Positions 1-64,000 of a DNA stretch of 64,000 nt are shown here, piece by piece (the stretch's first letter is position 1; every line of letters starts with the position of its first letter). Both the position numbers and the translations under genes were made by a program. Source of the DNA: Rubrobacter tropicus (GTDB lineage Bacteria > Actinomycetota > Rubrobacteria > Rubrobacterales > Rubrobacteraceae); contig NZ_CP045119.1 of assembly GCF_011492945.1 (NCBI RefSeq), positions 124,001 through 188,000 on the forward strand. Reading direction: 5' to 3'. Under the pieces are notes generated by a model that worked only from the letters and a program-made list of their open reading frames with translations, did not search any database and was not told where the DNA came from.

Positions 1-231
1 CCCCGTCGGGTCCCCGCCCTGGACCATGAAGTCCTTTATGACCCGGTGGAACGTCGTCCCGTCGAAGTACCCGTCTTGGGCCAGGAAGACGAAGTTGTTG
101 ACCGTCTCGGGGGCCTCCTCGGCGAAGAGGCGTACCCTCACGGTTCCGTTGCCCGTGGCGAAGATCGCGTGGTAGTCGTAGCCCGGCTTGAGCGCCATCT
201 CGGGCGGCCGGTCGTAGCTCTTCTCGGTCAT
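1..231 (-). CDS. Peptidyl-prolyl cis-trans isomerase, cyclophilin type (partial)
   Basis: The first 77 codons of a cyclophilin that runs off the left edge. Cyclophilins catalyse proline cis-trans isomerisation during protein folding. Visible family motifs are the ATGNGTVRVRLF strand, EEAPETVNNFV, and the catalytic stretch FHRVIKDFMVQGGDP, in which the FHR arginine is the conserved active-site residue. The start is an ATG preceded by a strong GGAGG ribosome site (in 232-240). There is no signal peptide, so the protein is probably cytoplasmic. The C-terminal half, with the tryptophan-containing cyclosporin pocket, lies outside the window. Confidence 0.93.
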   Translation of the reverse strand, partial: MTEKSYDRPPEMALKPGYDYHAIFATGNGTVRVRLFAEEAPETVNNFVFLAQDGYFDGTTFHRVIKDFMVQGGDPTG

Positions 232-363
232 CCTGCCTCCTCGGTCAGTTGGAACCACACATGCTACCCGAAGTCCGCCCGATAACCAGCCGGGCCGCCG
301 ATTGACGGGTTCTGGCGAGGATGCCATACTGCGCGCCGGATCGTTGGGAGAAGGAGGGGAGCG

Positions 364-660
364 GTGGATCGGCTAACCATTATCGCCAAGCTGAAGGCCA
401 AAAGCGGCGCCGAGGACCGGCTCTTCGAGGAGTGCCGCAAGCTCGTCGGGCCTACCCTGGCCGAGGAGGGATGCATGAACTATGACATGCACCGCTCCGT
501 CGAGGACCCGGGACTGATCATGTTCTACGAGAACTGGACGAACCGGCCCCTGTGGGAGAAGCACATGGAGTCCCCGCACCTGCAGGAGTTCTCGGCCAAC
601 ACCGACGGCATAGTCGAGGTGTGGGAGCTCTTCCAGGGCGAGAAGGTGGAGGGCGCCTGA
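364..660 (+). CDS. ABM-family (YgiN-like) putative quinol monooxygenase
   Basis: A 98-residue protein with the antibiotic-biosynthesis-monooxygenase fold, a dimeric ferredoxin-like alpha-beta barrel. The opening strand (LTIIAKLKAKSG), the central YDMHRS segment and the MFYENWTNRPLWEKH motif match YgiN-type quinol oxygenases. These act without a cofactor or assist in quinone or aldehyde detoxification. GTG start with an AGGAGGGG ribosome site just upstream. It is followed after 53 bases by a metallo-beta-lactamase-fold gene on the same strand, so the two may be co-transcribed. The substrate cannot be told from sequence. Confidence 0.8.
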   Translation: MDRLTIIAKLKAKSGAEDRLFEECRKLVGPTLAEEGCMNYDMHRSVEDPGLIMFYENWTNRPLWEKHMESPHLQEFSANTDGIVEVWELFQGEKVEGA

Positions 661-713
661 TCTCCGTCTTCGGGCCCCCGTAACGCCGCGATGATCCCAA
701 CGGAAGGACGCCA

Positions 714-1391
714 GTGAAGATCACGTTCTACGCCCACGCCAGCTTCCGCCTGGAGGCCGACGGGCTCTCCGTCGTAACAGACCCCTACACGCCGGGTCCC
801 GGGGGCTCGAATTTCGACCCGATAGACGAGCCGGCGGACCTCGTGATCATGTCCTCGGCCACCGACTCCTTCCACTCCGACCCGGGCCACGTGCGCGGCG
901 ACCCCACGGTCGTGAACGCGCTGGAGTTGCCCCCGGAAGGAAAAGAAGTGCTTGGCCTCCATATCCGCCCGTTCCCCGCCATGGAGAGCATGACCTTCGA
1001 CTTCGGGCGCGACCCCGACGCGAACGCCCTGTACCTGTTCACGCTAGGGGGCCTGCGCGTGCTTCACATGGGCGACATCGGGAACCCCGTCCCGGAGGCG
1101 CACCTCGACGCGCTGGCCGGGAACGTGGACGTGCTCTTCGCGCTCACCGGCGCCCACGCGACGATCTCGCTCGAAGACCTCGACGCGGCCATAGCCGCCA
1201 TCGGCCCGCGCGTGGTGATCCCGATGCACTACTTCAGCCCACGGGGCGTGCTCGAGATCGAGCCCGTCGAGACCTTCCTCGAACGCTGCCCGGCCGACGC
1301 CGTGACCAGGGTCGGCGGACCCGAGCTCGAACTGACGCCCGAGACCCTGCCCGACTCGCTCCACGTCTACGTGCTTGAGCAATCGCGCTGA
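714..1391 (+). CDS. Metallo-beta-lactamase-fold protein with degenerate metal site
   Basis: A 225-residue protein resembling the UPF0173/UlaG-like branch of the MBL superfamily. It has the opening MKITFYAHASFRLE, the VTDPY turn, a late HMGDIG strand and a terminal IPMHY motif. The usual HxHxDH zinc motif after the second strand is replaced by SSATDSFHSDPGH, so normal di-zinc hydrolysis is doubtful; it may bind one metal or be non-catalytic. GTG start with a GGAAGGA ribosome site. It is co-directional with the small monooxygenase-like gene before it. The fold assignment is good; the function is unknown. Confidence 0.72.
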   Translation: MKITFYAHASFRLEADGLSVVTDPYTPGPGGSNFDPIDEPADLVIMSSATDSFHSDPGHVRGDPTVVNALELPPEGKEVLGLHIRPFPAMESMTFDFGRDPDANALYLFTLGGLRVLHMGDIGNPVPEAHLDALAGNVDVLFALTGAHATISLEDLDAAIAAIGPRVVIPMHYFSPRGVLEIEPVETFLERCPADAVTRVGGPELELTPETLPDSLHVYVLEQSR

Positions 1392-1463
1392 TCTAGCCGT
1401 AGCTCCCCCTGTTGGCGTCTCAGGCGGTGGTCAAAACTCCCCCGACTCCCGCCCGCCGGTCTT

Positions 1464-2513
1464 CTACAGCGCGTAGTCTCCCGTGTGGGCCTCTTCGAGG
1501 TAGCGGGCGAGGAGCGTTATGGCGGCCTGGACGTCTTCGGCGTTGACCATCTCGTTCGGGGTGTGGACGTAGCGACAGGGGATGGAGAGGGTGATGGCCG
1601 GGATGCCGCCGTGCAGGCGCTGGACGCCGCCCGCGTCGGTGCCGCCGAAGGGGAGTATCTCCATCTGGTGCGGGATGTTCTCGCGCTCCGCTATGGCGCG
1701 GAAGTGCTCGACGAGCTTCGGGTGGCTTATGGAGTAGCCGTCCATGATCTTGAGCGCCACGCCCTTGCCTAGAGCGCTGATCTCGTTCTCGTTCCCCCCG
1801 CCCGGTATGTCCATCGCGAGCGTCACGTCGAGCGCCACGACGACCGTGGGCCGGAGCGCCGACCCGCTGGCCGCGGCCCCGCGCAGTCCCACCTCCTCCT
1901 GGGAAGTCGCTGCGGCGTACACGGTCGCCTCGTGGTCGCCGAGCGCCCTCATCGCCTCGTACATGACGAAGACGCCGATCCGGTCGTCCATCGCCTTGCC
2001 GATGTAGTTGGCCCCGACCTTCTCGAGGGTCCTGTCCATGACCGCGTAATCCCCGACGCGAACCTTCTCCTTCACCTCGTCGGCCTCCATCCCGAGGTCG
2101 ACGAAGAACTCGTCGGCCGTGGGCGGCTTCTTGTCGACCTCGGTCGCGATGTGGGGCGGTTTGCGCTGGGGCTGGAGGGCGCCCTTCAAAGCCTCGCCGC
2201 CCGCGGTGGTCACGACGACGCGCTGGGAGACCATGTTCGACGGGTCGTGGCCGCCGAGGGTCTGGAGCCTCAGGAAGCCCTTGTCGTCTATGTGCTTGAC
2301 CAGGAAGCCGATCTCATCGGTGTGGGCGGCGACCATGACACGAACGTCGTCGCTGCCTTTCTTCGTGCCGATCACACTCCCCATAAGGTCCGTGCGGACC
2401 TCGTCTGCGAGCGCGCCCAGCTCCTCGCGGGAGATGGCCCGCTGCTGCTCCTCCCGCCCCGACACCCCCGGCGTCTCGATCAACCGCCTCAACAGAGTTT
2501 CGTTCAAAGCCAT
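1464..2513 (-). CDS. M42-family metallopeptidase (aminopeptidase/cellulase-M type)
   Basis: A 349-residue protein of the M42 tetrahedral aminopeptidase family, cytoplasmic di-metal enzymes that trim N-terminal residues from peptides. Metal and catalytic motifs are all present in order: AAHTDEIGF (His near residue 64), GKAMDDRIG (bridging Asp), TSQEEVGLRG (catalytic and ligand Glu), VALDVTLA (Asp) and YVHTPNEMV (last His). The start chosen is the ATG at 2513, which has a GGAGGCAGC ribosome site; an in-frame upstream ATG at 2540 lacks one. A long composite repeat lies upstream. Confidence 0.9.
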   Translation of the reverse strand: MALNETLLRRLIETPGVSGREEQQRAISREELGALADEVRTDLMGSVIGTKKGSDDVRVMVAAHTDEIGFLVKHIDDKGFLRLQTLGGHDPSNMVSQRVVVTTAGGEALKGALQPQRKPPHIATEVDKKPPTADEFFVDLGMEADEVKEKVRVGDYAVMDRTLEKVGANYIGKAMDDRIGVFVMYEAMRALGDHEATVYAAATSQEEVGLRGAAASGSALRPTVVVALDVTLAMDIPGGGNENEISALGKGVALKIMDGYSISHPKLVEHFRAIAERENIPHQMEILPFGGTDAGGVQRLHGGIPAITLSIPCRYVHTPNEMVNAEDVQAAITLLARYLEEAHTGDYAL

Positions 2514-2556
2514 GACTGCTGCCTCCGTTCTCCTCGACAAACATCGGAAAGCCTAC

Positions 2557-2830
2557 CAGCTAGTCAGCACGCTACGGGTCTGCTTCGCAGCCCCTCGCTC
2601 TCAGCCTGTCAGCTTTCAGCCGTGCGGGGCGCAACCGGGCTGCGCCACGCGCGGCGGTTCGGGCGTCGAGAGAGGCAACGCCACGAGACGACTTTAGCTG
2701 AGAGCCTCCGAGGGAGGCGTGCTGAGAGCGAGGCCTGCGGAGCAGGCCGAAGCACGCTGACGAGGCGCGAAGCGCCGGGCTGAAAGCGGAGGCGTAAGTT
2801 GGAGCGTGCGCGACGACCGAAGGGAGGAGC
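2557..2830. repeat. Composite intergenic repeat, copy a
   Basis: This fills most of the 316-base gap between the M42 gene and pcs. It is built of GCTGA words and small self-complementary modules: GCCTCC/GGAGGC, GGCCTGC/GCAGGCC and GGCGC/GCGCC, with loops of about three bases. Its right end (2803-2830, 28 bases) is identical to 20543-20570 and stops at the pcs stop codon. It belongs to a family with at least ten members here. No gene is visible inside. Confidence 0.85.
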
Positions 2831-3603
2831 TACCCTTCCGGTTGTTCCTCCAGGCGACGGGCTTCGAGCATCTTGGCCGAGAGGTAGAGGCTGAGGCCGA
2901 AGTAGTAGAAGAGGTAGACGACGGAGAAGGCCAGGATGAGGGGGTTCGGGTCGGGCATCTGCCACAGGATGGCCGCGTAGCTTGCGAGCCAGAGCGCGGT
3001 GAGGGTCAGCGAGATCCTGCGGAAGATCACGGTCCGCGTCGGGTACACGTAGCGGATCGGAACGAAGACCAGGAAGGAGCACACGACGAGCACGGCCGCC
3101 AGCGTCCCCGGGCTCGGCCCGAACACGATGGCGTAGAAGGCCACGACGTTGAAGTAGCTCGGGAAACCCAAAAAGAAGTGGTCGTCGGTCTTGGCGTCCA
3201 CCCGGCAGAACTGGTAGCTCGACGCCAAAAGCGGCAGCGAGGCGAGCACGATGCCGGCGTTGCCCTCCGGCAGGTAGCCCTCGCTCCAAAGGAGCACCAT
3301 CGGGGCGAGGACGTAGGTCATGTAGTCGACGATGTTGTCCAGCAGCGCCCCGTCGATGGAGGGTAGCGCCTCGCTCACCCGAAAGCGGCGGGCCAGCAGG
3401 CCGTCGGTGGAGTCTATGAGGAGGGAGAAGAACATCAGCCAGAGCGCCTTTACGGCCTCGCCCTGGAAGGCCGCGACGAGCATGAGGAGCGCGAGCACGG
3501 CGCCGCTGGCCGTGTACAGGTGCACGAACACGGCTTTCATCCTGAACCACGGCGGCGTGGTGGTGTCGTCCCTTCCGGACTCTTCGATACCGGGCTCGCT
3601 CAT
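2830..3603 (-). CDS. pcs: Phosphatidylcholine synthase (CDP-alcohol phosphatidyltransferase)
   Basis: A 257-residue integral membrane enzyme. It carries the CDP-alcohol phosphotransferase motif as DSTDGLLAR followed by IDGALLDNIVD, giving the four aspartates that bind metal and CDP-diacylglycerol. The N-terminal FVHLYTASGAVLAL segment is characteristic of Pcs, which joins choline to CDP-diacylglycerol to make phosphatidylcholine. About eight hydrophobic segments are visible. ATG start with a GGGAAGGA ribosome site. Choline phospholipids are uncommon in actinobacteria, so a related CDP-alcohol transferase with another acceptor remains possible. The stop codon abuts the conserved edge of repeat a. 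Confidence 0.85.
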   Translation of the reverse strand: MSEPGIEESGRDDTTTPPWFRMKAVFVHLYTASGAVLALLMLVAAFQGEAVKALWLMFFSLLIDSTDGLLARRFRVSEALPSIDGALLDNIVDYMTYVLAPMVLLWSEGYLPEGNAGIVLASLPLLASSYQFCRVDAKTDDHFFLGFPSYFNVVAFYAIVFGPSPGTLAAVLVVCSFLVFVPIRYVYPTRTVIFRRISLTLTALWLASYAAILWQMPDPNPLILAFSVVYLFYYFGLSLYLSAKMLEARRLEEQPEG

Positions 3604-3660
3604 CCGTCCTTCCCTGATCTCTCCGCAGATACCCGTAATGATAACAGCCCGCGCCCCCTG

Positions 3661-5346
3661 CTACGCCCCCGGATCCGCCCTCAAGGACCTGACGCGGTTG
3701 ACCGCCGCCGCCAACTCCTGCGCCCGCGGCAAACTCATCTCACCCGGATGCCCCCTAAACTGGCTCAGGGCGTCAAGCCCCTCCCTGGCGACATCGGCCA
3801 ACGCCTGCTCGGCCATCTCTTTCGTTCCCGCGTCCCCGCCCGCCGCGAACCGCCCGATGATGCGGGCCGCGGCCTCTGTCTGGCCGGCCTCGGCGAGTTG
3901 CTCCACCGAGGAGAGGTCGACCCGCTCCCGGCCCAGCTCTATCGCTTCGAGGCCCCTGCCCCTGGCCGTCTCCCGCTTCCCGCGCCGGAGGTCCAGGTAG
4001 CCCGCCCGCAGGCGGCGTGGCCCCGGCGGGTTCATCTCCCGCCCATCGAGGGTGGCGCGGGGCGGGTAGCGCCCGACGACCTCGCGGGCCTTCTCCGTGG
4101 CGTCCGAGGCGGCGTAGTCTTCGAGCAGGATCACGCGGTCAGCCACGTCCAGGTAGTCTCCGACCCCGCCGACGACCACCACCGTCGAGACGTCCAAGGA
4201 GCGGTGGAGCGGGCGGACCAGGTCGATAAACGGCGTGATGGGCTCGCGGCGGACGAGCTCGCGCATCCTCTCGTCCCGGATCATGAAGTTGGTGGCGCTG
4301 GTGTCCTCGTCCACCAGGAGCAGGGATGTGCCCACTTCCAGGGCCTCCGCGATGTTCGCGGCCTGCGAGGTCGAGCCCGAGGCGTTCGGGGTGGAGAAGC
4401 TGCCTGTGGACCTCCCGCCCGGGAGGTCCCCGATCATGGCCGAGATGTCCACCCCCGCCACGCTCCGCCCATCCTCGGCCCTCACCTTGACCGCGTCCCC
4501 GCGCGCCACCACGAGCTCCCGCCCGTCCCCGGGCACGTGGTCGTAGACTCCCCACGCCAGCGCCGAGAGCAGCGTGCTCTTCCCGTGAAATCCACCCCCC
4601 GCAACAAGCGTAACGCCCTCCGGAATCCCCATTCCCGCAACCGCGCCCCGGTTCGGCAACCCCACGTCGACCCGGAACTCGTCCGGGCTCTCGAAAGGCA
4701 CCGCGCCCTCGCCAAGAGGCCGGTCGCTCGCCCCGCTCTCCCGCGGCAGCACCGACCCATCGGCCACGAACGCCACGAGGCCGAGGGAGGGGAGTAGATC
4801 CCTCAAATACTCCGCGTCCTCCACCGTCTCGACGTGTAGCCTGGCCCTCTCCCCGTTTAGGCTCTCCGGCTTCAGCGCAAGGCCGACGATCTCCGGCAGC
4901 TCCTCGAGAAGCACGGCGCGGGCCGCGCGGCCGTCGACGCTCCGTCCCCGGGCCGGGAGGCCGACGGCCATCCGCGCCTCGACGTAGTCCCGTTCGGCCA
5001 CCATCGAGGTACGGAGAAGGACTTTCTGGGATGGGCGTTGGATCTCGACCCTCCCGCTCCCGCCCGAACCGCGGTTGCCCCGCACGACCCTCCGGATCGC
5101 CCGGTCCACACCCCGCGTCAGGAAATCCTCGAAAGCCATCCGGCGGACAGGATTGCCGAAGAGTCTCTGGTCGAAGCGGTTGTCCTTGGTCCTGATCCTG
5201 ACCAGGGAAGGCGGGGCGAACGGGTCGCGCTGGACCCTGTCGACAAACAGCGTGAAGCCGTCGAACTCGAAGGAGCCGGAGAGGTCCTTGTAAGCGCCGT
5301 AGCCTTTGCGGTCTATGCGGTCGAGCGTGGTCCTGAGGCGTCGCAT
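3661..5346 (-). CDS. Predicted ATPase of the ABC class (COG3044-like)
   Basis: A 561-residue soluble P-loop protein. The N-terminal domain (about 1-240) has the family-typical opening, with GYGAYKDLSG and a DPFAPPS segment. The ATPase domain has Walker A GGGFHGKST near residue 250, an STGSFSTPNASGSTSQAANI signature-like region, and LLLVDEDTSATNFM as Walker B and its follower. This matches the poorly characterised 'ABC-class predicted ATPase' family, which is not a transporter. The ATG has a GGGGGACAG ribosome site. The natural substrate is unknown. No close partner is evident; pcs lies 57 bases downstream on the same strand. Confidence 0.85.
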   Translation of the reverse strand: MRRLRTTLDRIDRKGYGAYKDLSGSFEFDGFTLFVDRVQRDPFAPPSLVRIRTKDNRFDQRLFGNPVRRMAFEDFLTRGVDRAIRRVVRGNRGSGGSGRVEIQRPSQKVLLRTSMVAERDYVEARMAVGLPARGRSVDGRAARAVLLEELPEIVGLALKPESLNGERARLHVETVEDAEYLRDLLPSLGLVAFVADGSVLPRESGASDRPLGEGAVPFESPDEFRVDVGLPNRGAVAGMGIPEGVTLVAGGGFHGKSTLLSALAWGVYDHVPGDGRELVVARGDAVKVRAEDGRSVAGVDISAMIGDLPGGRSTGSFSTPNASGSTSQAANIAEALEVGTSLLLVDEDTSATNFMIRDERMRELVRREPITPFIDLVRPLHRSLDVSTVVVVGGVGDYLDVADRVILLEDYAASDATEKAREVVGRYPPRATLDGREMNPPGPRRLRAGYLDLRRGKRETARGRGLEAIELGRERVDLSSVEQLAEAGQTEAAARIIGRFAAGGDAGTKEMAEQALADVAREGLDALSQFRGHPGEMSLPRAQELAAAVNRVRSLRADPGA

Positions 5347-5410
5347 CTGTCCCCCGGCGCTTGAAGGCCTGCAAGATCTTCCGCAGTATAGCCATCAGCG
5401 GAAGAATGGA

Positions 5411-5442
5411 GAGCTGACGGCGGATGGCTGACGGTTGGCAGC
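5411..5442. repeat. Intergenic repeat, short copy b
   Basis: A short degenerate member of the GCTGA repeat family (GAGCTGACGG...GGCTGACGG) between the ABC-class ATPase and the alpha/beta hydrolase. It lacks the hairpin modules of the long copies. Confidence 0.55.
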
Positions 5443-5497
5443 CCGCTTTGGGTCTTGAGGTGTCGGGGACTTGGTGCGGCCCTCGTGCCTCAAGGTC

Positions 5498-6238
5498 CTA
5501 CGATTTTTGGTGGGTGTCCTTCGTGGGCCGGTCCGTCAGGGGTTCGAGCCACGAGCGCATGGCGCGCGTGACGGCTTCCGGTCGTTCCAGGGTCGAGAGG
5601 TGGCCGCAGTCGTCGACCTGGCGGAAGCGCGCCCCCGGTATTCCGTCGGCGAGTTCTTCGTGCAGGTGCGGGGGCGTGAGGGCGTCGTCCCGCCCGCAGA
5701 GGACGAGGACCGGACAGGAGATGCCAGGCAGGTCGCCGCGGCTGTCCGGGCGGCCTATGATCGCCCGCTCCTGCCGCTCGAAACCTCCCGGACCGACGGC
5801 GTGGGCCATCTGCCGCACGGTGGAGCGGAGCCCGGGGTCTTCGGCCCTGTCGGGGTGGACTATCTTCGGGAGGAGCGTGCGCCACACTTCGTCGAACCGG
5901 CCGGCCCGGGCGAGCTCGATGAGCGCGAGCCGCGCCGCCGTCTGCTCCCGGGTGTCGGGCCTGGCCGAGGTGTCGAGCAGGGCGAGGGCCTCGACGCGTT
6001 CGGGCGCCTGCCGCACGATCTCCAGGGAGACGTAGCCCCCCATCGAGAGGCCCGCGAGCGCGAACCGCTCTGGCGCAGTCCTCAGGATGCTGCCCGCCAT
6101 CCCCGCCACGGAGTCCTGGCCGGTCACGTTGGGAATAAGGACCCGGCCCGCGAGGTCCGCCAGGCCCCCGGCCTGATGGCGCCACAGCCGTTCGTCGCAC
6201 AGGAGCCCCGGCACGAGGACGAGCGCGGGGGGCGTCAC
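5498..6238 (-). CDS. Alpha/beta hydrolase
   Basis: A 246-residue alpha/beta-hydrolase-fold enzyme. The oxyanion strand LVLVPGLLCDERLW, the nucleophile elbow GLSMGG (Ser near 70), the acid segment LVLCGRDDALTP (Asp) and the late DDCGHLS histidine form a complete triad. It resembles pimeloyl-ester or lactone-type esterases, but the substrate is not evident. GTG start 37 bases downstream of trpS on the same strand, so the two are probably co-transcribed. No signal peptide. Confidence 0.85.
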   Translation of the reverse strand: MTPPALVLVPGLLCDERLWRHQAGGLADLAGRVLIPNVTGQDSVAGMAGSILRTAPERFALAGLSMGGYVSLEIVRQAPERVEALALLDTSARPDTREQTAARLALIELARAGRFDEVWRTLLPKIVHPDRAEDPGLRSTVRQMAHAVGPGGFERQERAIIGRPDSRGDLPGISCPVLVLCGRDDALTPPHLHEELADGIPGARFRQVDDCGHLSTLERPEAVTRAMRSWLEPLTDRPTKDTHQKS

Positions 6239-6275
6239 GGCCGTGCGAGCACCCGGCCCGTCCCCTTTCGGTCCA

Positions 6276-7268
6276 CTAGTCCAGGCCCATCCTGGTCCAG
6301 GCGTAGCGCAGGGTCGGTCGGGCGACCTTGCGGGCCCTCTCGGCGCCGGATTCGAGGAGGTCGTCGAGCTCCTTCGGGTCGTCGAGGAGTTCCAGCGCCC
6401 GTTCGCGGATGGGGGCCAGGGTCTCGACGACGACCTCGCCGAGGTCCTTCTTGAAGTCGCCGTAGCCCTTGCCCTCGTACCGGGCTTCTATCTCGGAGAC
6501 GGGGCGGCCCGTGGCGGCGGCGTAGACGTCCAGGAGGTTGGTGATGGCGGGTTTGTCCGGGGAGGCGGTTATCTCCGAGCCCGAGTCGGTCTTTGCGCGC
6601 CGGATCTTGCGCCGCACCGTGTCGGGGTCGTCGAGGATCGCCACGTAGCTGCCCGGCGCGGAACTGCTCTTGCTCATCTTGGACGTGGGATCGTCCAGCG
6701 CCATGACCCGCGCTCCGCTCTTCGGGACAAAGATCTCCGGCACGACGAACGTCTCGCCGTACAGGTTGTTGAACCTGCGCGCGAGCGTCCGCATGAGCTC
6801 CAGGTGCTGGCGCTGATCCTCCCCGACGGGCACGAGGTGCGCGTTGTACAGGAGCACGTCCGCGGCCTGGAGCACGGGGTAGTCGAAGAGCCCCCCGCTC
6901 GCCGAGTCGGCGCCGCCCTTCTGGGCCTTGTCCTTGAACTGGGTCATGCGCGAGAGCTCCCCGACCTTCGCTATGCAGTTAAGGAGCCAGGCGAGCTCGG
7001 CGTGCTCGGAGACGCGGCTCTGGCGGAAGACCACGGACTTCTCCGGGTCGATGCCCGAGGCAAAGTAGATCGCGGCCGCCTCCCGGATCTTCTGCCGCAA
7101 AACCTTCGGGTCCTGCGGCACGGTGAGCACGTGCAAATCAACGACGCAGAAGTAGTTCTCGTAGTCGTCCTGAATCGCAACCCAGTTTTTCAAAGCCCCG
7201 AGGTAGTTGCCGATGGTCAGGTTGCCACTGGGCTGTATGCCGCTGAATACTCTCTGTCTGCTTTGCAT
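6276..7268 (-). CDS. trpS: Tryptophanyl-tRNA synthetase
   Basis: A 330-residue class I aminoacyl-tRNA synthetase that charges tRNA-Trp. The HIGH-equivalent is in PSGNLTIGNYLGALKNW (residues about 13-29). The KMSKS loop is seen as SKMSKSS near residue 200. LHVLTVPQDPK and the QAADVLLY segment are TrpRS hallmarks. The length is normal for bacterial TrpRS. ATG start. It sits alone or with the downstream hydrolase gene; repeat c lies upstream. Confidence 0.97.
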   Translation of the reverse strand: MQSRQRVFSGIQPSGNLTIGNYLGALKNWVAIQDDYENYFCVVDLHVLTVPQDPKVLRQKIREAAAIYFASGIDPEKSVVFRQSRVSEHAELAWLLNCIAKVGELSRMTQFKDKAQKGGADSASGGLFDYPVLQAADVLLYNAHLVPVGEDQRQHLELMRTLARRFNNLYGETFVVPEIFVPKSGARVMALDDPTSKMSKSSSAPGSYVAILDDPDTVRRKIRRAKTDSGSEITASPDKPAITNLLDVYAAATGRPVSEIEARYEGKGYGDFKKDLGEVVVETLAPIRERALELLDDPKELDDLLESGAERARKVARPTLRYAWTRMGLD

Positions 7269-7293
7269 AGCCCGATTCTAGCAAATAAGCATT

Positions 7294-7367
7294 TCAGCTA
7301 GTCAGCACTTCAGCCGGTCAGCCCGCTCCGGCTTGGCCTACGCTCTCAGCTTTTCGGCTGACCGGCT
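7294..7367. repeat. Intergenic repeat, copy c
   Basis: A member of the GCTGA family lying between the trpS start and the SDR stop codon, which it abuts (stop at 7368-7370). Read on the minus strand it carries the AGCG-AGGC-AAGCCGGAGCG module shared with copies d and g, flanked by GCTGACCGGCTGA and GCTGACTAGCTGA words. Confidence 0.75.
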
Positions 7368-8114
7368 CTACTCGTCGCGGGCGAAGAGGGTGACGGCGCC
7401 CTGGCGCACGGGCCTGACGTCGAGGCGGTCCACGTTTACGTGCGGGGGGAGGGTGACGGCCCAGCGCACGCACTCGGCGACGTCTTCCGGGGTGAGAGGG
7501 GTAATCCCCTTGTACGGCGCTTCGGCCTTCTCCTCGTCGCCCTCGAACCGCACGAGGCCGAACTCGGTGCGCACAGCCCCTGGCATGACCTCCGTGACCC
7601 GCACGTCTTCGCCCAGAAGCTCGAGCCTCAGGCTGCCGAAGACGGCGTGGGCCCCGAACTTGGCCGCGGCGTAGCCGGCGCCCCCGGCGTACGTCTCCGT
7701 CCCGGCCGCGGAGCCGATGATGACCACGTGGCCGTTGCCGGAGCGGCGGATCTGGGGCAGGAGCGCTTTCGTCATCATCGCGAGCCCGAGCACGTTCACC
7801 TCGTACATCCAGCGCCAGCGGTCCTCGCGCATCTCCGCTACGGGCTCCAGCCCCTTCGCCCCGCCCGCGTTGTTGACCAGCACCGAAGCCCCGCCCAACT
7901 CCTCCGTCCACGCGGCGAAGTCTTCCACCGAGTTCGAGTCGGCAACGTCCAGCTCCCTGGCGTGGCCCCCGATCTCTTCCGCCAGGGCGTCGATGCGCTT
8001 TTTGCGCCTCGCGCCGAGGGCCACCTCGAAGCCGCCCTTCGCCAGCGCCCGGGCCGTCGCAGCCCCGATCCCGGACGACGCCCCCGTGACGACCGCAAGC
8101 CTCGCGTCGGACAT
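7368..8114 (-). CDS. Short-chain dehydrogenase/reductase (YdfG-like)
   Basis: A 248-residue classical SDR. It has the nucleotide site TGASSGIG (residues 10-17), an LDVAD adenine-ring segment, the NNAG motif, a catalytic serine in IIGSAAG and YAAAK as the catalytic Tyr/Lys. It resembles YdfG/serine 3-dehydrogenase-type NADP(H) oxidoreductases, although the alcohol substrate cannot be assigned. ATG start with a GAGGGAGGAAG ribosome site. It is divergent from the PhoD gene. Confidence 0.9.
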   Translation of the reverse strand: MSDARLAVVTGASSGIGAATARALAKGGFEVALGARRKKRIDALAEEIGGHARELDVADSNSVEDFAAWTEELGGASVLVNNAGGAKGLEPVAEMREDRWRWMYEVNVLGLAMMTKALLPQIRRSGNGHVVIIGSAAGTETYAGGAGYAAAKFGAHAVFGSLRLELLGEDVRVTEVMPGAVRTEFGLVRFEGDEEKAEAPYKGITPLTPEDVAECVRWAVTLPPHVNVDRLDVRPVRQGAVTLFARDE

Positions 8115-8248
8115 CTGCTTCCTCCCTCTCGGTAACCTTCGCCGGGCGCAATTCTATACGGGTGCGGGATGTCCTGTGGGTGTATGCTTGCGGCCTGTGG
8201 CGGAGAGGAGGGCTCGCGTGGGACACGAAAGAGGGATCGGCGGCGCGG

Positions 8249-9892
8249 GTGCCTGAACTCGTCCTCGGACCCGTGTTGCGCTACGCCGGACCGTCCGAGG
8301 CAACGGTCTGGGTCGAGACGGATGCAGCCTGCGAGGTCGAGGTCCTGGGCTGCTCCTCGCCCACGTTTCGCGTGGGCGGCCATCACTACGCCCTGGTCCA
8401 CGTAACGGGCCTACAGCCAGGCGAAACGTACGAGTACGAGGTCAGGCTCGACGGCGAGCCGGTCTGGCCCGAGACCGGCTCGCCTTTCCCCCCGAGCGTC
8501 GTGCGCGCGGCGCGCGAGGGCGAAGCCGTCAGGCTCGTCTTCGGCTCGTGCCGCATCTCGGCCCCCCACGAGGAGCCTTACACCCTGGACCTTTCGGAGG
8601 ACGCGAGGGGGCTCGGCGTGGACGCCCTGTACGCGACGGCGATGAGGCTCGGGGGCAAGCCGTCCGGAGAGTTGCCGCACGCGTTGGTGCTCCTGGGGGA
8701 CCAGATCTACGCGCACAAACCCCCCTTCGAAACCCTCGAGTTCATCCGTTCGCGCCGCGACACCGGCGACGCCCCGGGCGAGGTCGTGGCGGACTTCGAG
8801 GAGTACGCCCGCATCTACCGCGACGCCTGGGGGGACCCCGCGATCCGCTGGCTCCTCTCCACGGTTCCCTCGGCCATGATCTTCGACGACCACGAGGTCG
8901 GCGACGACTGGAACGTATCTGCCGCCTGGGTCGAGGAGATGCGCCACCGGCCCTACTGGAACGACCAGATAGCCGGCGGCCACGTCTCGTATCTGATCTA
9001 CCAGCACCTCGGAAATCTCTCCCCCGAAGAACTGAAAGACAACGACCTCTACGCCGACATTAGAACCGCCGACGACGCCTGGCCCCTCCTCCGGGAGGCG
9101 GCCTACCGATCCCACCGGGACTCCACGGTGGCGCGCTGGAGCTTCTGCCGCGACCTCGGCAAAGTCCGCCTGCTCGCGATCGACTCCAGGGGAGGAAGGG
9201 TGCTGGACGAGGGCAGCCGCTCCATGGTTGACGACGAAGAGTGGTCCTGGATAGAGGACAAGGCCGCCGGCGACTTCGACCACCTCCTCCTCGCGACTTC
9301 ACTCCCCCTGATGCTCGGCCCCGGCATGCACCACCTCCAGGCCTGGAACGAGAGGCTCTGCTCCGGCGCCTGGGGCAAACGCGCCGCGAAGTGGTCAGAG
9401 AACCTCCGCCGCTCCCAGGACCTCGACCACTGGGCCTCGTTTCACGGCTCCTTCACGCAGATGGCCGACCTTATAAAGGGCGTCGCCACAGGCCGGAAGG
9501 GGGGCCCGCCCTCGACGGTCCTCGTCCTCTCCGGCGACGTCCACCACGGCTACCTCGCCGAGGCGGACTTCCGGGACGCGGAACCCGCCAGCCGGATCTA
9601 CCAGGCCGTCTGCTCGCCCTTACGCAACGCCCTCCCCGAAGAAAAGTCTTTTCTGCAAGAGAAGGCCTGGAACCGGATAGTCGCCGTACTCGCGCGCCTG
9701 CTCGCCCGCCTGGCCGGCGTAAGGCCCGAAAACCTCACCTGGAGCCTCACCCACGAAGACCCCTTCTTCGCCAATCAGGTCGCCACGCTCGAACTCGACG
9801 GCCCGAACGCGGCCATTACCTTCGAGAAAGTTGTCCTCGACGCCTCGAACGAGCCGGACCTGAAGAGGCTGTACTCGCGCGGGCTGGCATAG
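8249..9892 (+). CDS. PhoD-like alkaline phosphatase/phosphodiesterase family protein
   Basis: A metallophosphatase-superfamily protein of about 547 residues with the PhoD order of motifs. An N-terminal beta domain opens with LGPVLRYAGPSEATVWVETD. Then come VFGSCR, VLLGDQIYA (first metal Asp), IFDDHEVGDDW (Asp-Asp-His) and VLSGDVHHGYL (terminal Asp/His pair). PhoD enzymes hydrolyse phosphate mono- or diesters with Ca/Fe. No Tat or Sec signal is visible, so it is probably cytoplasmic, unlike secreted PhoD. I prefer the GTG at 8249 because homology begins there; the frame stays open to an ATG at 8162. A strong hairpin follows the stop. Confidence 0.85.
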   Translation: MPELVLGPVLRYAGPSEATVWVETDAACEVEVLGCSSPTFRVGGHHYALVHVTGLQPGETYEYEVRLDGEPVWPETGSPFPPSVVRAAREGEAVRLVFGSCRISAPHEEPYTLDLSEDARGLGVDALYATAMRLGGKPSGELPHALVLLGDQIYAHKPPFETLEFIRSRRDTGDAPGEVVADFEEYARIYRDAWGDPAIRWLLSTVPSAMIFDDHEVGDDWNVSAAWVEEMRHRPYWNDQIAGGHVSYLIYQHLGNLSPEELKDNDLYADIRTADDAWPLLREAAYRSHRDSTVARWSFCRDLGKVRLLAIDSRGGRVLDEGSRSMVDDEEWSWIEDKAAGDFDHLLLATSLPLMLGPGMHHLQAWNERLCSGAWGKRAAKWSENLRRSQDLDHWASFHGSFTQMADLIKGVATGRKGGPPSTVLVLSGDVHHGYLAEADFRDAEPASRIYQAVCSPLRNALPEEKSFLQEKAWNRIVAVLARLLARLAGVRPENLTWSLTHEDPFFANQVATLELDGPNAAITFEKVVLDASNEPDLKRLYSRGLA

Positions 9893-9894
9893 GA

Positions 9895-9923
9895 GGAGCC
9901 GGGGCAACGACGGCCCCGGCTCC
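9895..9923. terminator. Terminator-like hairpin after the PhoD gene
   Basis: A perfect 11-bp stem, GGAGCCGGGGC (9895-9905) with GCCCCGGCTCC (9913-9923) and a 7-base loop, begins two bases after the phoD-like stop codon. The T-rich tail is weak (CTTCTCT). Confidence 0.7.
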
Positions 9924-9968
9924 GGCCTTCTCTAAAGCGGTTTGCAGAGAGGTAGAACCTCCCTGCAA

Positions 9969-10063
9969 AGCTGTCAGCCATCAGCGGTCAGCTTTCAGCA
10001 AGAGCAAAGAAGCTGACCGCTGAAAGCGGAGGCGAAGCCGGAGCGGGCTGACTGCTGACCGCT
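9969..10063. repeat. Intergenic repeat, copy d
   Basis: A nearly palindromic member of the GCTGA family. Arms CTGTCAGCC/GCGGTCAGC and GCTGACCGCTGAAAGC flank the AGCGGAGGCGAAGCCGGAGC module. It ends exactly at the stop codon (10064-10066) of the minus-strand DUF4383 gene. Confidence 0.8.
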
Positions 10064-10459
10064 TTAGTGGGTGGGGGAGATACGGCGTCCGGTGGCCTGC
10101 GGAGCGAAGCCGAGGTAGGCCGCGAACGCGCCAACGACGAGATGTAGCAGGTTGTCCGCCAGGTTCACGGCGAAGATGCCAAGCAACTTCTCGCCGAATA
10201 CGAGCGCCGGGATAAAGCCGAGGATGCCCACCGCCAGATAAACCACGCCCAGCACCTGGCAATATAGCCTCGCCCGATCCCAATAAAAGGCGGCGAGACC
10301 CAGAGCGCCGACCAGCAGGTGGATCAGGTTGTGCGTGGCGTCGACGGCGAAGATGCCTAACAGGTACTCCCCGCCACCCGTGGTCAGGCCGGGTATGAAC
10401 CCGAGGATGCCCACCACCAGAAAAACGATACCGACCACGAGTGCGAAAGTGCGAACCAT
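10064..10459 (-). CDS. DUF4383 family membrane protein
   Basis: A 131-residue integral membrane protein with four hydrophobic segments. It is an internal duplication: VVGILGFIPGLTTGGGEYLLGIFAVDATHNLIHLLVGALGL is echoed by AVGILGFIP...LLGIFAVNLADNLLHLVVGAFA. This pattern, with the N-[L/I]-[I/L]-H motif, is typical of DUF4383, a family of unknown function common in actinobacteria. ATG start with a GAGGAGG ribosome site. A larger related protein is at 56192-56812. Confidence 0.82.
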   Translation of the reverse strand: MVRTFALVVGIVFLVVGILGFIPGLTTGGGEYLLGIFAVDATHNLIHLLVGALGLAAFYWDRARLYCQVLGVVYLAVGILGFIPALVFGEKLLGIFAVNLADNLLHLVVGAFAAYLGFAPQATGRRISPTH

Positions 10460-10757
10460 CGGACCTCCTCTAAAGACTCGACCACGAACTGATGCCCGAA
10501 CCCGCCCACCCGGCCTCGCAAGGCGCCTCCTCCGGAGACGTGTGGCTTCCGGAAGGCGTGAAGAAAGGACGGGAAGGCGCGCGCCGGTTCGGCGGAGATC
10601 GAACAGAGAACCCCTTTCGGCTTCGGCCGATCATCATCGAATGCCGTCTTGGGCGAACCTTGCGCGCTTCGTGTCCCACACCATCACCAGCTTCCCAAAC
10701 ATATAGTTTTTTCGAGGGAGATTGGTGAACGATGCGTTAAGAGTATTGTTACGAAAA
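10460..10757. other. Intergenic stretch with no recognisable gene
   Basis: About 300 bases between the DUF4383 start and the 3' end of the IclR gene. It contains a short TCGGC-TTCG-GCCGA hairpin (about 10617-10630). Its last 70 bases are AT-rich (around 10695-10770, with ATAGTTTTTTCGAG and AAAATTATTTGTTG), which is unusual for this genome. No convincing coding potential. Confidence 0.5.
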
Positions 10758-11468
10758 TTATTTGTTGTAAAGAGCTTCTATCCGGCGCGCCGCCTCCACC
10801 ACGAGGTGCGACAGCCGCCGGCCCGGCCGGTCGCCCAGGCGCGAGATAGGACCGCTAGCGCAGACGGCGGCTCTTAGCTTCCCGTCGGAGTCGAAGACCG
10901 GCGCGCTCACGCTCGCCACGCCGGCCTCCCGCTCGGCCACGCTCTCGGCCCAGCCTCGGGCCCGGACCTCCGCCAGTTCCCCCGCCTCGTGGTCGGTCTC
11001 TTCCGACCACGCCAGGAGCACCTTGCCCCCGGAACCGTGTCCCAGCGGCAGCACGGCGCCCACGGGCACCGCATCCCTCAGCCCTCCGCCCGTCCGCTCC
11101 ACGGAGGCCACGCACACCCGGCGATCCCCCTCCCTCACGTAGAGCTGCGTGCTCTCCCCGGTCCCGTCCCTGAGCCCCTCCAGAACCGGCGTGGCGACCC
11201 CGACCAGATCCGACCCCACCGTCCCACCCCCCCAACTCAACAACCGCGGCCCGAGCAGGTAACGGCCTTCTTCCCGCGCCACCAGCCCGTGCGCCTCCAA
11301 AGCCGCCAACAACCTGTACGCCGTCGGACGCGCCAACCCGGTCCCCTTCACCACCCCGGCCAGGCTCGCGGGCCCGTCCTCGGCCAGAAAGGATAGAATC
11401 CCAACCGCCTTGTCCAGGACCCCGACCCCGCTCTTGCCCCCGACGCCCGTCTCTCTTATACTGTCCAT
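10758..11468 (-). CDS. ndgR: IclR-family regulator, NdgR/LtbR-like
   Basis: A 236-residue IclR-type regulator. An N-terminal winged helix (about residues 15-70: GVGVLDKAVGILSFL...TGLARPTAYRLLAALEAHGLV) is followed by the IclR effector domain (ESTQLYVREGDRRVCVASVER, VPVGAVLPLGHGSGGKVLLAW, REAGVASVSAPVFD). The sequence closely resembles actinobacterial NdgR/LtbR, which control leuCD and other amino-acid genes and are usually divergent from leuCD. Here it is divergent from a methyltransferase-leuCD operon, with a palindrome between. Autoregulation and control of leuCD are inferred. Confidence 0.88.
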   Translation of the reverse strand: MDSIRETGVGGKSGVGVLDKAVGILSFLAEDGPASLAGVVKGTGLARPTAYRLLAALEAHGLVAREEGRYLLGPRLLSWGGGTVGSDLVGVATPVLEGLRDGTGESTQLYVREGDRRVCVASVERTGGGLRDAVPVGAVLPLGHGSGGKVLLAWSEETDHEAGELAEVRARGWAESVAEREAGVASVSAPVFDSDGKLRAAVCASGPISRLGDRPGRRLSHLVVEAARRIEALYNK

Positions 11469-11469
11469 A

Positions 11470-11500
11470 TGTCAAACATTGTGTCTCACATGTTGAAACA
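11470..11500. promoter_or_regulatory. Candidate NdgR operator between divergent units
   Basis: An imperfect inverted repeat, TGTCAAACAT (11470-11479) and ATGTTGAAACA (11490-11500), lies in the 52-base gap between the divergent IclR gene and the methyltransferase-leuCD operon. Spacing and position fit autoregulation plus control of the operon. The role is inferred from position and symmetry. Confidence 0.6.
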
Positions 11501-11520
11501 AAGCAAGGGGCGTCCGTAGC

Positions 11521-12306
11521 TTGGCGCGGGAGTGGAACGCGGTCGCTTACGAGGGGCTCTCCTCGCCGCAGACGCGGTGGGGGGCGGTGTTCCTGGACCG
11601 TCTGGAGTTGGGGGGCGACGAGGATGCCATCGACGCCGGGTGCGGGACGGGGAAGGTGACGGCGCTTCTTCTGGAGAAGTTGCCGCGGGGGACGGTGTTG
11701 GCGGTAGACGGGTCGCGGGCCATGGTCGAGGCGGCGGGGGAGAGGTTCGCCGGGGAGCCGCGGGTGCGGGTCGAGCACCAGGACCTGCTGGAGCTTACGG
11801 TCGAGGAGCCCGTGGACCTCGTCTTCTCCACCGCGACGTTTCACTGGATCGGGGACCACCGGCGCCTCTTCGACCGCCTCGCGGGCGTCCTGAAGCCGGG
11901 CGGGCGGCTGGCGGCCCAGTGCGGCGGCGAGGGGAACATCTCCAGGGCGACGCGCGCGACGCGGGAGGTCATGGGGCGGGACCGTTTCCGCGGGTACTTC
12001 GAGGGCTGGGACGACGACAAGAACTACGCCGGGGCGGGCGAGACGAAAGAACGTCTGGAGGCCGCCGGGTTCGAGGGTGTCGAGACCTGGCTGCACGAGG
12101 AGTTGACCGGGTTCGGGTCCGTCGGGGAGCTGACGCGCTTTCTGGCGGCGGTCGTGTTGGGCGGGCACCTGGAGCGGTTGCCCGAGGAAGAACGCGAGCC
12201 CTTCGCCGCCGCGGTGGCCGGGGAGATCGTGGCCGAAGACGGAGAGACGCTCCTCGACTACGTAAGGCTCAACATGATGGCGACCCGTTCCGGGAGGACC
12301 GGGTGA
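11521..12306 (+). CDS. SAM-dependent methyltransferase, trans-aconitate methyltransferase-like
   Basis: A 261-residue class I methyltransferase. The N-terminal REWNAVAYEGLSSPQTRWG opening resembles Tam (W-N-x-x-x-Y). SAM motif I is IDAGCGTGKVT (about 38-48), motif II AVDGSRAMVEAA, and post-motifs STATFHWIGDH and VLKPGGRLAAQC. E. coli Tam and yeast Tmt1 methylate trans-aconitate, and Tmt1 also isopropylmalate. Position at the head of the leuCD operon suggests an acid from leucine synthesis or the aconitase side-reaction as substrate; this is inference. TTG start; the stop overlaps the next gene by four bases. Confidence 0.8.
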   Translation: MAREWNAVAYEGLSSPQTRWGAVFLDRLELGGDEDAIDAGCGTGKVTALLLEKLPRGTVLAVDGSRAMVEAAGERFAGEPRVRVEHQDLLELTVEEPVDLVFSTATFHWIGDHRRLFDRLAGVLKPGGRLAAQCGGEGNISRATRATREVMGRDRFRGYFEGWDDDKNYAGAGETKERLEAAGFEGVETWLHEELTGFGSVGELTRFLAAVVLGGHLERLPEEEREPFAAAVAGEIVAEDGETLLDYVRLNMMATRSGRTG

Positions 12307-13016
12307 CCGTCGGGGCGCTCTTCGATGAGGCGGCCGGCGGGTACGACGAGGCCCGCCGCAGGCTCGTGCCTGGCCTCGACGAGCTTTACGGGGCCGTGTT
12401 GGGGAGCATCCCTTTCGGGGTGGATCGACCAATAAAGGTGCTGGACCTCGGGGCCGGGACCGGGTTGTTGAGCGCCGTGGTCGCGGACCGTTTCCCGCGG
12501 GCCAGGGTTACGCTCGTCGACCTCTCCGTCGAGATGTTGCGCGTCGCGCGCCGGCGCTTCGCGCCCGAGACGAACCGCTTCGAGTTTCGCGTCATGGACT
12601 TCGCCCGCAAGGAGCTTCCCGCGGGCTACGACCTCGTCGTCTCGGCGCTCTCCATCCACCACCTCACGGACGGGGATAAGCGGGAGACGTTCGAGAAGGT
12701 CCACGGCTCGCTCGTCTTGGGCGGGTGCTTCGTCAACCTGGACCAGGTACGGGGCGAGACGCCGGAGGAGGAGGCGCGCTACGAGGAGTGGTGGCAGAGG
12801 AGCGCGCGCGAGGCAGGCGCCACCGAGGAGGATCTTGCCTCCGCGTTCAGGCGAATGAGGGCCGATAAGAACGCGACCCTCAAAGACCAGCTCCGGTGGC
12901 TGGAGGACGCCGGGTTCGGGGACGTACGGAGCCGGCACGACGGCAACCGTTTCGCGGTCTACGCGGGCCGCAAGAAGGCAGAGTATTCGTACAACGGAAA
13001 GGAACGCGATGGCTAG
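12303..13016 (+). CDS. Class I SAM-dependent methyltransferase
   Basis: A 237-residue methyltransferase. It has motif [21 protein letters not shown] (about residues 41-60), [18 protein letters not shown], and the [26 protein letters not shown] post-motif region typical of UbiE/BioC-like small-molecule methyltransferases. The GTG start overlaps the stop of the preceding gene (GTGA), and its end overlaps leuC by eight bases. Translation is therefore coupled between the regulator-proximal methyltransferase and leuCD. The substrate is unknown. It differs from its neighbour and is not a recent duplicate. Confidence 0.82.
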
Positions 13017-14412
13017 TCCGAAGACGCTCGTAGAGAAAGTGTGGGAGAAGCACGTCGTGAGGAGCGCCGAGGGCGAGCCCGACCTCCTCTACGTGGACCT
13101 GCACCTCGTCCACGAGGTGACGAGCCCGCAGGCTTTCGAGGGCCTGAGGCTCGCGGGCCGCAAGGTACGCCGCCCCGACCTCACCTACGCCACCATGGAC
13201 CACAACGTGCCGACCACGCCCGTGGGCATGCCCATCAAGGACGAGGTCTCCAAAAAGCAGATGGAGGCGCTGGAGACGAACTGCGAGGAGTTCGGGATCG
13301 AGCTCAACAAGTGGGGCGCCATCGGCCAGGGCATCGTCCACATCATAGGCCCGGAGACGGGATTGACCCAGCCCGGCCTCGTCATCGTCTGCGGCGACTC
13401 CCACACGGCTACCCACGGCGCCTTCGGGGCGCTCGCCTTCGGCATCGGCACGAGCGAGGTCGAGCACGTGCTTGCGACCCAGACCCTTCCCCAGAGCCGG
13501 CCGAAGACGATGGCCGTCACCGTGGAGGGCGAGTTGCCCGCGGACGTGACGGCCAAGGACCTGATGCTCGGCATCCTGAATAGGATTGGCACGGGCGGCG
13601 GCGTGGGCCACGTCATCGAGTACAGGGGCGAGGCTGTCCGTTCCCTCTCGATGGAGGGCCGCATGACCATCTGCAACATGTCCATAGAGGGCGGCGCCAG
13701 GGCGGGCCTCATAGCCCCCGACGAGACGACCTTCGAGTACCTCAAAGGCCGCGAGTACGCCCCGAAGGGCGGGGAGTGGGACCGGGCCGTCGAGGAGTGG
13801 AAGGCGCTGCGCAGCGACGACGGGGCCGAGTACGACAAGGAAGTCGTAATCCACGCAGAAGACCTCGTCCCCTACGTCTCCTGGGGGACCACGCCGGCCC
13901 AGACCGTGGGCCTCGACGACGTCGTCCCCGAGCCCGAGAACGACGGCCACAGGCGCGCCTTGAAGTACATGGACCTGGAACCGGGGACGCCCATCCGGGA
14001 GATCGAGGTGGACACCGTCTTTCTCGGCTCCTGCACCAACGCCCGCATCGAGGATTTGCGGGCCGCCGCGAAGGTGCTCGAAGGCCAGAAGGTGAAAGAG
14101 GGCATAAGGGCGATGGTCGTGCCGGGCTCCATGCGCGTCAAGAAGCAGGCCGAAGAAGAGGGCCTCATGGAGATCTTCACGGAGGCCGGCTTCGACTGGC
14201 GCAACGCGGGGTGTTCGATGTGCCTCGGCATGAACCCGGACATCCTGCAGCCCGGCGAGCGCTGCGCCTCTACATCCAACCGCAACTTCGAGGGGCGCCA
14301 GGGCAAGGGCGGCAGGACGCACCTGGTCAGCCCCGCCGTGGCGGCCGCGACTGCCGTGATGGGAAGGTTCGCCTCTCCAAGCGAACTCGGCGTACCCGTG
14401 GAGGTGCTCTAG
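13009..14412 (+). CDS. leuC: 3-isopropylmalate dehydratase large subunit
   Basis: A 467-residue aconitase-family enzyme that, with LeuD, isomerises 2- to 3-isopropylmalate in leucine synthesis. The [4Fe-4S] ligands are present: one cysteine in [13 protein letters not shown] and two in [12 protein letters not shown]. The substrate/aconitase motif TMDHNVPT is near residue 62, and [14 protein letters not shown] is intact. Length is normal. The ATG overlaps the upstream methyltransferase, and its TAG overlaps the leuD GTG (TAGTG), so leuC and leuD are tightly coupled. Confidence 0.97.
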
Positions 14413-14999
14413 TGGAAGCCGTAAAGACCGTAGAAGGAAAAGCCCTCCCGCTCGGGTGGGACGACGTGGACACGGACCAGATCGTGCCCTCCGACGCCCT
14501 CAAGCGCATAGAGCGGACGGGCTTCGGCCAGTTCCTCTTCTCGGCCTGGCGCGAGGACCCGGACTTCGTCCTCAACAAGCCCGAGCACGAGGGTGCCGTG
14601 GTGCTCCTCGCGGGCCAGAACTTCGGGAGCGGGTCCAGCAGGGAGCACGCGCCCTGGGCGATCCAGGACTACGGCTTCGGCGCCGTCATAGCCCCGTCCT
14701 TCGCCGACATTTTCAAGAACAACTGCGCCAAGATAGGGCTCCTGGCCGTGGAGCTGTCCGAAGAGGCGGTGGAGAAGCTCCTCGAAATGGTCCGCGAGGA
14801 CCCGGAGACCGTCGTCTCCGTGGACCTCGAAGGCCGCGTCGTAAAAGCCCCGGGCTTCGAGGAGCCCTTCGCCTTCGACAACTTCGCCCGCTACCGCCTC
14901 CTCAACGGCCTCGACGACATCGCCCTGACGCTGACGCACGAGGACGACCTCGAAGCCTTCGAGAAGACCCGTCCCTCACACCTGCCGAGCGTGCTGTAG
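14412..14999 (+). CDS. leuD: 3-isopropylmalate dehydratase small subunit
   Basis: A 195-residue swivel-domain partner of LeuC. The diagnostic motifs WDDVDTDQIVPSDALKRIERTGFGQFLF, NFGSGSSREHAPWAI, and APSFADIFKNNCAKIGLL are all present. The GTG start overlaps the leuC stop. A GC-rich palindrome (CCGGCGCGCCGG) follows the stop near 15002 and could help terminate the operon, although no T-run follows. Confidence 0.97.
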   Translation: MEAVKTVEGKALPLGWDDVDTDQIVPSDALKRIERTGFGQFLFSAWREDPDFVLNKPEHEGAVVLLAGQNFGSGSSREHAPWAIQDYGFGAVIAPSFADIFKNNCAKIGLLAVELSEEAVEKLLEMVREDPETVVSVDLEGRVVKAPGFEEPFAFDNFARYRLLNGLDDIALTLTHEDDLEAFEKTRPSHLPSVL

Positions 15000-15062
15000 C
15001 CCCGGCGCGCCGGCTGTGTCATCCTTCGGGGGGTTGCCGATCTATGAAAGGCGGTTGAGGGC

Positions 15063-15485
15063 GTGGCGAAAAAGACGGACAAGGCCGTAAAGGATCTCGC
15101 CAAAGAAGTAAAGAAGCTTCGCAAGGAGAACGAGAAGCTCGCCAAGAGCATCGAAAAGACACGCGAAGACCAGGCCGAATCGCACCGGGAGATCCTCGCC
15201 CTCCTCAACGAGCGTCCGACCGCGGGAGAAGCCGGCGCGGACGAGGTCGAAGAACACCCCGATCACGACGAAAACGGGGGCTTCGTGACCGCCGAGACGG
15301 AGGAGGATGGCGGCGACGTCCCGGAAGTCTCGGCGGAAGCCCAGCAAGACCACCAGGAAGAACCGGAGGTTACTGACGCCGCCAAACGCCGGGCGAAAGA
15401 ACTCGGTGTGGACCCGACGAGCGTGAAGGGCACGGGCTCCGGCGGGCGCGTCCTGGTAAAGGACGTGGAGGCCGCGGCGAGCTAG
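15063..15485 (+). CDS. Orphan coiled-coil protein with E3-binding (PSBD) domain
   Basis: A 140-residue charged protein. Residues 1-45 are a lysine/glutamate-rich helix likely to form a coiled coil (VKDLAKEVKKLRKENEKLAKS). An acidic linker follows (about 55-100), then a C-terminal peripheral-subunit-binding domain: DAAKRRAKELGVDPTSVKGTGSGGRVLVKDV. This domain normally sits in dihydrolipoamide acyltransferases and binds E1/E3; here there is no lipoyl or catalytic domain. Similar small domains in actinobacteria also occur in DNA-binding proteins such as Lsr2. GTG start with a short GGCGG/GAGGG site. The function is not known. Confidence 0.72.
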   Translation: MAKKTDKAVKDLAKEVKKLRKENEKLAKSIEKTREDQAESHREILALLNERPTAGEAGADEVEEHPDHDENGGFVTAETEEDGGDVPEVSAEAQQDHQEEPEVTDAAKRRAKELGVDPTSVKGTGSGGRVLVKDVEAAAS

Positions 15486-15502
15486 AGACAACCGGGGAGC
15501 GT

Positions 15503-16399
15503 CTACACCGAGGCTTCGCGCTCGAAATCTGGGACCACGGCGAGATGCTTTCGGTGGTATGCAAGGTGTCGAAGACTGATGTGATGGTGTCTGTGAACGG
15601 TGAGGTCGTCCTTATCGGCCCCGATCAGGGATAGATCCTTGGCGACAGAGATGGCGCCGTTGTCGAAGAGCACGTGGTGGTTTGGACACAGGCACAGAAT
15701 GTTGTCTTCAGTGTCTGGGCCATCATGCGGAGCACCAAGCGGACGAATGTGCGCGGCCTCTGAGTATGGCCCTGCGGGGCATGATAGGCGGGTTCCACAT
15801 ATTTGACACCTGTGCTTGTAGAGCGCTTTGATCTTCCTCGCCTTCGCCGAGTCTCTTACGATCCGTGACACCCGCATTTCTTGGCGTCGGGCAACCGAGT
15901 ACTCGGCCGGATCTTCGCGAACCCCCTGACCGGCTGTTACCTTCTGCGGGATCTTCACCAAACGGAAGCGCCAGATCTCGAAGCCAGATCTGCCTGGTTC
16001 GTGCCAGAACCCTTCGACCGCGTAGAGCCCGTCGTAGCTGTAGCCGAAGGGCGGCGAGTAGCGCGAATCGTGTTTGGAGCCGCGGATAACGCGAACCGGC
16101 AGGCCGTTCTGCTTGCTAAGCGCGAGGGCCCTGTTTCCATGGGAGAAAGGCTGGTCGTGGTCTTGCCGGCCAGTGCTCTGGTTTCTTCCTCCGTAGCCGG
16201 TATAGATAATCAGGTCTCCGTCATCGGCATCGTCTTCGTATCCGCCGGAGAGAACTATAGATTCTGCGCCCTCCGTCTGGCTTCCGGATATGCCGGCTTG
16301 GATCGGCCGATGCACCCCGCTCTCGCGGAGTTCGGCACGACTCTCGAACAGGCTTCCTTCGGGGTACCCAGGAATATGTCCGAAGATTCGTTCCGCCAC
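15503..16399 (-). CDS. SRA-HNH modification-dependent endonuclease (Type IV-like)
   Basis: A 298-residue nuclease. The N-terminal half is a YDG/SRA domain (IFGHIPGYPEGSLFESRAEL, GSQTEGAESIVLSGGYEDD, DLIIYTGYGG, LPVRVIRGSKHDSRYSPP, YDGLYAVEGFW). SRA domains flip and read 5-methylcytosine-type bases. The C-terminal part is a zinc-type HNH domain: YKHRCQICGTRL, EAAHIRPLGAPHDGPDTEDNILCLCPNHHVLFDNG. Known enzymes of this architecture cut modified DNA. Its region is visibly less GC-rich than its neighbours and codon use is looser, suggesting transfer. It has no methylase partner. Confidence 0.9.
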   Translation of the reverse strand: MAERIFGHIPGYPEGSLFESRAELRESGVHRPIQAGISGSQTEGAESIVLSGGYEDDADDGDLIIYTGYGGRNQSTGRQDHDQPFSHGNRALALSKQNGLPVRVIRGSKHDSRYSPPFGYSYDGLYAVEGFWHEPGRSGFEIWRFRLVKIPQKVTAGQGVREDPAEYSVARRQEMRVSRIVRDSAKARKIKALYKHRCQICGTRLSCPAGPYSEAAHIRPLGAPHDGPDTEDNILCLCPNHHVLFDNGAISVAKDLSLIGADKDDLTVHRHHHISLRHLAYHRKHLAVVPDFEREASV

Positions 16400-16526
16400 G
16401 CCGAGACCTACCGACTCATGCTTTTCTTAGGATCTCGGTACCCAGGGAAGCCACGATGGGCATTATATTCATTGGCCACACCACAGGCTAGAATCCAATG
16501 CGTCGTCTCTTTATGTGGGGTAACGG

Positions 16527-17441
16527 ATGATCGAAGTCGCCATAATGATCGAGGGTCAGTACGGCATCAACTGGGAGCGCTGGAAGCGTCTGGGCCGGAC
16601 CGTCGAGGACCTGGGGTACGCCGGTTTGTACCGTTCCGACCACTTTACGGAGCCGGAAGGCCCGCTCGAGGACGCCCTTGAGTTGTGGACGTCGCTTGCG
16701 TGGCTGGCTGATAACACGGAGAGGATCGAGTTCGGGCCGCTCGTCTCGCCGGTCTCTTTCCGCCACCCGGTGATCACGGCCTGGCAGGCCTCGGCGGTGG
16801 ACAACCTCGCTGGCGGACGCCTCAGGCTCGGCGTCGGGGCGGGCTGGCAAAAGCGGGAACACGACGCCTTCGGCTTCGACCTGCTCGACACCGACCGCCG
16901 CTTCGCCCGCTTCGAGGAGGGGTTGGAGGTCATCACCCGGCTCGTCCGTAGTGAGAGACCGGTCTCTTTTGCCGGCGAGTTCTACCGGCTCGAAGATGCC
17001 GTGCTGACGGTGCGCTCGCCGAGGCCTGGCGGGATTCCGGTGGTCATCGGTGGCAACGGCCCGCGCCGGACGCTGCCACTGACGGCACGATACGCCGACG
17101 AGTGGAACGCGGTCTTCCTGACGGCCGGGAAGTTCGCGGACCTCAACGCCGGGCTGGACGGGCTGTTGCGGGAGGCCGGGCGTCAGCCGGAGGAGGTGCA
17201 CCGGACCCTGATGACGCGGGGCGTCTTCGGCCGCACGGAAGCTGAGGTGGACGGCAAGCTGGGCGGCGTCCCGCGCGAAGACCTGGACGCCGCCGTCATC
17301 GTCGGGACGGCGGACGAGTTCGTCGACAGGCTCGGTCGTCTGGAAGAGGCCGGGGTGCGGCGGGTGATGCTGCAGTGGCTGGAGGCGGACGACGTCGACG
17401 GCCTGGAGGCGATGGCGGGGTCCGTTCTGCCCCAGCTTTGA
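16527..17441 (+). CDS. LLM-class (luciferase-like) flavin/F420-dependent oxidoreductase
   Basis: A 304-residue TIM-barrel oxidoreductase of the bacterial-luciferase-like superfamily. It shows GYAGLYRSDHF, TSLAWLADNTERIEFGPLVSPVSFRHPVITAWQASAVDNLAGGRLRLGVGAGWQKREHDAFG and PVVIGGNGPRRTLPLTARYADEWN, the usual cofactor and phosphate-binding regions. Actinobacterial members often use F420, others FMN; the choice cannot be settled here. ATG start preceded by a GGGGTAACGG segment. The glyoxalase-like gene follows after 47 bases and may be co-transcribed. Confidence 0.88.
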   Translation: MIEVAIMIEGQYGINWERWKRLGRTVEDLGYAGLYRSDHFTEPEGPLEDALELWTSLAWLADNTERIEFGPLVSPVSFRHPVITAWQASAVDNLAGGRLRLGVGAGWQKREHDAFGFDLLDTDRRFARFEEGLEVITRLVRSERPVSFAGEFYRLEDAVLTVRSPRPGGIPVVIGGNGPRRTLPLTARYADEWNAVFLTAGKFADLNAGLDGLLREAGRQPEEVHRTLMTRGVFGRTEAEVDGKLGGVPREDLDAAVIVGTADEFVDRLGRLEEAGVRRVMLQWLEADDVDGLEAMAGSVLPQL

Positions 17442-17488
17442 GGTTCGGCCTGGTGGCGGCACATGCCCGAGAGTAGGATAATCCGGGC

Positions 17489-17932
17489 ATGGAAGAGCGC
17501 GCCAGGCTGGTCGGGTTCAACCACGTCGCCGTCGAGGTCGACGACGTGGACGAGGCGCTTGATTTCTACGGACGCATCTTCGATTTCGAGCTGCGCGGGC
17601 GTGGGCCGAAGATGGCGTTCATCGATGCCGGGGACCAGTTCATCGCCATCGCCGGGGACAGGACGCAGCCGCCCGATGGGCACAGGCACGTCGGGATCGT
17701 GGTGGACGACAGGAAGGCCGTGCGGCGGGCGCTGAGGGAGATGGGAGTGGACATACTCCCGGGACGCGGCCTCGACTTTCTCGACCCGTGGGGCAACCGC
17801 TGGCAGGTCGTGGAGTACCGGAACGTCCAGTTCACCAAAGCCCCCGAGGTGCTCCGCGGCATGGGACTCGACGGTCTCGAGAAGTCGTCGCAGGCTCAGG
17901 AAGAGTTGCGGAAGAAGGGCCTCGCGCCGTAG
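17489..17932 (+). CDS. VOC-family (glyoxalase/dioxygenase-like) protein
   Basis: A 147-residue vicinal-oxygen-chelate protein. It begins with GFNHVAVEVDDVDEALDFYGRIFDFELRGRG and ends its core with FLDPWGNRWQVVEYR, giving the paired beta-alpha-beta modules and His/Glu metal positions. About 25 residues follow the core. Substrates of such single-module proteins vary (glyoxalase, fosfomycin-type resistance, dioxygenase), and none is indicated. ATG start. The stop codon is followed at once by repeat e. Confidence 0.82.
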   Translation: MEERARLVGFNHVAVEVDDVDEALDFYGRIFDFELRGRGPKMAFIDAGDQFIAIAGDRTQPPDGHRHVGIVVDDRKAVRRALREMGVDILPGRGLDFLDPWGNRWQVVEYRNVQFTKAPEVLRGMGLDGLEKSSQAQEELRKKGLAP

Positions 17933-17935
17933 TAG

Positions 17936-17968
17936 AGCTGTCAGCTATCAGCCGTCGGCTTTCAGCTA
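17936..17968. repeat. Intergenic repeat, copy e (supplies a stop codon)
   Basis: AGCTGTCAGCTATCAGCC followed by GTCGGCTTTCAGCTA. It fills the gap between two convergent genes. The final CTA (17966-17968) is the complement of the TAG stop of the minus-strand GNAT gene, so the repeat contributes that gene's last codon. Confidence 0.75.
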
Positions 17969-18514
17969 CTGGTTCTGATCGCTTCGGGCCGTGGTTGATC
18001 TGGCCTCTTGTTCCGGCCGCTGTATGAGGATGAATTCTTCGACCTCCTCGCCGCGGGCGTTGGAGAACCCTCCGTCCTCTCCGGAGATGGTGAACCCGCA
18101 CTTCTCGAGGACCCGGATGGAGGGGAGGTTGTCTTTGGCGGCGCGGGCGTAGAGGGGGCGCGTCTCCGTCTGGTTCAGGAACTCCGAGAGGGCCCTGGTG
18201 GCGATGCCCCTGTTCCAGAACTCCTTGCCGATCCAGTAGCTCACCTCGCGCCCGCCGAATTGCTCGAAGCCAAGGACGTTGCCCGCCACCAGCCCGTCGA
18301 AGAGGACGGTCTTCTTCACGATGGTTTCGTCACCCAGAATCCTGGACCAGTGAGCCGCGAAAGCATCCCTGTCGGCCGGGTTCCTGGAGGTAAAGGCGGC
18401 CATCCTGTTCGCCTCCGGGTCGAGTTGCTGGTCGAAGAACGTGGTGAGATCGCCTTCGTCCACGTCCCGCAGCCGAACCTGGCCCGTCGGCGGCCGCGGC
18501 CCACCGCCGGTCAC
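17966..18514 (-). CDS. GNAT acetyltransferase (RimJ/RimL-like)
   Basis: A 182-residue GNAT N-acetyltransferase with RimJ-like layout: VRLRDVDEGDLTTFFDQQLDPEANRMAAF, VLGFEQFGGREVSYWIGKEFWNRGIATRALSEFL (acetyl-CoA loop) and ARAAKDNLPSIRVLEKCGFT. Such enzymes acetylate protein N-termini or small amines. GTG start is the most upstream plausible one; the N-terminal dozen residues are uncertain. It lies between repeats e and f and is convergent with the VOC gene. Confidence 0.85.
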   Translation of the reverse strand: MTGGGPRPPTGQVRLRDVDEGDLTTFFDQQLDPEANRMAAFTSRNPADRDAFAAHWSRILGDETIVKKTVLFDGLVAGNVLGFEQFGGREVSYWIGKEFWNRGIATRALSEFLNQTETRPLYARAAKDNLPSIRVLEKCGFTISGEDGGFSNARGEEVEEFILIQRPEQEARSTTARSDQNQ

Positions 18515-18571
18515 CGGCTATCTACGGTCTGTTCCGTTCGCGCCACCAGCATTCAACTCGTTACAGTTCTT

Positions 18572-18596
18572 GCTGAAAGCTGATGGCTGACAGCTA
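18572..18596. repeat. Intergenic repeat, short copy f
   Basis: GCTGAAAGCTGATGGCTGACAGCT lies one base before the stop codon of the minus-strand DUF427 gene. It is a core-only member of the GCTGA family. Confidence 0.7.
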
Positions 18597-18597
18597 C

Positions 18598-19422
18598 TCA
18601 CGACCACTGCGTCCGGGGCTTCTTCTGCCGCTCGCCGTCCACTTCGAGGTCCACCTTCTCGTTGAAGAAGCAGAGGTGGTCCACGATGCCGGCCACCGCC
18701 GGTATGGGCTCGGGGTAGTACCAGACGATGTCTTCGAGAAGCTCTCCGCCGGCCTCCACGGAGTAGTAGGAAGCGACGCCCTTGTAGGGGCACCGCGTCT
18801 CCTTCTCGCTGGGCCGTAGCGCCTCCCGGCGCACGTCCTCCGGCGGGATGTAGTAGCGCGGCGGCAGCCCGGTCTCGAACAGGACCTTCGGGCGGTCCGT
18901 CTCGGCCAACACCTCGCCGCTTACGGAGACCTTTACGCGCCGCGAGCTTTCCAGCACGTCCACCCTGTGGTACGGGTCGCGGGGATGGACGAAGACCTCC
19001 TCTTCCTCCTCGAACCAGGCGTCCATCGCCTTCCAGTAGAACGCCACGAGCCCTTTCAGGGGCGGGGCCGAGTCGAGCGGCTCCGGGTATCCCCAGACCG
19101 CGTTCTCGGCCACCCTGTCGCCGACCTTCACCGACCAGTAGGAGGCGTCGCCCTTGAAGGGACAGTGGGTCGTGTGGTCCGTCTCTTCCAGCAGGTCGCG
19201 GCGGACGTCCTCCTCCGGGAAGTAGTAGACGGGGAGGTGGTTCTTCTCGTGCAAGAGCTTCACGGAGCGGCTGTCCGCGACGGTCTCGCCGGCGAAGACG
19301 ACCCGCACCCGGCGCGGGGAATCCTCCAGATACAGGGGATGGTTGCGGGGGGCCGTAACCTCGAAGTTGAAAGTGCCCGTGCTCTGGTCCCCGAAGGGTC
19401 CGGTCCCGATCGTCAGGGTCAT
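18598..19422 (-). CDS. Tandem DUF427 domain protein
   Basis: A 274-residue soluble protein made of two DUF427 domains. Each shows the pattern R-V-[KR]-V-x-F/S-G-E-x-[VL]-A-[DE]-[ST/T]-x-R/K, Y-[YF]-[FI]-P-x-E-D-V-R-R, CP[FY]KG-x-ASY[WY]SV and W-x-YPEP (residues about 20-120 and 160-260). Family function is unknown; the CPYKG motif is highly conserved and may be functional. The start at 19422 was chosen because GAGAGAGGAG lies just before it; an ATG six codons upstream falls inside that site. Confidence 0.85.
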   Translation of the reverse strand: MTLTIGTGPFGDQSTGTFNFEVTAPRNHPLYLEDSPRRVRVVFAGETVADSRSVKLLHEKNHLPVYYFPEEDVRRDLLEETDHTTHCPFKGDASYWSVKVGDRVAENAVWGYPEPLDSAPPLKGLVAFYWKAMDAWFEEEEEVFVHPRDPYHRVDVLESSRRVKVSVSGEVLAETDRPKVLFETGLPPRYYIPPEDVRREALRPSEKETRCPYKGVASYYSVEAGGELLEDIVWYYPEPIPAVAGIVDHLCFFNEKVDLEVDGERQKKPRTQWS

Positions 19423-19624
19423 GGCGCTCTCCTCTCTCATGGCCTTCCAGGCCAGATGTTACACCCGGTTCGAAATCCGATAGCGCCTGAAGGACGAGGA
19501 CCGTATACTGGCCTCGTATCACCGGTCTGCCGGTGCGTCTCCAGACGAATATTTTCCCCTACAGCGCAGGATCTACCGCCACTTCGACCGGGCGCGCACG
19601 CCGCCGGTCGAGAAAGGGGAGCCG

Positions 19625-20431
19625 ATGCCCCGAACCACAGGAACGGCCGAAACCAACGGCGCCACGCTCTACTACGAGATCTCCGGAAGCGGCGAGCCGC
19701 TCGTGCTCGTACACGCCGGCATAGCTGACGGCAGGATGTGGGGCCCCCAGATGGACGCCTTCTCCAGTCACTACCGGACCATCCGCCACGACATGCGGGG
19801 CTTCGGCCGTTCCCGCATGGTGGAAGGCCCTTACTCCCACCACGCCGACCTGTGCGCCCTCCTTGACGCTCTGAACGTCGGCCGCGCTTCCTTCGTTGGC
19901 TGCTCTCAGGGCGGCGGCGCGGTCATAGACTTCGCCCTCGAGAACCCTGAGAGGGTCGAAGCCCTCGTCCTGGTGGGCCCGGCCGTAAGCGGCTTCGAGT
20001 TCGACGAAGGGCCTCCCGAGGAGTGGGACGAGCTGGTCGCCGCAGACGAGGCCGGCGACCTCCAACGGGTCTCCGAGCTGGAGGTCAGGATGTGGGTCGA
20101 CGGCCCCCGCCGCGGCCCCGACGTAGTCGACCCTGCCGTGCGCGACCTCGTCAGGGAGATGAACGAGATCGCCCTCAAGAACGAAGCCCTGGAAATAGGC
20201 GAGGAACTGCCCCTCAAGCCACCCGCGGCAACCCGCCTGTCGCAAATACAAGCGCCCACCCTAGTCCTCATCGGCGACGAGGACCGGCCCAGACCCCTCG
20301 CAGCCGCCGACCTGCTAACGAAGAACCTGCCGAACGCGCGAAAAGCCGTGCTCCCCGGCACGGCCCACCTCCCGAACATGGAAACCCCGGACGAATTCAA
20401 CACCCTGGTACTAGACTTCCTAAAAAGCTGA
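19625..20431 (+). CDS. Alpha/beta hydrolase
   Basis: A 268-residue alpha/beta hydrolase. LVLVHAGIADGRMWGPQM is the oxyanion region, GCSQGGG the nucleophile elbow (Ser near residue 98), LVLIGDEDRPRPL the acid loop and GTAHLPNMETPDEFN the catalytic His. It most resembles 3-oxoadipate enol-lactonase/haloperoxidase-like hydrolases. ATG start with an AAAGGGGAG ribosome site. The stop codon TGA (20429-20431) lies within repeat g, so the repeat appears to have set the C-terminus. Confidence 0.86.
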   Translation: MPRTTGTAETNGATLYYEISGSGEPLVLVHAGIADGRMWGPQMDAFSSHYRTIRHDMRGFGRSRMVEGPYSHHADLCALLDALNVGRASFVGCSQGGGAVIDFALENPERVEALVLVGPAVSGFEFDEGPPEEWDELVAADEAGDLQRVSELEVRMWVDGPRRGPDVVDPAVRDLVREMNEIALKNEALEIGEELPLKPPAATRLSQIQAPTLVLIGDEDRPRPLAAADLLTKNLPNARKAVLPGTAHLPNMETPDEFNTLVLDFLKS

Positions 20432-20570
20432 AAGCCTCCAAAGGAGGCGTGCCGAAAGCGTAGGCGAAGCCGGAGCGTGCTGAAAGGCGCGATAGCGCCG
20501 GGCTGAAAGCGGAGCCCTGCGAAGCAGGGCGAAGCAGGGCGAAGCGTGCGCGACGACCGAAGGGAGGAGC
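20426..20570. repeat. Composite intergenic repeat, copy g
   Basis: A long member of the GCTGA family. In order it carries self-complementary modules GCCTCC-aaa-GGAGGC, GGCGC-gata-GCGCC and CCCTGC-gaa-GCAGGG, separated by GCTGAAAG-type spacers and a TAGGCGAAGCCGGAGCGTGC unit. The last 28 bases (20543-20570) are identical to 2803-2830. It contains the stop codon of the upstream hydrolase and ends at the stop of the convergent rlpA-like gene. Confidence 0.85.
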
Positions 20571-21020
20571 CTAGGGCTTCTCGTCCACCACGACCCTTAC
20601 GGGCGCCGTGCCTGGGCCCAGAAGCCCGATCTCACGCGCCGCGGCGAGCGAGAGGTCCAGGTCGTGACCGGGCGCGTAGGGACCGCGGTCGTTTACGACG
20701 ACCCTGACGGACTCGTCTTCGTGGCTGACGTGTAGCTCCGTCCCCATCGCCAGGGTCCTGTGGGCCGCCGTGTATTTCTCGGGGTCGTAGGCTTCCCCGC
20801 TGGCCGTCGGGTTGCCCTCCAGCACGCTCGCGTAGTAGGAGGCGACCATGGTCCGCCCGTCCACCGACTCGGGGGCGCCGGAGACGTCAGAGCTCCTGAC
20901 GGCCGTCACCTCGCTCACGACGACTTCCGTGTCGTCTCTCAGCAAGAACAGCCCAAGCGCGGCGGACAACAAACCCAGGAACGCCACCGCCAGGAGTCTT
21001 CTTAAGAAGAATTCAGACAA
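20571..21020 (-). CDS. RlpA-like double-psi beta-barrel protein
   Basis: A 149-residue protein with an N-terminal membrane anchor (about residues 7-27, LLAVAFLGLLSAALGLFLL) and an extracytoplasmic RlpA-type double-psi beta-barrel. The motifs are VASYYASVLEGNPTASGE, YTAAHRTLAMGTELHV, VVVNDRGPYAPGHDLDLS and AAREIGL, including the paired aspartates of NDRGPY and the RlpA/MltA-like aspartate. Such proteins act on or bind peptidoglycan. ATG start. The sporulation-related SPOR domain of larger RlpA proteins is missing. Confidence 0.87.
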   Translation of the reverse strand: MSEFFLRRLLAVAFLGLLSAALGLFLLRDDTEVVVSEVTAVRSSDVSGAPESVDGRTMVASYYASVLEGNPTASGEAYDPEKYTAAHRTLAMGTELHVSHEDESVRVVVNDRGPYAPGHDLDLSLAAAREIGLLGPGTAPVRVVVDEKP

Positions 21021-21114
21021 GCCAAGAATGTAGCATGGTGCGGCGGCGTTGCAACCCGGAACTCTCGCGCGGCGTTCGCGTAGTATTGGGCTCTGTCTCT
21101 ACAGGAGGAAAAGC

Positions 21115-22230
21115 GTGACCGACGACGGGCTCTTTCAGATGGACCTCAATTTGCACCCGAACGAGGCTTCCGGGCTGCTGGTAATGGAGGACACGGCCTT
21201 GCTTGGGGCCCAGGGGTGGGACCTCGGGTTCTGGGCTGTTCTCGACGAGGGTGAGATCGAGGACTGCGTCGCCGCCATCGGCCACCGGAGCGGCTCCGCG
21301 CAGGACGAGGGCTGGGAGATAGAGCGGCTGCACGCCCGCGTGAGCGGGGACGCGGGCAAGACCGAGGACGCGGAGGCGATCACGCGCGACCACGTAAGCG
21401 GAATGGTCTACATCCTGGGCTCCCACTTCGGCAGCAAGTCAGGACCGCTGCAGCCCAAGAGGGGCTTCGTCGCCCGCTTCCGGGAGGCCGAGGTCGGGCA
21501 CGTCACCGAAGACCCGGCGATGAACCTGGAGGTCGCCCGCCGCTCCTTCGCCCTCCACCGCGCCGTCAACGACGCCTTCGAGGAGCACGGGATAGACCTG
21601 ATCCCGCTAGGAAAACAGGCCCGCGAAGCCTTTATCGACGCGACCATAAAACGCGGCAAGAAGGAGAAGAAGAAGTGGTCCGGCCTCGTGCGCGAGGACG
21701 ACTACCCCATCAACATAGAAGGCGCGGCCTTCCGCCAGGACGGGTCGCTGCTCCTCGGTCTCCGCTTCCCGACCGCCGCCGACGGAAACCCCCTGCTAGT
21801 CGAGATCAGGGGCATAGACCGCCTCTTCGACGAGGACGGCCTGCCCGAGGTCCGCGGTTTCTGGACCGTCGATGCCGTCGGCAAGGGTGGCGACATCGCG
21901 GGCGTGCGCGACCTCGCCCTCCATCTCACCGGGAACGGCGAGGAGCTACACGTAGTAACGGGCAACGTAGACAGCCGGGACAAGGGGAGCGTCCTGATCC
22001 AGGACTACCCCGGCGGCAGGGAGACCGTCGCAACCCACTTCCGCTGCGCCATGCCCGCCGACGCCCACTCCGGCCACCTGGAAGGCGAGTTCGTCCGCGA
22101 GTTCCCGAACCTGCCGCGCGTCGAGGGCCTCGCCGTCGCAGACAACGACCGCGCCTACTACGTCACAGACGAGGACGAGGGCGTGCATCTGCGCCTGACC
22201 CGGTTTCTGGAGGGCAGCGCCAGAGCCTGA
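21115..22230 (+). CDS. DUF3616-like protein
   Basis: A 371-residue soluble protein with beta-propeller-like repeats: SGLLVMEDTALLGAQGW, INIEGAAFRQDGSLLLGLRFPTAADGNPLLVEIR, GVRDLALHLTGNGEELHVVTGNVD and RVEGLAVADNDRAYYVTDED. The EG[AL]A and RDLA blocks resemble DUF3616, a family of unknown function. The GTG at 21115 is preceded by a perfect AGGAGG. No secretion signal. A lysine-rich loop (KRGKKEKKKW) near residue 185 is unusual. Confidence 0.58.
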   Translation: MTDDGLFQMDLNLHPNEASGLLVMEDTALLGAQGWDLGFWAVLDEGEIEDCVAAIGHRSGSAQDEGWEIERLHARVSGDAGKTEDAEAITRDHVSGMVYILGSHFGSKSGPLQPKRGFVARFREAEVGHVTEDPAMNLEVARRSFALHRAVNDAFEEHGIDLIPLGKQAREAFIDATIKRGKKEKKKWSGLVREDDYPINIEGAAFRQDGSLLLGLRFPTAADGNPLLVEIRGIDRLFDEDGLPEVRGFWTVDAVGKGGDIAGVRDLALHLTGNGEELHVVTGNVDSRDKGSVLIQDYPGGRETVATHFRCAMPADAHSGHLEGEFVREFPNLPRVEGLAVADNDRAYYVTDEDEGVHLRLTRFLEGSARA

Positions 22231-22243
22231 GTACGTTCGGGCG

Positions 22244-22657
22244 TCAGTCCGGCTCGCGCCACTGGACGTCGAGCTTCCGGAAATCTTTGTCGAAGGAAGC
22301 TACACCGCCGCCTTGAGAACGGGCCGTTCCTGCGAGCAGCGCATCTGCGAAGTCTACGTTGCTGGAAGTCATGGTTTCTAGTGCCCGGATCACGTCCCCG
22401 GCACTTTCGGGTCTCAGCGCACGATGCTCCAGAAGGGGGATGAGAGCGCCGGAGATCTCACCCTTCGAGCGCCCGTAGAAGGACTGAAGCACCCAAACTA
22501 TCTCCGCCACCACCACGGAATGCACTCGAAGCGGAACCTTGTCTCGCTCCGCTTTCTCCAGCAACCTGGACGCCCGCTCTGCGAGCTCTGGAGGATCGTT
22601 CGTCAGAAAGCGTAACAACACGTTCGCGTCGACCCACCAGGAAGCTTCTTCGCTCAT
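22244..22657 (-). CDS. vapC: VapC-like PIN-domain ribonuclease toxin
   Basis: A 137-residue PIN-domain protein. The acidic catalytic residues appear as WVDANVLLRFL (Asp near 9), VVAEIVWVL (Glu), VDFADALLAG (Asp) and SFDKDF (Asp). These coordinate Mg/Mn for RNA cleavage, commonly of tRNA or rRNA. The start overlaps the stop of the upstream AbrB-type gene by four bases, the normal VapBC arrangement. The region is less GC-rich than average here, consistent with mobility of toxin-antitoxin modules. Confidence 0.88.
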   Translation of the reverse strand: MSEEASWWVDANVLLRFLTNDPPELAERASRLLEKAERDKVPLRVHSVVVAEIVWVLQSFYGRSKGEISGALIPLLEHRALRPESAGDVIRALETMTSSNVDFADALLAGTARSQGGGVASFDKDFRKLDVQWREPD

Positions 22658-22908
22658 GGTCCTTCGAGAGTCTTACGAACGAGATACTGGCGTGCTGCTT
22701 CCCGTTCGGCCTCTTTGCCCGGATACGGACGGGTGGCGGGCAGACTACCCATAAGCTCCCCCAGGCCCTTGCGACGCTCGACCCTGAGACGCACGAAGTC
22801 ATCCTCGAACTCGAACACAACCCGGTCCCCGCTTTTCAAACCCAAACGATCCCGCACGTCCTTGGGGATCGTTAATTGTCCCTTACTCGTCAAGGTTGCC
22901 CTTATCAA
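22654..22908 (-). CDS. vapB: VapB-like antitoxin with SpoVT/AbrB domain
   Basis: An 84-residue antitoxin. The N-terminal swapped-hairpin DNA-binding domain reads IRATLTSKGQLTIPKDVRDRLGLKSGDRVVFEF; the C-terminal half is charged and would wrap the PIN toxin. I place the start at TTG (22906-22908), six bases after AAGGAG; an in-frame ATG twelve codons upstream (22944) is possible but has no clear ribosome site. The protein would neutralise VapC and autoregulate the pair. Confidence 0.83.
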   Translation of the reverse strand: MIRATLTSKGQLTIPKDVRDRLGLKSGDRVVFEFEDDFVRLRVERRKGLGELMGSLPATRPYPGKEAEREAARQYLVRKTLEGP

Positions 22909-23010
22909 AACCGCACTCCTTACTTCAATGACGCATCTTACCACGGGAAGATGCGGCGAATGACGCGGCGCGAAACGTTCTGGAAGGTCTTCGCCAAGAG
23001 GTTCGGGAAT

Positions 23011-24291
23011 TTACGCCCTGACCGGCGCCTGCTCCAGGTAGGGCACGGTCATGGGACCTTCGGGGAGGACGGCTATGGGAGCGTCCTGGCCTACGCTCTC
23101 CAGCTCCCGGGCGATGCGGGCCGCTATGTCCTCTACGGGTTCGAGGTGGACGTTGCGGACGTCTTCGGGCCCTATCTCGCTGTGGAGGGCGACGCGGGCC
23201 TTTTGCAGGATGTGGGCGAAGAGCTGGACCTGCCACTGGTCGTACTTCTGGAAGCCTGGGGCGTAGATGGTTTCGAGCATGGCCTCGGGGGAGTCGTGCT
23301 CTAAGAGCATGTCGCGGAAGTTGCCGTGGGCCGGGAAGCCGTCGTTGCAGCGGGCGACGGAGATGATGAGGCCGCCGTCCGAGACGATCTGGGCGGCGGC
23401 GGACATGCCTTTTACGGCCTGGTAGAGATTCTGGTCGAGGGGGTAGCCGCCGTTGGTGGTTACGACGATGGGATACTCGTGCTCGCAGGGGACCATGACG
23501 GAGGATTTGCTCGCCTCGCAGCCCTTCTCGTGGGCGGTTATGGGGTCGCCGCAGTAGAAGCCCGTGATCTCGCGTTCCCGGTTCAGGGTCACGTTTATGC
23601 AGAAGTCGAGCGGCAGGAGGGAGCCGTTGGCGCGGATCTGGTCCTGCGTCGGGTTGTCCTCCATGACGCCCCAGGTGCTCCGTTCGTGCCCGATGACCGC
23701 GGCCCTGTGGTAGTGCATGATCGAACCCACGTCGGCCACGGCGGGGAAGATGCCCTTGTACCCGCCGCTGAACCCGGCCATGAAGTGCGGCTCGATGAAA
23801 CCGAGCACGACGCGCCGGTCGGCCTCGACGTACTCGCGGTTCATGTAGACGTCCCGCCCCTCCGGCGTCTTCCCGGCAAGGGCGAGCGTGTTCGGGTCGT
23901 GGGCGTCGTGGTTGACGACTCGGTAGGTCTCGTAGACGTCTTTTCCGACCATCGCTACCAACTCCTCTTCGGTGTTGGCGCGGTGGGAGCCCGTGCCGTT
24001 GACGATGGTGACGTTCTCCGGCGGGACGTGGGAGAGCTCCTCGAAGAGCCAGGGCAGGAGGCGTTCTCGGGGCAGGGCGCGGGTGATGTCCGGGATCACG
24101 ACGGCGAGTCGCTCGCCGGCGCCGACGAGCTCCTTCAGCGGGGCCGAGTCGATGGGTTCCCGCGCCGCCTCCCTGAAGGCCGCCGCCTCGTCCGGCAGCC
24201 CCGCCTCCGGCCTGGGCGCGAGCACCGTTACGTTGGAGGACGGGATCTCTACTTCCAGGTTACCCGTCCCGTACTGCAATTGCGCTTCCAC
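23011..24291 (-). CDS. LarA-family (nickel-pincer) lactate racemase homologue
   Basis: A 426-residue protein of the LarA superfamily. The residues corresponding to the nickel-pincer and catalytic histidines are visible: NGTGSHRANTEEE, FIEPHFMAGFSGGYKGIFPA (His and the pyridinium-cofactor lysine in GGYKG) and MHYHRAA. LarA-family members racemise or epimerise alpha-hydroxyacids. The cofactor is made by LarB, LarC and LarE, none of which is in this window. Substrate may not be lactate. ATG start. It stands alone, separated from VapB and the PRC-barrel gene. Confidence 0.87.
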   Translation of the reverse strand: MEAQLQYGTGNLEVEIPSSNVTVLAPRPEAGLPDEAAAFREAAREPIDSAPLKELVGAGERLAVVIPDITRALPRERLLPWLFEELSHVPPENVTIVNGTGSHRANTEEELVAMVGKDVYETYRVVNHDAHDPNTLALAGKTPEGRDVYMNREYVEADRRVVLGFIEPHFMAGFSGGYKGIFPAVADVGSIMHYHRAAVIGHERSTWGVMEDNPTQDQIRANGSLLPLDFCINVTLNREREITGFYCGDPITAHEKGCEASKSSVMVPCEHEYPIVVTTNGGYPLDQNLYQAVKGMSAAAQIVSDGGLIISVARCNDGFPAHGNFRDMLLEHDSPEAMLETIYAPGFQKYDQWQVQLFAHILQKARVALHSEIGPEDVRNVHLEPVEDIAARIARELESVGQDAPIAVLPEGPMTVPYLEQAPVRA

Positions 24292-24395
24292 CGTCGGCTA
24301 CCTCCCCCTCCCGCGAACGTCCTCCGGTCCCACAGATCCGCCCATTCTACAGGCGAACCGGCATCTGAGGATTGGGTGCGTGGCTGGCCCGGTTC

Positions 24396-25085
24396 CTACC
24401 TGCGGGTGCGCTTGAAGACCCTGACGTTCCTGTCGCCCTGGATCTCCACGTCGTCGCGCGTCTCTCCTTCCGTGCGCGTCGCCGCGTCGGCGTCGAACGG
24501 GTCCGTGGAGCCCGTGGGCGTACCCGCGGGCTCCTCCCCGGGCGGCACCGCCGTAGACCCGGTGTCCCCGAGCGGCACGTCGATGTTGCCGCCGCCCGTC
24601 GGGGCGGTCTCGGCCGGACGCCCCGACGGCTCCGCGCGCTCGCCGTATTCGGTGTCCACCGAGCGGCGCAGGTCCTCTTCCCGCGCGGCGTCCTCCACGG
24701 GCGAGTCGTAGTAACTGCCGTAGCCGGTGCTGGACTGCATGTGCGGCGGGCGTTCTAGGCCGAAGTAGCCGTGGACCCGGTCCTCGTATTCCGGCGTTAT
24801 GTCGTTGTCGTCGTCGAAGGTCGGGGCGTGCTTTATGGTCTCTTCGTCCGCCGCGACCTCCACGAGCTTGCGGCGGTCGTTTACGCGGACGATCTCTATC
24901 GGGATCAGGGTCGAATGCATGCCCAGGAAACCGGTCTTTACGCCGATGTACTCGGGCTGGTCGTTCGCGTCGACAAAGATGTCGTCCACTTTGCCGATCT
25001 TCTCGTAGTGCTGGTCGTAGACGGTGTACTCGCTATACCGCTGCTCTAACTGCTGGAATCCGTCTCCGCCGCTTCCTGCGCTCAT
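24396..25085 (-). CDS. PRC-barrel domain protein
   Basis: A 229-residue protein. Residues about 15-105 form a PRC barrel (YTVYDQHYEKIGKVDDIFVDANDQPEYIGVKTGFLGMHSTLIPIE...VNDRRKLVEVAADEETIKHAPTF). The rest is low-complexity, acidic and Gly/Pro/Thr-rich. PRC-barrel proteins of this type are abundant stress-associated proteins in Rubrobacter-like and deinococcal bacteria, often fused to DUF2382, which is lacking here. ATG start with an AGGAGG ribosome site. Role unknown; likely cytoplasmic. Confidence 0.82.
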   Translation of the reverse strand: MSAGSGGDGFQQLEQRYSEYTVYDQHYEKIGKVDDIFVDANDQPEYIGVKTGFLGMHSTLIPIEIVRVNDRRKLVEVAADEETIKHAPTFDDDNDITPEYEDRVHGYFGLERPPHMQSSTGYGSYYDSPVEDAAREEDLRRSVDTEYGERAEPSGRPAETAPTGGGNIDVPLGDTGSTAVPPGEEPAGTPTGSTDPFDADAATRTEGETRDDVEIQGDRNVRVFKRTRR

Positions 25086-25152
25086 CTCGACCTCCTGCTG
25101 CTGATTTTCGTCTGCTCTATCGGGTTCTTACCCCGGCAGCCGGAAAATAGCC

Positions 25153-25270
25153 TTCAGCTGTCGGCTGTCAGCGATCAGCTTTCAGCTCTTGGCTCTTGCT
25201 GATCGCTGAAAGCGGAGGCGGAGCCGAAGCGGGCTGAAAGCTGACAGCGCGATCTGCTTCGCAGATCGCC
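25153..25270. repeat. Intergenic repeat, copy h
   Basis: A long palindromic member of the GCTGA family: TTCAGCTGTCGGCTGTCAGC with GCTGAAAGCTGACAGC at the other end and AGCGGAGGCGGAGCCGAAGC between. It ends in a GCGATCTG-cttcg-CAGATCGC hairpin (25249-25269) directly before the bcp stop codon, where it could serve as the bcp terminator. Confidence 0.8.
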
Positions 25271-25723
25271 TCAGATCGAGTCCGCGTCCGAGAGGATCTC
25301 GTCGGCGTGGGTCTCGGGGGAGACCTCAGGGTAGACCTTCGCGACGTTGCCGTCGGGGGAGAGCAGGAAGGTGACGCGGCTCGCGTAGCCCTTGTCCTCG
25401 TTCATGATGCCCAAAGCCTCGGCTGCGCGGCCGTCCTCGTCCGTGAGGAGCGGGAAGTTCAAACTGTACTTCTCCCTGAACTCGCGGTGGGATTCGGGGG
25501 AGTCGAGGGAGACGCCGTAGACTTTTATGCCGGCCTCGCCGTAGTCGGCCATGCGGTCGCGGAAGGCGCAGGCCTCCTTGGTGCAGCCCGGGGTGTCGTC
25601 TTTGGGGTAGAAGTAGAGGACGGTCCTCTGACCCGTGAGGTCGTCCGGGCCGACGCTGCTCCCGTCTTCGGCGACGAGGTCCATCGGGGGGAGGGGCTGG
25701 CCCTGTTGGGGTAGGTTCGCCAT
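25271..25723 (-). CDS. bcp: Thioredoxin-dependent peroxiredoxin (Bcp/PrxQ)
   Basis: A 150-residue peroxiredoxin reducing hydrogen peroxide and organic hydroperoxides. FYPKDDTPGCTKEACAFRD carries the peroxidatic cysteine and, five residues on, the resolving cysteine of atypical 2-Cys PrxQ enzymes. VYGVSLDSPESHREFREKYSLNFPLLTD is also typical. ATG start with an AAGGAG ribosome site. Divergent from the lipoprotein gene. Fits the oxidative-stress lifestyle suggested by the rest of the window. Confidence 0.95.
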   Translation of the reverse strand: MANLPQQGQPLPPMDLVAEDGSSVGPDDLTGQRTVLYFYPKDDTPGCTKEACAFRDRMADYGEAGIKVYGVSLDSPESHREFREKYSLNFPLLTDEDGRAAEALGIMNEDKGYASRVTFLLSPDGNVAKVYPEVSPETHADEILSDADSI

Positions 25724-25920
25724 CGTTGGGCTCCTTTTCGAGTGTCCGTCAGGGTAAGTCTACGGGATTCGAGGCCGCTTGCGGCAGGGGTGGATCATAC
25801 CGCCGGAAGGGAAAATCAGTCCTCAGGTCCTATGCGCCCGCGGGTATGATCTGTGATATTGGAGCGAGGTCGGAAAGGGGACGCGCCCCCGCGCCCGTCC
25901 CGGTCGAGAGGAGAGGTCTT

Positions 25921-26844
25921 TTGAGGAAGCTTCTGGTTTTGCTGGCGCTCGCGGCGACGGCGGCGCTCGCCGGCGCGTGCTCGTCCCCCGAGGACGGGGA
26001 GGGCGGCGCCAGGAAGGCGCCGGAGAGGGCTGAGAGGCCCACGGCCGTCGAGACGGTGCAGGTAGCCTACAAGGAGACGGCCGCCGAGCAGACGGCGAAG
26101 ACCTCCTTCGAAATAACGACGACGGGCCCGCCCATGGACCCGAACGAGTCGGGTCAGTCGGCCCCGATGGAGATGACCATAACGGGGCAGGGCATCATGG
26201 ACTTCTCCGGCGCCGCGTCGAGCCTGACGATGGAAATGTTCGGGATGGGCAACTTCGAGATGCGCCAGATCGGGAACACGGTCTACATGAAGATGCCGGA
26301 GGGGGGCCCGGCGCAGATGCCCGGGGCCAGGCCCTGGATAAGGGTCGACCTGGACGACGCCTACGAGCGTGAGTACGGTGCGAACCCGGCCCAGATGCCG
26401 GGCGGCGCGGCGGGAGACCCCACGCGCCAGCTGGAATACCTGCGCGGCGTCTCCGACTCCGTCGAAAAGGTCGGAACCGAGAAGGTGCGCGGCGTACAGA
26501 CGACCCGCTACGAGGCCATCTTGGACCTCAGGAAAGAGGCGGCCGGGCGGGGGGCCGAGGTGAGAGAGGCGCAGGAGGAGATTATCGAGCAGATCGGCAC
26601 GAGCAAGCTTCCCGTCGAGGTGTGGCTCGACGACCAGAACCGCGTCCGCCGCTACGCCATGGACGTGGCCGTGCCGGTACCCGAGAACGCCTCGGCCCCT
26701 GGGATGCCGGAGGGCGGCAAGATGCGGACGAGCATGGTCGCCGAGTACTACGACTTCGGCACGCCGGTCGAGGTTCAGGCGCCGCCGCAGGAGCAGACCA
26801 CGGACGGCTCGAAGATGTTCTCCCGGCAGCCGGTCGCGCGGTAG
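25921..26844 (+). CDS. Lipoprotein, LppX/LprG-like fold suspected
   Basis: A 307-residue secreted lipoprotein. Signal peptide LRKLLVLLALAATAALAGAC ends in lipobox LAGAC, with the cysteine near residue 20. The mature part (TAKTSFEITTTG..., MTITGQGIMDFSGAASSLTMEM, IGNTVYMKMP, WIRVDLDD, TTRYEAILDL, LPVEVWLDDQNRVRRYAMD) matches the half-barrel lipoproteins related to LppX/LprG/LolA that bind lipids. The TTG start at 25921 follows GAGGAGAGG; the open frame extends further but with no signal-like sequence. Function inferred only from fold. Confidence 0.72.
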   Translation: MRKLLVLLALAATAALAGACSSPEDGEGGARKAPERAERPTAVETVQVAYKETAAEQTAKTSFEITTTGPPMDPNESGQSAPMEMTITGQGIMDFSGAASSLTMEMFGMGNFEMRQIGNTVYMKMPEGGPAQMPGARPWIRVDLDDAYEREYGANPAQMPGGAAGDPTRQLEYLRGVSDSVEKVGTEKVRGVQTTRYEAILDLRKEAAGRGAEVREAQEEIIEQIGTSKLPVEVWLDDQNRVRRYAMDVAVPVPENASAPGMPEGGKMRTSMVAEYYDFGTPVEVQAPPQEQTTDGSKMFSRQPVAR

Positions 26845-26926
26845 GCAGGGCCCCCAGACGGCGGATTTTACTAACGCCGCGGGATGTTCTAACCTGACCG
26901 GAGGCTGTCGAGGGAAATCTACTCTG

Positions 26927-27940
26927 ATGGGGAGTGGGATGAGGTCGTCTTTCGGATCGCGGGTAAAGAGCAGGGGTTTGTGGGCGTGGCGGCGGGCCTC
27001 GGCCCGGTATCCGAAGCTGGCCGTCCTCAGGCGCCGGCTGGCCGCGGCGTCGATCAGGCCCGGGCGTTCGCGGGTGGCCGCGCCGGAGGTGGCCGGGGAC
27101 GGTTTGGACCCGGCCAATATCGTCTGGATCTTCTGCGTGGCAAGGAGCGGCAGCACGTGGCTGGCCTCCATGATGGGCGAGATGGAGGGGACCGAGGTCT
27201 GGAAGGAGCCGCGGGTGGGCCACCTCTTCGGGGAGTTCTACGAGAACACCCCGAGGGCGAAGGCCGAATCGGCGAACTTCATAATGGGCACCCCGACCCG
27301 GGAGGCCTGGATCTCCTCGATAAGGCACTTCGTCCTGACCGGCGCCCGGTACGCCTTCCCGACCCTCGGCCCGAAAGACTACCTGGTAGTGAAAGAGCCG
27401 GGCGGGGGCGTCGGCGCCCCATTCCTCATGGACGCGCTGCCGGAGAGCCGCATGATCCTGCTGGTCCGGGACCCCAGGGACGTCGTCTCATCCTCCCTCG
27501 ACGCCACGCGGGAGGGCAGCTGGCAGAAGGAGCAGCGCCGGGCCGCCGGCTCCGGCCGCAAGTCCCTCACGGCCAGGTCGCCCGACGCCGTTGTGAAAAG
27601 GTCCGCCAAAAAATACCTGCGGAACATGGAGAGGGCCATGCAGGCCTTCGACGCCCACGAAGGCCCGAAGTCGCTCGTCCGCTACGAGGACCTGAGATCC
27701 GACACCGCCGCCGTCATGGGGCGCATCTACTCGGAGCTCGGGATGGAGACGGGCGGGGACGCGCTGACCCGGGCCGTCGAGAAGCACTCGTGGGAGGCGA
27801 TCCCCGAGGACATGAAGGGCCAGGGGAAGTTCTACCGGAAGGCCTCTCCAGGGGGGTGGGAGGACGACCTCACGCCCGGGCAGGCGGAGATAGTCGAGGA
27901 GATCAGCGCCCCCCTAATAGAAAAGTTCTACCCCCGCTAA
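26927..27940 (+). CDS. Sulfotransferase family protein
   Basis: A 337-residue cytoplasmic enzyme. IFCVARSGSTWLASMM (near residues 67-82) is the PAPS 5'-phosphosulfate loop, and ILLVRDPRDVVSSSLD (near 175-190) is the 3'-phosphate loop with its conserved Arg and Ser. YEDLRSDTAAVM and the C-terminal GQGKFYRKASPGGWEDDLTP are also typical of sulfotransferases. Acceptor unknown: a glycolipid, carbohydrate or small metabolite. The first 60 residues are basic. An ATG four codons later (26939) is equally possible. A hairpin follows the stop. Confidence 0.85.
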   Translation: MGSGMRSSFGSRVKSRGLWAWRRASARYPKLAVLRRRLAAASIRPGRSRVAAPEVAGDGLDPANIVWIFCVARSGSTWLASMMGEMEGTEVWKEPRVGHLFGEFYENTPRAKAESANFIMGTPTREAWISSIRHFVLTGARYAFPTLGPKDYLVVKEPGGGVGAPFLMDALPESRMILLVRDPRDVVSSSLDATREGSWQKEQRRAAGSGRKSLTARSPDAVVKRSAKKYLRNMERAMQAFDAHEGPKSLVRYEDLRSDTAAVMGRIYSELGMETGGDALTRAVEKHSWEAIPEDMKGQGKFYRKASPGGWEDDLTPGQAEIVEEISAPLIEKFYPR

Positions 27941-27948
27941 AGCGGGTT

Positions 27949-27967
27949 GCGGAGGTACCGCCTCCGC
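27949..27967. terminator. Hairpin after the sulfotransferase gene
   Basis: GCGGAGG (27949-27955), loop TACCG, CCTCCGC (27961-27967), nine bases after the stop codon. The T-rich tail is poor; a CTTTATTG stretch follows after 15 bases. Confidence 0.55.
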
Positions 27968-27992
27968 TATCGTGCATAAGCTTTATTGCTCG

Positions 27993-28025
27993 TGCTGAAA
28001 GCTGACCGCTGAAAGCTGACAGCTT
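27993..28025. repeat. Intergenic repeat, short copy i
   Basis: TGCTGAAAGCTGACCGCTGA followed by AAGCTGACAGCTT, one base before the stop codon of the minus-strand UbiB-like gene. Core-only member of the GCTGA family. Confidence 0.7.
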
Positions 28026-28026
28026 T

Positions 28027-29514
28027 CTAAGAATCGTCTGTGTGGCGCGCGACTATCTCCAGAACGTCGAGGTTTGGGTCGAGGGTGCGGGTGATCCCAT
28101 CCAGCAAGCCTATGGCGCGCCCCACGAGGAGCAGCCTGGGCGGAAGGTCCCCCACGCTCGCCCCGAGCCCGCGGCCAAGCTCCCCGAGTTCGGGCCTGGC
28201 CTCTTCGCGCCCGCCGCCTAGCAGGACGCCGACCACGGCGAGCAGGGTCTCGACGTCGGTCTGCGGCCCCACGGGGAGCCCCGCCTCCCCGAGCGAGCCC
28301 GCGAGCGCTTCGAGGTCGCCGTCTCTCATGGCCCCGACCATCCCCTTCAGGGTGGCGACGAACGAGCCTTCCAACTCCAGCGTGAGGCCGTGGTCGAGCA
28401 GGATCAGGCGGGGACCATCCGGGCCGGGCTGGACCAGGAGGTTGCCCGGGTGCGGGTCGGCGTGGAGGACGCCGTGCCGGAAGAGGCCCTCCGCGAAGGC
28501 GTCGTTGAGCCTCTCCGCGACCGCGGCGGGGTCTATGTCGGCCGCGTCGAGCGCTTCGCGGTCGGAGATGCCGATCCCCTCCACGAAGTCCATGACGAGC
28601 AAACGTTCCGTGTTGAAGCCTTCGACGACACCCGGCACGACCACGTCCGTCCGGTGCGAGAGCGTGCGCTTGAGGGTCTTCATGGCCCGTGCTTCGCGGC
28701 GGAAGTCGAGCTCGAGGGGGAGCGTCCAGCGGAGGTAGTCGGCTATGGGCCCGAGCCTGACGTCCGGCTCCAGGCGGGCGATGGCCTCGAAGATGGCTTC
28801 GAGCGCTTCGAGGTCCGCCTCGATGAGGCCCGCGACGTCGGGGTACTGGACCTTGACCGCGACCGCGTGGCCGCCGCGCAGCCTCGCCCGGTGGACCTGG
28901 GCTATGGAGGCCGCCGCGACTGGCTCGCGGTCGAAGGTGGAGAAGACCTCGTCCACCGGTCGCCCGAGCTCGCGGACGACGGCGGCTTCTATGGCCTCGT
29001 AGGGTCGGGGCGGGACGCGGTCCTGGAGCGAGGAGAGCTCTTCTGTGTAGGCGGCGGGGAGGAGGTCGGGGCGGGATGAGGCGAACTGGCCCGCCTTTAT
29101 GAGGGTGCCGCCGAGGGTCTCGGCCGCGTCCAGAAGACGCCCGGCCCCCCTGCGGTGTGCGAGATCCCAGTCCCCGTCCCCGACGGTCGCGGGAAGCCAC
29201 CGGGCTCGCTCCCTGAGCGTCGTGTACCCCAGGTACAGGTCCGCGGCAAGCGTGGCGAGCACGAGGGTGCGCGGCGAGGGCACGCCGTGGGGCATCCCGG
29301 GACCGGGCCGGCCCGCCCGTTCCGTTGCCGCCAGGTTGGCGCCCGTCCACAGGAACCACTGCGCCCGGGAGAGGTCGCCCAGGCGGAAGGGTGCCGCGGG
29401 GTCCGTGATTCCGGCGGCCACGGCTTCGCGCGTCTCGGCGGCGGAGCGGCGGGCCGCCTTCAGCAGCACCTCGCGGACCCCGAGGGCCGCGTCGCCCCAA
29501 GGGCCCAGCGTCAT
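28027..29514 (-). CDS. ABC1/UbiB-family atypical kinase
   Basis: A 495-residue protein with the ABC1/AarF/UbiB kinase-like fold: GGTLIKAGQFASSRPDLLP (KxGQ motif), VAAASIAQVHRARLRGGHAVAVKVQYP (Ala-rich loop and catalytic Lys), MKTLKRTL, HGVLHADPHPGNLL (catalytic loop) and LILLDHGLTLEL (DFG-like). UbiB-type ATPases assist isoprenoid-lipid or quinone synthesis. The C-terminal part has a weak hydrophobic region. GTG/ATG context gives ATG at 29514. It is divergent from the phosphonate cluster. Confidence 0.9.
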   Translation of the reverse strand: MTLGPWGDAALGVREVLLKAARRSAAETREAVAAGITDPAAPFRLGDLSRAQWFLWTGANLAATERAGRPGPGMPHGVPSPRTLVLATLAADLYLGYTTLRERARWLPATVGDGDWDLAHRRGAGRLLDAAETLGGTLIKAGQFASSRPDLLPAAYTEELSSLQDRVPPRPYEAIEAAVVRELGRPVDEVFSTFDREPVAAASIAQVHRARLRGGHAVAVKVQYPDVAGLIEADLEALEAIFEAIARLEPDVRLGPIADYLRWTLPLELDFRREARAMKTLKRTLSHRTDVVVPGVVEGFNTERLLVMDFVEGIGISDREALDAADIDPAAVAERLNDAFAEGLFRHGVLHADPHPGNLLVQPGPDGPRLILLDHGLTLELEGSFVATLKGMVGAMRDGDLEALAGSLGEAGLPVGPQTDVETLLAVVGVLLGGGREEARPELGELGRGLGASVGDLPPRLLLVGRAIGLLDGITRTLDPNLDVLEIVARHTDDS

Positions 29515-29574
29515 GTGTTCTCTCCGGTCACGGTCGCAGAGTATACGGGTTGAAGCGGGGCGGTCGCGCCGACG

Positions 29575-29596
29575 CCGCTTTGTCTAGACGAAACGG
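29575..29596. promoter_or_regulatory. Candidate PhnF operator 1 (upstream of phnD)
   Basis: A 22-base near-perfect palindrome, CCGCTTTGTCTAGAC followed by GAAACGG, lies 97 bases before phnD and 60 bases before the divergent UbiB gene start. Its core GTCTAGAC and left arm recur at two other points of the phosphonate cluster. GntR/HutC-type repressors such as PhnF bind palindromes of this size. Confidence 0.72.
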
Positions 29597-29692
29597 ACGT
29601 TTAACCGGCAGTTATCAAGGTCGTAACAAAGGGGTCTACTGGCTGTTGTACCGTCGGGAAGGCGTTACCCGTTTACCTTTGGAGGTCGGAGT

Positions 29693-30679
29693 ATGGTCGA
29701 GAGGTTTGTACCCCGTGGTGCCGGAGCGGTCGCGTCAGCGGTCGCGTCGCGGGCGGTCAGCCGGGGAGATTTTTTGAGGCTCGGCGGGTTCGGTGTAGCG
29801 GGTGCTGCCCTGCTGCCGCTCGCCGGGTGCGGCGGGTCCGGAGAGGCGCAGGGGGACTCCGGAGGCATACCGGACCCGCTCAACATCGGGGTAATACCGG
29901 CCGAGGACACCGAGCAGGTCGCCGCGACCTTCGAGCCCATAGCGAAGTACGTCGGCGAGGAGGTCGGGGTCGAGACGAAGCTCTACACCGCCACCGACTA
30001 CTCCGGCATCATCGAGGCCATGCGCTCGGGTGAGGCGGAGGTCGCCTGGCTCGGACCCCTCTCCTACGTGCTGGCCGCCCAGCGGGCGAACGCGGAGGCG
30101 GTGGCCGTCCAGCTAACCGAGGAGGGGACCAAGGACCCGACCTACCGCAGCTTCATAATCACCCGGAAAGACAGCGGCGTGCGGAGCCTGGAGGACCTCA
30201 AGGGCAAGAACTTCGCCTTCGTCGACCCGGCCTCGACCTCGGGCAACCTCTTCCCGCGGCAGGCCTTCAAGGAGGCCGGCATGGACCCGGACAAGGACCT
30301 CGCCGAGGCCACCTTCGCCGGCGGGCACGACGCCTCGGCGCTCGCCGCCGCCAACGGCGACGTGGACGCCGGCGCCGTAGCGAGCACTACCTTCGAGAGC
30401 ATGATCGCCGAGGGCATCTTGAACGAGAACGACGTCAGGAAGATCTGGGAGTCCGACCCGATCCCCGAGAGCCCCATCGCCGTGCGCGGCGACCTGAGCC
30501 CCGGGGCCAAAGAAAAGATCAAGCAAGCCTTCGTCGGGATGAGGCCAGAGGACGTGGGCGAGGAGGAGATCAGCCCCGACGGCGCCGTCGGCTACGTGGC
30601 CGCCAGGGACTCCGACTACGACGTGATACGTAAGCTCGCCAGGTCCCTGAACCTCGACGCCGAGACCCTGGCGAGCTAG
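29693..30679 (+). CDS. phnD: Phosphonate/phosphite ABC transporter substrate-binding lipoprotein
   Basis: A 328-residue periplasmic-type binding protein. A long N-terminal signal (residues about 1-45) holds a Tat-like SRGDFLRLGG motif with one Arg replaced, a hydrophobic stretch and lipobox LAGC. The mature protein has the PhnD pattern: LNIGVIPAEDTEQVAATFEPIAKYV, YSGIIEAMRSGEAEVAWLGPLSYVLA, FAFVDPASTSGNLFPRQAF and ALAAANGDVDAGAVAS. It captures phosphonates, phosphite or phosphate esters. First gene of phnDCE. A palindromic operator lies upstream. Confidence 0.95.
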   Translation: MVERFVPRGAGAVASAVASRAVSRGDFLRLGGFGVAGAALLPLAGCGGSGEAQGDSGGIPDPLNIGVIPAEDTEQVAATFEPIAKYVGEEVGVETKLYTATDYSGIIEAMRSGEAEVAWLGPLSYVLAAQRANAEAVAVQLTEEGTKDPTYRSFIITRKDSGVRSLEDLKGKNFAFVDPASTSGNLFPRQAFKEAGMDPDKDLAEATFAGGHDASALAAANGDVDAGAVASTTFESMIAEGILNENDVRKIWESDPIPESPIAVRGDLSPGAKEKIKQAFVGMRPEDVGEEEISPDGAVGYVAARDSDYDVIRKLARSLNLDAETLAS

Positions 30680-30687
30680 GGAGCCTG

Positions 30688-31452
30688 ATGGCCGCCTACG
30701 TCGAAGTGAAGTCCTTGAGCAAGACCTACCCGAACGGGACGAGGGCGCTGCGCGACGTCTCGTTCTCGATGGACCACGGCGAGTTCGCCGTGATCGTCGG
30801 CAAGAGCGGCGCGGGTAAATCGACCCTGCTCCGCTGCATGAACAGCCTGACCGAGCCGTCGGGCGGCGGGGTCGAGGTGGACGGCCGCAGCGTGACGGGC
30901 CTCTCGGGCAGGGCCCTCCGCTCCGCCCGCAAGGAGATGGGCTTCGTCTTCCAGCAGTTCAACCTCGTCAAACGGATCTCCGCCCTCAACAACGTGCTCT
31001 GCGGGATGCTCTCCGAGATGCCGACGATGAGGAGCGTGTTTCGGCGCTTTACTGACGAAGAGAGGCTCCACGCCCTGGACTGCCTGGACAAGGTCGGGCT
31101 CGCGGACAGGGCCCACCAGCGGGCGGACACCCTCTCGGGCGGCCAGCAGCAGCGGGTCGCCATCGCGCGAGCCCTCGCCCAGGGGCCGAAGGTGGTGCTC
31201 GCCGACGAGCCGGTAGCATCCCTCGACCCCGAGTCGGCCCGCACGGTCATGGACGCCCTGCGCTACCTCGCCACCGAGGAGGGGATGGCGGTCTTCTGCA
31301 ACCTCCACCAGGTCAACCTGGCGGGCCGTTACGCCGACCGGATCCTGGGCATGCGCGATGGCGAGCTCGTGCTCGACCGCCGCTCCGGCCGGCTGGAGCG
31401 GGACGAGGTCCGGGCCGTCTACGGGGCCGAGATGCAGGAGGCGTTCGCGTGA
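30688..31452 (+). CDS. phnC: Phosphonate ABC transporter ATPase
   Basis: A 254-residue ABC ATPase energising phosphonate uptake. Walker A GKSGAGKST (near 39-47), Q-loop FVFQQFNLV, signature LSGGQQQR and Walker B VVLADEP followed by the H-loop NLHQVNLAGRYADRI are all intact. SVFRRFTDEER before the signature is PhnC-typical. It starts eight bases after phnD, and its stop overlaps phnE by four bases. Confidence 0.96.
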   Translation: MAAYVEVKSLSKTYPNGTRALRDVSFSMDHGEFAVIVGKSGAGKSTLLRCMNSLTEPSGGGVEVDGRSVTGLSGRALRSARKEMGFVFQQFNLVKRISALNNVLCGMLSEMPTMRSVFRRFTDEERLHALDCLDKVGLADRAHQRADTLSGGQQQRVAIARALAQGPKVVLADEPVASLDPESARTVMDALRYLATEEGMAVFCNLHQVNLAGRYADRILGMRDGELVLDRRSGRLERDEVRAVYGAEMQEAFA

Positions 31453-32246
31453 GCGCCGGGGTCCCCGAACTCACCAGAGGCGGCGGCGCCGTAAGGCGGG
31501 CGTTCGGGTTCGTGGGCCTTCTGCTCATCGTCGTGTTCTTTCTCTGGAGCTTCGTGGCAGTGGAGTTCAGCCCCGTCAAGTTCGCCCAGGGGACGCCAGA
31601 CCTCGTCGCCCTGATCTCGGACATGTTCCCGCCCGCTGTGGCGACCCTGCCCGAGGTCGCGCTCGCCGCCCTGGAGACGCTCCAGATGGCGCTCGTGGGG
31701 ACCGCGCTCGCCGCCCTCGTCTCCGTGCCGCTCGCCTTCCTGGCGGCCAGGAACGTCACCCCGAACGTGGTCCTCTACCACGCTACCCGGGCCTTCGTCG
31801 TCTTCACGCGCGCGGTGCCGGACCTGGTCTTCGCCCTGATCTTCGTCGCGGCCGTCGGCCTCGGCCCGTTCCCCGGCACTCTTGCCCTCGCGATCCACTC
31901 CATAGGGATGCTCGGCAAGCTCTACGCCGAGACGATAGAGGAGATCGACGCCGGCCAGGTCGAGGCGCTGAAGTCCACCGGAGCCGGACCCTTGCAGGTC
32001 CTCGCCTTCGGGGTGGTGCCGCAGGTCTTGCCCTCGTTCGTCGGCCTCACGCTCTACCGCTGGGACATAAACATCCGTTCCTCCGTCGTGCTCGGCCTCG
32101 TCGGGGCCGGTGGTATCGGGTTCTTGCTGACGAACGCGATGCGGCTCTTCAAGTACCAGGAGGTGCTAACCATCCTGCTCTTCGTCTTCGTCATAGTCCT
32201 CATCGTCGAACAGACCTCCTCCTACATCCGCGCGAAGTTCATCTAG
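31449..32246 (+). CDS. phnE: Phosphonate ABC transporter permease
   Basis: A 265-residue inner-membrane permease with about six membrane segments. The coupling EAA loop reads QVEALKSTGAGPLQVLAFGVVPQVLP, and the PhnE signature YRWDINIRSSVVLGLVGAGGIGFLL is intact. GTG start overlapping phnC. Completes PhnDCE. A gap of 88 bases holding operator 2 separates it from phnX. Confidence 0.96.
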   Translation: MSAGVPELTRGGGAVRRAFGFVGLLLIVVFFLWSFVAVEFSPVKFAQGTPDLVALISDMFPPAVATLPEVALAALETLQMALVGTALAALVSVPLAFLAARNVTPNVVLYHATRAFVVFTRAVPDLVFALIFVAAVGLGPFPGTLALAIHSIGMLGKLYAETIEEIDAGQVEALKSTGAGPLQVLAFGVVPQVLPSFVGLTLYRWDINIRSSVVLGLVGAGGIGFLLTNAMRLFKYQEVLTILLFVFVIVLIVEQTSSYIRAKFI

Positions 32247-32253
32247 GTGGGCG

Positions 32254-32275
32254 TGCCGCTGTCTAGACAAACCCC
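32254..32275. promoter_or_regulatory. Candidate PhnF operator 2 (upstream of phnX)
   Basis: CCGCTGTCTAGACAAAC sits in the phnE-phnX gap; its core GTCTAGAC (32261-32268) is the same as in operator 1, with a shorter left arm. It would let the degradation genes from phnX onward be controlled separately from phnDCE. Confidence 0.65.
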
Positions 32276-32334
32276 TTCTCGAACCCGTCCGGACGGGGGA
32301 TGATGGGTTACACGAAAGCGACGGGGGAGGCCCG

Positions 32335-33180
32335 ATGACCGAAGACAGGCCGAGGTTCACGTATAGCCGGGTCTACACGGGGCCGGTCAGGGCTGTCGTC
32401 TTCGACTGGGCCGGGACCACGGTGGATTACGGGAGCCTGGCGCCGGTCGCGGCCTTCGCCGAGGTGTTTCGCCGGAGGGGGGTGGAGCTTTCGGCGGGTC
32501 AGATCAGGGGTCCCATGGGGACGGCCAAGCGCGACCACATCCTGTCGCTGACGAGGCTCGAAGCCGTGAGAGAAGCCTGGATCTCGGCTAACGGATCTTC
32601 TCCCTCCGAAGACGACGTGGACGAGATGTTCGGCGAGTTCGAGCCGCTCCTCGTCGAGAGCGCGGCGGCCCACGCGGGTCTCATACCGGGCACCCTGGAG
32701 ACGGTGGCGTGGTGCCGGGAGCGGGACATCCGGGTCGGATCCTCGAGCGGTTACGGGCGTGGGATCTTGGGCGAGATCCTACCCATCGCCCGCGATCAGG
32801 GCTACAAGCCGGATACCCTCGTCTGCCCCGAGGACGTCCCGGCCGGACGCCCCTACCCCTGGGCGATGTACAGGGCCGCGATGGACCTGGACGTGTACCC
32901 GATGGCAGCCATCGTCAAAGTAGGGGACACGGTGGCCGACGTGGAGGAGGGCCTGAACGCGGGCTCCTGGACCGTCGGCCTCGCCAGAAGTGGCAACGAA
33001 CTCGGCCTCGGCGAAGACGAGGTCGAAGCCCTCGACGGGGAGACCCTCGCCGCGAAGCTCGAAGCCGTCTACGACCGGCTGCGCGGGGCCGGGGCCCACT
33101 ACGTCGTCGACACCATCGCCGACGTTCCCGGGGCGCTCGAAGATATCTCCGCGAGGCTGCGCACCGGAGAATGCCCTTGA
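32335..33180 (+). CDS. phnX: Phosphonoacetaldehyde hydrolase (phosphonatase)
   Basis: A 281-residue HAD-superfamily enzyme that cleaves phosphonoacetaldehyde to acetaldehyde and phosphate. The nucleophile loop is VFDWAGTTVDYG (Asp24). The Schiff-base lysine lies in RGPMGTAKRDHI (Lys65), the same 41-residue spacing from the nucleophile as in known PhnX. CPEDVPAGRPYPWAMYRAAMDL and KVGDTVADVEEG are also diagnostic. ATG start with a GGGGGAGG ribosome site. Its 3' end overlaps the flavoenzyme gene by ten bases. Confidence 0.95.
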   Translation: MTEDRPRFTYSRVYTGPVRAVVFDWAGTTVDYGSLAPVAAFAEVFRRRGVELSAGQIRGPMGTAKRDHILSLTRLEAVREAWISANGSSPSEDDVDEMFGEFEPLLVESAAAHAGLIPGTLETVAWCRERDIRVGSSSGYGRGILGEILPIARDQGYKPDTLVCPEDVPAGRPYPWAMYRAAMDLDVYPMAAIVKVGDTVADVEEGLNAGSWTVGLARSGNELGLGEDEVEALDGETLAAKLEAVYDRLRGAGAHYVVDTIADVPGALEDISARLRTGECP

Positions 33181-34331
33181 GCGAGGCCCGGGCTGACGTC
33201 GCGGTCGTCGGGGCCGGGATCGTGGGGCTCGCCCACGCGCTCGCCGCGGCAAAGCAGGGTCTGAAAGTTGTTGTTTTCGAGAGGTCGGGTTGGGCCGTCG
33301 GGGCCTCCGTTCGGAACTTCGGGCTCGTATGGCCCGTCGGGCAGCCGGGCGGGCATCTGTACGAAAGGGCGCTCAGGAGCCGTGGGATCTGGCGCGAAGT
33401 CGCCGCCGCGTCGGGCATCTGGTGCGCCGGGGCCGGCTCCCTCCACCTCGCCTACCACGAAGACGAACTGGCCGTGCTCGAGGAGTACCTCGAGACCACG
33501 CCGTCCGCGCGGGATGGGGGATGTGAGCTCGTCTCCCGGAACGAAGTCGCAGAGAAGAGCCCCGCGGCCAGGACTGAAGGCCTGCGCGGCGCGCTGTGGA
33601 GCCCGACGGAGTTGAACGTGGACCCGCGCCAGGCGATACCGGCCATAGCGTCACTCCTGGCGAGTGACTACGGCGTCGAGTTTCGTTTCGGGACGGCGGT
33701 CCGCGGCATCGAAATGCCCGTGGTGGAGACCACGGCCGGCGACTGGACCGCGGACCGGGTCTTCGTGTGCGGCGGCGAGGACTTCGAGACGCTTTACCCC
33801 GAGGTGTTCGCGGGGAGCGGCATCACCCGCTGCAGGCTCCAGATGCTGCGCACCGTGCCCCAGCCGGGCGGCTGGCGGCTCGGTCCCGCGCTGTGCTCAG
33901 GACTCACCCTGCTCCACTACGACGCCTTCGAGCACTGCGAGGGCCTGGAGGCGCTGCGGCGGCGTTTCGACGAAGAGATGCCCTTTGCCCGCGAGAAAGG
34001 CGTCCACGTGCTCCTGTCGCAGACAGCCAGGGGGGAGCTGACCATCGGGGACAGCCACGATTACGGGCTCACGCACGATCCTTTCGCCAGCGAGAAGGTG
34101 GACCGTGAGATCATGAACTACCTGGAGACCTTCGCAAGTGTCCCGAGCCTGGAGATCTCCGAGCGCTGGCAGGGAACGTACCCCCATCTGGAGGACGGTT
34201 CCGAGCTGGTCTCCCATCCCGAGCCCGGCGTGACGGTCGTCAACGGCCTGGGCGGTGCCGGTATGACGCTCTCCTTCGGCCTGGCGGAAGAGAACCTGAG
34301 ATCTCTTGTCGGCCAGGAACGGTCGGTCTAG
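33171..34331 (+). CDS. FAD-dependent aminophosphonate oxidoreductase (TIGR03364-like)
   Basis: A 386-residue DAO-family flavoenzyme. The dinucleotide fold ADVAVVGAGIVGLAHALAAAKQGLKVVVFE is near residues 8-39, followed by GASVRNFGLVWPVGQ, ELNVDPRQAIPAIAS and the C-terminal VVNGLGGAGMTLSFGLAEEN FAD contact. This family travels with PhnX-like genes and is thought, with some members shown, to oxidise 2-aminoethylphosphonate or its methylated or hydroxylated relatives to phosphonoacetaldehyde. It could replace the transaminase PhnW, which is absent here. The preferred substrate is inferred. Confidence 0.87.
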   Translation: MPLSEARADVAVVGAGIVGLAHALAAAKQGLKVVVFERSGWAVGASVRNFGLVWPVGQPGGHLYERALRSRGIWREVAAASGIWCAGAGSLHLAYHEDELAVLEEYLETTPSARDGGCELVSRNEVAEKSPAARTEGLRGALWSPTELNVDPRQAIPAIASLLASDYGVEFRFGTAVRGIEMPVVETTAGDWTADRVFVCGGEDFETLYPEVFAGSGITRCRLQMLRTVPQPGGWRLGPALCSGLTLLHYDAFEHCEGLEALRRRFDEEMPFAREKGVHVLLSQTARGELTIGDSHDYGLTHDPFASEKVDREIMNYLETFASVPSLEISERWQGTYPHLEDGSELVSHPEPGVTVVNGLGGAGMTLSFGLAEENLRSLVGQERSV

Positions 34332-34333
34332 GA

Positions 34334-34951
34334 ATGGAAGCTTCCGAAGCGAACCAGAAGATCCTGGCCGCGCTCAGGGCCGCCGAGCACCTCCCCTACG
34401 ACGGCGAGGCCGTCGGCCAGCTCCAGCACGCCCTCCAGTGCGCCGACCTGGCCCGCTGCTGCGGCCACGGCCCCGAGGTCGTGGTCGCCGCCCTGCTGCA
34501 CGACGTCGGACGTTCACCCGTGGCCCTCAGAGACCTCCGCGCCGCCGGTGTAACGGGCGGGGAACACGGCGCCCTGGCCGGCGCCTGGCTCCGACCCCTC
34601 GTGGGTGAGCGCGTGGCCTGGCTGGCAGAGCAACACGTCCCGGCCAAGCGCTACCTCGTCGCCACCGACCCCTCCTACGAGAGGAGCCTCTCGGGCACCT
34701 CCCGCCGCACCCTGGAAGTCCAGGGAGGGCCGATGAGCCCGGAGGAAGTCGCCGGGTTCGAGGGCAACCCGGGGTGGAGGGACGCCGCCGAACTCAGGCG
34801 CTGGGACGACCTCGCCAAAGACCCGGACGCGGAGACGCCACCTCTGGAAGATTTCGAGGAGGAGTTGTGGTTCGTGGTGTCTGAGCACTTCGGCGGGCGG
34901 CGGTTGTCTGGACAAAGCGGTATCGGTTACGGGACCGAGGATGCACAATGA
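34334..34951 (+). CDS. PhnZ-like HD-domain (diiron) phosphonate oxygenase
   Basis: A 205-residue HD protein. Metal ligands fit the PhnZ pattern: His32 (GQLQHALQ), His56-Asp57 (LLHDVGR), His78 (GGEHGALA), His101 (EQHVPAKRYL) and an Asp near 158. Tyr22 and Glu25 in LPYDGEAVGQ match PhnZ residues that gate the substrate site, which plain HD phosphatases lack. PhnZ oxidatively cleaves (R)-1-hydroxy-2-aminoethylphosphonate to glycine and phosphate. The usual 2-oxoglutarate hydroxylase partner PhnY is not in the cluster. It starts three bases after the flavoenzyme and overlaps phnF by four bases. Confidence 0.83.
   Translation: MEASEANQKILAALRAAEHLPYDGEAVGQLQHALQCADLARCCGHGPEVVVAALLHDVGRSPVALRDLRAAGVTGGEHGALAGAWLRPLVGERVAWLAEQHVPAKRYLVATDPSYERSLSGTSRRTLEVQGGPMSPEEVAGFEGNPGWRDAAELRRWDDLAKDPDAETPPLEDFEEELWFVVSEHFGGRRLSGQSGIGYGTEDAQ
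34899..34920. promoter_or_regulatory. Candidate PhnF operator 3 (upstream of phnF)
   Basis: Read on the minus strand, CCGCTTTGTCCAGAC followed by AACCGCC; its first ten bases equal the left arm of operator 1. It lies inside the last codons of the HD gene, 28 bases before phnF, so it could give an internal regulated start for phnF-phnM. Confidence 0.65.
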
Positions 34952-35703
34952 CGGTCGTGGGTTTGAGGAGGGCAGGCCGCGTCCCGATCTACGTCCAGGT
35001 CGCGGAGGACCTGGAGGGCGCGATGCTGCGCGGCGAGTACGGTGTGGGCGACCGCCTGCCGACGGAGCACGCCCTGGCCGGGGAGTACGGCATCAACCGC
35101 CACACGGCGGGGCAGGCCCTGAACCACCTCCAGGGCAAGGGCCTCGTCGTGCGCGTGCGGGGGCGGGGCACGTTCGTGCGTCCGGGACGGGTCGACTACC
35201 GGGTGGCCGAGAAGATGAGCTTTACGGACTCGGTCTCAAGGGTCGGGCTGAACCCTTCGCGCAAGATAATAGGCGTCAGGGCGGTGCGGGCTTTCGGGCG
35301 GATACCGGAGGCGATGAAGGTGCCGGCCGGGGAGCCGCTGGTGGCGCGGGAGAGCGTGAGCTTCGCCGGGGAGATCCCCCTGGACCACTCCGTCAAGCAC
35401 TTCCGCGAGAGCCTCTTCCCCGGAATAGACGATCTGTTGACCAGACCGCTCTCCTCCCGCGCCCTCGTAAAGGCTCACTACGGCGTGGAGGTCTACCGGG
35501 CGCGTTCGGCCTTCGAGATGGAGCCCGCCGACGCGGAGATGTCCCGCCACCTCGGCGTCCAACCTGGGGCGGCCCTGCTCCGCGTCGAGAGCCTGGACAC
35601 TTTAGAGGACGGTACGCCGGCCGAGTGGGGCGTCACGTACTTCCGGGGGGACGCGACGAGGGTGCTCGTCTCTTTACGCGAGATCAAGGAGGAGAAGGAT
35701 TGA
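34948..35703 (+). CDS. phnF: GntR/HutC-family transcriptional regulator PhnF
   Basis: A 251-residue regulator. The N-terminal winged helix (about 10-78: PIYVQVAEDLEGAMLRGEYGVGDRLPTEHALAGEYGINRHTAGQALNHLQGKGLVVRVRGRGTFV) is followed by a UTRA ligand domain (about 90-245). This is the PhnF arrangement, in which a phosphorus compound releases the repressor. Three matching palindromes around phnD, phnX and phnF are its likely sites. Its start overlaps the HD gene, and its stop overlaps the phnG TTG. Confidence 0.93.
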   Translation: MTVVGLRRAGRVPIYVQVAEDLEGAMLRGEYGVGDRLPTEHALAGEYGINRHTAGQALNHLQGKGLVVRVRGRGTFVRPGRVDYRVAEKMSFTDSVSRVGLNPSRKIIGVRAVRAFGRIPEAMKVPAGEPLVARESVSFAGEIPLDHSVKHFRESLFPGIDDLLTRPLSSRALVKAHYGVEVYRARSAFEMEPADAEMSRHLGVQPGAALLRVESLDTLEDGTPAEWGVTYFRGDATRVLVSLREIKEEKD

Positions 35704-36110
35704 ACCCGCAAGAGGTCCAGGAGGCGATAGCCCACGCCCCTACAGGACGCCTCAAGGAGCTCGCCGACCGTTGCCTGCTGGACGCGGAGGCCGAGGTCGT
35801 CTCCCGGCCCCGCCAGGCCCTTGTGATGGCGCGGGTAAAGGAGACGGTCGACGGCGAAGTCTTCAACCTCGGCGAGGTGCTCGTCACGGGCTGCGAGGTC
35901 TCGCTGGGAGGCGAGCCGGGGTGGGCTATGGTGCTGGATCACGACCCCGAGCGCGCCCTGTGCGCCGCTGTGGTGGACGCCGCCAGCCGCCGCGGGGGGG
36001 ACGGGGTACAGGCCGAACTCGAAGGGCTGCTCGCCGAAGCCCGCGGTGCGCGAAAGGCGCGATGGGCCGGGGTCCAGCCGACGCGCGTCTCGTTCGAGGA
36101 GATGTCGTGA
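35700..36110 (+). CDS. phnG: C-P lyase core subunit PhnG
   Basis: A 136-residue subunit of the PhnGHIJ carbon-phosphorus lyase core, which makes ribosyl-triphosphate phosphonate with PhnI. Recognised by APTGRLKELADRCL, ALVMARVKETVDGEVFNLGEVLVTGCEVSLGGEPGWAMVLDHDPERALCAAVVDAA. TTG start with an AAGGAGGAG ribosome site, overlapping the phnF stop (TTGA). Its own stop overlaps the phnH GTG. Confidence 0.92.
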   Translation: MNPQEVQEAIAHAPTGRLKELADRCLLDAEAEVVSRPRQALVMARVKETVDGEVFNLGEVLVTGCEVSLGGEPGWAMVLDHDPERALCAAVVDAASRRGGDGVQAELEGLLAEARGARKARWAGVQPTRVSFEEMS

Positions 36111-36673
36111 GCGCCGGCGTGAGGACGTTCGACCCCGTCTTCGACTCGCAGCGCGTCTTCCGGTGCGTCCTGCAGGCCACGGCCCAGCCCGGCAAGCTCT
36201 TCGCCCTGCCCCCGACGGGCGTCGCCCCCCGGGAGGCCGTCGCGCGCACGCTGCTAGACCACGAGGTCACTCTCTGCGCTCTCGGTGACCGGGCGGAGGA
36301 GGCGGAACGCATCTCGGGCCTCACCGGCTCCAGGATCGTCCCGGTCAATGAGGCGGACTTCGTCCTCGTCTCGACCGGCTCCGGGGCCGGGGTCTCCTCC
36401 CTCAAGCGCGGCACCCTGGAGCGGCCCGAGACGGGCGCCACCGCGATCTTCGCGGTCCGCCGCCTCTCGAACACGGGCACGCTCACCTTGAAGCTCTCAG
36501 GACCCGGTATCCGGGGTGGGCGGTCACTCGGAGCCGAAGGACTCTCCGCAGAAGTGGCAGAAGCGATCCGGGAAAGCAGGCAAGGTTACCCGCTCGGGGT
36601 CGATGTGTACCTCGTGGACGAGGCCGGGCAGGTCGCGGGATTGCCCCGCTCGACGAGCTTGGAGGTGGCCTAG
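36107..36673 (+). CDS. phnH: C-P lyase core subunit PhnH
   Basis: A 188-residue PhnH. Opening FDPVFDSQRVFRCVLQATAQPGKLFAL, then VARTLLDHEVTLCAL and KLSGPGIRGGRSL, with a C-terminal GVDVYLVDEAGQVAGLPRST, follow the family from end to end. PhnH is a structural subunit of the core complex. The GTG overlaps the phnG stop; its TAG shares one base with the phnI GTG. Confidence 0.92.
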   Translation: MSAGVRTFDPVFDSQRVFRCVLQATAQPGKLFALPPTGVAPREAVARTLLDHEVTLCALGDRAEEAERISGLTGSRIVPVNEADFVLVSTGSGAGVSSLKRGTLERPETGATAIFAVRRLSNTGTLTLKLSGPGIRGGRSLGAEGLSAEVAEAIRESRQGYPLGVDVYLVDEAGQVAGLPRSTSLEVA

Positions 36674-37749
36674 TGGCGTACACGGCCGTCAAGGGTGGGG
36701 AGGAGGCGATCAAGGCCGCCGAGAAGCTGGAGCACGCCTCCGTCGAAGGGTCCGGACTCACACCGGAGGCCGTGCTGAGGGGGATGCGCTACGCGGTGGA
36801 CCAGGTAATGGGAGAGGCCGGACTCTACGCCCCGCGTCTCGCGGCCCGCGCCGTCGTCCAGGCGCAGGGCGACCTCGCCGAGGCCGCGTTCCTGCTGCGG
36901 GCCTACCGCTCCACGCTGCCCAGGGAGGGCTATACGGTCCCCGCCGATACGGACGATGCGCGCCTCGTGCGGCGTGTCTCCTCCGCTTTCAAGGACGTGC
37001 CGGGGGGGCAGGTTCTCGGCCCGACCCGCGACTACTCCCAGCGCCTCCTCGGCCTCAAGCGCGAGGAAGAACCGTCAGGGAACGGCGCGGGCGACGTGGG
37101 CGGGGAGGGCAACCTGCCCCGGGTCACGGACGTGCTGCGCGAGGCCGGGCTGGTTGCGAAGCGGAAGCCCGAAGAGACGGGCGAGCCGTTCGATCTGACG
37201 CGCGAGGCGTTGACCGTGCCGGCGCCGCGCTCGGGGCGGCTTCAGAGCCTGGCGCGCGGGGAGGCCGGCGCGATGACGGCGCTCGCGTACAGCTCGCTGC
37301 GCGGTTTCGGGGCCGTCCACCCGACGCTGGCCGAGTTCAGGGTCGGGTACCTGCCGCTCCAGGTGGAGCACCCCGTTCTCGGGGAGAAGGTGGAGATAGG
37401 CGAGGTCCTGTGCACGGAGGTGGAGGCCGTCGGGCGCGAGATGGGTTACGGGGGGGAGGACCACGACGGAGAGAAGGCCATGTCTTTAGGCTACGGGCTG
37501 GTGTTCGGGAGGAACGAGCGCAAGGGGATAGCCATGGCCGTGCTGGACGCCGCCATCCGGGCCGGGGGGGAGCGGGAGCAGGGCCCTGCAGGCCCAGCCG
37601 AGGACGAGGAGTTCGTCCTCTACCACGCCGACGGCATAGAGGGTACCGGCTTCGTCGAGCACCTGAAGCTGCCCCACTACGTCACCTTCCAGTCCTCCCT
37701 GGACCGCCTGCGCGAAGTCCAGAGAAGGGGGAACGACGTTGACGGTTGA
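36673..37749 (+). CDS. phnI: C-P lyase core subunit PhnI
   Basis: A 358-residue PhnI, the nucleosidase-like subunit that exchanges adenine of ATP for the phosphonate. YTAVKGGEEAIKAAEKL at the N-terminus, RVTDVLREAGLV, and GFVEHLKLPHYVTFQSSLDRLR at the C-terminus (two zinc-liganding histidines) are family hallmarks. GTG start overlapping phnH. It overlaps phnJ by eleven bases. Confidence 0.95.
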   Translation: MAYTAVKGGEEAIKAAEKLEHASVEGSGLTPEAVLRGMRYAVDQVMGEAGLYAPRLAARAVVQAQGDLAEAAFLLRAYRSTLPREGYTVPADTDDARLVRRVSSAFKDVPGGQVLGPTRDYSQRLLGLKREEEPSGNGAGDVGGEGNLPRVTDVLREAGLVAKRKPEETGEPFDLTREALTVPAPRSGRLQSLARGEAGAMTALAYSSLRGFGAVHPTLAEFRVGYLPLQVEHPVLGEKVEIGEVLCTEVEAVGREMGYGGEDHDGEKAMSLGYGLVFGRNERKGIAMAVLDAAIRAGGEREQGPAGPAEDEEFVLYHADGIEGTGFVEHLKLPHYVTFQSSLDRLREVQRRGNDVDG

Positions 37750-38611
37750 CGAGCTGCTGAAGGACGGCGGCGCCTCCGGGGGTCCCTCGTACAACTACGC
37801 CTTCCTGGACGAACAGACCAAGAGGGAGCTCAGGCGCAAGGCGCTCAAGGCCGTTTCGATTCCGGGCCATCAGGTCCCGTTCGGGAGCCGCGAGATGCCG
37901 CTGGCGAGGGGCTGGGGGACGGGGGGGCTGCAACTCTCGCTCGCGCTCGTAGGTCCCGGGGACGTGTACAAGGCCATAGACCAGGGCGCCGACGACTCGG
38001 TCAACGCCGTCAACATGCGCAGCCTGGTCAGGCGGATGGCCGAGGTCGAGACGACGGAGGATACGCGGGAGGCGACCATCATCCAGACGAGGCACCGGAT
38101 ACCGGAGGAGCCGCTGCGCGGGGACCAGACCATGGTCTTCCAGGTGCCGATACCCGAGCCGCTAGAGAGGGTGGAGCCGAGGATCTCGAGGGCCCGCAAG
38201 ATGCACGCGGAGAAGGACTACTCCAAGATGTGGTTGTACCTCTACGAGAGCATCGCGCTTCACGGGGAGATCACGGTGGGGGCCCGCTACCCCGTCCTCG
38301 TCAACGGCACGTACCTGATGGACCCGTCCCCGATCCCCCGCTGGGACGTCCCGAAGCTCGACGGGGCATCGTTCCTGTCCCTCTTCGGCGCGGGCCGCGA
38401 GAAGCGCATCTACGCCATCCCCCCGCACACGAACGTCGAGCCCCTTGAGTTCGAGGACCACCCCTTCCGCGTCGAGCGCTTCGATGAGCCCTGCGGGCGC
38501 TGCGGCTCCGCGGACACCTTCCTGGACGAGATGACGGACGAGACCACCGGCGAGAGGTACTTCCGCTGCTCGGACACGAGCTTCTGCGACGGGCGTCTGG
38601 GGGAGAAGTGA
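37739..38611 (+). CDS. phnJ: Radical-SAM C-P lyase PhnJ
   Basis: A 290-residue radical-SAM enzyme that breaks the C-P bond, yielding an alkane (methane from methylphosphonate) and ribosyl cyclic phosphate. Cysteines 252, 255, 277 and 283 keep exactly the spacing of the E. coli cluster and thiyl cysteines. The glycyl-radical site is preserved as SIPGHQVPFG (Gly43). YNYAFLDEQTKRELRRKALKAV and GWGTGGLQLS are also diagnostic. TTG start with an AAGGGGG ribosome site. Confidence 0.97.
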   Translation: MTVDELLKDGGASGGPSYNYAFLDEQTKRELRRKALKAVSIPGHQVPFGSREMPLARGWGTGGLQLSLALVGPGDVYKAIDQGADDSVNAVNMRSLVRRMAEVETTEDTREATIIQTRHRIPEEPLRGDQTMVFQVPIPEPLERVEPRISRARKMHAEKDYSKMWLYLYESIALHGEITVGARYPVLVNGTYLMDPSPIPRWDVPKLDGASFLSLFGAGREKRIYAIPPHTNVEPLEFEDHPFRVERFDEPCGRCGSADTFLDEMTDETTGERYFRCSDTSFCDGRLGEK

Positions 38612-39051
38612 GGGTGAGGGAGGCCCGCCCCGGCGACCTGGGCCGGCTCCTGGAGCTCTACGCCCTCCTCGAAAGGCCGGAAGGACACCTTGCGCCGCTC
38701 GCGAGCGGCGCGGCGGAGGACCTCTTTACCCGGGTTCTGCTCGACCCGAACCAGCGCACGCTCGTCGCCGAGACCTACGGCGAAGTCGTGGGCACGCTGG
38801 TTCTCGTAACGGTCCCGAACCTGGCCCACGGCGGGTCGCCCTACGCCCTGGTCGAGAACGTCGTCGTGGACGAGGAGTACAGGGGCGAGGGCGTGGGCAG
38901 GGCGCTCATGAGAGAGGCGGTGCGGCGGGCGCGCGAGGCCGGCGCCTACAAGCTCGCCCTGTGCTCGAACACCGGGCGGTCGGAGGCGCACGAGTTCTAC
39001 CGCTCGATGGGTTTCGAGGAGACCCACGTCGGCTTCGAGGTGCGGCCGTGA
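38608..39051 (+). CDS. GNAT acetyltransferase in the C-P lyase operon (PhnO-like role possible)
   Basis: A 147-residue GNAT enzyme: VREARPGDLGRLLELYALLE, VVGTLVLVTVPNLAHGGSPYALVENVVVDEEYRGEGVGRALMREAVRRA (acetyl-CoA site RGEGVG) and SNTGRSEAHEFYRSMGF. It sits between phnJ and phnK with overlapping ends, so it belongs to the operon. E. coli PhnO, also a GNAT, acetylates aminoalkylphosphonates; a comparable job here is inferred from position. GTG start. Confidence 0.82.
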   Translation: MRVREARPGDLGRLLELYALLERPEGHLAPLASGAAEDLFTRVLLDPNQRTLVAETYGEVVGTLVLVTVPNLAHGGSPYALVENVVVDEEYRGEGVGRALMREAVRRAREAGAYKLALCSNTGRSEAHEFYRSMGFEETHVGFEVRP

Positions 39052-39878
39052 ACGGGCTCGTGCTCGAGGTCGAGGACCTCAAGAGGGTCTACGGCCGCGG
39101 CTGCGAGCGGTGCGTCGAGAACACCGGACCCGGGGCGCGGACGAACACCTGCTCCGCTTGCGGCTCGGTCGTCGCCTGCGCGGGCGTCTCCCTGGAGGTC
39201 GGGCCCGGAGAAGTGCTCGGCATCGTGGGCGAGTCGGGATCGGGCAAGAGCACGGTCGCGGCCTGCCTCGCCTTCGACGTCGAACCCACGGACGGCGTTG
39301 CGCGTTTCTCCGGGTTTGGGGGCTCCGACATCTTCGGGGCCGACGCGGCCCAGAGGCGAAAGCTCCGCGACTTCGACATAGGCATCGTCTACCAGACCCC
39401 GCAGCAGGGGCTCGACCTCGACACGACCGCCGGCGGCAACGTAGTCGAGCGGCTGCTCGCCGCCGATTGGCGCCACGTCGGCGGGATGCGGGGGAGGGCA
39501 AGGGAACTCCTCTCCCGCACAGAGACCCCGGTCGGACGGATGGACGAGGCGCCCAGGCACTTCTCGGGGGGAATGCGCCAACGGGTCCAGCTCGCGAAGG
39601 CGCTCGCCAACAGGCCGAGCCTTCTAATTCTGGACGAGCCGACGACGGGGCTCGACGTCTCGGTGCAGGCGCGGATTCTGGACCTGATCCGGGACATACA
39701 AAGGGAGACGGGGGTCGCCACCCTCGTCATCTCGCACGACCTCGGCGTGATCCGCCTGCTCACCGAGCGCACCCTCGTGATGCGCCACGGCCGCGTGGTC
39801 GAGGCCGGCCTCACCGACCAGATCCTTGAAGACCCCCAGGCTCCCTACACCCAGCTCCTCGTAAACTCAGCCCTGTAA
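39048..39878 (+). CDS. phnK: C-P lyase ABC-type ATPase PhnK with Cys-rich insertion
   Basis: A 276-residue ABC ATPase that docks on the PhnGHIJ core. Walker A GESGSGKST, PhnK-specific VYQTPQQGLDLDTTAGGNVVERLLA, signature FSGGMRQR, Walker B LLILDEP and the GLTDQILEDPQAPYTQLLV tail are present. Unlike E. coli PhnK, it has an insertion before Walker A with Cys19, 22, 35, 38 (C-x2-C-x12-C-x2-C) and Cys44, which looks like a small zinc or Fe-S knuckle. GTG start overlapping the GNAT gene by four bases. Confidence 0.93.
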   Translation: MNGLVLEVEDLKRVYGRGCERCVENTGPGARTNTCSACGSVVACAGVSLEVGPGEVLGIVGESGSGKSTVAACLAFDVEPTDGVARFSGFGGSDIFGADAAQRRKLRDFDIGIVYQTPQQGLDLDTTAGGNVVERLLAADWRHVGGMRGRARELLSRTETPVGRMDEAPRHFSGGMRQRVQLAKALANRPSLLILDEPTTGLDVSVQARILDLIRDIQRETGVATLVISHDLGVIRLLTERTLVMRHGRVVEAGLTDQILEDPQAPYTQLLVNSAL

Positions 39879-39892
39879 CGAGAAGGAGGGCC

Positions 39893-40630
39893 GTGCCCCA
39901 CCTGGAAGTAAAGAACCTCTCCAAGAGCTTCACGCTCCACATGCTCGGCGGCCGGCGCCTCGTCGCCCTGGAGGACGTGAGCTTCTCTGTGGAACGCGGC
40001 GAGTTCCTCGGCGTGGTCGGGAGGTCCGGCTCAGGCAAGTCCTCCCTCCTGCGCTGCGTCTACCGCCGCTACCTGCCGACCGCCGGGAGCATCGTCTACT
40101 CGTCGGACGACGGAGAGATCGACCTCTCGACCGCCCCAGACCGGGGGGTGTTGCGGCTGCGCGGGGGGGAGATCGGGTACGTCTCCCAGTTTTTGCGCGC
40201 CATCCCCCGCACCCCGGCCCGGGACGTGGTCGCCGAGCCCCTGATCTCCCGCGGCGCCGACGGTGACGAGGCCCGCGAACGGGCCGCCGCGATGCTCGAC
40301 GCCCTTGGCATCCCGGACGGCATGGCCGACGCTTTCCCGGCGACGATGAGCGGCGGGGAGCAGCAGCGGGTCAACCTCGCCCGGGCGTTGGTGGGCGCAC
40401 CCCGGCTCCTCCTCCTCGACGAGCCGACGAGCGCTCTGGACCCCGAGACCCGCCTGCTCGCGATGGAGGCCATCAAGGGTCTGAAAAACGGTGGCACGAC
40501 GATGGTCGGCATCTTCCACGAGATGGAGAGCCTCGAGACGCTGTCAGACCGGGTGCTCGCCCTCGAAGCCGGCCGCGTCCGGTGGACCGGCCCTGCCCGG
40601 GAGGCCGCCGGATTGCTGGCGGGCGTCTAG
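39893..40630 (+). CDS. phnL: C-P lyase ABC-type ATPase PhnL
   Basis: A 245-residue ABC ATPase, second ATPase of the C-P lyase assembly. LEVKNLSKSFTLHMLGGRRLVALEDVSF, Walker A GRSGSGKSS, IGYVSQFLRAIPRTPARDVVAEPL, signature MSGGEQQR, Walker B LLLLDEP and the terminal IFHEMESLETLSDRVLALE match PhnL. GTG start with an AAGGAGGG ribosome site, 14 bases after phnK. phnM begins one base after its stop. Confidence 0.94.
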   Translation: MPHLEVKNLSKSFTLHMLGGRRLVALEDVSFSVERGEFLGVVGRSGSGKSSLLRCVYRRYLPTAGSIVYSSDDGEIDLSTAPDRGVLRLRGGEIGYVSQFLRAIPRTPARDVVAEPLISRGADGDEARERAAAMLDALGIPDGMADAFPATMSGGEQQRVNLARALVGAPRLLLLDEPTSALDPETRLLAMEAIKGLKNGGTTMVGIFHEMESLETLSDRVLALEAGRVRWTGPAREAAGLLAGV

Positions 40631-40631
40631 C

Positions 40632-41774
40632 GTGGGGCGAGAAGTGCGGGCCATCAACGACGCGAGGGTAGTGACGCCTGACGGTATCCTAGAAGGTGCC
40701 TCCATCGTGTTGGAGGATGGTCGGATATCCGGGATCACGGCCCGCGCGGAGCGGTCCGGCGAGGCCATCGACGCCGCCGGCCGGTACGTCCTGCCGGGGA
40801 TGGTAGATCTGCACTGCGACGCCATCGAGAAGCAGCTCGCGCCCCGCCCGGGCGTGGAGGTTCCCGAGGAGCTGGCCTTCATGGAGATGGACCGGCTCTT
40901 CGCCGGGTGCGGCGTTACGACGGGCTTTCACGGCGTCTCTATCATGGCCGGACGCTCGCGCGGCGTAGAGCGGGGCCGGAGGCTCTGCGCGCTCGTCTCC
41001 CGCCTCGCCGGAGAGGGCCTCGTGCGCCACGAGCTCCACCTCCGCTGCGAGCTCCCGCAGGAAGAGTCCGTGAGGGCGGTCGAGGAGGTCCTGGGTCGCG
41101 GCTTCGCGCGGCTCGTCTCGGTCATGGACCACACGCCGGGGCAGGGCCAGTTCCGGGATCTCGAGTGGTTCAGGCGTTACTGGTCAGGTGACGGGGCCGA
41201 CGAGGCCCAGATCTCCGCCGCCCTCGCCGAGGCCGAGCGCTCCGAATACACCATCGCCCTGGATCGCGTCGGGCGGATCGCGAGCGCCGCGAAGAAGCAC
41301 GGCGCCACCCTCGCCTCCCACGACGACGACACGGTCGAGAGGGTAGAGGTCCTCGCCGGGCACGGGGTCGATATCTCGGAGTTCCCCGTAAACGCGGCCT
41401 CGGCCCGCCGCGCCCGCGAGCTCGGCCACGCCGTCTGCATGGGAGCCCCGAACGCCCTGCGCGGCGTCTCCTCCGGCGGCAACCTCTCCGCCCTCGAAGC
41501 GGTGGAAGCGGGCCTGGTCGACGCCCTTGTCTCGGACTACCATCCCCCGAGCATGCTCCAGGCCGCCTTCAAGCTCGCCCGCGAAGACGTCCTCCCGTTG
41601 CCGGAGTCCGTCGCCCTCGTAACCGGAGGACCCGCCCGCGCCGCGGGTCTCTCCGACCGGGGCGGGATCGCGAGAGGCGCGAAAGCCGACCTCATCATCG
41701 TCGGCGGGCGCGCCGGCATCCCCACCGTGACCCATACGATCGTCAACGGCGAGTCCCGCCATGCTGCGGGGTAA
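40632..41774 (+). CDS. phnM: Alpha-D-ribose 1-methylphosphonate 5-triphosphate diphosphatase
   Basis: A 380-residue amidohydrolase-fold enzyme that removes pyrophosphate from the ribosyl-triphosphate phosphonate before PhnJ acts. Metal motifs: GMVDLHCDAIEKQLAPRPGV (HxD; the PhnM family often has HCDA), SVMDHTPGQGQFRD, ASHDDDTVE and VSDYHPPSMLQAAF. GTG start. It ends the cluster; phnN and phnP are not downstream. Confidence 0.94.
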   Translation: MGREVRAINDARVVTPDGILEGASIVLEDGRISGITARAERSGEAIDAAGRYVLPGMVDLHCDAIEKQLAPRPGVEVPEELAFMEMDRLFAGCGVTTGFHGVSIMAGRSRGVERGRRLCALVSRLAGEGLVRHELHLRCELPQEESVRAVEEVLGRGFARLVSVMDHTPGQGQFRDLEWFRRYWSGDGADEAQISAALAEAERSEYTIALDRVGRIASAAKKHGATLASHDDDTVERVEVLAGHGVDISEFPVNAASARRARELGHAVCMGAPNALRGVSSGGNLSALEAVEAGLVDALVSDYHPPSMLQAAFKLAREDVLPLPESVALVTGGPARAAGLSDRGGIARGAKADLIIVGGRAGIPTVTHTIVNGESRHAAG

Positions 41775-41781
41775 CAACCCA

Positions 41782-41796
41782 CCCCACAACGTGGGG
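41782..41796. terminator. Small hairpin after phnM
   Basis: CCCCAC-aac-GTGGGG, eight bases after the phnM stop codon. No T-run follows, so termination activity is uncertain. Confidence 0.35.
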
Positions 41797-41838
41797 CCGG
41801 TTCGAAACCCGCCCGGGCCAAAAAGGAACCGCGAACCC

Positions 41839-42376
41839 ATGAACGGAACGGTTACGGCGGTCAGCCGCAGCGCGACGCACACGTTCGAGAAATCCGCCGG
41901 CGAGAGCATCCGACTCCTTGCCGGGCTGGGGATCGAAGGAGACGCGCACCTGGGCAAAACGGTCAAGCACCGCTCCCGCGTCAGGCAGGACCCGGCCCAA
42001 CCTGAGGCAGGTACACCTCATCCACGCGGAGCTCCACGACGAGCTGAACGCCTCCGGCTTCTCCGTCTCAGCCGGACAGATGGGCGAGAACGTTACCACC
42101 CGCGGCATCGACCTTCTCGGCCTTCCGACCGGAACCACGCTGCGCCTCGGCGAGACGGCCACCGTCGAGGTGACGGGCCTTCGCAATCCGTGCAGGCAGC
42201 TAAACGACTTCCAGCCGGGCCTGATGGAGGCCGTGCTCGGCCGCGACGAGCACGGGAACCTCACTCGCAAGGCGGGCATAATGGGCGTCGTACTCGTCGG
42301 CGGCGAGGTGCGGCCCGGGGACGGAGTCCGGGTCGAGTTGCCCGCGGAGCCGCACGGGCCGCTCGAACGGGTCTGA
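41839..42376 (+). pseudogene. MOSC-domain gene broken by a frameshift
   Basis: The N-terminal part (41839 to about 41995: NGTVTAVSRSATHTFEK, GLGIEGDAHLGKTVKHRSRV) and the C-terminal part (from about 41999: NLRQVHLIHAELHDEL, GQMGENVTTRGIDLL, LRNPCRQLNDFQPGLM) together make one MOSC protein, but in different frames. The expected joint is near 41990-42001, where a few bases appear to be missing. The MOSC cysteine (in NPCRQL) is kept. MOSC proteins bind molybdenum cofactor-type sulfur. It may be a decaying gene or a base-calling error. Confidence 0.75.
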
Positions 42377-42451
42377 CGGCGACGCGCGACGCCCGACCCG
42401 GTTATGGAGTGCACCCGCGGTCCTCCCGAAGAGCGCGCGCTCCCCGAGCAG

Positions 42452-42786
42452 ATGGACCGGCTAGACAGGTGCGCCAGGGTTCTTGTCTCCGCGTCGCCCC
42501 TCTCGCCGCTCGCGGCCTGAGGTTCATCCGGCGCCGACCGCTCTCCGCGGAAAGAAGCGCCCGGTTTCGTCGAAGTGGCGGACGACGGGGCGCTCCTCGT
42601 ACCAGGTCATAGGGGCGACAACCGCGTAGGTTCCCGCGCAACGTGGTGGAGAACCCGGACCGCTTCGCCGGGAGCCTCGCGCTTCCGGGTGCCGGCATGA
42701 TGCTCGCCCACACCGGGGGCGGGGTAAACGCCGCCGAGTACGACGCCCGCGCCGGAGAAGGAGCCCCGGGAACCCTCTACCGAAGG
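42452..42786 (+). pseudogene. Decayed PPOX (pyridoxamine-phosphate-oxidase-like flavin) gene
   Basis: Fragments read like a PPOX-class protein: MDRLDRCARVLVSASPL, an in-frame stop (42518-42520), then SGADRSPRKEAPGFVEVADDGALLVP and GDNRV, and after a frameshift near 42635 RNVVENPDRFAGSLALPG. Intact relatives have the order ...VSPRGDAPGFV...DD.TL.IP.RPGN.R.D..RNV.ENP. The two lesions and a missing N-terminus indicate a dead gene. With the MOSC remnant it forms a decaying stretch after phnM. Confidence 0.65.
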
Positions 42787-42859
42787 CGCCGCATATAGAC
42801 AGGGACCTGGCCCCGTAGCATAGTTAACGGCGGTCGGATCGTCTCCGGCGGGAGAGGCT

Positions 42860-44032
42860 TTGCGGGTTCGGAGGGAGAAAAAGTTCAGGCGCAGGCGCAG
42901 GCTCGCGCTCTTGCTCGTGCTCCTGGCGATGCTCCTGGGCATCCTGTTCGTCTTCTGGTCGTGGGTCGATGCGCAGGCGCGGGCGGTCGTCGTGGTCTCC
43001 TCCGTCGTCGACGCCGCGGTCATCACGCCCGTCGCGGAGGCCGTTAGCGGCGAGCCCCGGTTCTCAGATGAGACCGTGGCCGGGAACCCGGCCCTCGTCG
43101 CGAGGCCCGCGGGGGAGGGGCCGTGGCCCGCGGTGTTCTTCGTGAACGGTACGGTGCCGGAGGGCCGGAAGCTGCCCGAGGCGCGGCGGCTGGCGGAGGG
43201 GTTCGCCAGGGCCGGTTACCTGGTCGTGCTGCCCGACCTTCCGGGGTTGACTCGGGACAGGATCACACCCGAGACCGTCGCCGAGACCGCGGAGGCGGCC
43301 CGCGCCATATCGGAGCACCGGGACGCGGCCGATAACAGGGTGGCCCTGGTCGGCATCTCGACCGGCTCTACCCTGGCCCTCCTCGCCGCCGGGGAGCCCG
43401 CGACCAAAGACCGGGTCTCCGTGGTGGCCGGGGTCGCCCCCTATTCCGACATAAAGACCGTGGTGAACGTCGCCACCACGGGCAGCTACGAGGGGAGAGA
43501 CGGAGATTTCGTCCGCCACAGGGCCGATCCCTTCCTCTCCTACGTCGTCGCCCGCTCGCTGGTGGCCGCGCTCCCCCCCGGCGACGACCGGCAGGCCCTC
43601 TCGTCGGAGATAGAGAACGTTGGCCGCGAACATCCCAACCCCCTCGGCGGCCTCCGCCTGCGCCGGACGGAGGACCTCGGTCCGGAGGCGCGGGCCGTCG
43701 TTGCGTTGCTCGCCAACAGGGACCCGAACCGCTTCGCGGGCCTCTACGCGGCGCTGCCGAACGGCGTCAAAAAGGACCTCGAAGCCTTCTCGCCCCTCGC
43801 CGCGCCGGGGCGCATAATGGCCCCCGTCCAGATCGCAACGGGCCCGCAAGACAAGTACTTCCCGGCCTCCGAGTCCCGGAACCTTGGCGGCATCGCGCCC
43901 GACCTCAGGGTTACGGTCACGCCCGCCCTCGACCACGCCGAGCTCGACGCCTCCGTGGGCGACGTGCCGGCCCTCGCCGGGTTCAACGCCTTCGTGGTCC
44001 GCTCTTTGCGGGATGCAAGGGTCGAAGAATAG
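42860..44032 (+). CDS. Membrane-anchored alpha/beta hydrolase
   Basis: A 390-residue protein. A very basic N-terminus (RREKKFRRRRR) precedes one membrane segment (LALLLVLLAMLLGILFVFW), so the catalytic part is outside the membrane. The hydrolase domain has PAVFFVNGTVPEGRKLPEARRLAEGFARAGYLVVLPDLPG, nucleophile VGISTGST (Ser near 172) and late ATGPQDKYFP with TPALDHAELD for Asp and His. It resembles dienelactone-hydrolase-like enzymes. TTG start after GGAGAGG. Convergent with the nucleoside hydrolase. Confidence 0.78.
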   Translation: MRVRREKKFRRRRRLALLLVLLAMLLGILFVFWSWVDAQARAVVVVSSVVDAAVITPVAEAVSGEPRFSDETVAGNPALVARPAGEGPWPAVFFVNGTVPEGRKLPEARRLAEGFARAGYLVVLPDLPGLTRDRITPETVAETAEAARAISEHRDAADNRVALVGISTGSTLALLAAGEPATKDRVSVVAGVAPYSDIKTVVNVATTGSYEGRDGDFVRHRADPFLSYVVARSLVAALPPGDDRQALSSEIENVGREHPNPLGGLRLRRTEDLGPEARAVVALLANRDPNRFAGLYAALPNGVKKDLEAFSPLAAPGRIMAPVQIATGPQDKYFPASESRNLGGIAPDLRVTVTPALDHAELDASVGDVPALAGFNAFVVRSLRDARVEE

Positions 44033-44043
44033 GCCGTTCGCGC

Positions 44044-44067
44044 AGGGGCGTTTCGCGAAACGCCCCT
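44044..44067. terminator. Perfect 24-base palindrome between convergent genes
   Basis: AGGGGCGTTTCG followed by its exact complement CGAAACGCCCCT. It sits between the end of the hydrolase and the stop codon of the convergent nucleoside hydrolase, overlapping the latter by two bases. Probably a bidirectional terminator, or a dispersed palindromic unit. Confidence 0.65.
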
Positions 44068-44995
44068 ACAGGCGCTTGAGGGATTCGTACAGCAGGTCGA
44101 AGAAACCTTCCCTGTCCAGTTCGAGGCCGACCTCGGCGTTCGGCGGTTTGCCGGTTACGCCGTGGAAGTCGCAGACCGTCTCGCCGCGGGTGAGGTCGCT
44201 CTCGCACTCGACTTGCACGTTCATCGGCCGCGTCTTTAGCAGGCCCGGTTCCAGGACGGCGGCGACGGCGACCGGGTCGTGCAGGGGCGGGGCTTCGAAG
44301 CCGAAGATCCGTTCGTAGGTCGTGGCGAAGAAGTCCAGAAAGCCCGCCACCACCCCGCCGACCTCCCCGATATCCCGCAGGCGGTCGCGTTCGGATTTGC
44401 CGGCGCCGGCCTGGTGGGTGACGTTCAGGCCGCTCATGGTGATCCGGAGGCCGGATTCGAAGACCTCGCGGGCCGCCTCGGGGTCCACGTAGATATTGAA
44501 CTCGGCGGCAGGCGTCGTGTTGCCCAGGCCCATGCTCCCGCCCATGATCGAGACGTGCGAGATCTTCTCCTTCAGGTCCGGGCGCGCCCTCAAGAACGCG
44601 GCGACGTTGGTGAGCGGCCCTACCGGGATCAGGGCGACGGGCTCGGGGGACTCCCCGAGCGTGTCGGCGATGAGCTCGACGGCGCCGCGCCCGTCCGGCT
44701 TGAAGGCCGCCTCCGGGATCTGTGGTCCGTCCATCCCGCTCTCGCCGTGGATGTCCTCGGCCGTGCGGAGCTCGCGTTCCATGGGTTTCGAGGCGCCGGC
44801 CGCGACGGGTATCCCCGTGCGGCCGATCAGGGACAGGATGCGGAGCGCGTTGCGGGTCGTCTTCGGGAGCGTCGCGTTGCCGGCCACGGTCGTCACCGCC
44901 AGGACATCCAGGTCCAGAGCGCCACAGGCCATCATGATCGCCACGGCGTCGTCGTGACCGGGGTCCACGTCTAGTATCACCGGCTTCGGGCTCAC
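44066..44995 (-). CDS. Inosine/uridine-preferring nucleoside hydrolase
   Basis: A 309-residue enzyme of the IU-nucleoside hydrolase family, which split ribonucleosides to base and ribose. The calcium and ribose motif ILDVDPGHDDAVAIMMA (residues about 7-23) is intact. ALIPVGPLTNVAAFL, VSIMGGSMGLGNTTPAAEFNIYVDPEAA and PLHDPVAVAAVL (late Asp) complete the active site. GTG start with a GGAGGAT ribosome site. Salvage or catabolic role; which nucleoside is not evident. Confidence 0.92.
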   Translation of the reverse strand: MSPKPVILDVDPGHDDAVAIMMACGALDLDVLAVTTVAGNATLPKTTRNALRILSLIGRTGIPVAAGASKPMERELRTAEDIHGESGMDGPQIPEAAFKPDGRGAVELIADTLGESPEPVALIPVGPLTNVAAFLRARPDLKEKISHVSIMGGSMGLGNTTPAAEFNIYVDPEAAREVFESGLRITMSGLNVTHQAGAGKSERDRLRDIGEVGGVVAGFLDFFATTYERIFGFEAPPLHDPVAVAAVLEPGLLKTRPMNVQVECESDLTRGETVCDFHGVTGKPPNAEVGLELDREGFFDLLYESLKRL

Positions 44996-45066
44996 AGGAT
45001 CCTCCAGTGCTCAGTCTACGACGAGGGATCGCTCCCCAGACCGACCCCGACGCGCATTCTAGAGCA

Positions 45067-45097
45067 GATCGCGGGGAGGTCCGACCTCCCCGCGATC
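45067..45097. terminator. Strong 14-bp hairpin upstream of the nucleoside hydrolase gene
   Basis: GATCGCGGGGAGGT (45067-45080), loop CCG, ACCTCCCCGCGATC (45084-45097). It lies between two minus-strand genes and probably terminates transcription of the GAF-LuxR gene. It touches repeat j. Confidence 0.65.
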
Positions 45098-45158
45098 GCC
45101 GTCGGCTTTCGGCCATCGGCTCCCTTGGCCGATGGCTGACGGCCGATAGCTGATAGCG
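45098..45158. repeat. Intergenic repeat, copy j
   Basis: GCCGTCGGCTTTCGGCCATC and GATGGCTGACGGCCGATAGC flank a TTGG centre, so the unit is nearly palindromic. It is a diverged member of the GCTGA family with GGCCGAT in place of some GCTGA words. The remaining 165 bases up to 45323 show no gene. Confidence 0.65.
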
Positions 45159-45323
45159 CGGGTTGCAGGAGTATCGGGACCGTTGCGAGAAGGCCAAGGG
45201 CTGAAGGGTTGGGGTTTGCTTGAGGTTTCGTGGCGCACCCTCGATACCCCTACGCCTCACGAACATCGATGGTCATCCCTCGTGGAAGCCGCCGCAATCG
45301 TGGCCCGGCCTGCCGGCTACGAA

Positions 45324-46706
45324 CTATTCCGAGAGGAGGCCGAGTTTGCGGGCCCGGGCCACGGCTTCGAGTTGGGAGCGGGCATCGAGGGCGTGTTTTA
45401 TAGCCCGGATGTGGTTACGGACGGTCGCCTCTGAGCGGTAGAGCTCCTGGGAGATCTGGCGCGCCGACTTTCCGTCGCCGAGCAGGCGCAGGACCTCTAG
45501 CTGGCGCCGGGTGAGGTTCAGACCCTCGACGACGGCCCGCAAGTCCTCGCGCCTCGCGGAGGGGTCGGCCCAATTCTCGGAAGGCCCATCGGGGACGAAG
45601 TGAAGCGTGCTGTCGAGGGCGAGGGCCGTGCAGTGGGCCAGGCCCTCGCAGAGCGTCAGGTCGTCCCCGTCGTAGGCCGTCCCCCACGGCGAGAAGAAGC
45701 CCATAGTCCCGAGGGTTCTCTGGCTGACGCGCAGCGGCACGCAGATAAACGAGCCGGCGTCGGGCGGCAGGTCGTCGCCGAGGTGCTCCCGCAGCCCGGC
45801 GAGGTCGAGGAGACGCTCCGGGCGGCCCGTCTTGAGCACGAGCGGCGTGCCGTGGTTCGCGGCCGCCTCCAGGGGGCGCCGGGACTCCTTCAAGTCTATG
45901 GCGCCATTCTCCCTGAGCGCGGCGGCGGTGCGTTGGATGGTCGAGCCGTCCTGCAAAAGGTCGACAAAGCACCACTCGGAGAGCTCGGGGATCGCGAGGC
46001 GCGCCGCGTTGGCGAGGACCGTCGGGCGGTCCGGTGAGGCCGAGAGCAGGGCGTTTGATTCCGTCAGGAACTCGAAGCGGCGTTCGGCGGCCTCGGCGCG
46101 CTCCGTGAGCTCCGCCAGCGCGTAGCGGGAGCGTTTGTCGGCGAGATCCCGGCGCATCGCCGCTCCGAGGACGTCGGCCACGTCCTGCACGAAGCGCACC
46201 TCCGATGCGTCGAAGACGCGTCGCCGGGAAGTGTGGGCCCCGATCACGCCGTAGTGCCGGCCGTCCACCCTGATGTTGGCGGTGACGCCGCTCGTGATCC
46301 CATGCTCGTGTAGCAGCGGCGCACCCTTGAACCTTACCTCCTCCCGGAGGTTCTCGGAGACCACCGGGGCGTCCGAGATGAGCGTGTAACCCGCCTGCGA
46401 CTCGAGATTCGTCCCGACGGTGGCGTGCCCGACGTAGCCGTCCCGCCACCCCACGCCCGCGCGCAACAAGAGCCTCTCACCGTCGGGCATCACCTCCAGT
46501 ACCTTCACGAATCCCACGTCGAGCGTCCCCGCGACCACCCTCACGGCCTCGTCGAGCAGACCCGGAAGCTCCTTACCGGAGAGCGCGGTGAACCCCAGCC
46601 TCGCCACCGCCTCTTGCTGGCGGACACGCTCCCTGAGCTCGTCCTCGGCCGACTTGTTCACTACCGCGAGGTGCTTTACGGTCTTCTGTGATCCCGTCCG
46701 ATTCAT
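45324..46706 (-). CDS. GAF-domain LuxR-type transcriptional regulator
   Basis: A 460-residue regulator. Two GAF-like sensor domains are seen (about 30-175: ELPGLLDEAVRVVAGTLDVGFVKVLEV...ASEVRFVQDVADVLGAAMRRDL; about 210-370: SEWCFVDLLQDG...GSFICVPLRVSQRTLGTMGFFSP). A short coiled linker lies between them. A C-terminal LuxR helix-turn-helix follows: LTRRQLEVLRLLGDGKSARQISQELYRSEATVRNHIRAIKHALDARSQLEAV. The ligand is unknown. It is divergent from the V-ATPase operon, with shared element A in the gap, so it may control that operon and itself. Confidence 0.88.
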   Translation of the reverse strand: MNRTGSQKTVKHLAVVNKSAEDELRERVRQQEAVARLGFTALSGKELPGLLDEAVRVVAGTLDVGFVKVLEVMPDGERLLLRAGVGWRDGYVGHATVGTNLESQAGYTLISDAPVVSENLREEVRFKGAPLLHEHGITSGVTANIRVDGRHYGVIGAHTSRRRVFDASEVRFVQDVADVLGAAMRRDLADKRSRYALAELTERAEAAERRFEFLTESNALLSASPDRPTVLANAARLAIPELSEWCFVDLLQDGSTIQRTAAALRENGAIDLKESRRPLEAAANHGTPLVLKTGRPERLLDLAGLREHLGDDLPPDAGSFICVPLRVSQRTLGTMGFFSPWGTAYDGDDLTLCEGLAHCTALALDSTLHFVPDGPSENWADPSARREDLRAVVEGLNLTRRQLEVLRLLGDGKSARQISQELYRSEATVRNHIRAIKHALDARSQLEAVARARKLGLLSE

Positions 46707-46733
46707 CCACGGATCACTATACGCCGCGGCTCG

Positions 46734-46815
46734 AAAATAACCAACTTTCGCCGCGAAAATGGCCGAGTTTGGTCACGTCGTTGGGGATGCGCCGTGTGAG
46801 ACTCCTTTGCGTGAG
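46734..46815. promoter_or_regulatory. Shared upstream element A (before the V-ATPase operon)
   Basis: An 82-base element that aligns without gaps to 58804-58885. The first 20 bases, AAAATA-A/G-CCAACTTTCGCCG, differ at one position. TGG-x-CGA, TGGTCA-x-G-x-CGT and a final CGTGAG are also shared at the same spacing. It lies between the divergent GAF-LuxR gene and the first V-ATPase gene. Likely a promoter with an activator site. Confidence 0.65.
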
Positions 46816-46851
46816 GAGTCGAAAAAGATCAGATGATCGGGGGATGGGCTG

Positions 46852-47499
46852 GTGGACCGGGTAAGCGCCACGCGCAGCGAGCTTTTGGTCCGCCGGGCCC
46901 AGATCGGGCTTGCCGTGCAGGGCCGCGACCTCCTGAAAGAGAAGCGCACCGCGCTCATGCGCGAGTTCAACCGCCTGAGCCAGAACGCCCTGGCCGCGAT
47001 GAAGGACCTCGAAGAGCGCGCCCGGGACGCCCGCGGCGCCCTGAGCGAGACGACCGCCCTAGACGGCCCCGAGGCCGTGGGCTCTGCGGCGCTCGCCTCC
47101 GGCGGCGAGATCGGGGTCGGCCTCAAGAGCAAGAGCGTCGCCGGCGTGAAGATAGTGGAGCTGGAGCACGACCCCGTCGGCCGCGCCCGAACCGACCGCG
47201 GCTACAGCCTGGCGGCGACCACGCCCCGCATAGACGGGGTGGCCGAGGGTTTCGAGGCGGTGCTCGACGGGCTGCTTGACTTCGTGGCGGTCGAGCTGTC
47301 GCTGCGGCGGCTGGCGGAAGAGATCACACGCACCACCCGCCGCGTCAACGCCCTCGAGCACGTGGTAGTCCCTGGCCTCGAAGGGGAGAGGGATTTTATA
47401 GCGATGGTGCTCGAAGAACGCGAGCTGGAGAACCGCGTGCGTCTGATGCGCGCGAAGGCCCGGGCCAACAAGGAGACCACGGAGAGAGGCCCCGCTTGA
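46852..47499 (+). CDS. ntpD: V/A-type ATPase central-stalk subunit D
   Basis: A 215-residue subunit D, the rotor shaft of the V/A-ATPase. The opening VSATRSELLVRRAQIGLAVQGRDLLKEKRTALMREF and the C-terminal LRRLAEEITRTTRRVNALEHVVVPGLEGERDFIAMVLEERELENRVRLMRAKA are the two long coiled-coil helices of the family. GTG start. In most operons D follows B at the end; here it comes first, directly after element A. It overlaps the next gene by four bases. Confidence 0.95.
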   Translation: MDRVSATRSELLVRRAQIGLAVQGRDLLKEKRTALMREFNRLSQNALAAMKDLEERARDARGALSETTALDGPEAVGSAALASGGEIGVGLKSKSVAGVKIVELEHDPVGRARTDRGYSLAATTPRIDGVAEGFEAVLDGLLDFVAVELSLRRLAEEITRTTRRVNALEHVVVPGLEGERDFIAMVLEERELENRVRLMRAKARANKETTERGPA

Positions 47500-47849
47500 A
47501 CGCCACGGAGGCGACTTTGGACAAGAACAGGGACACCACCGCGCTCGAATCGGTGCGCCGCCTGGAGGAGAGGCTCGACGACCGGCGCGCGGCCGAAGAG
47601 GCGGCCGAGGCCCGCGTCGCAGCCGCGCGTGAGGAGGCCGGACGCGTGGTGCGCGGGGCCCGCGAGCGGGCCGAAAAGGACGCCGCCGAACACCGGAGGG
47701 CGACCCTCGCCCGCGCCGACAAAGAGGCCGCGCGCGTGCTCGCCGGTGCGAAGAGCCGGGCCGGGACGCTACGCGCCCTGGCCGAGGGCGACCGGGCGGA
47801 TGCCGCGCGGGAGGTCGTCGGGATGGTCCTGCCGGGGCGGGGGGCTTAG
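47496..47849 (+). CDS. V/A-type ATPase peripheral-stalk subunit (G/H-like)
   Basis: A 117-residue, almost wholly helical and charged protein: LESVRRLEERLDDRRAAEEAAEARVAAAREEAGRVVRGARERAEKDAAEHRRATLARADKEAARVL, with the heptad and hendecad pattern of stator subunits G/H. It would pair with subunit E to form the peripheral stalk. TTG start overlapping subunit D; subunit I follows without a gap. Identified from position and coiled-coil character more than from specific motifs. Confidence 0.78.
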   Translation: MNATEATLDKNRDTTALESVRRLEERLDDRRAAEEAAEARVAAAREEAGRVVRGARERAEKDAAEHRRATLARADKEAARVLAGAKSRAGTLRALAEGDRADAAREVVGMVLPGRGA

Positions 47850-49817
47850 GTGGCGCTCGTTCGGATGGCGAAGGTCCGCATCCTCGGGCCGAAGCGGCGG
47901 CTAGAAGACGCGCTGGAAGAGCTGCACCGGCTCGAGCTCGTCCACCTCGGGGACGTCGAGGAAGAGGGCTACGCCGTGGAGCCGCTGCCTGCGGAGGCCG
48001 GCCGTTCGGCGCGGGCAGACGAGCTGCGTTTCCTGGCCGCCGAGCTCGAAGCCCTGCTCGACCTGCTCGGCCCGGACAGTTCCCACCGCGAGGCGCGCGC
48101 CGACCTGGTCCCCGGCGCCGTCGATCTCGGGGCCATTCGGGCGAGGCTCGATGGCGTGATCCCCGAGGTCGAGACGCTGCAGTCCCGGCTCGAAGCGCTG
48201 CGCGACGAGGAGGTGGTGCTGCCGCGCTACGTCGAGCCGCTGGAGCAGTTGTTGCCGCTCGTGCCCGAGCTGGCCGAGATGGACGAGGAGGACCTCGACC
48301 GTCTGCGGCTCGACACCGTCGCGCTCGTGCTCAACACGGACGATGAGTCCCTGATCCAGGCGCTGCGCGAGGAGTTGGCGGGTGAGATCGGGGCCCGCTT
48401 CGAGCTGGTACACAAGAAGATCGAAGCCGGCGTCATAGGCTGCGTGCTCGTCTTTACGCACGACGACTCACGCGCCGTCCATTCGTTGCTCGGCAAGGAG
48501 CACGTCCGGCACGTGGCCCTCCCCGAGGAGTACGATAAGCACTCGCTGGCCGCGACCGTCTCGATGATGCGCGGGCGCATGGGGGCGGTGCCGGGCGAGA
48601 TAGAGGCGGCCGAGAGACGGCTCGAAGCCGTTCTCAGGCCGCGGGAGGAAGAGTGGCGCCGCCAGCTCGCGGGCCTGCGGGCCGAGCTGGAACAGCTCGA
48701 AGCCGTGGGCCTCGCCGGCGGCACCGGCCGCGCCTTCGTCGTCGCCTGCTGGGCCCCGAAGAACGAGCTGGCGCGCCTGCGCACGGAGCTCGAAAAACGC
48801 GTCGGCGTCGCGGTCGTGGTCGAGGAGCTTACCGGCGACCGCCACGACGCCCGCGCCCCCGTCCTGATGAAGAACGCGAGGGTGGCCAAGCCGTTCGAGT
48901 TCTTGGTCCGGTTCATGGACCTTCCGAAGCCCGGCACGTTGGACCCCACGGGCCTCATGACGCTGTTCTTGCCCATTATCTTCGGCGCGATGGTCGCCGA
49001 TGTCGTCTACGGCCTGCTGCTCCTGGCGGTCGCGGTTATCGTCAAGCGCCGCCACAGGGAGCCCGGGGCCGTCCGCGACCTCTCCTCCGTGCTGCTCGTG
49101 GGTTCGGCGTGGTCGATAGTCTTCGGCTTCGTCTTCGGCGAGGCTTTGGGCAACCTGGGCAAGGACCTGCTCGGCCACGACTTCGCGTGGTGGTTCTACC
49201 GTCCGGACGGGCTGGTGCCGCTGCTCCTCTTCGCCATCGCCCTCGGCGCCACGCACGTGGTCCTCGGGCTGTTGCTCGGCATCTGGCAGGGCTTCCAGGA
49301 GCGCCACCGCGGTGAGGTCACGGAACGGTTCGGGACGCTGCTGGCGATCATGGGCGTCTTCGGCCTGGCCGGGCTCGCCGCCGGGATGCTACCGGGCGGG
49401 GCGGTAACGCCGGCGGTGGCCGCCATCGTCGTCGGGCTCGTGCTGATGATGGTCTCCCACGGCAGGATGGGGCTCCTGATGGGCCCGCTGGAGCTGATCG
49501 GGGCGATAGGCAATATCCTTTCGTACCTGCGTATTGCGGCCGTAGGCCTCGCGAGCGCTTATCTGGCGATAGTCGCCAACGAGTTCGCGACCGTGGGGCC
49601 GCTCTGGCTCGGGGTCATCATCGCGGCGTTCTTCCACGCGCTCAACCTGGCGCTCGCCGGGTTCAGCCCCATGATCCAGGCCATGCGCCTGCACTACGTC
49701 GAGTTCTTCTCCAAGTTCTACTCCGGCGGCGGCAAGGCTTTCCGGCCCTTCGGGTCGCGCGCCATCCCGCCCGAGACCACCGAGAAACCTCTGGATTACG
49801 GGACGGTGGCCCCATGA
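47850..49817 (+). CDS. ntpI: V/A-type ATPase membrane subunit I (a-subunit)
   Basis: A 655-residue protein. The N-terminal half (about 1-350) is cytoplasmic with long coiled coils linking to the stalks. The C-terminal half has about seven membrane segments: LMTLFLPIIFGAMVADVVYGLLLLAVAVIVKRR, LSSVLLVGSAWSIVFGFVFGEALGN, GNILSYLRIAAVGLASAYLAIVANEFA and AAFFHALNLALAGFSPMIQAMRLHYVEFFSKFYSGGGKAFRPF. The conserved arginine facing the c-ring is in SYLRIAAVGLAS. It forms the ion half-channels. GTG start. Confidence 0.96.
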   Translation: MALVRMAKVRILGPKRRLEDALEELHRLELVHLGDVEEEGYAVEPLPAEAGRSARADELRFLAAELEALLDLLGPDSSHREARADLVPGAVDLGAIRARLDGVIPEVETLQSRLEALRDEEVVLPRYVEPLEQLLPLVPELAEMDEEDLDRLRLDTVALVLNTDDESLIQALREELAGEIGARFELVHKKIEAGVIGCVLVFTHDDSRAVHSLLGKEHVRHVALPEEYDKHSLAATVSMMRGRMGAVPGEIEAAERRLEAVLRPREEEWRRQLAGLRAELEQLEAVGLAGGTGRAFVVACWAPKNELARLRTELEKRVGVAVVVEELTGDRHDARAPVLMKNARVAKPFEFLVRFMDLPKPGTLDPTGLMTLFLPIIFGAMVADVVYGLLLLAVAVIVKRRHREPGAVRDLSSVLLVGSAWSIVFGFVFGEALGNLGKDLLGHDFAWWFYRPDGLVPLLLFAIALGATHVVLGLLLGIWQGFQERHRGEVTERFGTLLAIMGVFGLAGLAAGMLPGGAVTPAVAAIVVGLVLMMVSHGRMGLLMGPLELIGAIGNILSYLRIAAVGLASAYLAIVANEFATVGPLWLGVIIAAFFHALNLALAGFSPMIQAMRLHYVEFFSKFYSGGGKAFRPFGSRAIPPETTEKPLDYGTVAP

Positions 49818-49894
49818 AATAAGGGTTCGTGGGCGGCGCGCCCGACGGCCCGCGCCGGGGAAGGGTAGTGGACACTCCAGGAGAGGAGAGCGTA

Positions 49895-50113
49895 ATGGAA
49901 CTAGGGTTGATCGCGATAGGCGCCGGGCTCGCCATCGGGCTTGCGGCGCTGGCCTCAGGTCTGGCACAGGCCCGCGTCGGGTCGGCGGCGATGGGCGCCA
50001 TCGCGGAGAAGCCGGAGCTTACCGGCCGGGCCATCCTGCTCATGGCCATCCCCGAGACGCTCGTCGTCCTCGGCTTCGCCGTGGCCGCCATGATAATCCT
50101 CCTACTCGGCTGA
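49895..50113 (+). CDS. ntpK: V/A-type ATPase proteolipid subunit K (c-ring)
   Basis: A 72-residue two-helix proteolipid: GLIAIGAGLAIGLAALASGLAQARVGSAAMGAIAEKPELTGRAILLMAIPETLVVLGFAVAAMIILLLG. The ion-binding glutamate lies in AIPETLV of helix 2. The single-hairpin size matches the Thermus-type c-subunit; no signal peptide. Whether H+ or Na+ is moved cannot be settled, since the AQARVG glutamine is common to both kinds. ATG start with a GGAGAGGAG ribosome site, 77 bases after subunit I. Confidence 0.95.
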   Translation: MELGLIAIGAGLAIGLAALASGLAQARVGSAAMGAIAEKPELTGRAILLMAIPETLVVLGFAVAAMIILLLG

Positions 50114-50126
50114 CGGAGGCCCGACG

Positions 50127-50726
50127 TTGCCGCTCAAAGACCTGCTGAACGCGATAGAGGCTGAGGCGGACGAAGAGAGGGCCCGCCTGCAGAGCGAGAG
50201 CCGGGCTGAGGCCGAGACCATCCTGGCCGGGGCCCGCGCCGACGCGGAGAGGGCGCGCGAGAGAGTCCTGCGCGCCCACGCCCCGGCTACCGCCGACGAG
50301 GCGAACCGCCGCGTCGCCCTGGCCCGTCTCGAAGCCTCCCGCCTCGAACGCGAAGTCCGCGAGGAGGCCTTCTCGCTGCTTATCGACGAGGCCCGGTCCA
50401 GGCTCGCCGCCGCCCGCGACGAGCCTGGATACCGCGACACGCTGCGCGACCTGATGACCGGGGCGCTCGCCGCCCTCCCCGATGCCTCGACCGCCCGCGT
50501 AAACCCGCTCGACGAAACGCTCGCCGTCGAGCTGGCGCGGGAGGTCGGGGCCAACGTTTCCGTCGCGCCGGACCCCGACGTAGGCGGCGGAGTCGTGCTC
50601 CGGAGCGCGGGCGGGCGCGTGGTCAGGAACACCTTCGAGGAGCGGCTCGCGACCGCCGCGCCGCAGCTACGGCCCTGGTACGGACAGAGGTTGCGGGCCA
50701 TCGAGAGCTCCGCGGTGGGGCTTTGA
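50127..50726 (+). CDS. ntpE: V/A-type ATPase peripheral-stalk subunit E
   Basis: A 199-residue stator subunit. The N-terminal helix (LLNAIEAEADEERARLQSESRAEAETILAGARADAERARERVL) is coiled coil. The C-terminal alpha-beta head (FSLLIDEARSRLAAARDEPGYRDTLRDLMTGALAALP...PDVGGGVVLRSAGGRVVRNTFEERLA) is typical of subunit E. TTG start with a GGAGG ribosome site. It overlaps subunit C by four bases. Confidence 0.92.
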   Translation: MPLKDLLNAIEAEADEERARLQSESRAEAETILAGARADAERARERVLRAHAPATADEANRRVALARLEASRLEREVREEAFSLLIDEARSRLAAARDEPGYRDTLRDLMTGALAALPDASTARVNPLDETLAVELAREVGANVSVAPDPDVGGGVVLRSAGGRVVRNTFEERLATAAPQLRPWYGQRLRAIESSAVGL

Positions 50727-51832
50727 AGCTTCTCACGCGGCGGGCCGACTTCGGGTACGGCAACGCGCGGTTGCGGGCGCGCAGGGCGGACCTGCTCGGC
50801 CGGGCCGGGTACGAGGCCCTGATCGGCAAGGACGTGGACGCCATACTCGGCGCCCTCTCCGAGACGCCCTACGGCCCCGAGGTAGAGGCGGCCCTCACCC
50901 GCCACCACGGCGCCCACAGGTTGCGCGAGGCCGTGCGCCACCACCTCGCCCGCGTCCTGGAGGAGATGCGATCCTTCTACAAGGATCGCGCCGGTGACCT
51001 CCTGGACGTCCTGCTCTCGCGCTGGGACCTCCACAACACCGTAACCCTGTTGCGCGGCGAGGCCGTCGCCCCGCACACCGAAGACGCCCTGCTCCACGTC
51101 TACCCGATGGGCGCGCTGGGCGACGCCCTCGCGCGCGAGGTTGCCCGCCAGAACGAGTTTGCCGCCGCCGTGCAGCTCCTGGTGCGCTGGAAGCTCCCCG
51201 ACCCCGAGACGGCCCGCGGCCTCGGCGAGGCGTGGCCCGACTACGAACGCACCGAAGACTTCCCCGCCTTGGAGCACGCCGTGACCGCCAACTGGACAGC
51301 CCGAACCGATGGCATCCTGACGACCACCGGGAACGACGGCGCCCCCCTGCGGCGCTTCTTCGGGCGCGAGACCGACGAGAAAAACCTGCTCGTGGCCCTG
51401 CGCCTGCGCGAGGCGCTGCGGCGCGGCGAGACGGACGGCCTGCCCGTCCTCGAAGGTTATGGTGTCTACTTGCCCGGAGGGTCCACAAAAATAGCCCGCT
51501 TCGACGACGCCATCCGGCTCCCCGACGCGGGCAACGCCGCCACCGCGCTCGCCGCCGGCCACGAGGAGTGGCGCCGGCCGCTGGAGCGCTGGGCGGACTC
51601 AGGCGATCTGGCCGGGCTCCAATACGAGCTGGAGGCCCGCCGCGTCCGGGACGCGGCGGGCCTCTTCGCCACCGGAGACCCGCTCGGGGTGGACATACCC
51701 ATCGCCTACGCCGTCGCCAAGGAGACCGAGGCGAGGAACCTGCGCCTCATCGGCGAGGGGGCCGCCCGCGGCCTCGACCCCGCGCGGGTCAGGGCGCGCC
51801 TCGTGCTCTTCGACGAAGGGGGCGTGCCGTGA
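50723..51832 (+). CDS. ntpC: V/A-type ATPase subunit C (d-subunit)
   Basis: A 369-residue all-helical funnel subunit that couples the central shaft to the c-ring. Family features are DFGYGNARLRARRADLLGRAGYEALIGKDVDAILGALSETPYGPEVEAAL, DLLDVLLSRWDLHNTVTLLRGEAV and the end PIAYAVAKETEARNLRLIGEGAARGLDPARVRARL. TTG start overlapping subunit E; its TGA overlaps the subunit F GTG. Confidence 0.94.
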   Translation: MKLLTRRADFGYGNARLRARRADLLGRAGYEALIGKDVDAILGALSETPYGPEVEAALTRHHGAHRLREAVRHHLARVLEEMRSFYKDRAGDLLDVLLSRWDLHNTVTLLRGEAVAPHTEDALLHVYPMGALGDALAREVARQNEFAAAVQLLVRWKLPDPETARGLGEAWPDYERTEDFPALEHAVTANWTARTDGILTTTGNDGAPLRRFFGRETDEKNLLVALRLREALRRGETDGLPVLEGYGVYLPGGSTKIARFDDAIRLPDAGNAATALAAGHEEWRRPLERWADSGDLAGLQYELEARRVRDAAGLFATGDPLGVDIPIAYAVAKETEARNLRLIGEGAARGLDPARVRARLVLFDEGGVP

Positions 51833-52170
51833 GCCGGCTGGTCGTGCTGACCACCCCGGACCTCGCTCCCGGGTACCGGCTCGCCGGAGCCACCACCGTT
51901 CCGGTCGCCTCCAAAGAGGAATCGGCCTCGGAATTGCTCTCGCTCGTGGACGGGCGGGGGAGCGGGGGTGATAGCCGTACACGAGCCGTTCCATTCGGCC
52001 CTAGACAAGGAGTTGCGGCGCCGCTTCGACGCGACCACCGAGCCTTTGGTGGTCGCGTTGCCGGCCGGCGAGCCGGGTGAGGGCGACGGGGGGCGGCGGG
52101 AGCGGTTGATGAAGATGCTCTGGCAGGCGGTTGGGTACGAGATCACGTTCGACGCCGAGGGAGGCAAAGA

Positions 52171-52174
<4 letters not shown>
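51829..52174 (+). CDS. ntpF: V/A-type ATPase subunit F, split by an apparent +1 frameshift
   Basis: Subunit F, the small stalk-tip regulator of about 114 residues, is present in two frames. SRLVVLTTPDLAPGYRLAGATTVPVASKEESASELLSLVDGRG comes from the first frame. VIAVHEPFHSALDKELRRRF...RERLMKMLWQAVGYEITFD comes from the next. Removing one G from the GGGGG run at 51964-51968 restores one continuous protein ending in the family's GYEI motif. Both overlaps with subunits C and A are normal. An assembly or base-calling error is the simplest cause. Confidence 0.85.
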
Positions 52175-53960
<1,786 letters not shown>

Positions 53961-53964
<4 letters not shown>

Positions 53965-55415
53965 CGGAAAAGACGGAACAGAACGGCGGGGCCGTCGGCC
54001 TCGACCGGCTCTTCGCCGTCGAGCACCGGACCGTGAGCTACGTTTCGGGCCCGCTGCTCGTGGCGGAGGGCGCCTCTAACGTCGGATACGACGAGGTAGT
54101 GGACGTGGTGACCCCGGCCGGCGAGGAGCGCCGGGGGCAGGTCCTCGAAGTCGAGGGCGACCGGATGGTCGTGCAGGTCCTCGGCGGGACGCGGGGCCTC
54201 GACCGGCCCGGCACCAACGTAAGGACGCGCGGCGAGGTCGCCCGGATGGCCGTCGGCCCCGACCTCGTGGGGCGCATCCTCGACGGGTCCGGCACCCCCA
54301 TAGACGACGGTCCCCCGTTGCAGCCGGCGGCGTACCACCCCGTAGGCGGCGAGCCCCTCAACCCGTTCGCCAGGGCTCACCCTTCCGACTTTATCGAGAC
54401 GGGTATCTCCGCCATAGACGGGCTCAACACGCTCGTGCGGGGGCAGAAGTTGCCGATCTTCTCCGGCTTCGGGCTCCCGGCCATGGAGCTCGCAGCCCAG
54501 ATCGCCGAGGGCGCCAGGGTCCCGGGGTCCTCTGGCGACGCCCCCGACGAGTTCGTCGTCGTCTTCGCGGCCATAGGCGTTACGCAGCGGGAGGCCGCGT
54601 TCTTCCGCAAGCGGTTCGCCGGGAGCGCCGCGCTCGAGCGCTCCGTGCTCTTTATCAACCAGGCCGACGACCCTACGATCGAGCGGCTGTTGACGCCGCG
54701 CGCCGCGCTAACCGCGGCCGAGTACCTGGCGTGGGAGGAGGGGCGTCACGTGCTCGTGATCCTCGCGGACATCACCAACTACTGCGAGGCCCTGCGCGAG
54801 GTCTCGGCGGCCCGCGGGGAGATACCGGGCAGGCGCGGATACCCCGGCTACATGTACACCGATCTCGCCTCGCTCTTCGAGCGGGCCGGACGCGTACACG
54901 GCAAGGAGGGGTCGGTGACACAGATCATGATCCTCTCGATGCCGGACGACGACATAACCCACCCCATCCCGGACCTCACGGGCTACATAACGGAGGGCCA
55001 GATCGTGCTCTCCCGTGACCTGGACCGCCGCAACGTCTACCCCCCGATAGACGTGCTCCCCTCCCTCTCGCGCCTGATGAACGCCGGTATCGGCGACGGC
55101 AAGACCCGCTACGACCACAGGCAGGTGGCGGACCAGCTCTACGCCGCCTTCGCCCGCGGCAAGGAGCTCCGACGCCTCGTCTCCATCGTCGGGGAGCAGG
55201 CGCTCTCTGAGGAGGACCGCCGCTACCTGGCCTTCGCCGACGACTTCGAGAACGAGTTCGTGGGCCAGGGCTCCGCCAGCCGCGCCATCGAGGAGACTCT
55301 AGAGACCGCCTGGCGCCTGCTCGACCGCTTTCCGCCGGCGGAGCTCAAGCGCATAAAGCGCGAGACCCTGGAGCGGCGCGGCATGGCCGGGTCCGCGGGG
55401 ACGCCGGAGGTGTAA
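53961..55415 (+). CDS. ntpB: V/A-type ATPase non-catalytic subunit B
   Basis: A 484-residue regulatory subunit [29 protein letters not shown] starts the N-terminal barrel. [40 protein letters not shown] replaces Walker A, as expected for [46 protein letters not shown] and the helical C-terminus follow. TTG start overlapping the subunit A stop. Last recognisable V-ATPase gene. Confidence 0.97.
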
Positions 55416-55420
55416 CGGGC

Positions 55421-55867
55421 GTGGCCGTCGGGGAGGCGCGCGGTCGTAGGTCGGGGTGGGGCGGCCAACGGCCGACGGTGAACGAAACCCGCGGGGGACA
55501 GCCAGCCACCGGCTCGGGGCGGGATCCCCCCGACGCATTGCGCGTCTTGATCTCCTTCACCCCGGAGTACGCGGCCTACGGCGAGGCCTTCTTCCTGGGA
55601 CTCCTCGGCTCCCGGCCGAAGGCGCATACGCGCCTCGTTCCCTTCCGGGAGGCCGGGGAGGCCGTCGAGCGCTTTCAGCCCCACCTCGTCATCTCCGACG
55701 GGGCCGTCGCGGCGCCGGGGGCGGCGAAGGCGAGGATAGCCTCGGAGCCCACAGAGCCTTCGACCATGCGTCTGGGGGGCGTGGTCCGCACGGTCGTAAA
55801 CCCGTCGGTCGAGGACCTGCTGGCTTTCGTCGAGGAGGTGGCGGAATTCGTGGGAAAGGGCCGGTAG
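55421..55867 (+). CDS. Uncharacterised protein at the V-ATPase operon tail
   Basis: A 148-residue protein I do not recognise. The first 38 residues are glycine/arginine-rich and disordered. The rest has an alternating alpha-beta pattern: LRVLISFTPEYAAYGEAFFLGLL, FQPHLVISDG, VVRTVVNPSVEDLLAFVEEVAEFVG. This resembles a degenerate receiver-like (Rossmann) domain, with HLVISDG at the position of the phospho-acceptor strand. GTG start five bases after ntpB, so it is probably co-transcribed. Confidence 0.6.
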   Translation: MAVGEARGRRSGWGGQRPTVNETRGGQPATGSGRDPPDALRVLISFTPEYAAYGEAFFLGLLGSRPKAHTRLVPFREAGEAVERFQPHLVISDGAVAAPGAAKARIASEPTEPSTMRLGGVVRTVVNPSVEDLLAFVEEVAEFVGKGR

Positions 55868-55889
55868 CCGGCGGAACAGGAGAGGAGGA

Positions 55890-56195
55890 GTGGTGTACGC
55901 GAGGATCAGCACCTTCGGGGGACCGTCGGAGCAGACGGCCGAGGGGATAAGGGTGGCCCGCCGGCAGTTCTTGCCGGCCGCCAGGTTGCAGGAGGGCTTC
56001 CGGGGCATGTACCTGATGTTTGACGCGGCAAACGGGCGTTCGCTCGCCATGACCTTGTGGGAGACGGAGGAGGACATGGCTCGCAGCGAGGAGGCCGTGC
56101 GCCGGGCGCGGGCCGAGAGCGCCGAAGCCTCGGGCGAGACGGTGGTCTCCGTAGAGCGCTACGAGGTCGCCTTCGGGGAGCTCGTCGACTCTTGA
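55890..56195 (+). CDS. Small ABM-like dimeric alpha-beta barrel protein
   Basis: A 101-residue protein: ARISTFGGPSEQTAEGIRVARRQFLPAARLQEGFRGMYLMFDAANGRSLAMTLWETEEDMARSEEAVRRARAESAEASG. The GFRGMYLM, ALTLWET-like strand and following helix match small monooxygenase-like or stress-responsive barrel proteins found in actinobacteria. Function unknown. GTG start with an AGGAGAGGAGG ribosome site. It overlaps the next gene by four bases. Confidence 0.72.
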   Translation: MVYARISTFGGPSEQTAEGIRVARRQFLPAARLQEGFRGMYLMFDAANGRSLAMTLWETEEDMARSEEAVRRARAESAEASGETVVSVERYEVAFGELVDS

Positions 56196-56812
56196 CGGCC
56201 AGGCTCTACGCGCGGACGGCCGGACCGCTCCTCGTGCTGCTCGGGATCGCGGGAATCTTCTCCGGCGGGTTCCCCCTGTTCGGGGTGCTCAACGTGGACC
56301 CCTTCGAGAACCTTCTGCACCTCGCCTCGGGCTTCGTGCTCCTCTACGCCGGCTTCTTTCCCCGGGGCGGACGCCTGGCCGGCGTCGTGAGCCTGGTGGC
56401 GGGGGCCCTCTACGCCTTCGTCGGGGTCGCTGGCATCGTCGTGCCGAACCTTTTCGGGCTCACGCCGGGGGGCTTGGGACTCGCGGACGATCTGGTCCAC
56501 CTCTCTTTGGGCGTCTTCGGGATCGCCTCTGCCGACCTCGACCGCCGCGACGCGCCCCCGACCGGGGGCGCCGGCAGAAGAACCGTGGGATACGCGGCCG
56601 GAGCGTGCCTGCTGGGGGGCCCGGTCCTGGCCCTCCTCACCGGCGGTGGGGGGGGCGGGGTGCTCGTCTTCTGCGTGGGTCTTATCCTCGTCGGCGTGCG
56701 GACCTTGATGGGTGGTGGGGACCGGACGGTGGGCTGGGTAATGGTCTTCGTCGGCGCCCTGGCGGCCGTGGCCGACCTGACGAGGTTGCTGCTCGGCGTC
56801 GGCGCGGGGTAG
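56192..56812 (+). CDS. DUF4383-like membrane protein
   Basis: A 206-residue membrane protein with about seven hydrophobic segments. The first half repeats the DUF4383 pattern (LLGIAGIFSGGFPLFGVLNVDPFENLLHLASGFVLLYAGFF; GVAGIVVPNLFGL...LADDLVHLSLGVFGIAS). The second half adds three further segments. It is distantly related to the protein at 10064-10459. TTG start overlapping the preceding stop. Possibly the end of the V-ATPase transcript. Function unknown. Confidence 0.65.
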   Translation: MTARLYARTAGPLLVLLGIAGIFSGGFPLFGVLNVDPFENLLHLASGFVLLYAGFFPRGGRLAGVVSLVAGALYAFVGVAGIVVPNLFGLTPGGLGLADDLVHLSLGVFGIASADLDRRDAPPTGGAGRRTVGYAAGACLLGGPVLALLTGGGGGGVLVFCVGLILVGVRTLMGGGDRTVGWVMVFVGALAAVADLTRLLLGVGAG

Positions 56813-57211
56813 CCGGGATTACAGCGGTTTGCGTAAGGACCGGCCCTCGCCGGCCGCGAGGCACCGAGGTCTCCAGGGGCGCGCCACGAAACCCCATGCA
56901 AGCCCCGATCCTCCACCCCTGACAGAGCGAAGTTCACAAGGATCGATCCACCCCACCCCGCGATCCCGGGGTGACGACCACGGTACGCCCGAAAAGTCCT
57001 TGCTGATGCCCGAAACCCGATACCCGTAGCCAGGCTAGCGGAAGGGTCGATCCTTGCGCTAGCCGCTGTCAGAACCTGAGGACCCGAAAGCCTTTTCGCG
57101 GTGGGCTCGACACTTCCGCGAACCGCTCTGGGCCCGTTACGCCGGGGTTCGTACGACCCGCGCTGGCGTCGCGCCCTTTACGGGGCCGCACTGCGCGTCC
57201 TTACCGGTCCC
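56813..57211. other. Non-coding stretch with a hairpin
   Basis: About 400 bases between convergent genes with no convincing open frame. A stable hairpin is present: GGCTAGCG (57033-57040) with CGCTAGCC (57057-57064), and AAGG/CCTT pairing inside it. It may end one of the two transcripts. A short direct repeat, CCCTTACCGGTC/CCTTACCGGTC, occurs near 57200-57222, just inside the yqhA-like 3' end. Confidence 0.5.
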
Positions 57212-57787
57212 TTACCGGTCTCCGCCCTTGCCGGACCCGGCGGTTGGCAAGCGTCTGGTGGTCAGGTAGATGGCGGCGCTCACGAAGAGGATGCCGAGGC
57301 CGAGGTAGAGGAGATCGAGGGCGGTCTCGTAGGGGATGCGCAGCGCGCGCTGGAAGAACTCTATAAGGAGGACCAGCAGGATCAGGCGCGCCACCCGCTC
57401 CTTGAGGTCGTCGAGGTCGTGTACCTGGAGCAGGCGCGGGGATGCCTCGGAGAAACGGGCCACGTCTATCCGGTTCACGAAAAGCTCGTAGAGACCCAAG
57501 GAGACGATGATCAGGATGGCCGAGATAAGGAACCCGTCGAGCACCTTGACGATGGCCGTGATCACGTCCGCGCGCAAGTCGTTGCGCCCCGCCGCGCCCA
57601 CCCCGAGGTCGCCGTAGTCCAGGACGAGGCCGAAAAAGTACACGAGGTCCACGAGCGCCAGGTAGAACGTCCCGAGCGCGAGCAGCACGCCGGCCACGAC
57701 GGCGACGAGCATCAGGAGCCTGCTGTCCCACAGCACCCGCTCGAAGAAGCGCTCAAGCAAACCGGGCCGACGTTCCACCCCGCGCAC
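57212..57787 (-). CDS. YqhA/UPF0114 family membrane protein
   Basis: A 191-residue membrane protein with about four segments. Recognised by FERVLWDSRLLMLVAVVAGVLLALGTFYLALVDLVYFF, VLDGFLISAILIIVSLGLYELFVNRID, and DDLKERVARLILLVLLIEFFQRAL. This is the UPF0114/YqhA family, whose role is not established. GTG/ATG context supports the start at 57787. Divergent from terC. Confidence 0.88.
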   Translation of the reverse strand: MRGVERRPGLLERFFERVLWDSRLLMLVAVVAGVLLALGTFYLALVDLVYFFGLVLDYGDLGVGAAGRNDLRADVITAIVKVLDGFLISAILIIVSLGLYELFVNRIDVARFSEASPRLLQVHDLDDLKERVARLILLVLLIEFFQRALRIPYETALDLLYLGLGILFVSAAIYLTTRRLPTAGSGKGGDR

Positions 57788-57863
57788 TCTACCGGGCGCC
57801 TTGCGTCCCCGCCACCCGGGTCGTGTAACATCAGGCGAGTCCGAACAGGAATAAGGAGACCAC

Positions 57864-58796
57864 TTGACGACGTTCCCGCTCTGGGCCTGGGCCGGTTTTC
57901 TGGTCCTCTTGGCGCTGTTGCTCGTGCTCGACCTCGCCGTGCTAGCGCGGGGGGCGAGGGTGATCTCTTTCAGGCGCGCGGCGGGCCTGAGCGCGTTCTG
58001 GATCGGGGTCGCCGCCGTCTTCGGCCTCGTACTCCTCGTCGTGGCCGGCCCCGAACGCGGCGGCGAGTACTTCGCCGGCTATCTCGTCGAGAAGAGCCTC
58101 TCGGTCGATAACGTCTTCGTCTTCGCCCTGATCTTCACCTACTTCGCCGTCCCGGACGAGTACCAGTACAGGGTTCTGTTCTGGGGGGTCGTGGGGGCGC
58201 TAATCCTGCGCGGCGTCTTCGTCCTGATCGGGGCGGAGCTCTTGAACCGCTACGAGTGGATGGTCTTCGTCTTCGGGGCGTTCCTGATCTACACCGGCAT
58301 CAGGATGGCCTTCCACCGCGACTCGGAAGTCCACCCCGAACGCAACCCCGTCCTCCGCATCGTCCGCCGCCTCGTCCCCATGACCAAGGACTTCCACGGC
58401 CCGAACTTCTTTACCCGCCACTCGGGCAAGATCGTGGCGACCCCCCTCTTCGCGGTCATCATCGTCGTCGGCACCACGGACGTCGTCTTCGCCGTCGACT
58501 CCATACCGGCGATCTTCGCCATCACCTCAAGCGCTTTTATCGTGTGGACGGCGAACGCCTTCGCCGTGCTCGGCCTGCGCCCGCTCTACTTCATGCTCGC
58601 CGGCATGATGGACCGCTTCGTCTACCTCCAGACCGGGCTCGCCGTCATCCTCGTCTTTGTCGGCGCCAAGTTCATCTACTCCTACTTTTTCGGGAAGCTG
58701 CCTATCTGGATCTCCCTCCCCTTTATCGCGACGGTCGTCGCCGTCTCCATCGGGGCCTCCCTCTACAAGACCCGCGGCGCGATCTCCAACCCCTGA
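57864..58796 (+). CDS. TerC-family membrane protein
   Basis: A 310-residue TerC protein with about nine membrane segments. Hallmarks are EYFAGYLVEKSLSVDNVFVFALIFTYFAVP, YRVLFWGVVGALILRGVFVLIG, VVGTTDVVFAVDSIPAIFAIT and FAVLGLRPLYFMLAGMMDRFVYLQTGLAVILVFVG, including the membrane aspartates. TerC/Alx proteins export manganese or assist metal loading. TTG start with an AAGGAG ribosome site. A possible promoter (TTGCGT at 57801, TAACAT at 57826) precedes it. Confidence 0.92.
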   Translation: MTTFPLWAWAGFLVLLALLLVLDLAVLARGARVISFRRAAGLSAFWIGVAAVFGLVLLVVAGPERGGEYFAGYLVEKSLSVDNVFVFALIFTYFAVPDEYQYRVLFWGVVGALILRGVFVLIGAELLNRYEWMVFVFGAFLIYTGIRMAFHRDSEVHPERNPVLRIVRRLVPMTKDFHGPNFFTRHSGKIVATPLFAVIIVVGTTDVVFAVDSIPAIFAITSSAFIVWTANAFAVLGLRPLYFMLAGMMDRFVYLQTGLAVILVFVGAKFIYSYFFGKLPIWISLPFIATVVAVSIGASLYKTRGAISNP

Positions 58797-58803
58797 CCGC
58801 CGC

Positions 58804-58885
58804 AAAATAGCCAACTTTCGCCGGGTTTTTGGTCGAACATGGTCAGGACGTATGCCCGGGCGCGCAGGATACTTCTCTACGTGAG
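58804..58885. promoter_or_regulatory. Shared upstream element B (before the P-type ATPase)
   Basis: Partner of element A at 46734-46815: the same 82-base length with no gaps. It shares AAAATAGCCAACTTTCGCCG (one change), TGG-x-CGA, TGGTCA-x-G-x-CGT and CGTGAG. It lies 100 bases before the P-type ATPase start, right after terC. Confidence 0.65.
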
Positions 58886-58984
58886 ACGAGACCCGGCGCC
58901 CCGGCCTACCCACCTCCCCTTCGAGGGGCGCCGGGCCTCGCTCTATCGAGAAACCCACGACGGCCACGACGGAGGACGTATCTC

Positions 58985-61750
<2,766 letters not shown>

Positions 61751-61807
61751 TCATATGCTAGTCAGATAGAACGCCCGGACGAGCCTCTCGCGGGGAAAGG
61801 AAGGACG

Positions 61808-63019
61808 ATGACGGAGACGGGCTACTTCCCGGCAAAGATACTGCTCGCGACCGACGGTTCGGAGGACGCCTCCGCGGCGACCCGGGCGGCGGTGGATCTG
61901 GCGAAGAGGAGCGGCTCGGAGCTGCACGTGGTTCACGCCTTCGAGTTCATCCCGCCCCGCGAGTACATGAGCGTCGCGCTCAGGCTCCGTACGGCCCAGG
62001 GGGCTTCGGCCAGAGGACAGGAGCTTCTGGACGAGCAGGTCGAGCGGATCGAGAGGTATGGAGTGAAGGTTGCGGGCGCGCAGGTGAGGGCGGGGTCGCC
62101 GGTCGACCAGATCCTCTCCGCGGCCGAGGAGATCGGGGCCGGGCTCGTGGTTATCGGCCGCAGGGGCCTCGGCGGCGTCAGGCGCCTCCTGATGGGCAGC
62201 GTCTCGGAAGGCGTTATACACAACGCCCGCTGTCCCGTCCTGGTGCTCCGCGGCGAGGAAGGCGCCTGGCCGCCCTCGTACGTGATCATGGCCGACGACT
62301 CATCCGCGGATTCGAGGAGCGCCGCGAGGCTTGCGGCGACCATGGGCGGCCTTCTCGGGGTCGAGGGCATGCTCGTGCAGATCTACCCGAGGCTGCTGAA
62401 GACCTCGCGGGACGCCGGACCCCTTCAGGCCAGCATGGTAGATCACGCCCTGCTGGGGGCCGAGGCGGAGTTGAACGTCCTCGCGGACGAGCTGGAGCGC
62501 CTCCTGGGGCGCCGCCCCGGGGTGAAGCTCGTCCCGGACGAGGGTGCCGACGGGATCGATGGCATAGCTCTAACCCTCATGGACGAGGCCCAGGAGGCCG
62601 GCGGAACGGCTCTTATCTCCGTCGGCAGCCGGGGCGTGGGCGGGATCCAACGCGCGCGGGTAGGGAGCGTCTCGACCAAGGTGGTCCGGGCGGCGGACGG
62701 GCCCGTCCTGATCTACCCCCAAACCCCTGAACGTCCGACCATCCAGGAAGAGGCCGCCCTGGAGGAGTCGTCTTTCTGGTCCAAGCTGTTCGACGACCGG
62801 TACCGCTCCGGCAGGCAGGAGAGGGTCATCTCCTACATCGCCCACCGCCTCGGCGACGGCGCGAACCTCAAGGAGGTGACGCAGGAGGAGTACGTCCGGC
62901 GCCTCGCCTCGTCGACCGAGGTGGACGAGATCCTCAGAAACCCCAAACTCGTGGAGGCCGCCCGCCGGAAGATGCAGGAGGGCTTTGAGGAGGCGGGCAA
63001 GGACCTCGGCTCCGTCTAA
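61808..63019 (+). CDS. Tandem universal stress protein with C-terminal extension
   Basis: A 403-residue protein with two UspA domains. Domain 1 (about 8-145) has ILLATDGSEDASAATRAAVDLA and the ATP-binding GRRGLGGVRRLLMGSVSEGVIHNARCPVLVL. Domain 2 (about 155-300) is similar but weaker at its first strand, ending SRGVGGIQRARVGSVSTKVVRAADGPVLIYP. The last 90 residues (FWSKLFDDRYRSGRQERVISYIAHRLGDG...) are a helical extension I cannot assign. ATG with an AAAGGAAGG ribosome site. It follows the P-type ATPase by 57 bases and may share its transcript. Confidence 0.88.
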   Translation: MTETGYFPAKILLATDGSEDASAATRAAVDLAKRSGSELHVVHAFEFIPPREYMSVALRLRTAQGASARGQELLDEQVERIERYGVKVAGAQVRAGSPVDQILSAAEEIGAGLVVIGRRGLGGVRRLLMGSVSEGVIHNARCPVLVLRGEEGAWPPSYVIMADDSSADSRSAARLAATMGGLLGVEGMLVQIYPRLLKTSRDAGPLQASMVDHALLGAEAELNVLADELERLLGRRPGVKLVPDEGADGIDGIALTLMDEAQEAGGTALISVGSRGVGGIQRARVGSVSTKVVRAADGPVLIYPQTPERPTIQEEAALEESSFWSKLFDDRYRSGRQERVISYIAHRLGDGANLKEVTQEEYVRRLASSTEVDEILRNPKLVEAARRKMQEGFEEAGKDLGSV

Positions 63020-63708
63020 CGCCGGGTCTCCCCGCCGGCCGCCAGCGCGACGGGGAACAGGGCGGAATACAGAACGTACCGGACCTTCCCGCGCCTTACC
63101 GCCCAGGCCACGGCCGCCAGGTAGGGGGGCAACAGGAGCAACGCCGGGAGCCGGCCCACCGGTCGGCTCTCCGCGAAGGTCCGGTTGTGGGCCGAAGCGA
63201 CGCCCCCGACGAGCAGTAGCCAGCCCGCGTAGTTGACGAGCGGCACCCCGTTTCGCCCGTTGGCGCCGGCCACCTCGGCGGCGTAAGATCCATCGCCGCT
63301 CCACTCCCACAGGCCGGCGTCGAGCCCGGCGGGGTCGAGCACGAGGTCGAGGCTCGTCCCGACGAGCGCCGCGCCGGGCGGCAGGAGCCTCTCTCTGGTG
63401 GCATCCTCAAGGTGAAGGGCGTCGAGGGCTTTCTCCGCGACGGCGAGGGAGCCGTTTGTGGCGCAGTACCAGCCGAGAAGAACGGCGACCGGGACATTCG
63501 CCACCCGCGGTCGCGTGCGGTGGCGCAGGAGGCCAAGCGGTCCCGTCGCCAAGAGCTCGCCGACCGCCGGCAGGCCGACGCCGAGGGCGAAGAGGCCTGC
63601 GGCGCGGCGCGGTCCTCGCGTCCGCACCGAAGAGGCCAGGTTCAGGGCCGCGCCGAGAACCGAGCCGGCGAGCAGGAGCCTGGAAAGCTTCGGGTCAACG
63701 TCGTCCAT
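63016..63708 (-). CDS. CruF-type carotenoid hydratase family protein
   Basis: A 230-residue membrane protein of the CruF/bisanhydrobacterioruberin-hydratase family (COG2324). Segment LVLDPAGLDAGLWEWSGDGSYAAEVAGANGRNGVPLVNYAGWLLLV is the family signature, with DP, W-x-W, Y and GVP-x-x-NY-x-GW. Such hydratases add water to psi-end groups of C40/C50 carotenoids, as in bacterioruberin made by Rubrobacter. The start is uncertain: ATG at 63708 or five codons earlier at 63723. Its stop codon overlaps that of the convergent stress-protein gene. Confidence 0.85.
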   Translation of the reverse strand: MDDVDPKLSRLLLAGSVLGAALNLASSVRTRGPRRAAGLFALGVGLPAVGELLATGPLGLLRHRTRPRVANVPVAVLLGWYCATNGSLAVAEKALDALHLEDATRERLLPPGAALVGTSLDLVLDPAGLDAGLWEWSGDGSYAAEVAGANGRNGVPLVNYAGWLLLVGGVASAHNRTFAESRPVGRLPALLLLPPYLAAVAWAVRRGKVRYVLYSALFPVALAAGGETRR

Positions 63709-63781
63709 GCGTCCAGGATACATGCTCCGCCCGCCGTCTTTCGGGGCTGACGAACAGGGGGCGCCCCCGTAGAATAGCCCC

Positions 63782-64000
63782 ATGCTGGATCGTTACGCAG
63801 AGTTGAAAGCGCAGTTGCCGCGAGGCACCATCCTCTTCTACCAGGTCGGGACCTTCTTCGAGACCTTCGAGGAGGATGCAAAGAAGATCTCGCAGGCCCT
63901 CTCCATCCGCCTGACGAGCCGCGAGGCCGCGGGCTACGCCGGCGGGCGCGTCCCTCTGGCCGGGGTGCCCGGACACTCTTTGCAAGAGCACCTGGCGACG
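63782..64000 (+). CDS. mutS: DNA mismatch repair protein MutS, N-terminus (partial)
   Basis: The first 73 codons of a MutS-like protein cut by the window edge. RYAELKAQLPRGTILFYQVGTFFETFEEDAKKISQAL corresponds to the mismatch-recognition domain I, with the Phe-x-Glu wedge as FFE. VPLAGVPGHSLQEHLAT matches the conserved AGVPxH segment. The usual GDFYE is changed to GTFFE. ATG start; divergent from the cruF-like gene across about 75 bases. Most actinobacteria lack MutS. Confidence 0.82.
   Translation, partial: MLDRYAELKAQLPRGTILFYQVGTFFETFEEDAKKISQALSIRLTSREAAGYAGGRVPLAGVPGHSLQEHLAT

Follow-up and report, generated by a model that had tools for sequence, protein, structure and literature searches.

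The closest described relative of the enzyme discussed here is TagI from Thermocrispum agreste (PDB 6ghs), which cuts DNA containing 5-methylcytosine (5mC) or 5-hydroxymethylcytosine (5hmC), rejects glucosyl-5hmC, and restricts phage T4gt in E. coli (PMC6212794). Enzymes of the TagI type form dimers through their HNH domains and prefer RYN/RY contexts. ScoA3IV (Sco5333) and TbiR51I are described as further members of the two-domain SRA-HNH family (PMC6212794). Two other known nucleases differ in their domain organization. ScoMcrA combines SRA and HNH domains with an extra sulfur-binding domain (SBD-SRA-HNH) and would have the dependence on 5mC or 5hmC in common with the enzyme reported here, as judged by homology (PMC7461809), whereas a Pfam search of the latter revealed no sulfur-binding domain. 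EcoKMcrA (6ghc) shares the HNH nuclease domain (E 0.0021), but reads the modification by a different domain (NEco; PMC7145662) and lacks an SRA domain.

The gene for the new enzyme is located at positions 15503-16399 on the minus strand of the analyzed window, a stretch of 64,000 nucleotides from Rubrobacter tropicus. As judged from the list of open reading frames, it starts with GTG and codes for 298 amino acids without any internal stop, in exact agreement with the coordinates of the original prediction. The SRA domain covers residues 6-152 (15944-16384, minus strand; PF02182, SAD_SRA, E 5.7e-50) and the HNH_2 nuclease domain residues 198-252 (15644-15808, minus strand; PF13391, E 6.6e-13), both matches exceeding the curated Pfam cut-offs. 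The order of an N-terminal SRA and a C-terminal HNH domain in a single chain is that of TagI, which was also the best match of a phmmer search against the PDB (residues 3-290, E 1.5e-80), followed by the SRA domains of UHRF1 from about E 1e-34. Over 286 aligned columns, the sequences of the two proteins are 48.3% identical. This architecture and the homology to TagI support the predicted assignment as a nuclease dependent on modified cytosine, and by its sequence the protein is intact and belongs, as an ordinary representative, to the SRA-HNH Type IV nucleases of the TagI type. PADLOC produced weak matches only (HNH model, 2e-5; Type IV methyl-directed model, 5e-4; SduA, 0.2), promoter and terminator scans stayed near the chance level, and an AlphaFold model calculated from a six-row alignment was too poor to be used (mean pLDDT 38). 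No treatment of an SRA-HNH gene in Rubrobacter was found among the matches listed in a full-text literature search.

The functional residues were mapped from TagI via an alignment of 18 rows, taking their roles from PMC6212794. The pocket for the flipped base is retained in Tyr54, Asp57, Tyr66, and Ile37 (Tyr55, Asp58, Tyr67, and Ile38 in TagI), as are the thumb residue Gln34 (Gln35), the HNH residues His217, Asn233, and His242 together with the metal ligand Asp246 (His229, Asn245, His254, and Asp258), and the dimer residue Asn247 (Asn259). The zinc ligands Cys198, Cys201, Cys238, and His241 align with Cys210, Cys213, Cys250, and Asp253 of TagI, the exchange of Asp for His (CxxD to CxxH) being the only change at the zinc site; a CxxH variant occurs in another member of the TagI family, as stated in the same source (PMC6212794). 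Further differences from TagI are a shorter interdomain linker and the replacement of the thumb residue His33 by Pro32 and of Gln226 by Glu214, both of which are seen in most rows of the alignment. Both proteins are alike in length, and the finger loop is also short and TagI-like, with GRQ in place of KKQ and without the NKR motif of UHRF1, which would favor recognition in a broad sequence context over strict CpG specificity. With 48% identity to TagI, the context preference of the new enzyme may nevertheless differ. Through the homology to TagI, the predicted target can be narrowed to 5mC and 5hmC, excluding glucosylated DNA, and it is very probable that the enzyme cleaves foreign DNA in which cytosine is methylated or hydroxymethylated.

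By analogy to TagI, the SRA domain would flip out and read 5-methyl- or 5-hydroxymethylcytosine, and the HNH domains of two subunits would dimerize and nick or cut the DNA nearby with the aid of a divalent metal, so that phage or plasmid DNA with modified cytosine may be cut in a defense role. The own DNA would be spared because the genome does not code for a recognizable cytosine-C5 methyltransferase: no match to PF00145 was found in this genome (4.58 Mb, 97.66% complete) by a search whose positive control matched 10 of 14 known genomes. The enzyme thus appears compatible with its host, as expected of a Type IV nuclease, and the situation fits the argument of the TagI authors for their own host (PMC6212794). 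Taken together, it is highly probable (about 0.85) that the gene codes for a TagI-type Type IV nuclease directed against 5mC- or 5hmC-containing DNA, which has long been resident downstream of leuD and has been inherited mainly vertically and lost repeatedly.

As a variation of this assignment, the target might be a mark or context narrower than bulk 5mC or 5hmC, permitting coexistence with host methylation. This is suggested by genome G028, which contains an open SRA-HNH frame as well as two PF00145 matches, one of them of full length; the methyltransferase looks intact, has a GPPC motif, and adjoins a frame which we take to be Vsr-like. The nuclease of G028 carries Met at the position of the thumb Gln and His at that of the dimer-interface Asn, and one might speculate that these changes alter its activity. 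Since G028 carries both genes, self-avoidance is not strict; this genome is a candidate for the coexistence of such a nuclease with cytosine methylation. The lack of an anti-association points in the same direction: the predicted avoidance of C5 methyltransferases was not found either in the class (1/10 carriers vs. 5/29 non-carriers, p 0.51) or in a phylum sample of 396 genomes (1/10 vs. 97/386, p 0.25). Note that any PF00145 match was present in 8 of the 39 genomes of the class and that six were counted after dropping G005 and G006. G005 combines an intact SRA-HNH gene with the truncated start of a C5 methyltransferase (L045:1489-1812, 107 amino acids, GPPCQGF motif), a picture suggestive of methyltransferase loss, and the match in G006 is weak (4e-7), in a frame without a listed start of 100 amino acids. 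The enzyme encoded in the window, however, is TagI-like in its pocket residues and thumb Gln and differs only in the second thumb residue (His33 to Pro32), which renders a narrower target rather unlikely.

The nuclease gene lies between ordinary metabolic genes, as had been proposed. To its left, on the plus strand, the conserved locus is anchored by a gene which we take from its protein family to be leuC, coding for the large subunit of 3-isopropylmalate dehydratase (13009-14412; 82-95% identical to the copies of other genomes, among the matches listed), and by leuD for the small subunit (14370-14999; Aconitase_C, PF00694, E 2.5e-27, and synteny), which is located downstream of the 3' end of the nuclease gene. 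The true start of leuD is probably near 14412, with 14370 representing the frame as scanned. A gene for a small protein with an E3-binding domain (15063-15485, plus strand; PF02817, E 2.4e-10) lies between leuD and the nuclease gene in this lineage and occupies the corresponding place behind leuD in genomes G005 and G006. On the right-hand side, the locus is anchored by a gene for a luciferase-like monooxygenase (16527-17441, plus strand; PF00296, E 4.1e-46, and synteny), and a glyoxalase-like protein is encoded among the further neighbors. A Pfam scan of five neighbors did not reveal a second defense gene, so the nuclease is indeed solitary at its locus, as predicted, but not in the genome, where a candidate for a second modification-reading nuclease is encoded about 293 kb away.

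SRA-HNH genes are present in 10 of the 39 genomes of the class, including G030 with damaged copies and G009 with a copy cut by a contig end, which leaves eight genomes with an intact open frame. In eight of the ten carriers (G000, which is the genome of the window, G005, G007, G009, G018, G019, G030, and G038), the gene lies on the strand opposite to leuD and at most about 2.1 kb downstream of it; the two displaced copies, likewise on the opposite strand, are about 7.7 kb (G028) and 14.3 kb (G020) downstream of leuD. For comparison, leuC was detected at E 1e-150 in 29 of the 39 genomes. Within the phylum sample, a threshold of E 1e-30 or better yielded ten matching genomes, which are the ten carriers of the class. 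The draft genome G030 contains three damaged copies (L035, L036, and L037): the copy at the leu site is frameshifted, and the other two have a TAG and a TGA stop, respectively; the copy with the TAG also has the first HNH His replaced by Tyr, two of the three are on contigs without leu genes, and the damage may be due to assembly error.

The gene tree has the same topology as that of rpoB for the seven leu-site genomes that could be compared (log-likelihood difference 4e-5, p-AU 0.497), G030 being left out because PF00562 gave no match there, and congruence with a leuC+leuD+IclR tree was not rejected for eight copies either (p-AU 0.304). When the displaced copies of G020 and G028 were added, congruence was rejected against rpoB (p-AU 0.033) as well as against leuC+leuD+IclR (p-AU 0.0098), which indicates that these two copies have been displaced by transfer or represent hidden paralogy. 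The varied insertion sites and the disagreement with core-gene trees expected of a recently transferred island gene were not observed, conflict arising only when G020 and G028 were included. An earlier rpoB tree which had rejected congruence turned out to be an artefact, as the longest open frames had been wrong choices for G028 and G038 and gave branches near 5. Between the window's genome and its nearest carrier, G005, the gene shows a dS of 0.638, compared to 0.26-0.67 for five neighboring genes, and its dN/dS of 0.149 indicates purifying selection.

A scar of gene loss is apparent in the sister genome G006, where a stub of the 3' end follows the same E3-binding-domain gene (E 6e-4). The protein match consists of two pieces in different frames (residues 266-273 and 274-290), and the DNA match extends over 74 bases at 76%. 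This was the one credible stub in a search of 22 downstream gaps for remnants; the only other nuclease match in these gaps, in G034 (E 0.62), was taken as noise. Mapping presence and absence on the tree of the leu locus required 9 changes, and 405 of 500 label shuffles were as low, so there is no extra clustering, and parsimony alone cannot separate gain from loss. Loss is favored over gain by the conserved position together with the agreement of the trees and the stub in G006, and we infer that most absences are losses, an absence from an incomplete draft genome being weak evidence in this respect. The observations support vertical residence with losses at the leu site, for which the simplest account is that the gene was gained long ago and then lost several times: the ancestor of the sampled carriers would already have had the gene downstream of leuD, from where it would have been passed on mainly vertically and lost repeatedly. 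Uniform presence in all relatives with vertical inheritance had been named beforehand as an outcome incompatible with an origin by transfer; the vertical inheritance is seen at the locus, but presence is patchy and includes one scar of loss.

The fixed site would not amount to strict descent if the leu locus were a recombination hot spot at which alleles are swapped among Rubrobacteraceae via the conserved leu flanks. Such an exchange would be in line with the low GC content which the gene shows at the leu site in each of the six genomes measured, with the two displaced copies that conflict with the tree, and with the three damaged copies of G030, two of which are apart from any leu genes. Against this, the leu-site copies of seven genomes match the tree of the unlinked rpoB gene exactly, and we regard allele exchange as quite unlikely to explain the pattern.

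The gene is less GC-rich than its surroundings, as stated in the original prediction (59.1% vs. 68.0% for the whole window), with only 278 of 63,104 segments of equal length being lower, and its third-position GC is 0.67 vs. 0.78-0.92 in seven other genes measured. Two further GC-poor patches occur in the window at 9883-10817 and 22116-23179 (60% or lower over 897 bases). Low GC relative to the flanks recurs in 7 of the 8 intact copies of the class (e.g., 0.591 vs. 0.668 in the window's own genome and 0.500 vs. 0.682 in G038, the exception being G028 with 0.702 vs. 0.701) and in all four copies measured outside of the class, three from Pontibacter and one from Streptomyces. Being a trait of most copies, the low GC content does not date the arrival of the gene and would have persisted without amelioration over a long residence.

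Outside of the family, the nearest relatives found are those from Pontibacter (Bacteroidota; about 54-55%) and one on a Janthinobacterium plasmid (54.5%). Six of 13 loci on viral contigs match across both domains (47-53%). In two of them (L119 and L123) a phage integrase gene lies about 1.2-1.4 kb away from the SRA-HNH gene, L123 additionally contains a Peptidase_S24/HTH repressor-like gene nearby, and in L121 and L122 an integrase frame is situated where the contig ends. Since SRA-HNH genes evidently travel, their staying at a fixed site in Rubrobacteraceae is notable, although it does not set this gene apart in kind. The proposal that the gene is a recently acquired defense gene with its low GC as the trace of a foreign donor, to which the GC and third-position GC values, the patchy presence (10/39), and the distant and mobile relatives just mentioned would lend themselves, is largely refuted for the Rubrobacter lineage and very improbable, in view of the single site in 8/10 carriers, the rpoB-like tree of seven genomes, the neighbor-like dS, the stub in G006, and the low GC shared by 7/8 intact copies.

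The enzyme itself is of a known kind; what is unusual is how clearly its inheritance looks vertical. The locus provides a clean case of misleading GC content, appearing foreign by composition and long resident by site, tree, dS, and deletion scar, and the intact, frameshifted, stub, and empty states at one site form a natural series for weighing the costs of a nuclease of this type against its benefits.

The second nuclease candidate of the same genome (G000:C1:432808-433785; L002:916-1896) comprises 326 amino acids, matches a sulfur-binding domain (8h0l, SBDHga1, E 1.8e-12), has an HNH_2 domain, and may represent a phosphorothioate-dependent nuclease. Such SBD-HNH genes occur in 12 of the 39 genomes of the class, namely in 7/10 SRA-HNH carriers vs. 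5/29 others (Fisher p 0.0039); on independent tree pairs, the co-occurrence was not significant (median p 0.125). A tentative and still doubtful generalization would be that a Type IV nuclease has become a long-term resident of one family, staying at a single site under purifying selection across the sampled genera, with repeated loss and accompanied by a phosphorothioate-reading SBD-HNH nuclease. The family would then rely on a permanent defense with two sensors and free of methylation against modified DNA, instead of a turnover of mobile defense genes. In G018, the SBD-HNH gene (249335-250216) directly adjoins a short fragment that resembles dndC and contains a stop (C1:250228-250416, L114). 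This fragment is the sole dndC match in the 39 genomes, at a score below the family cut-off, and gives the impression of a phosphorothioation gene that has decayed beside a nuclease reading phosphorothioates.
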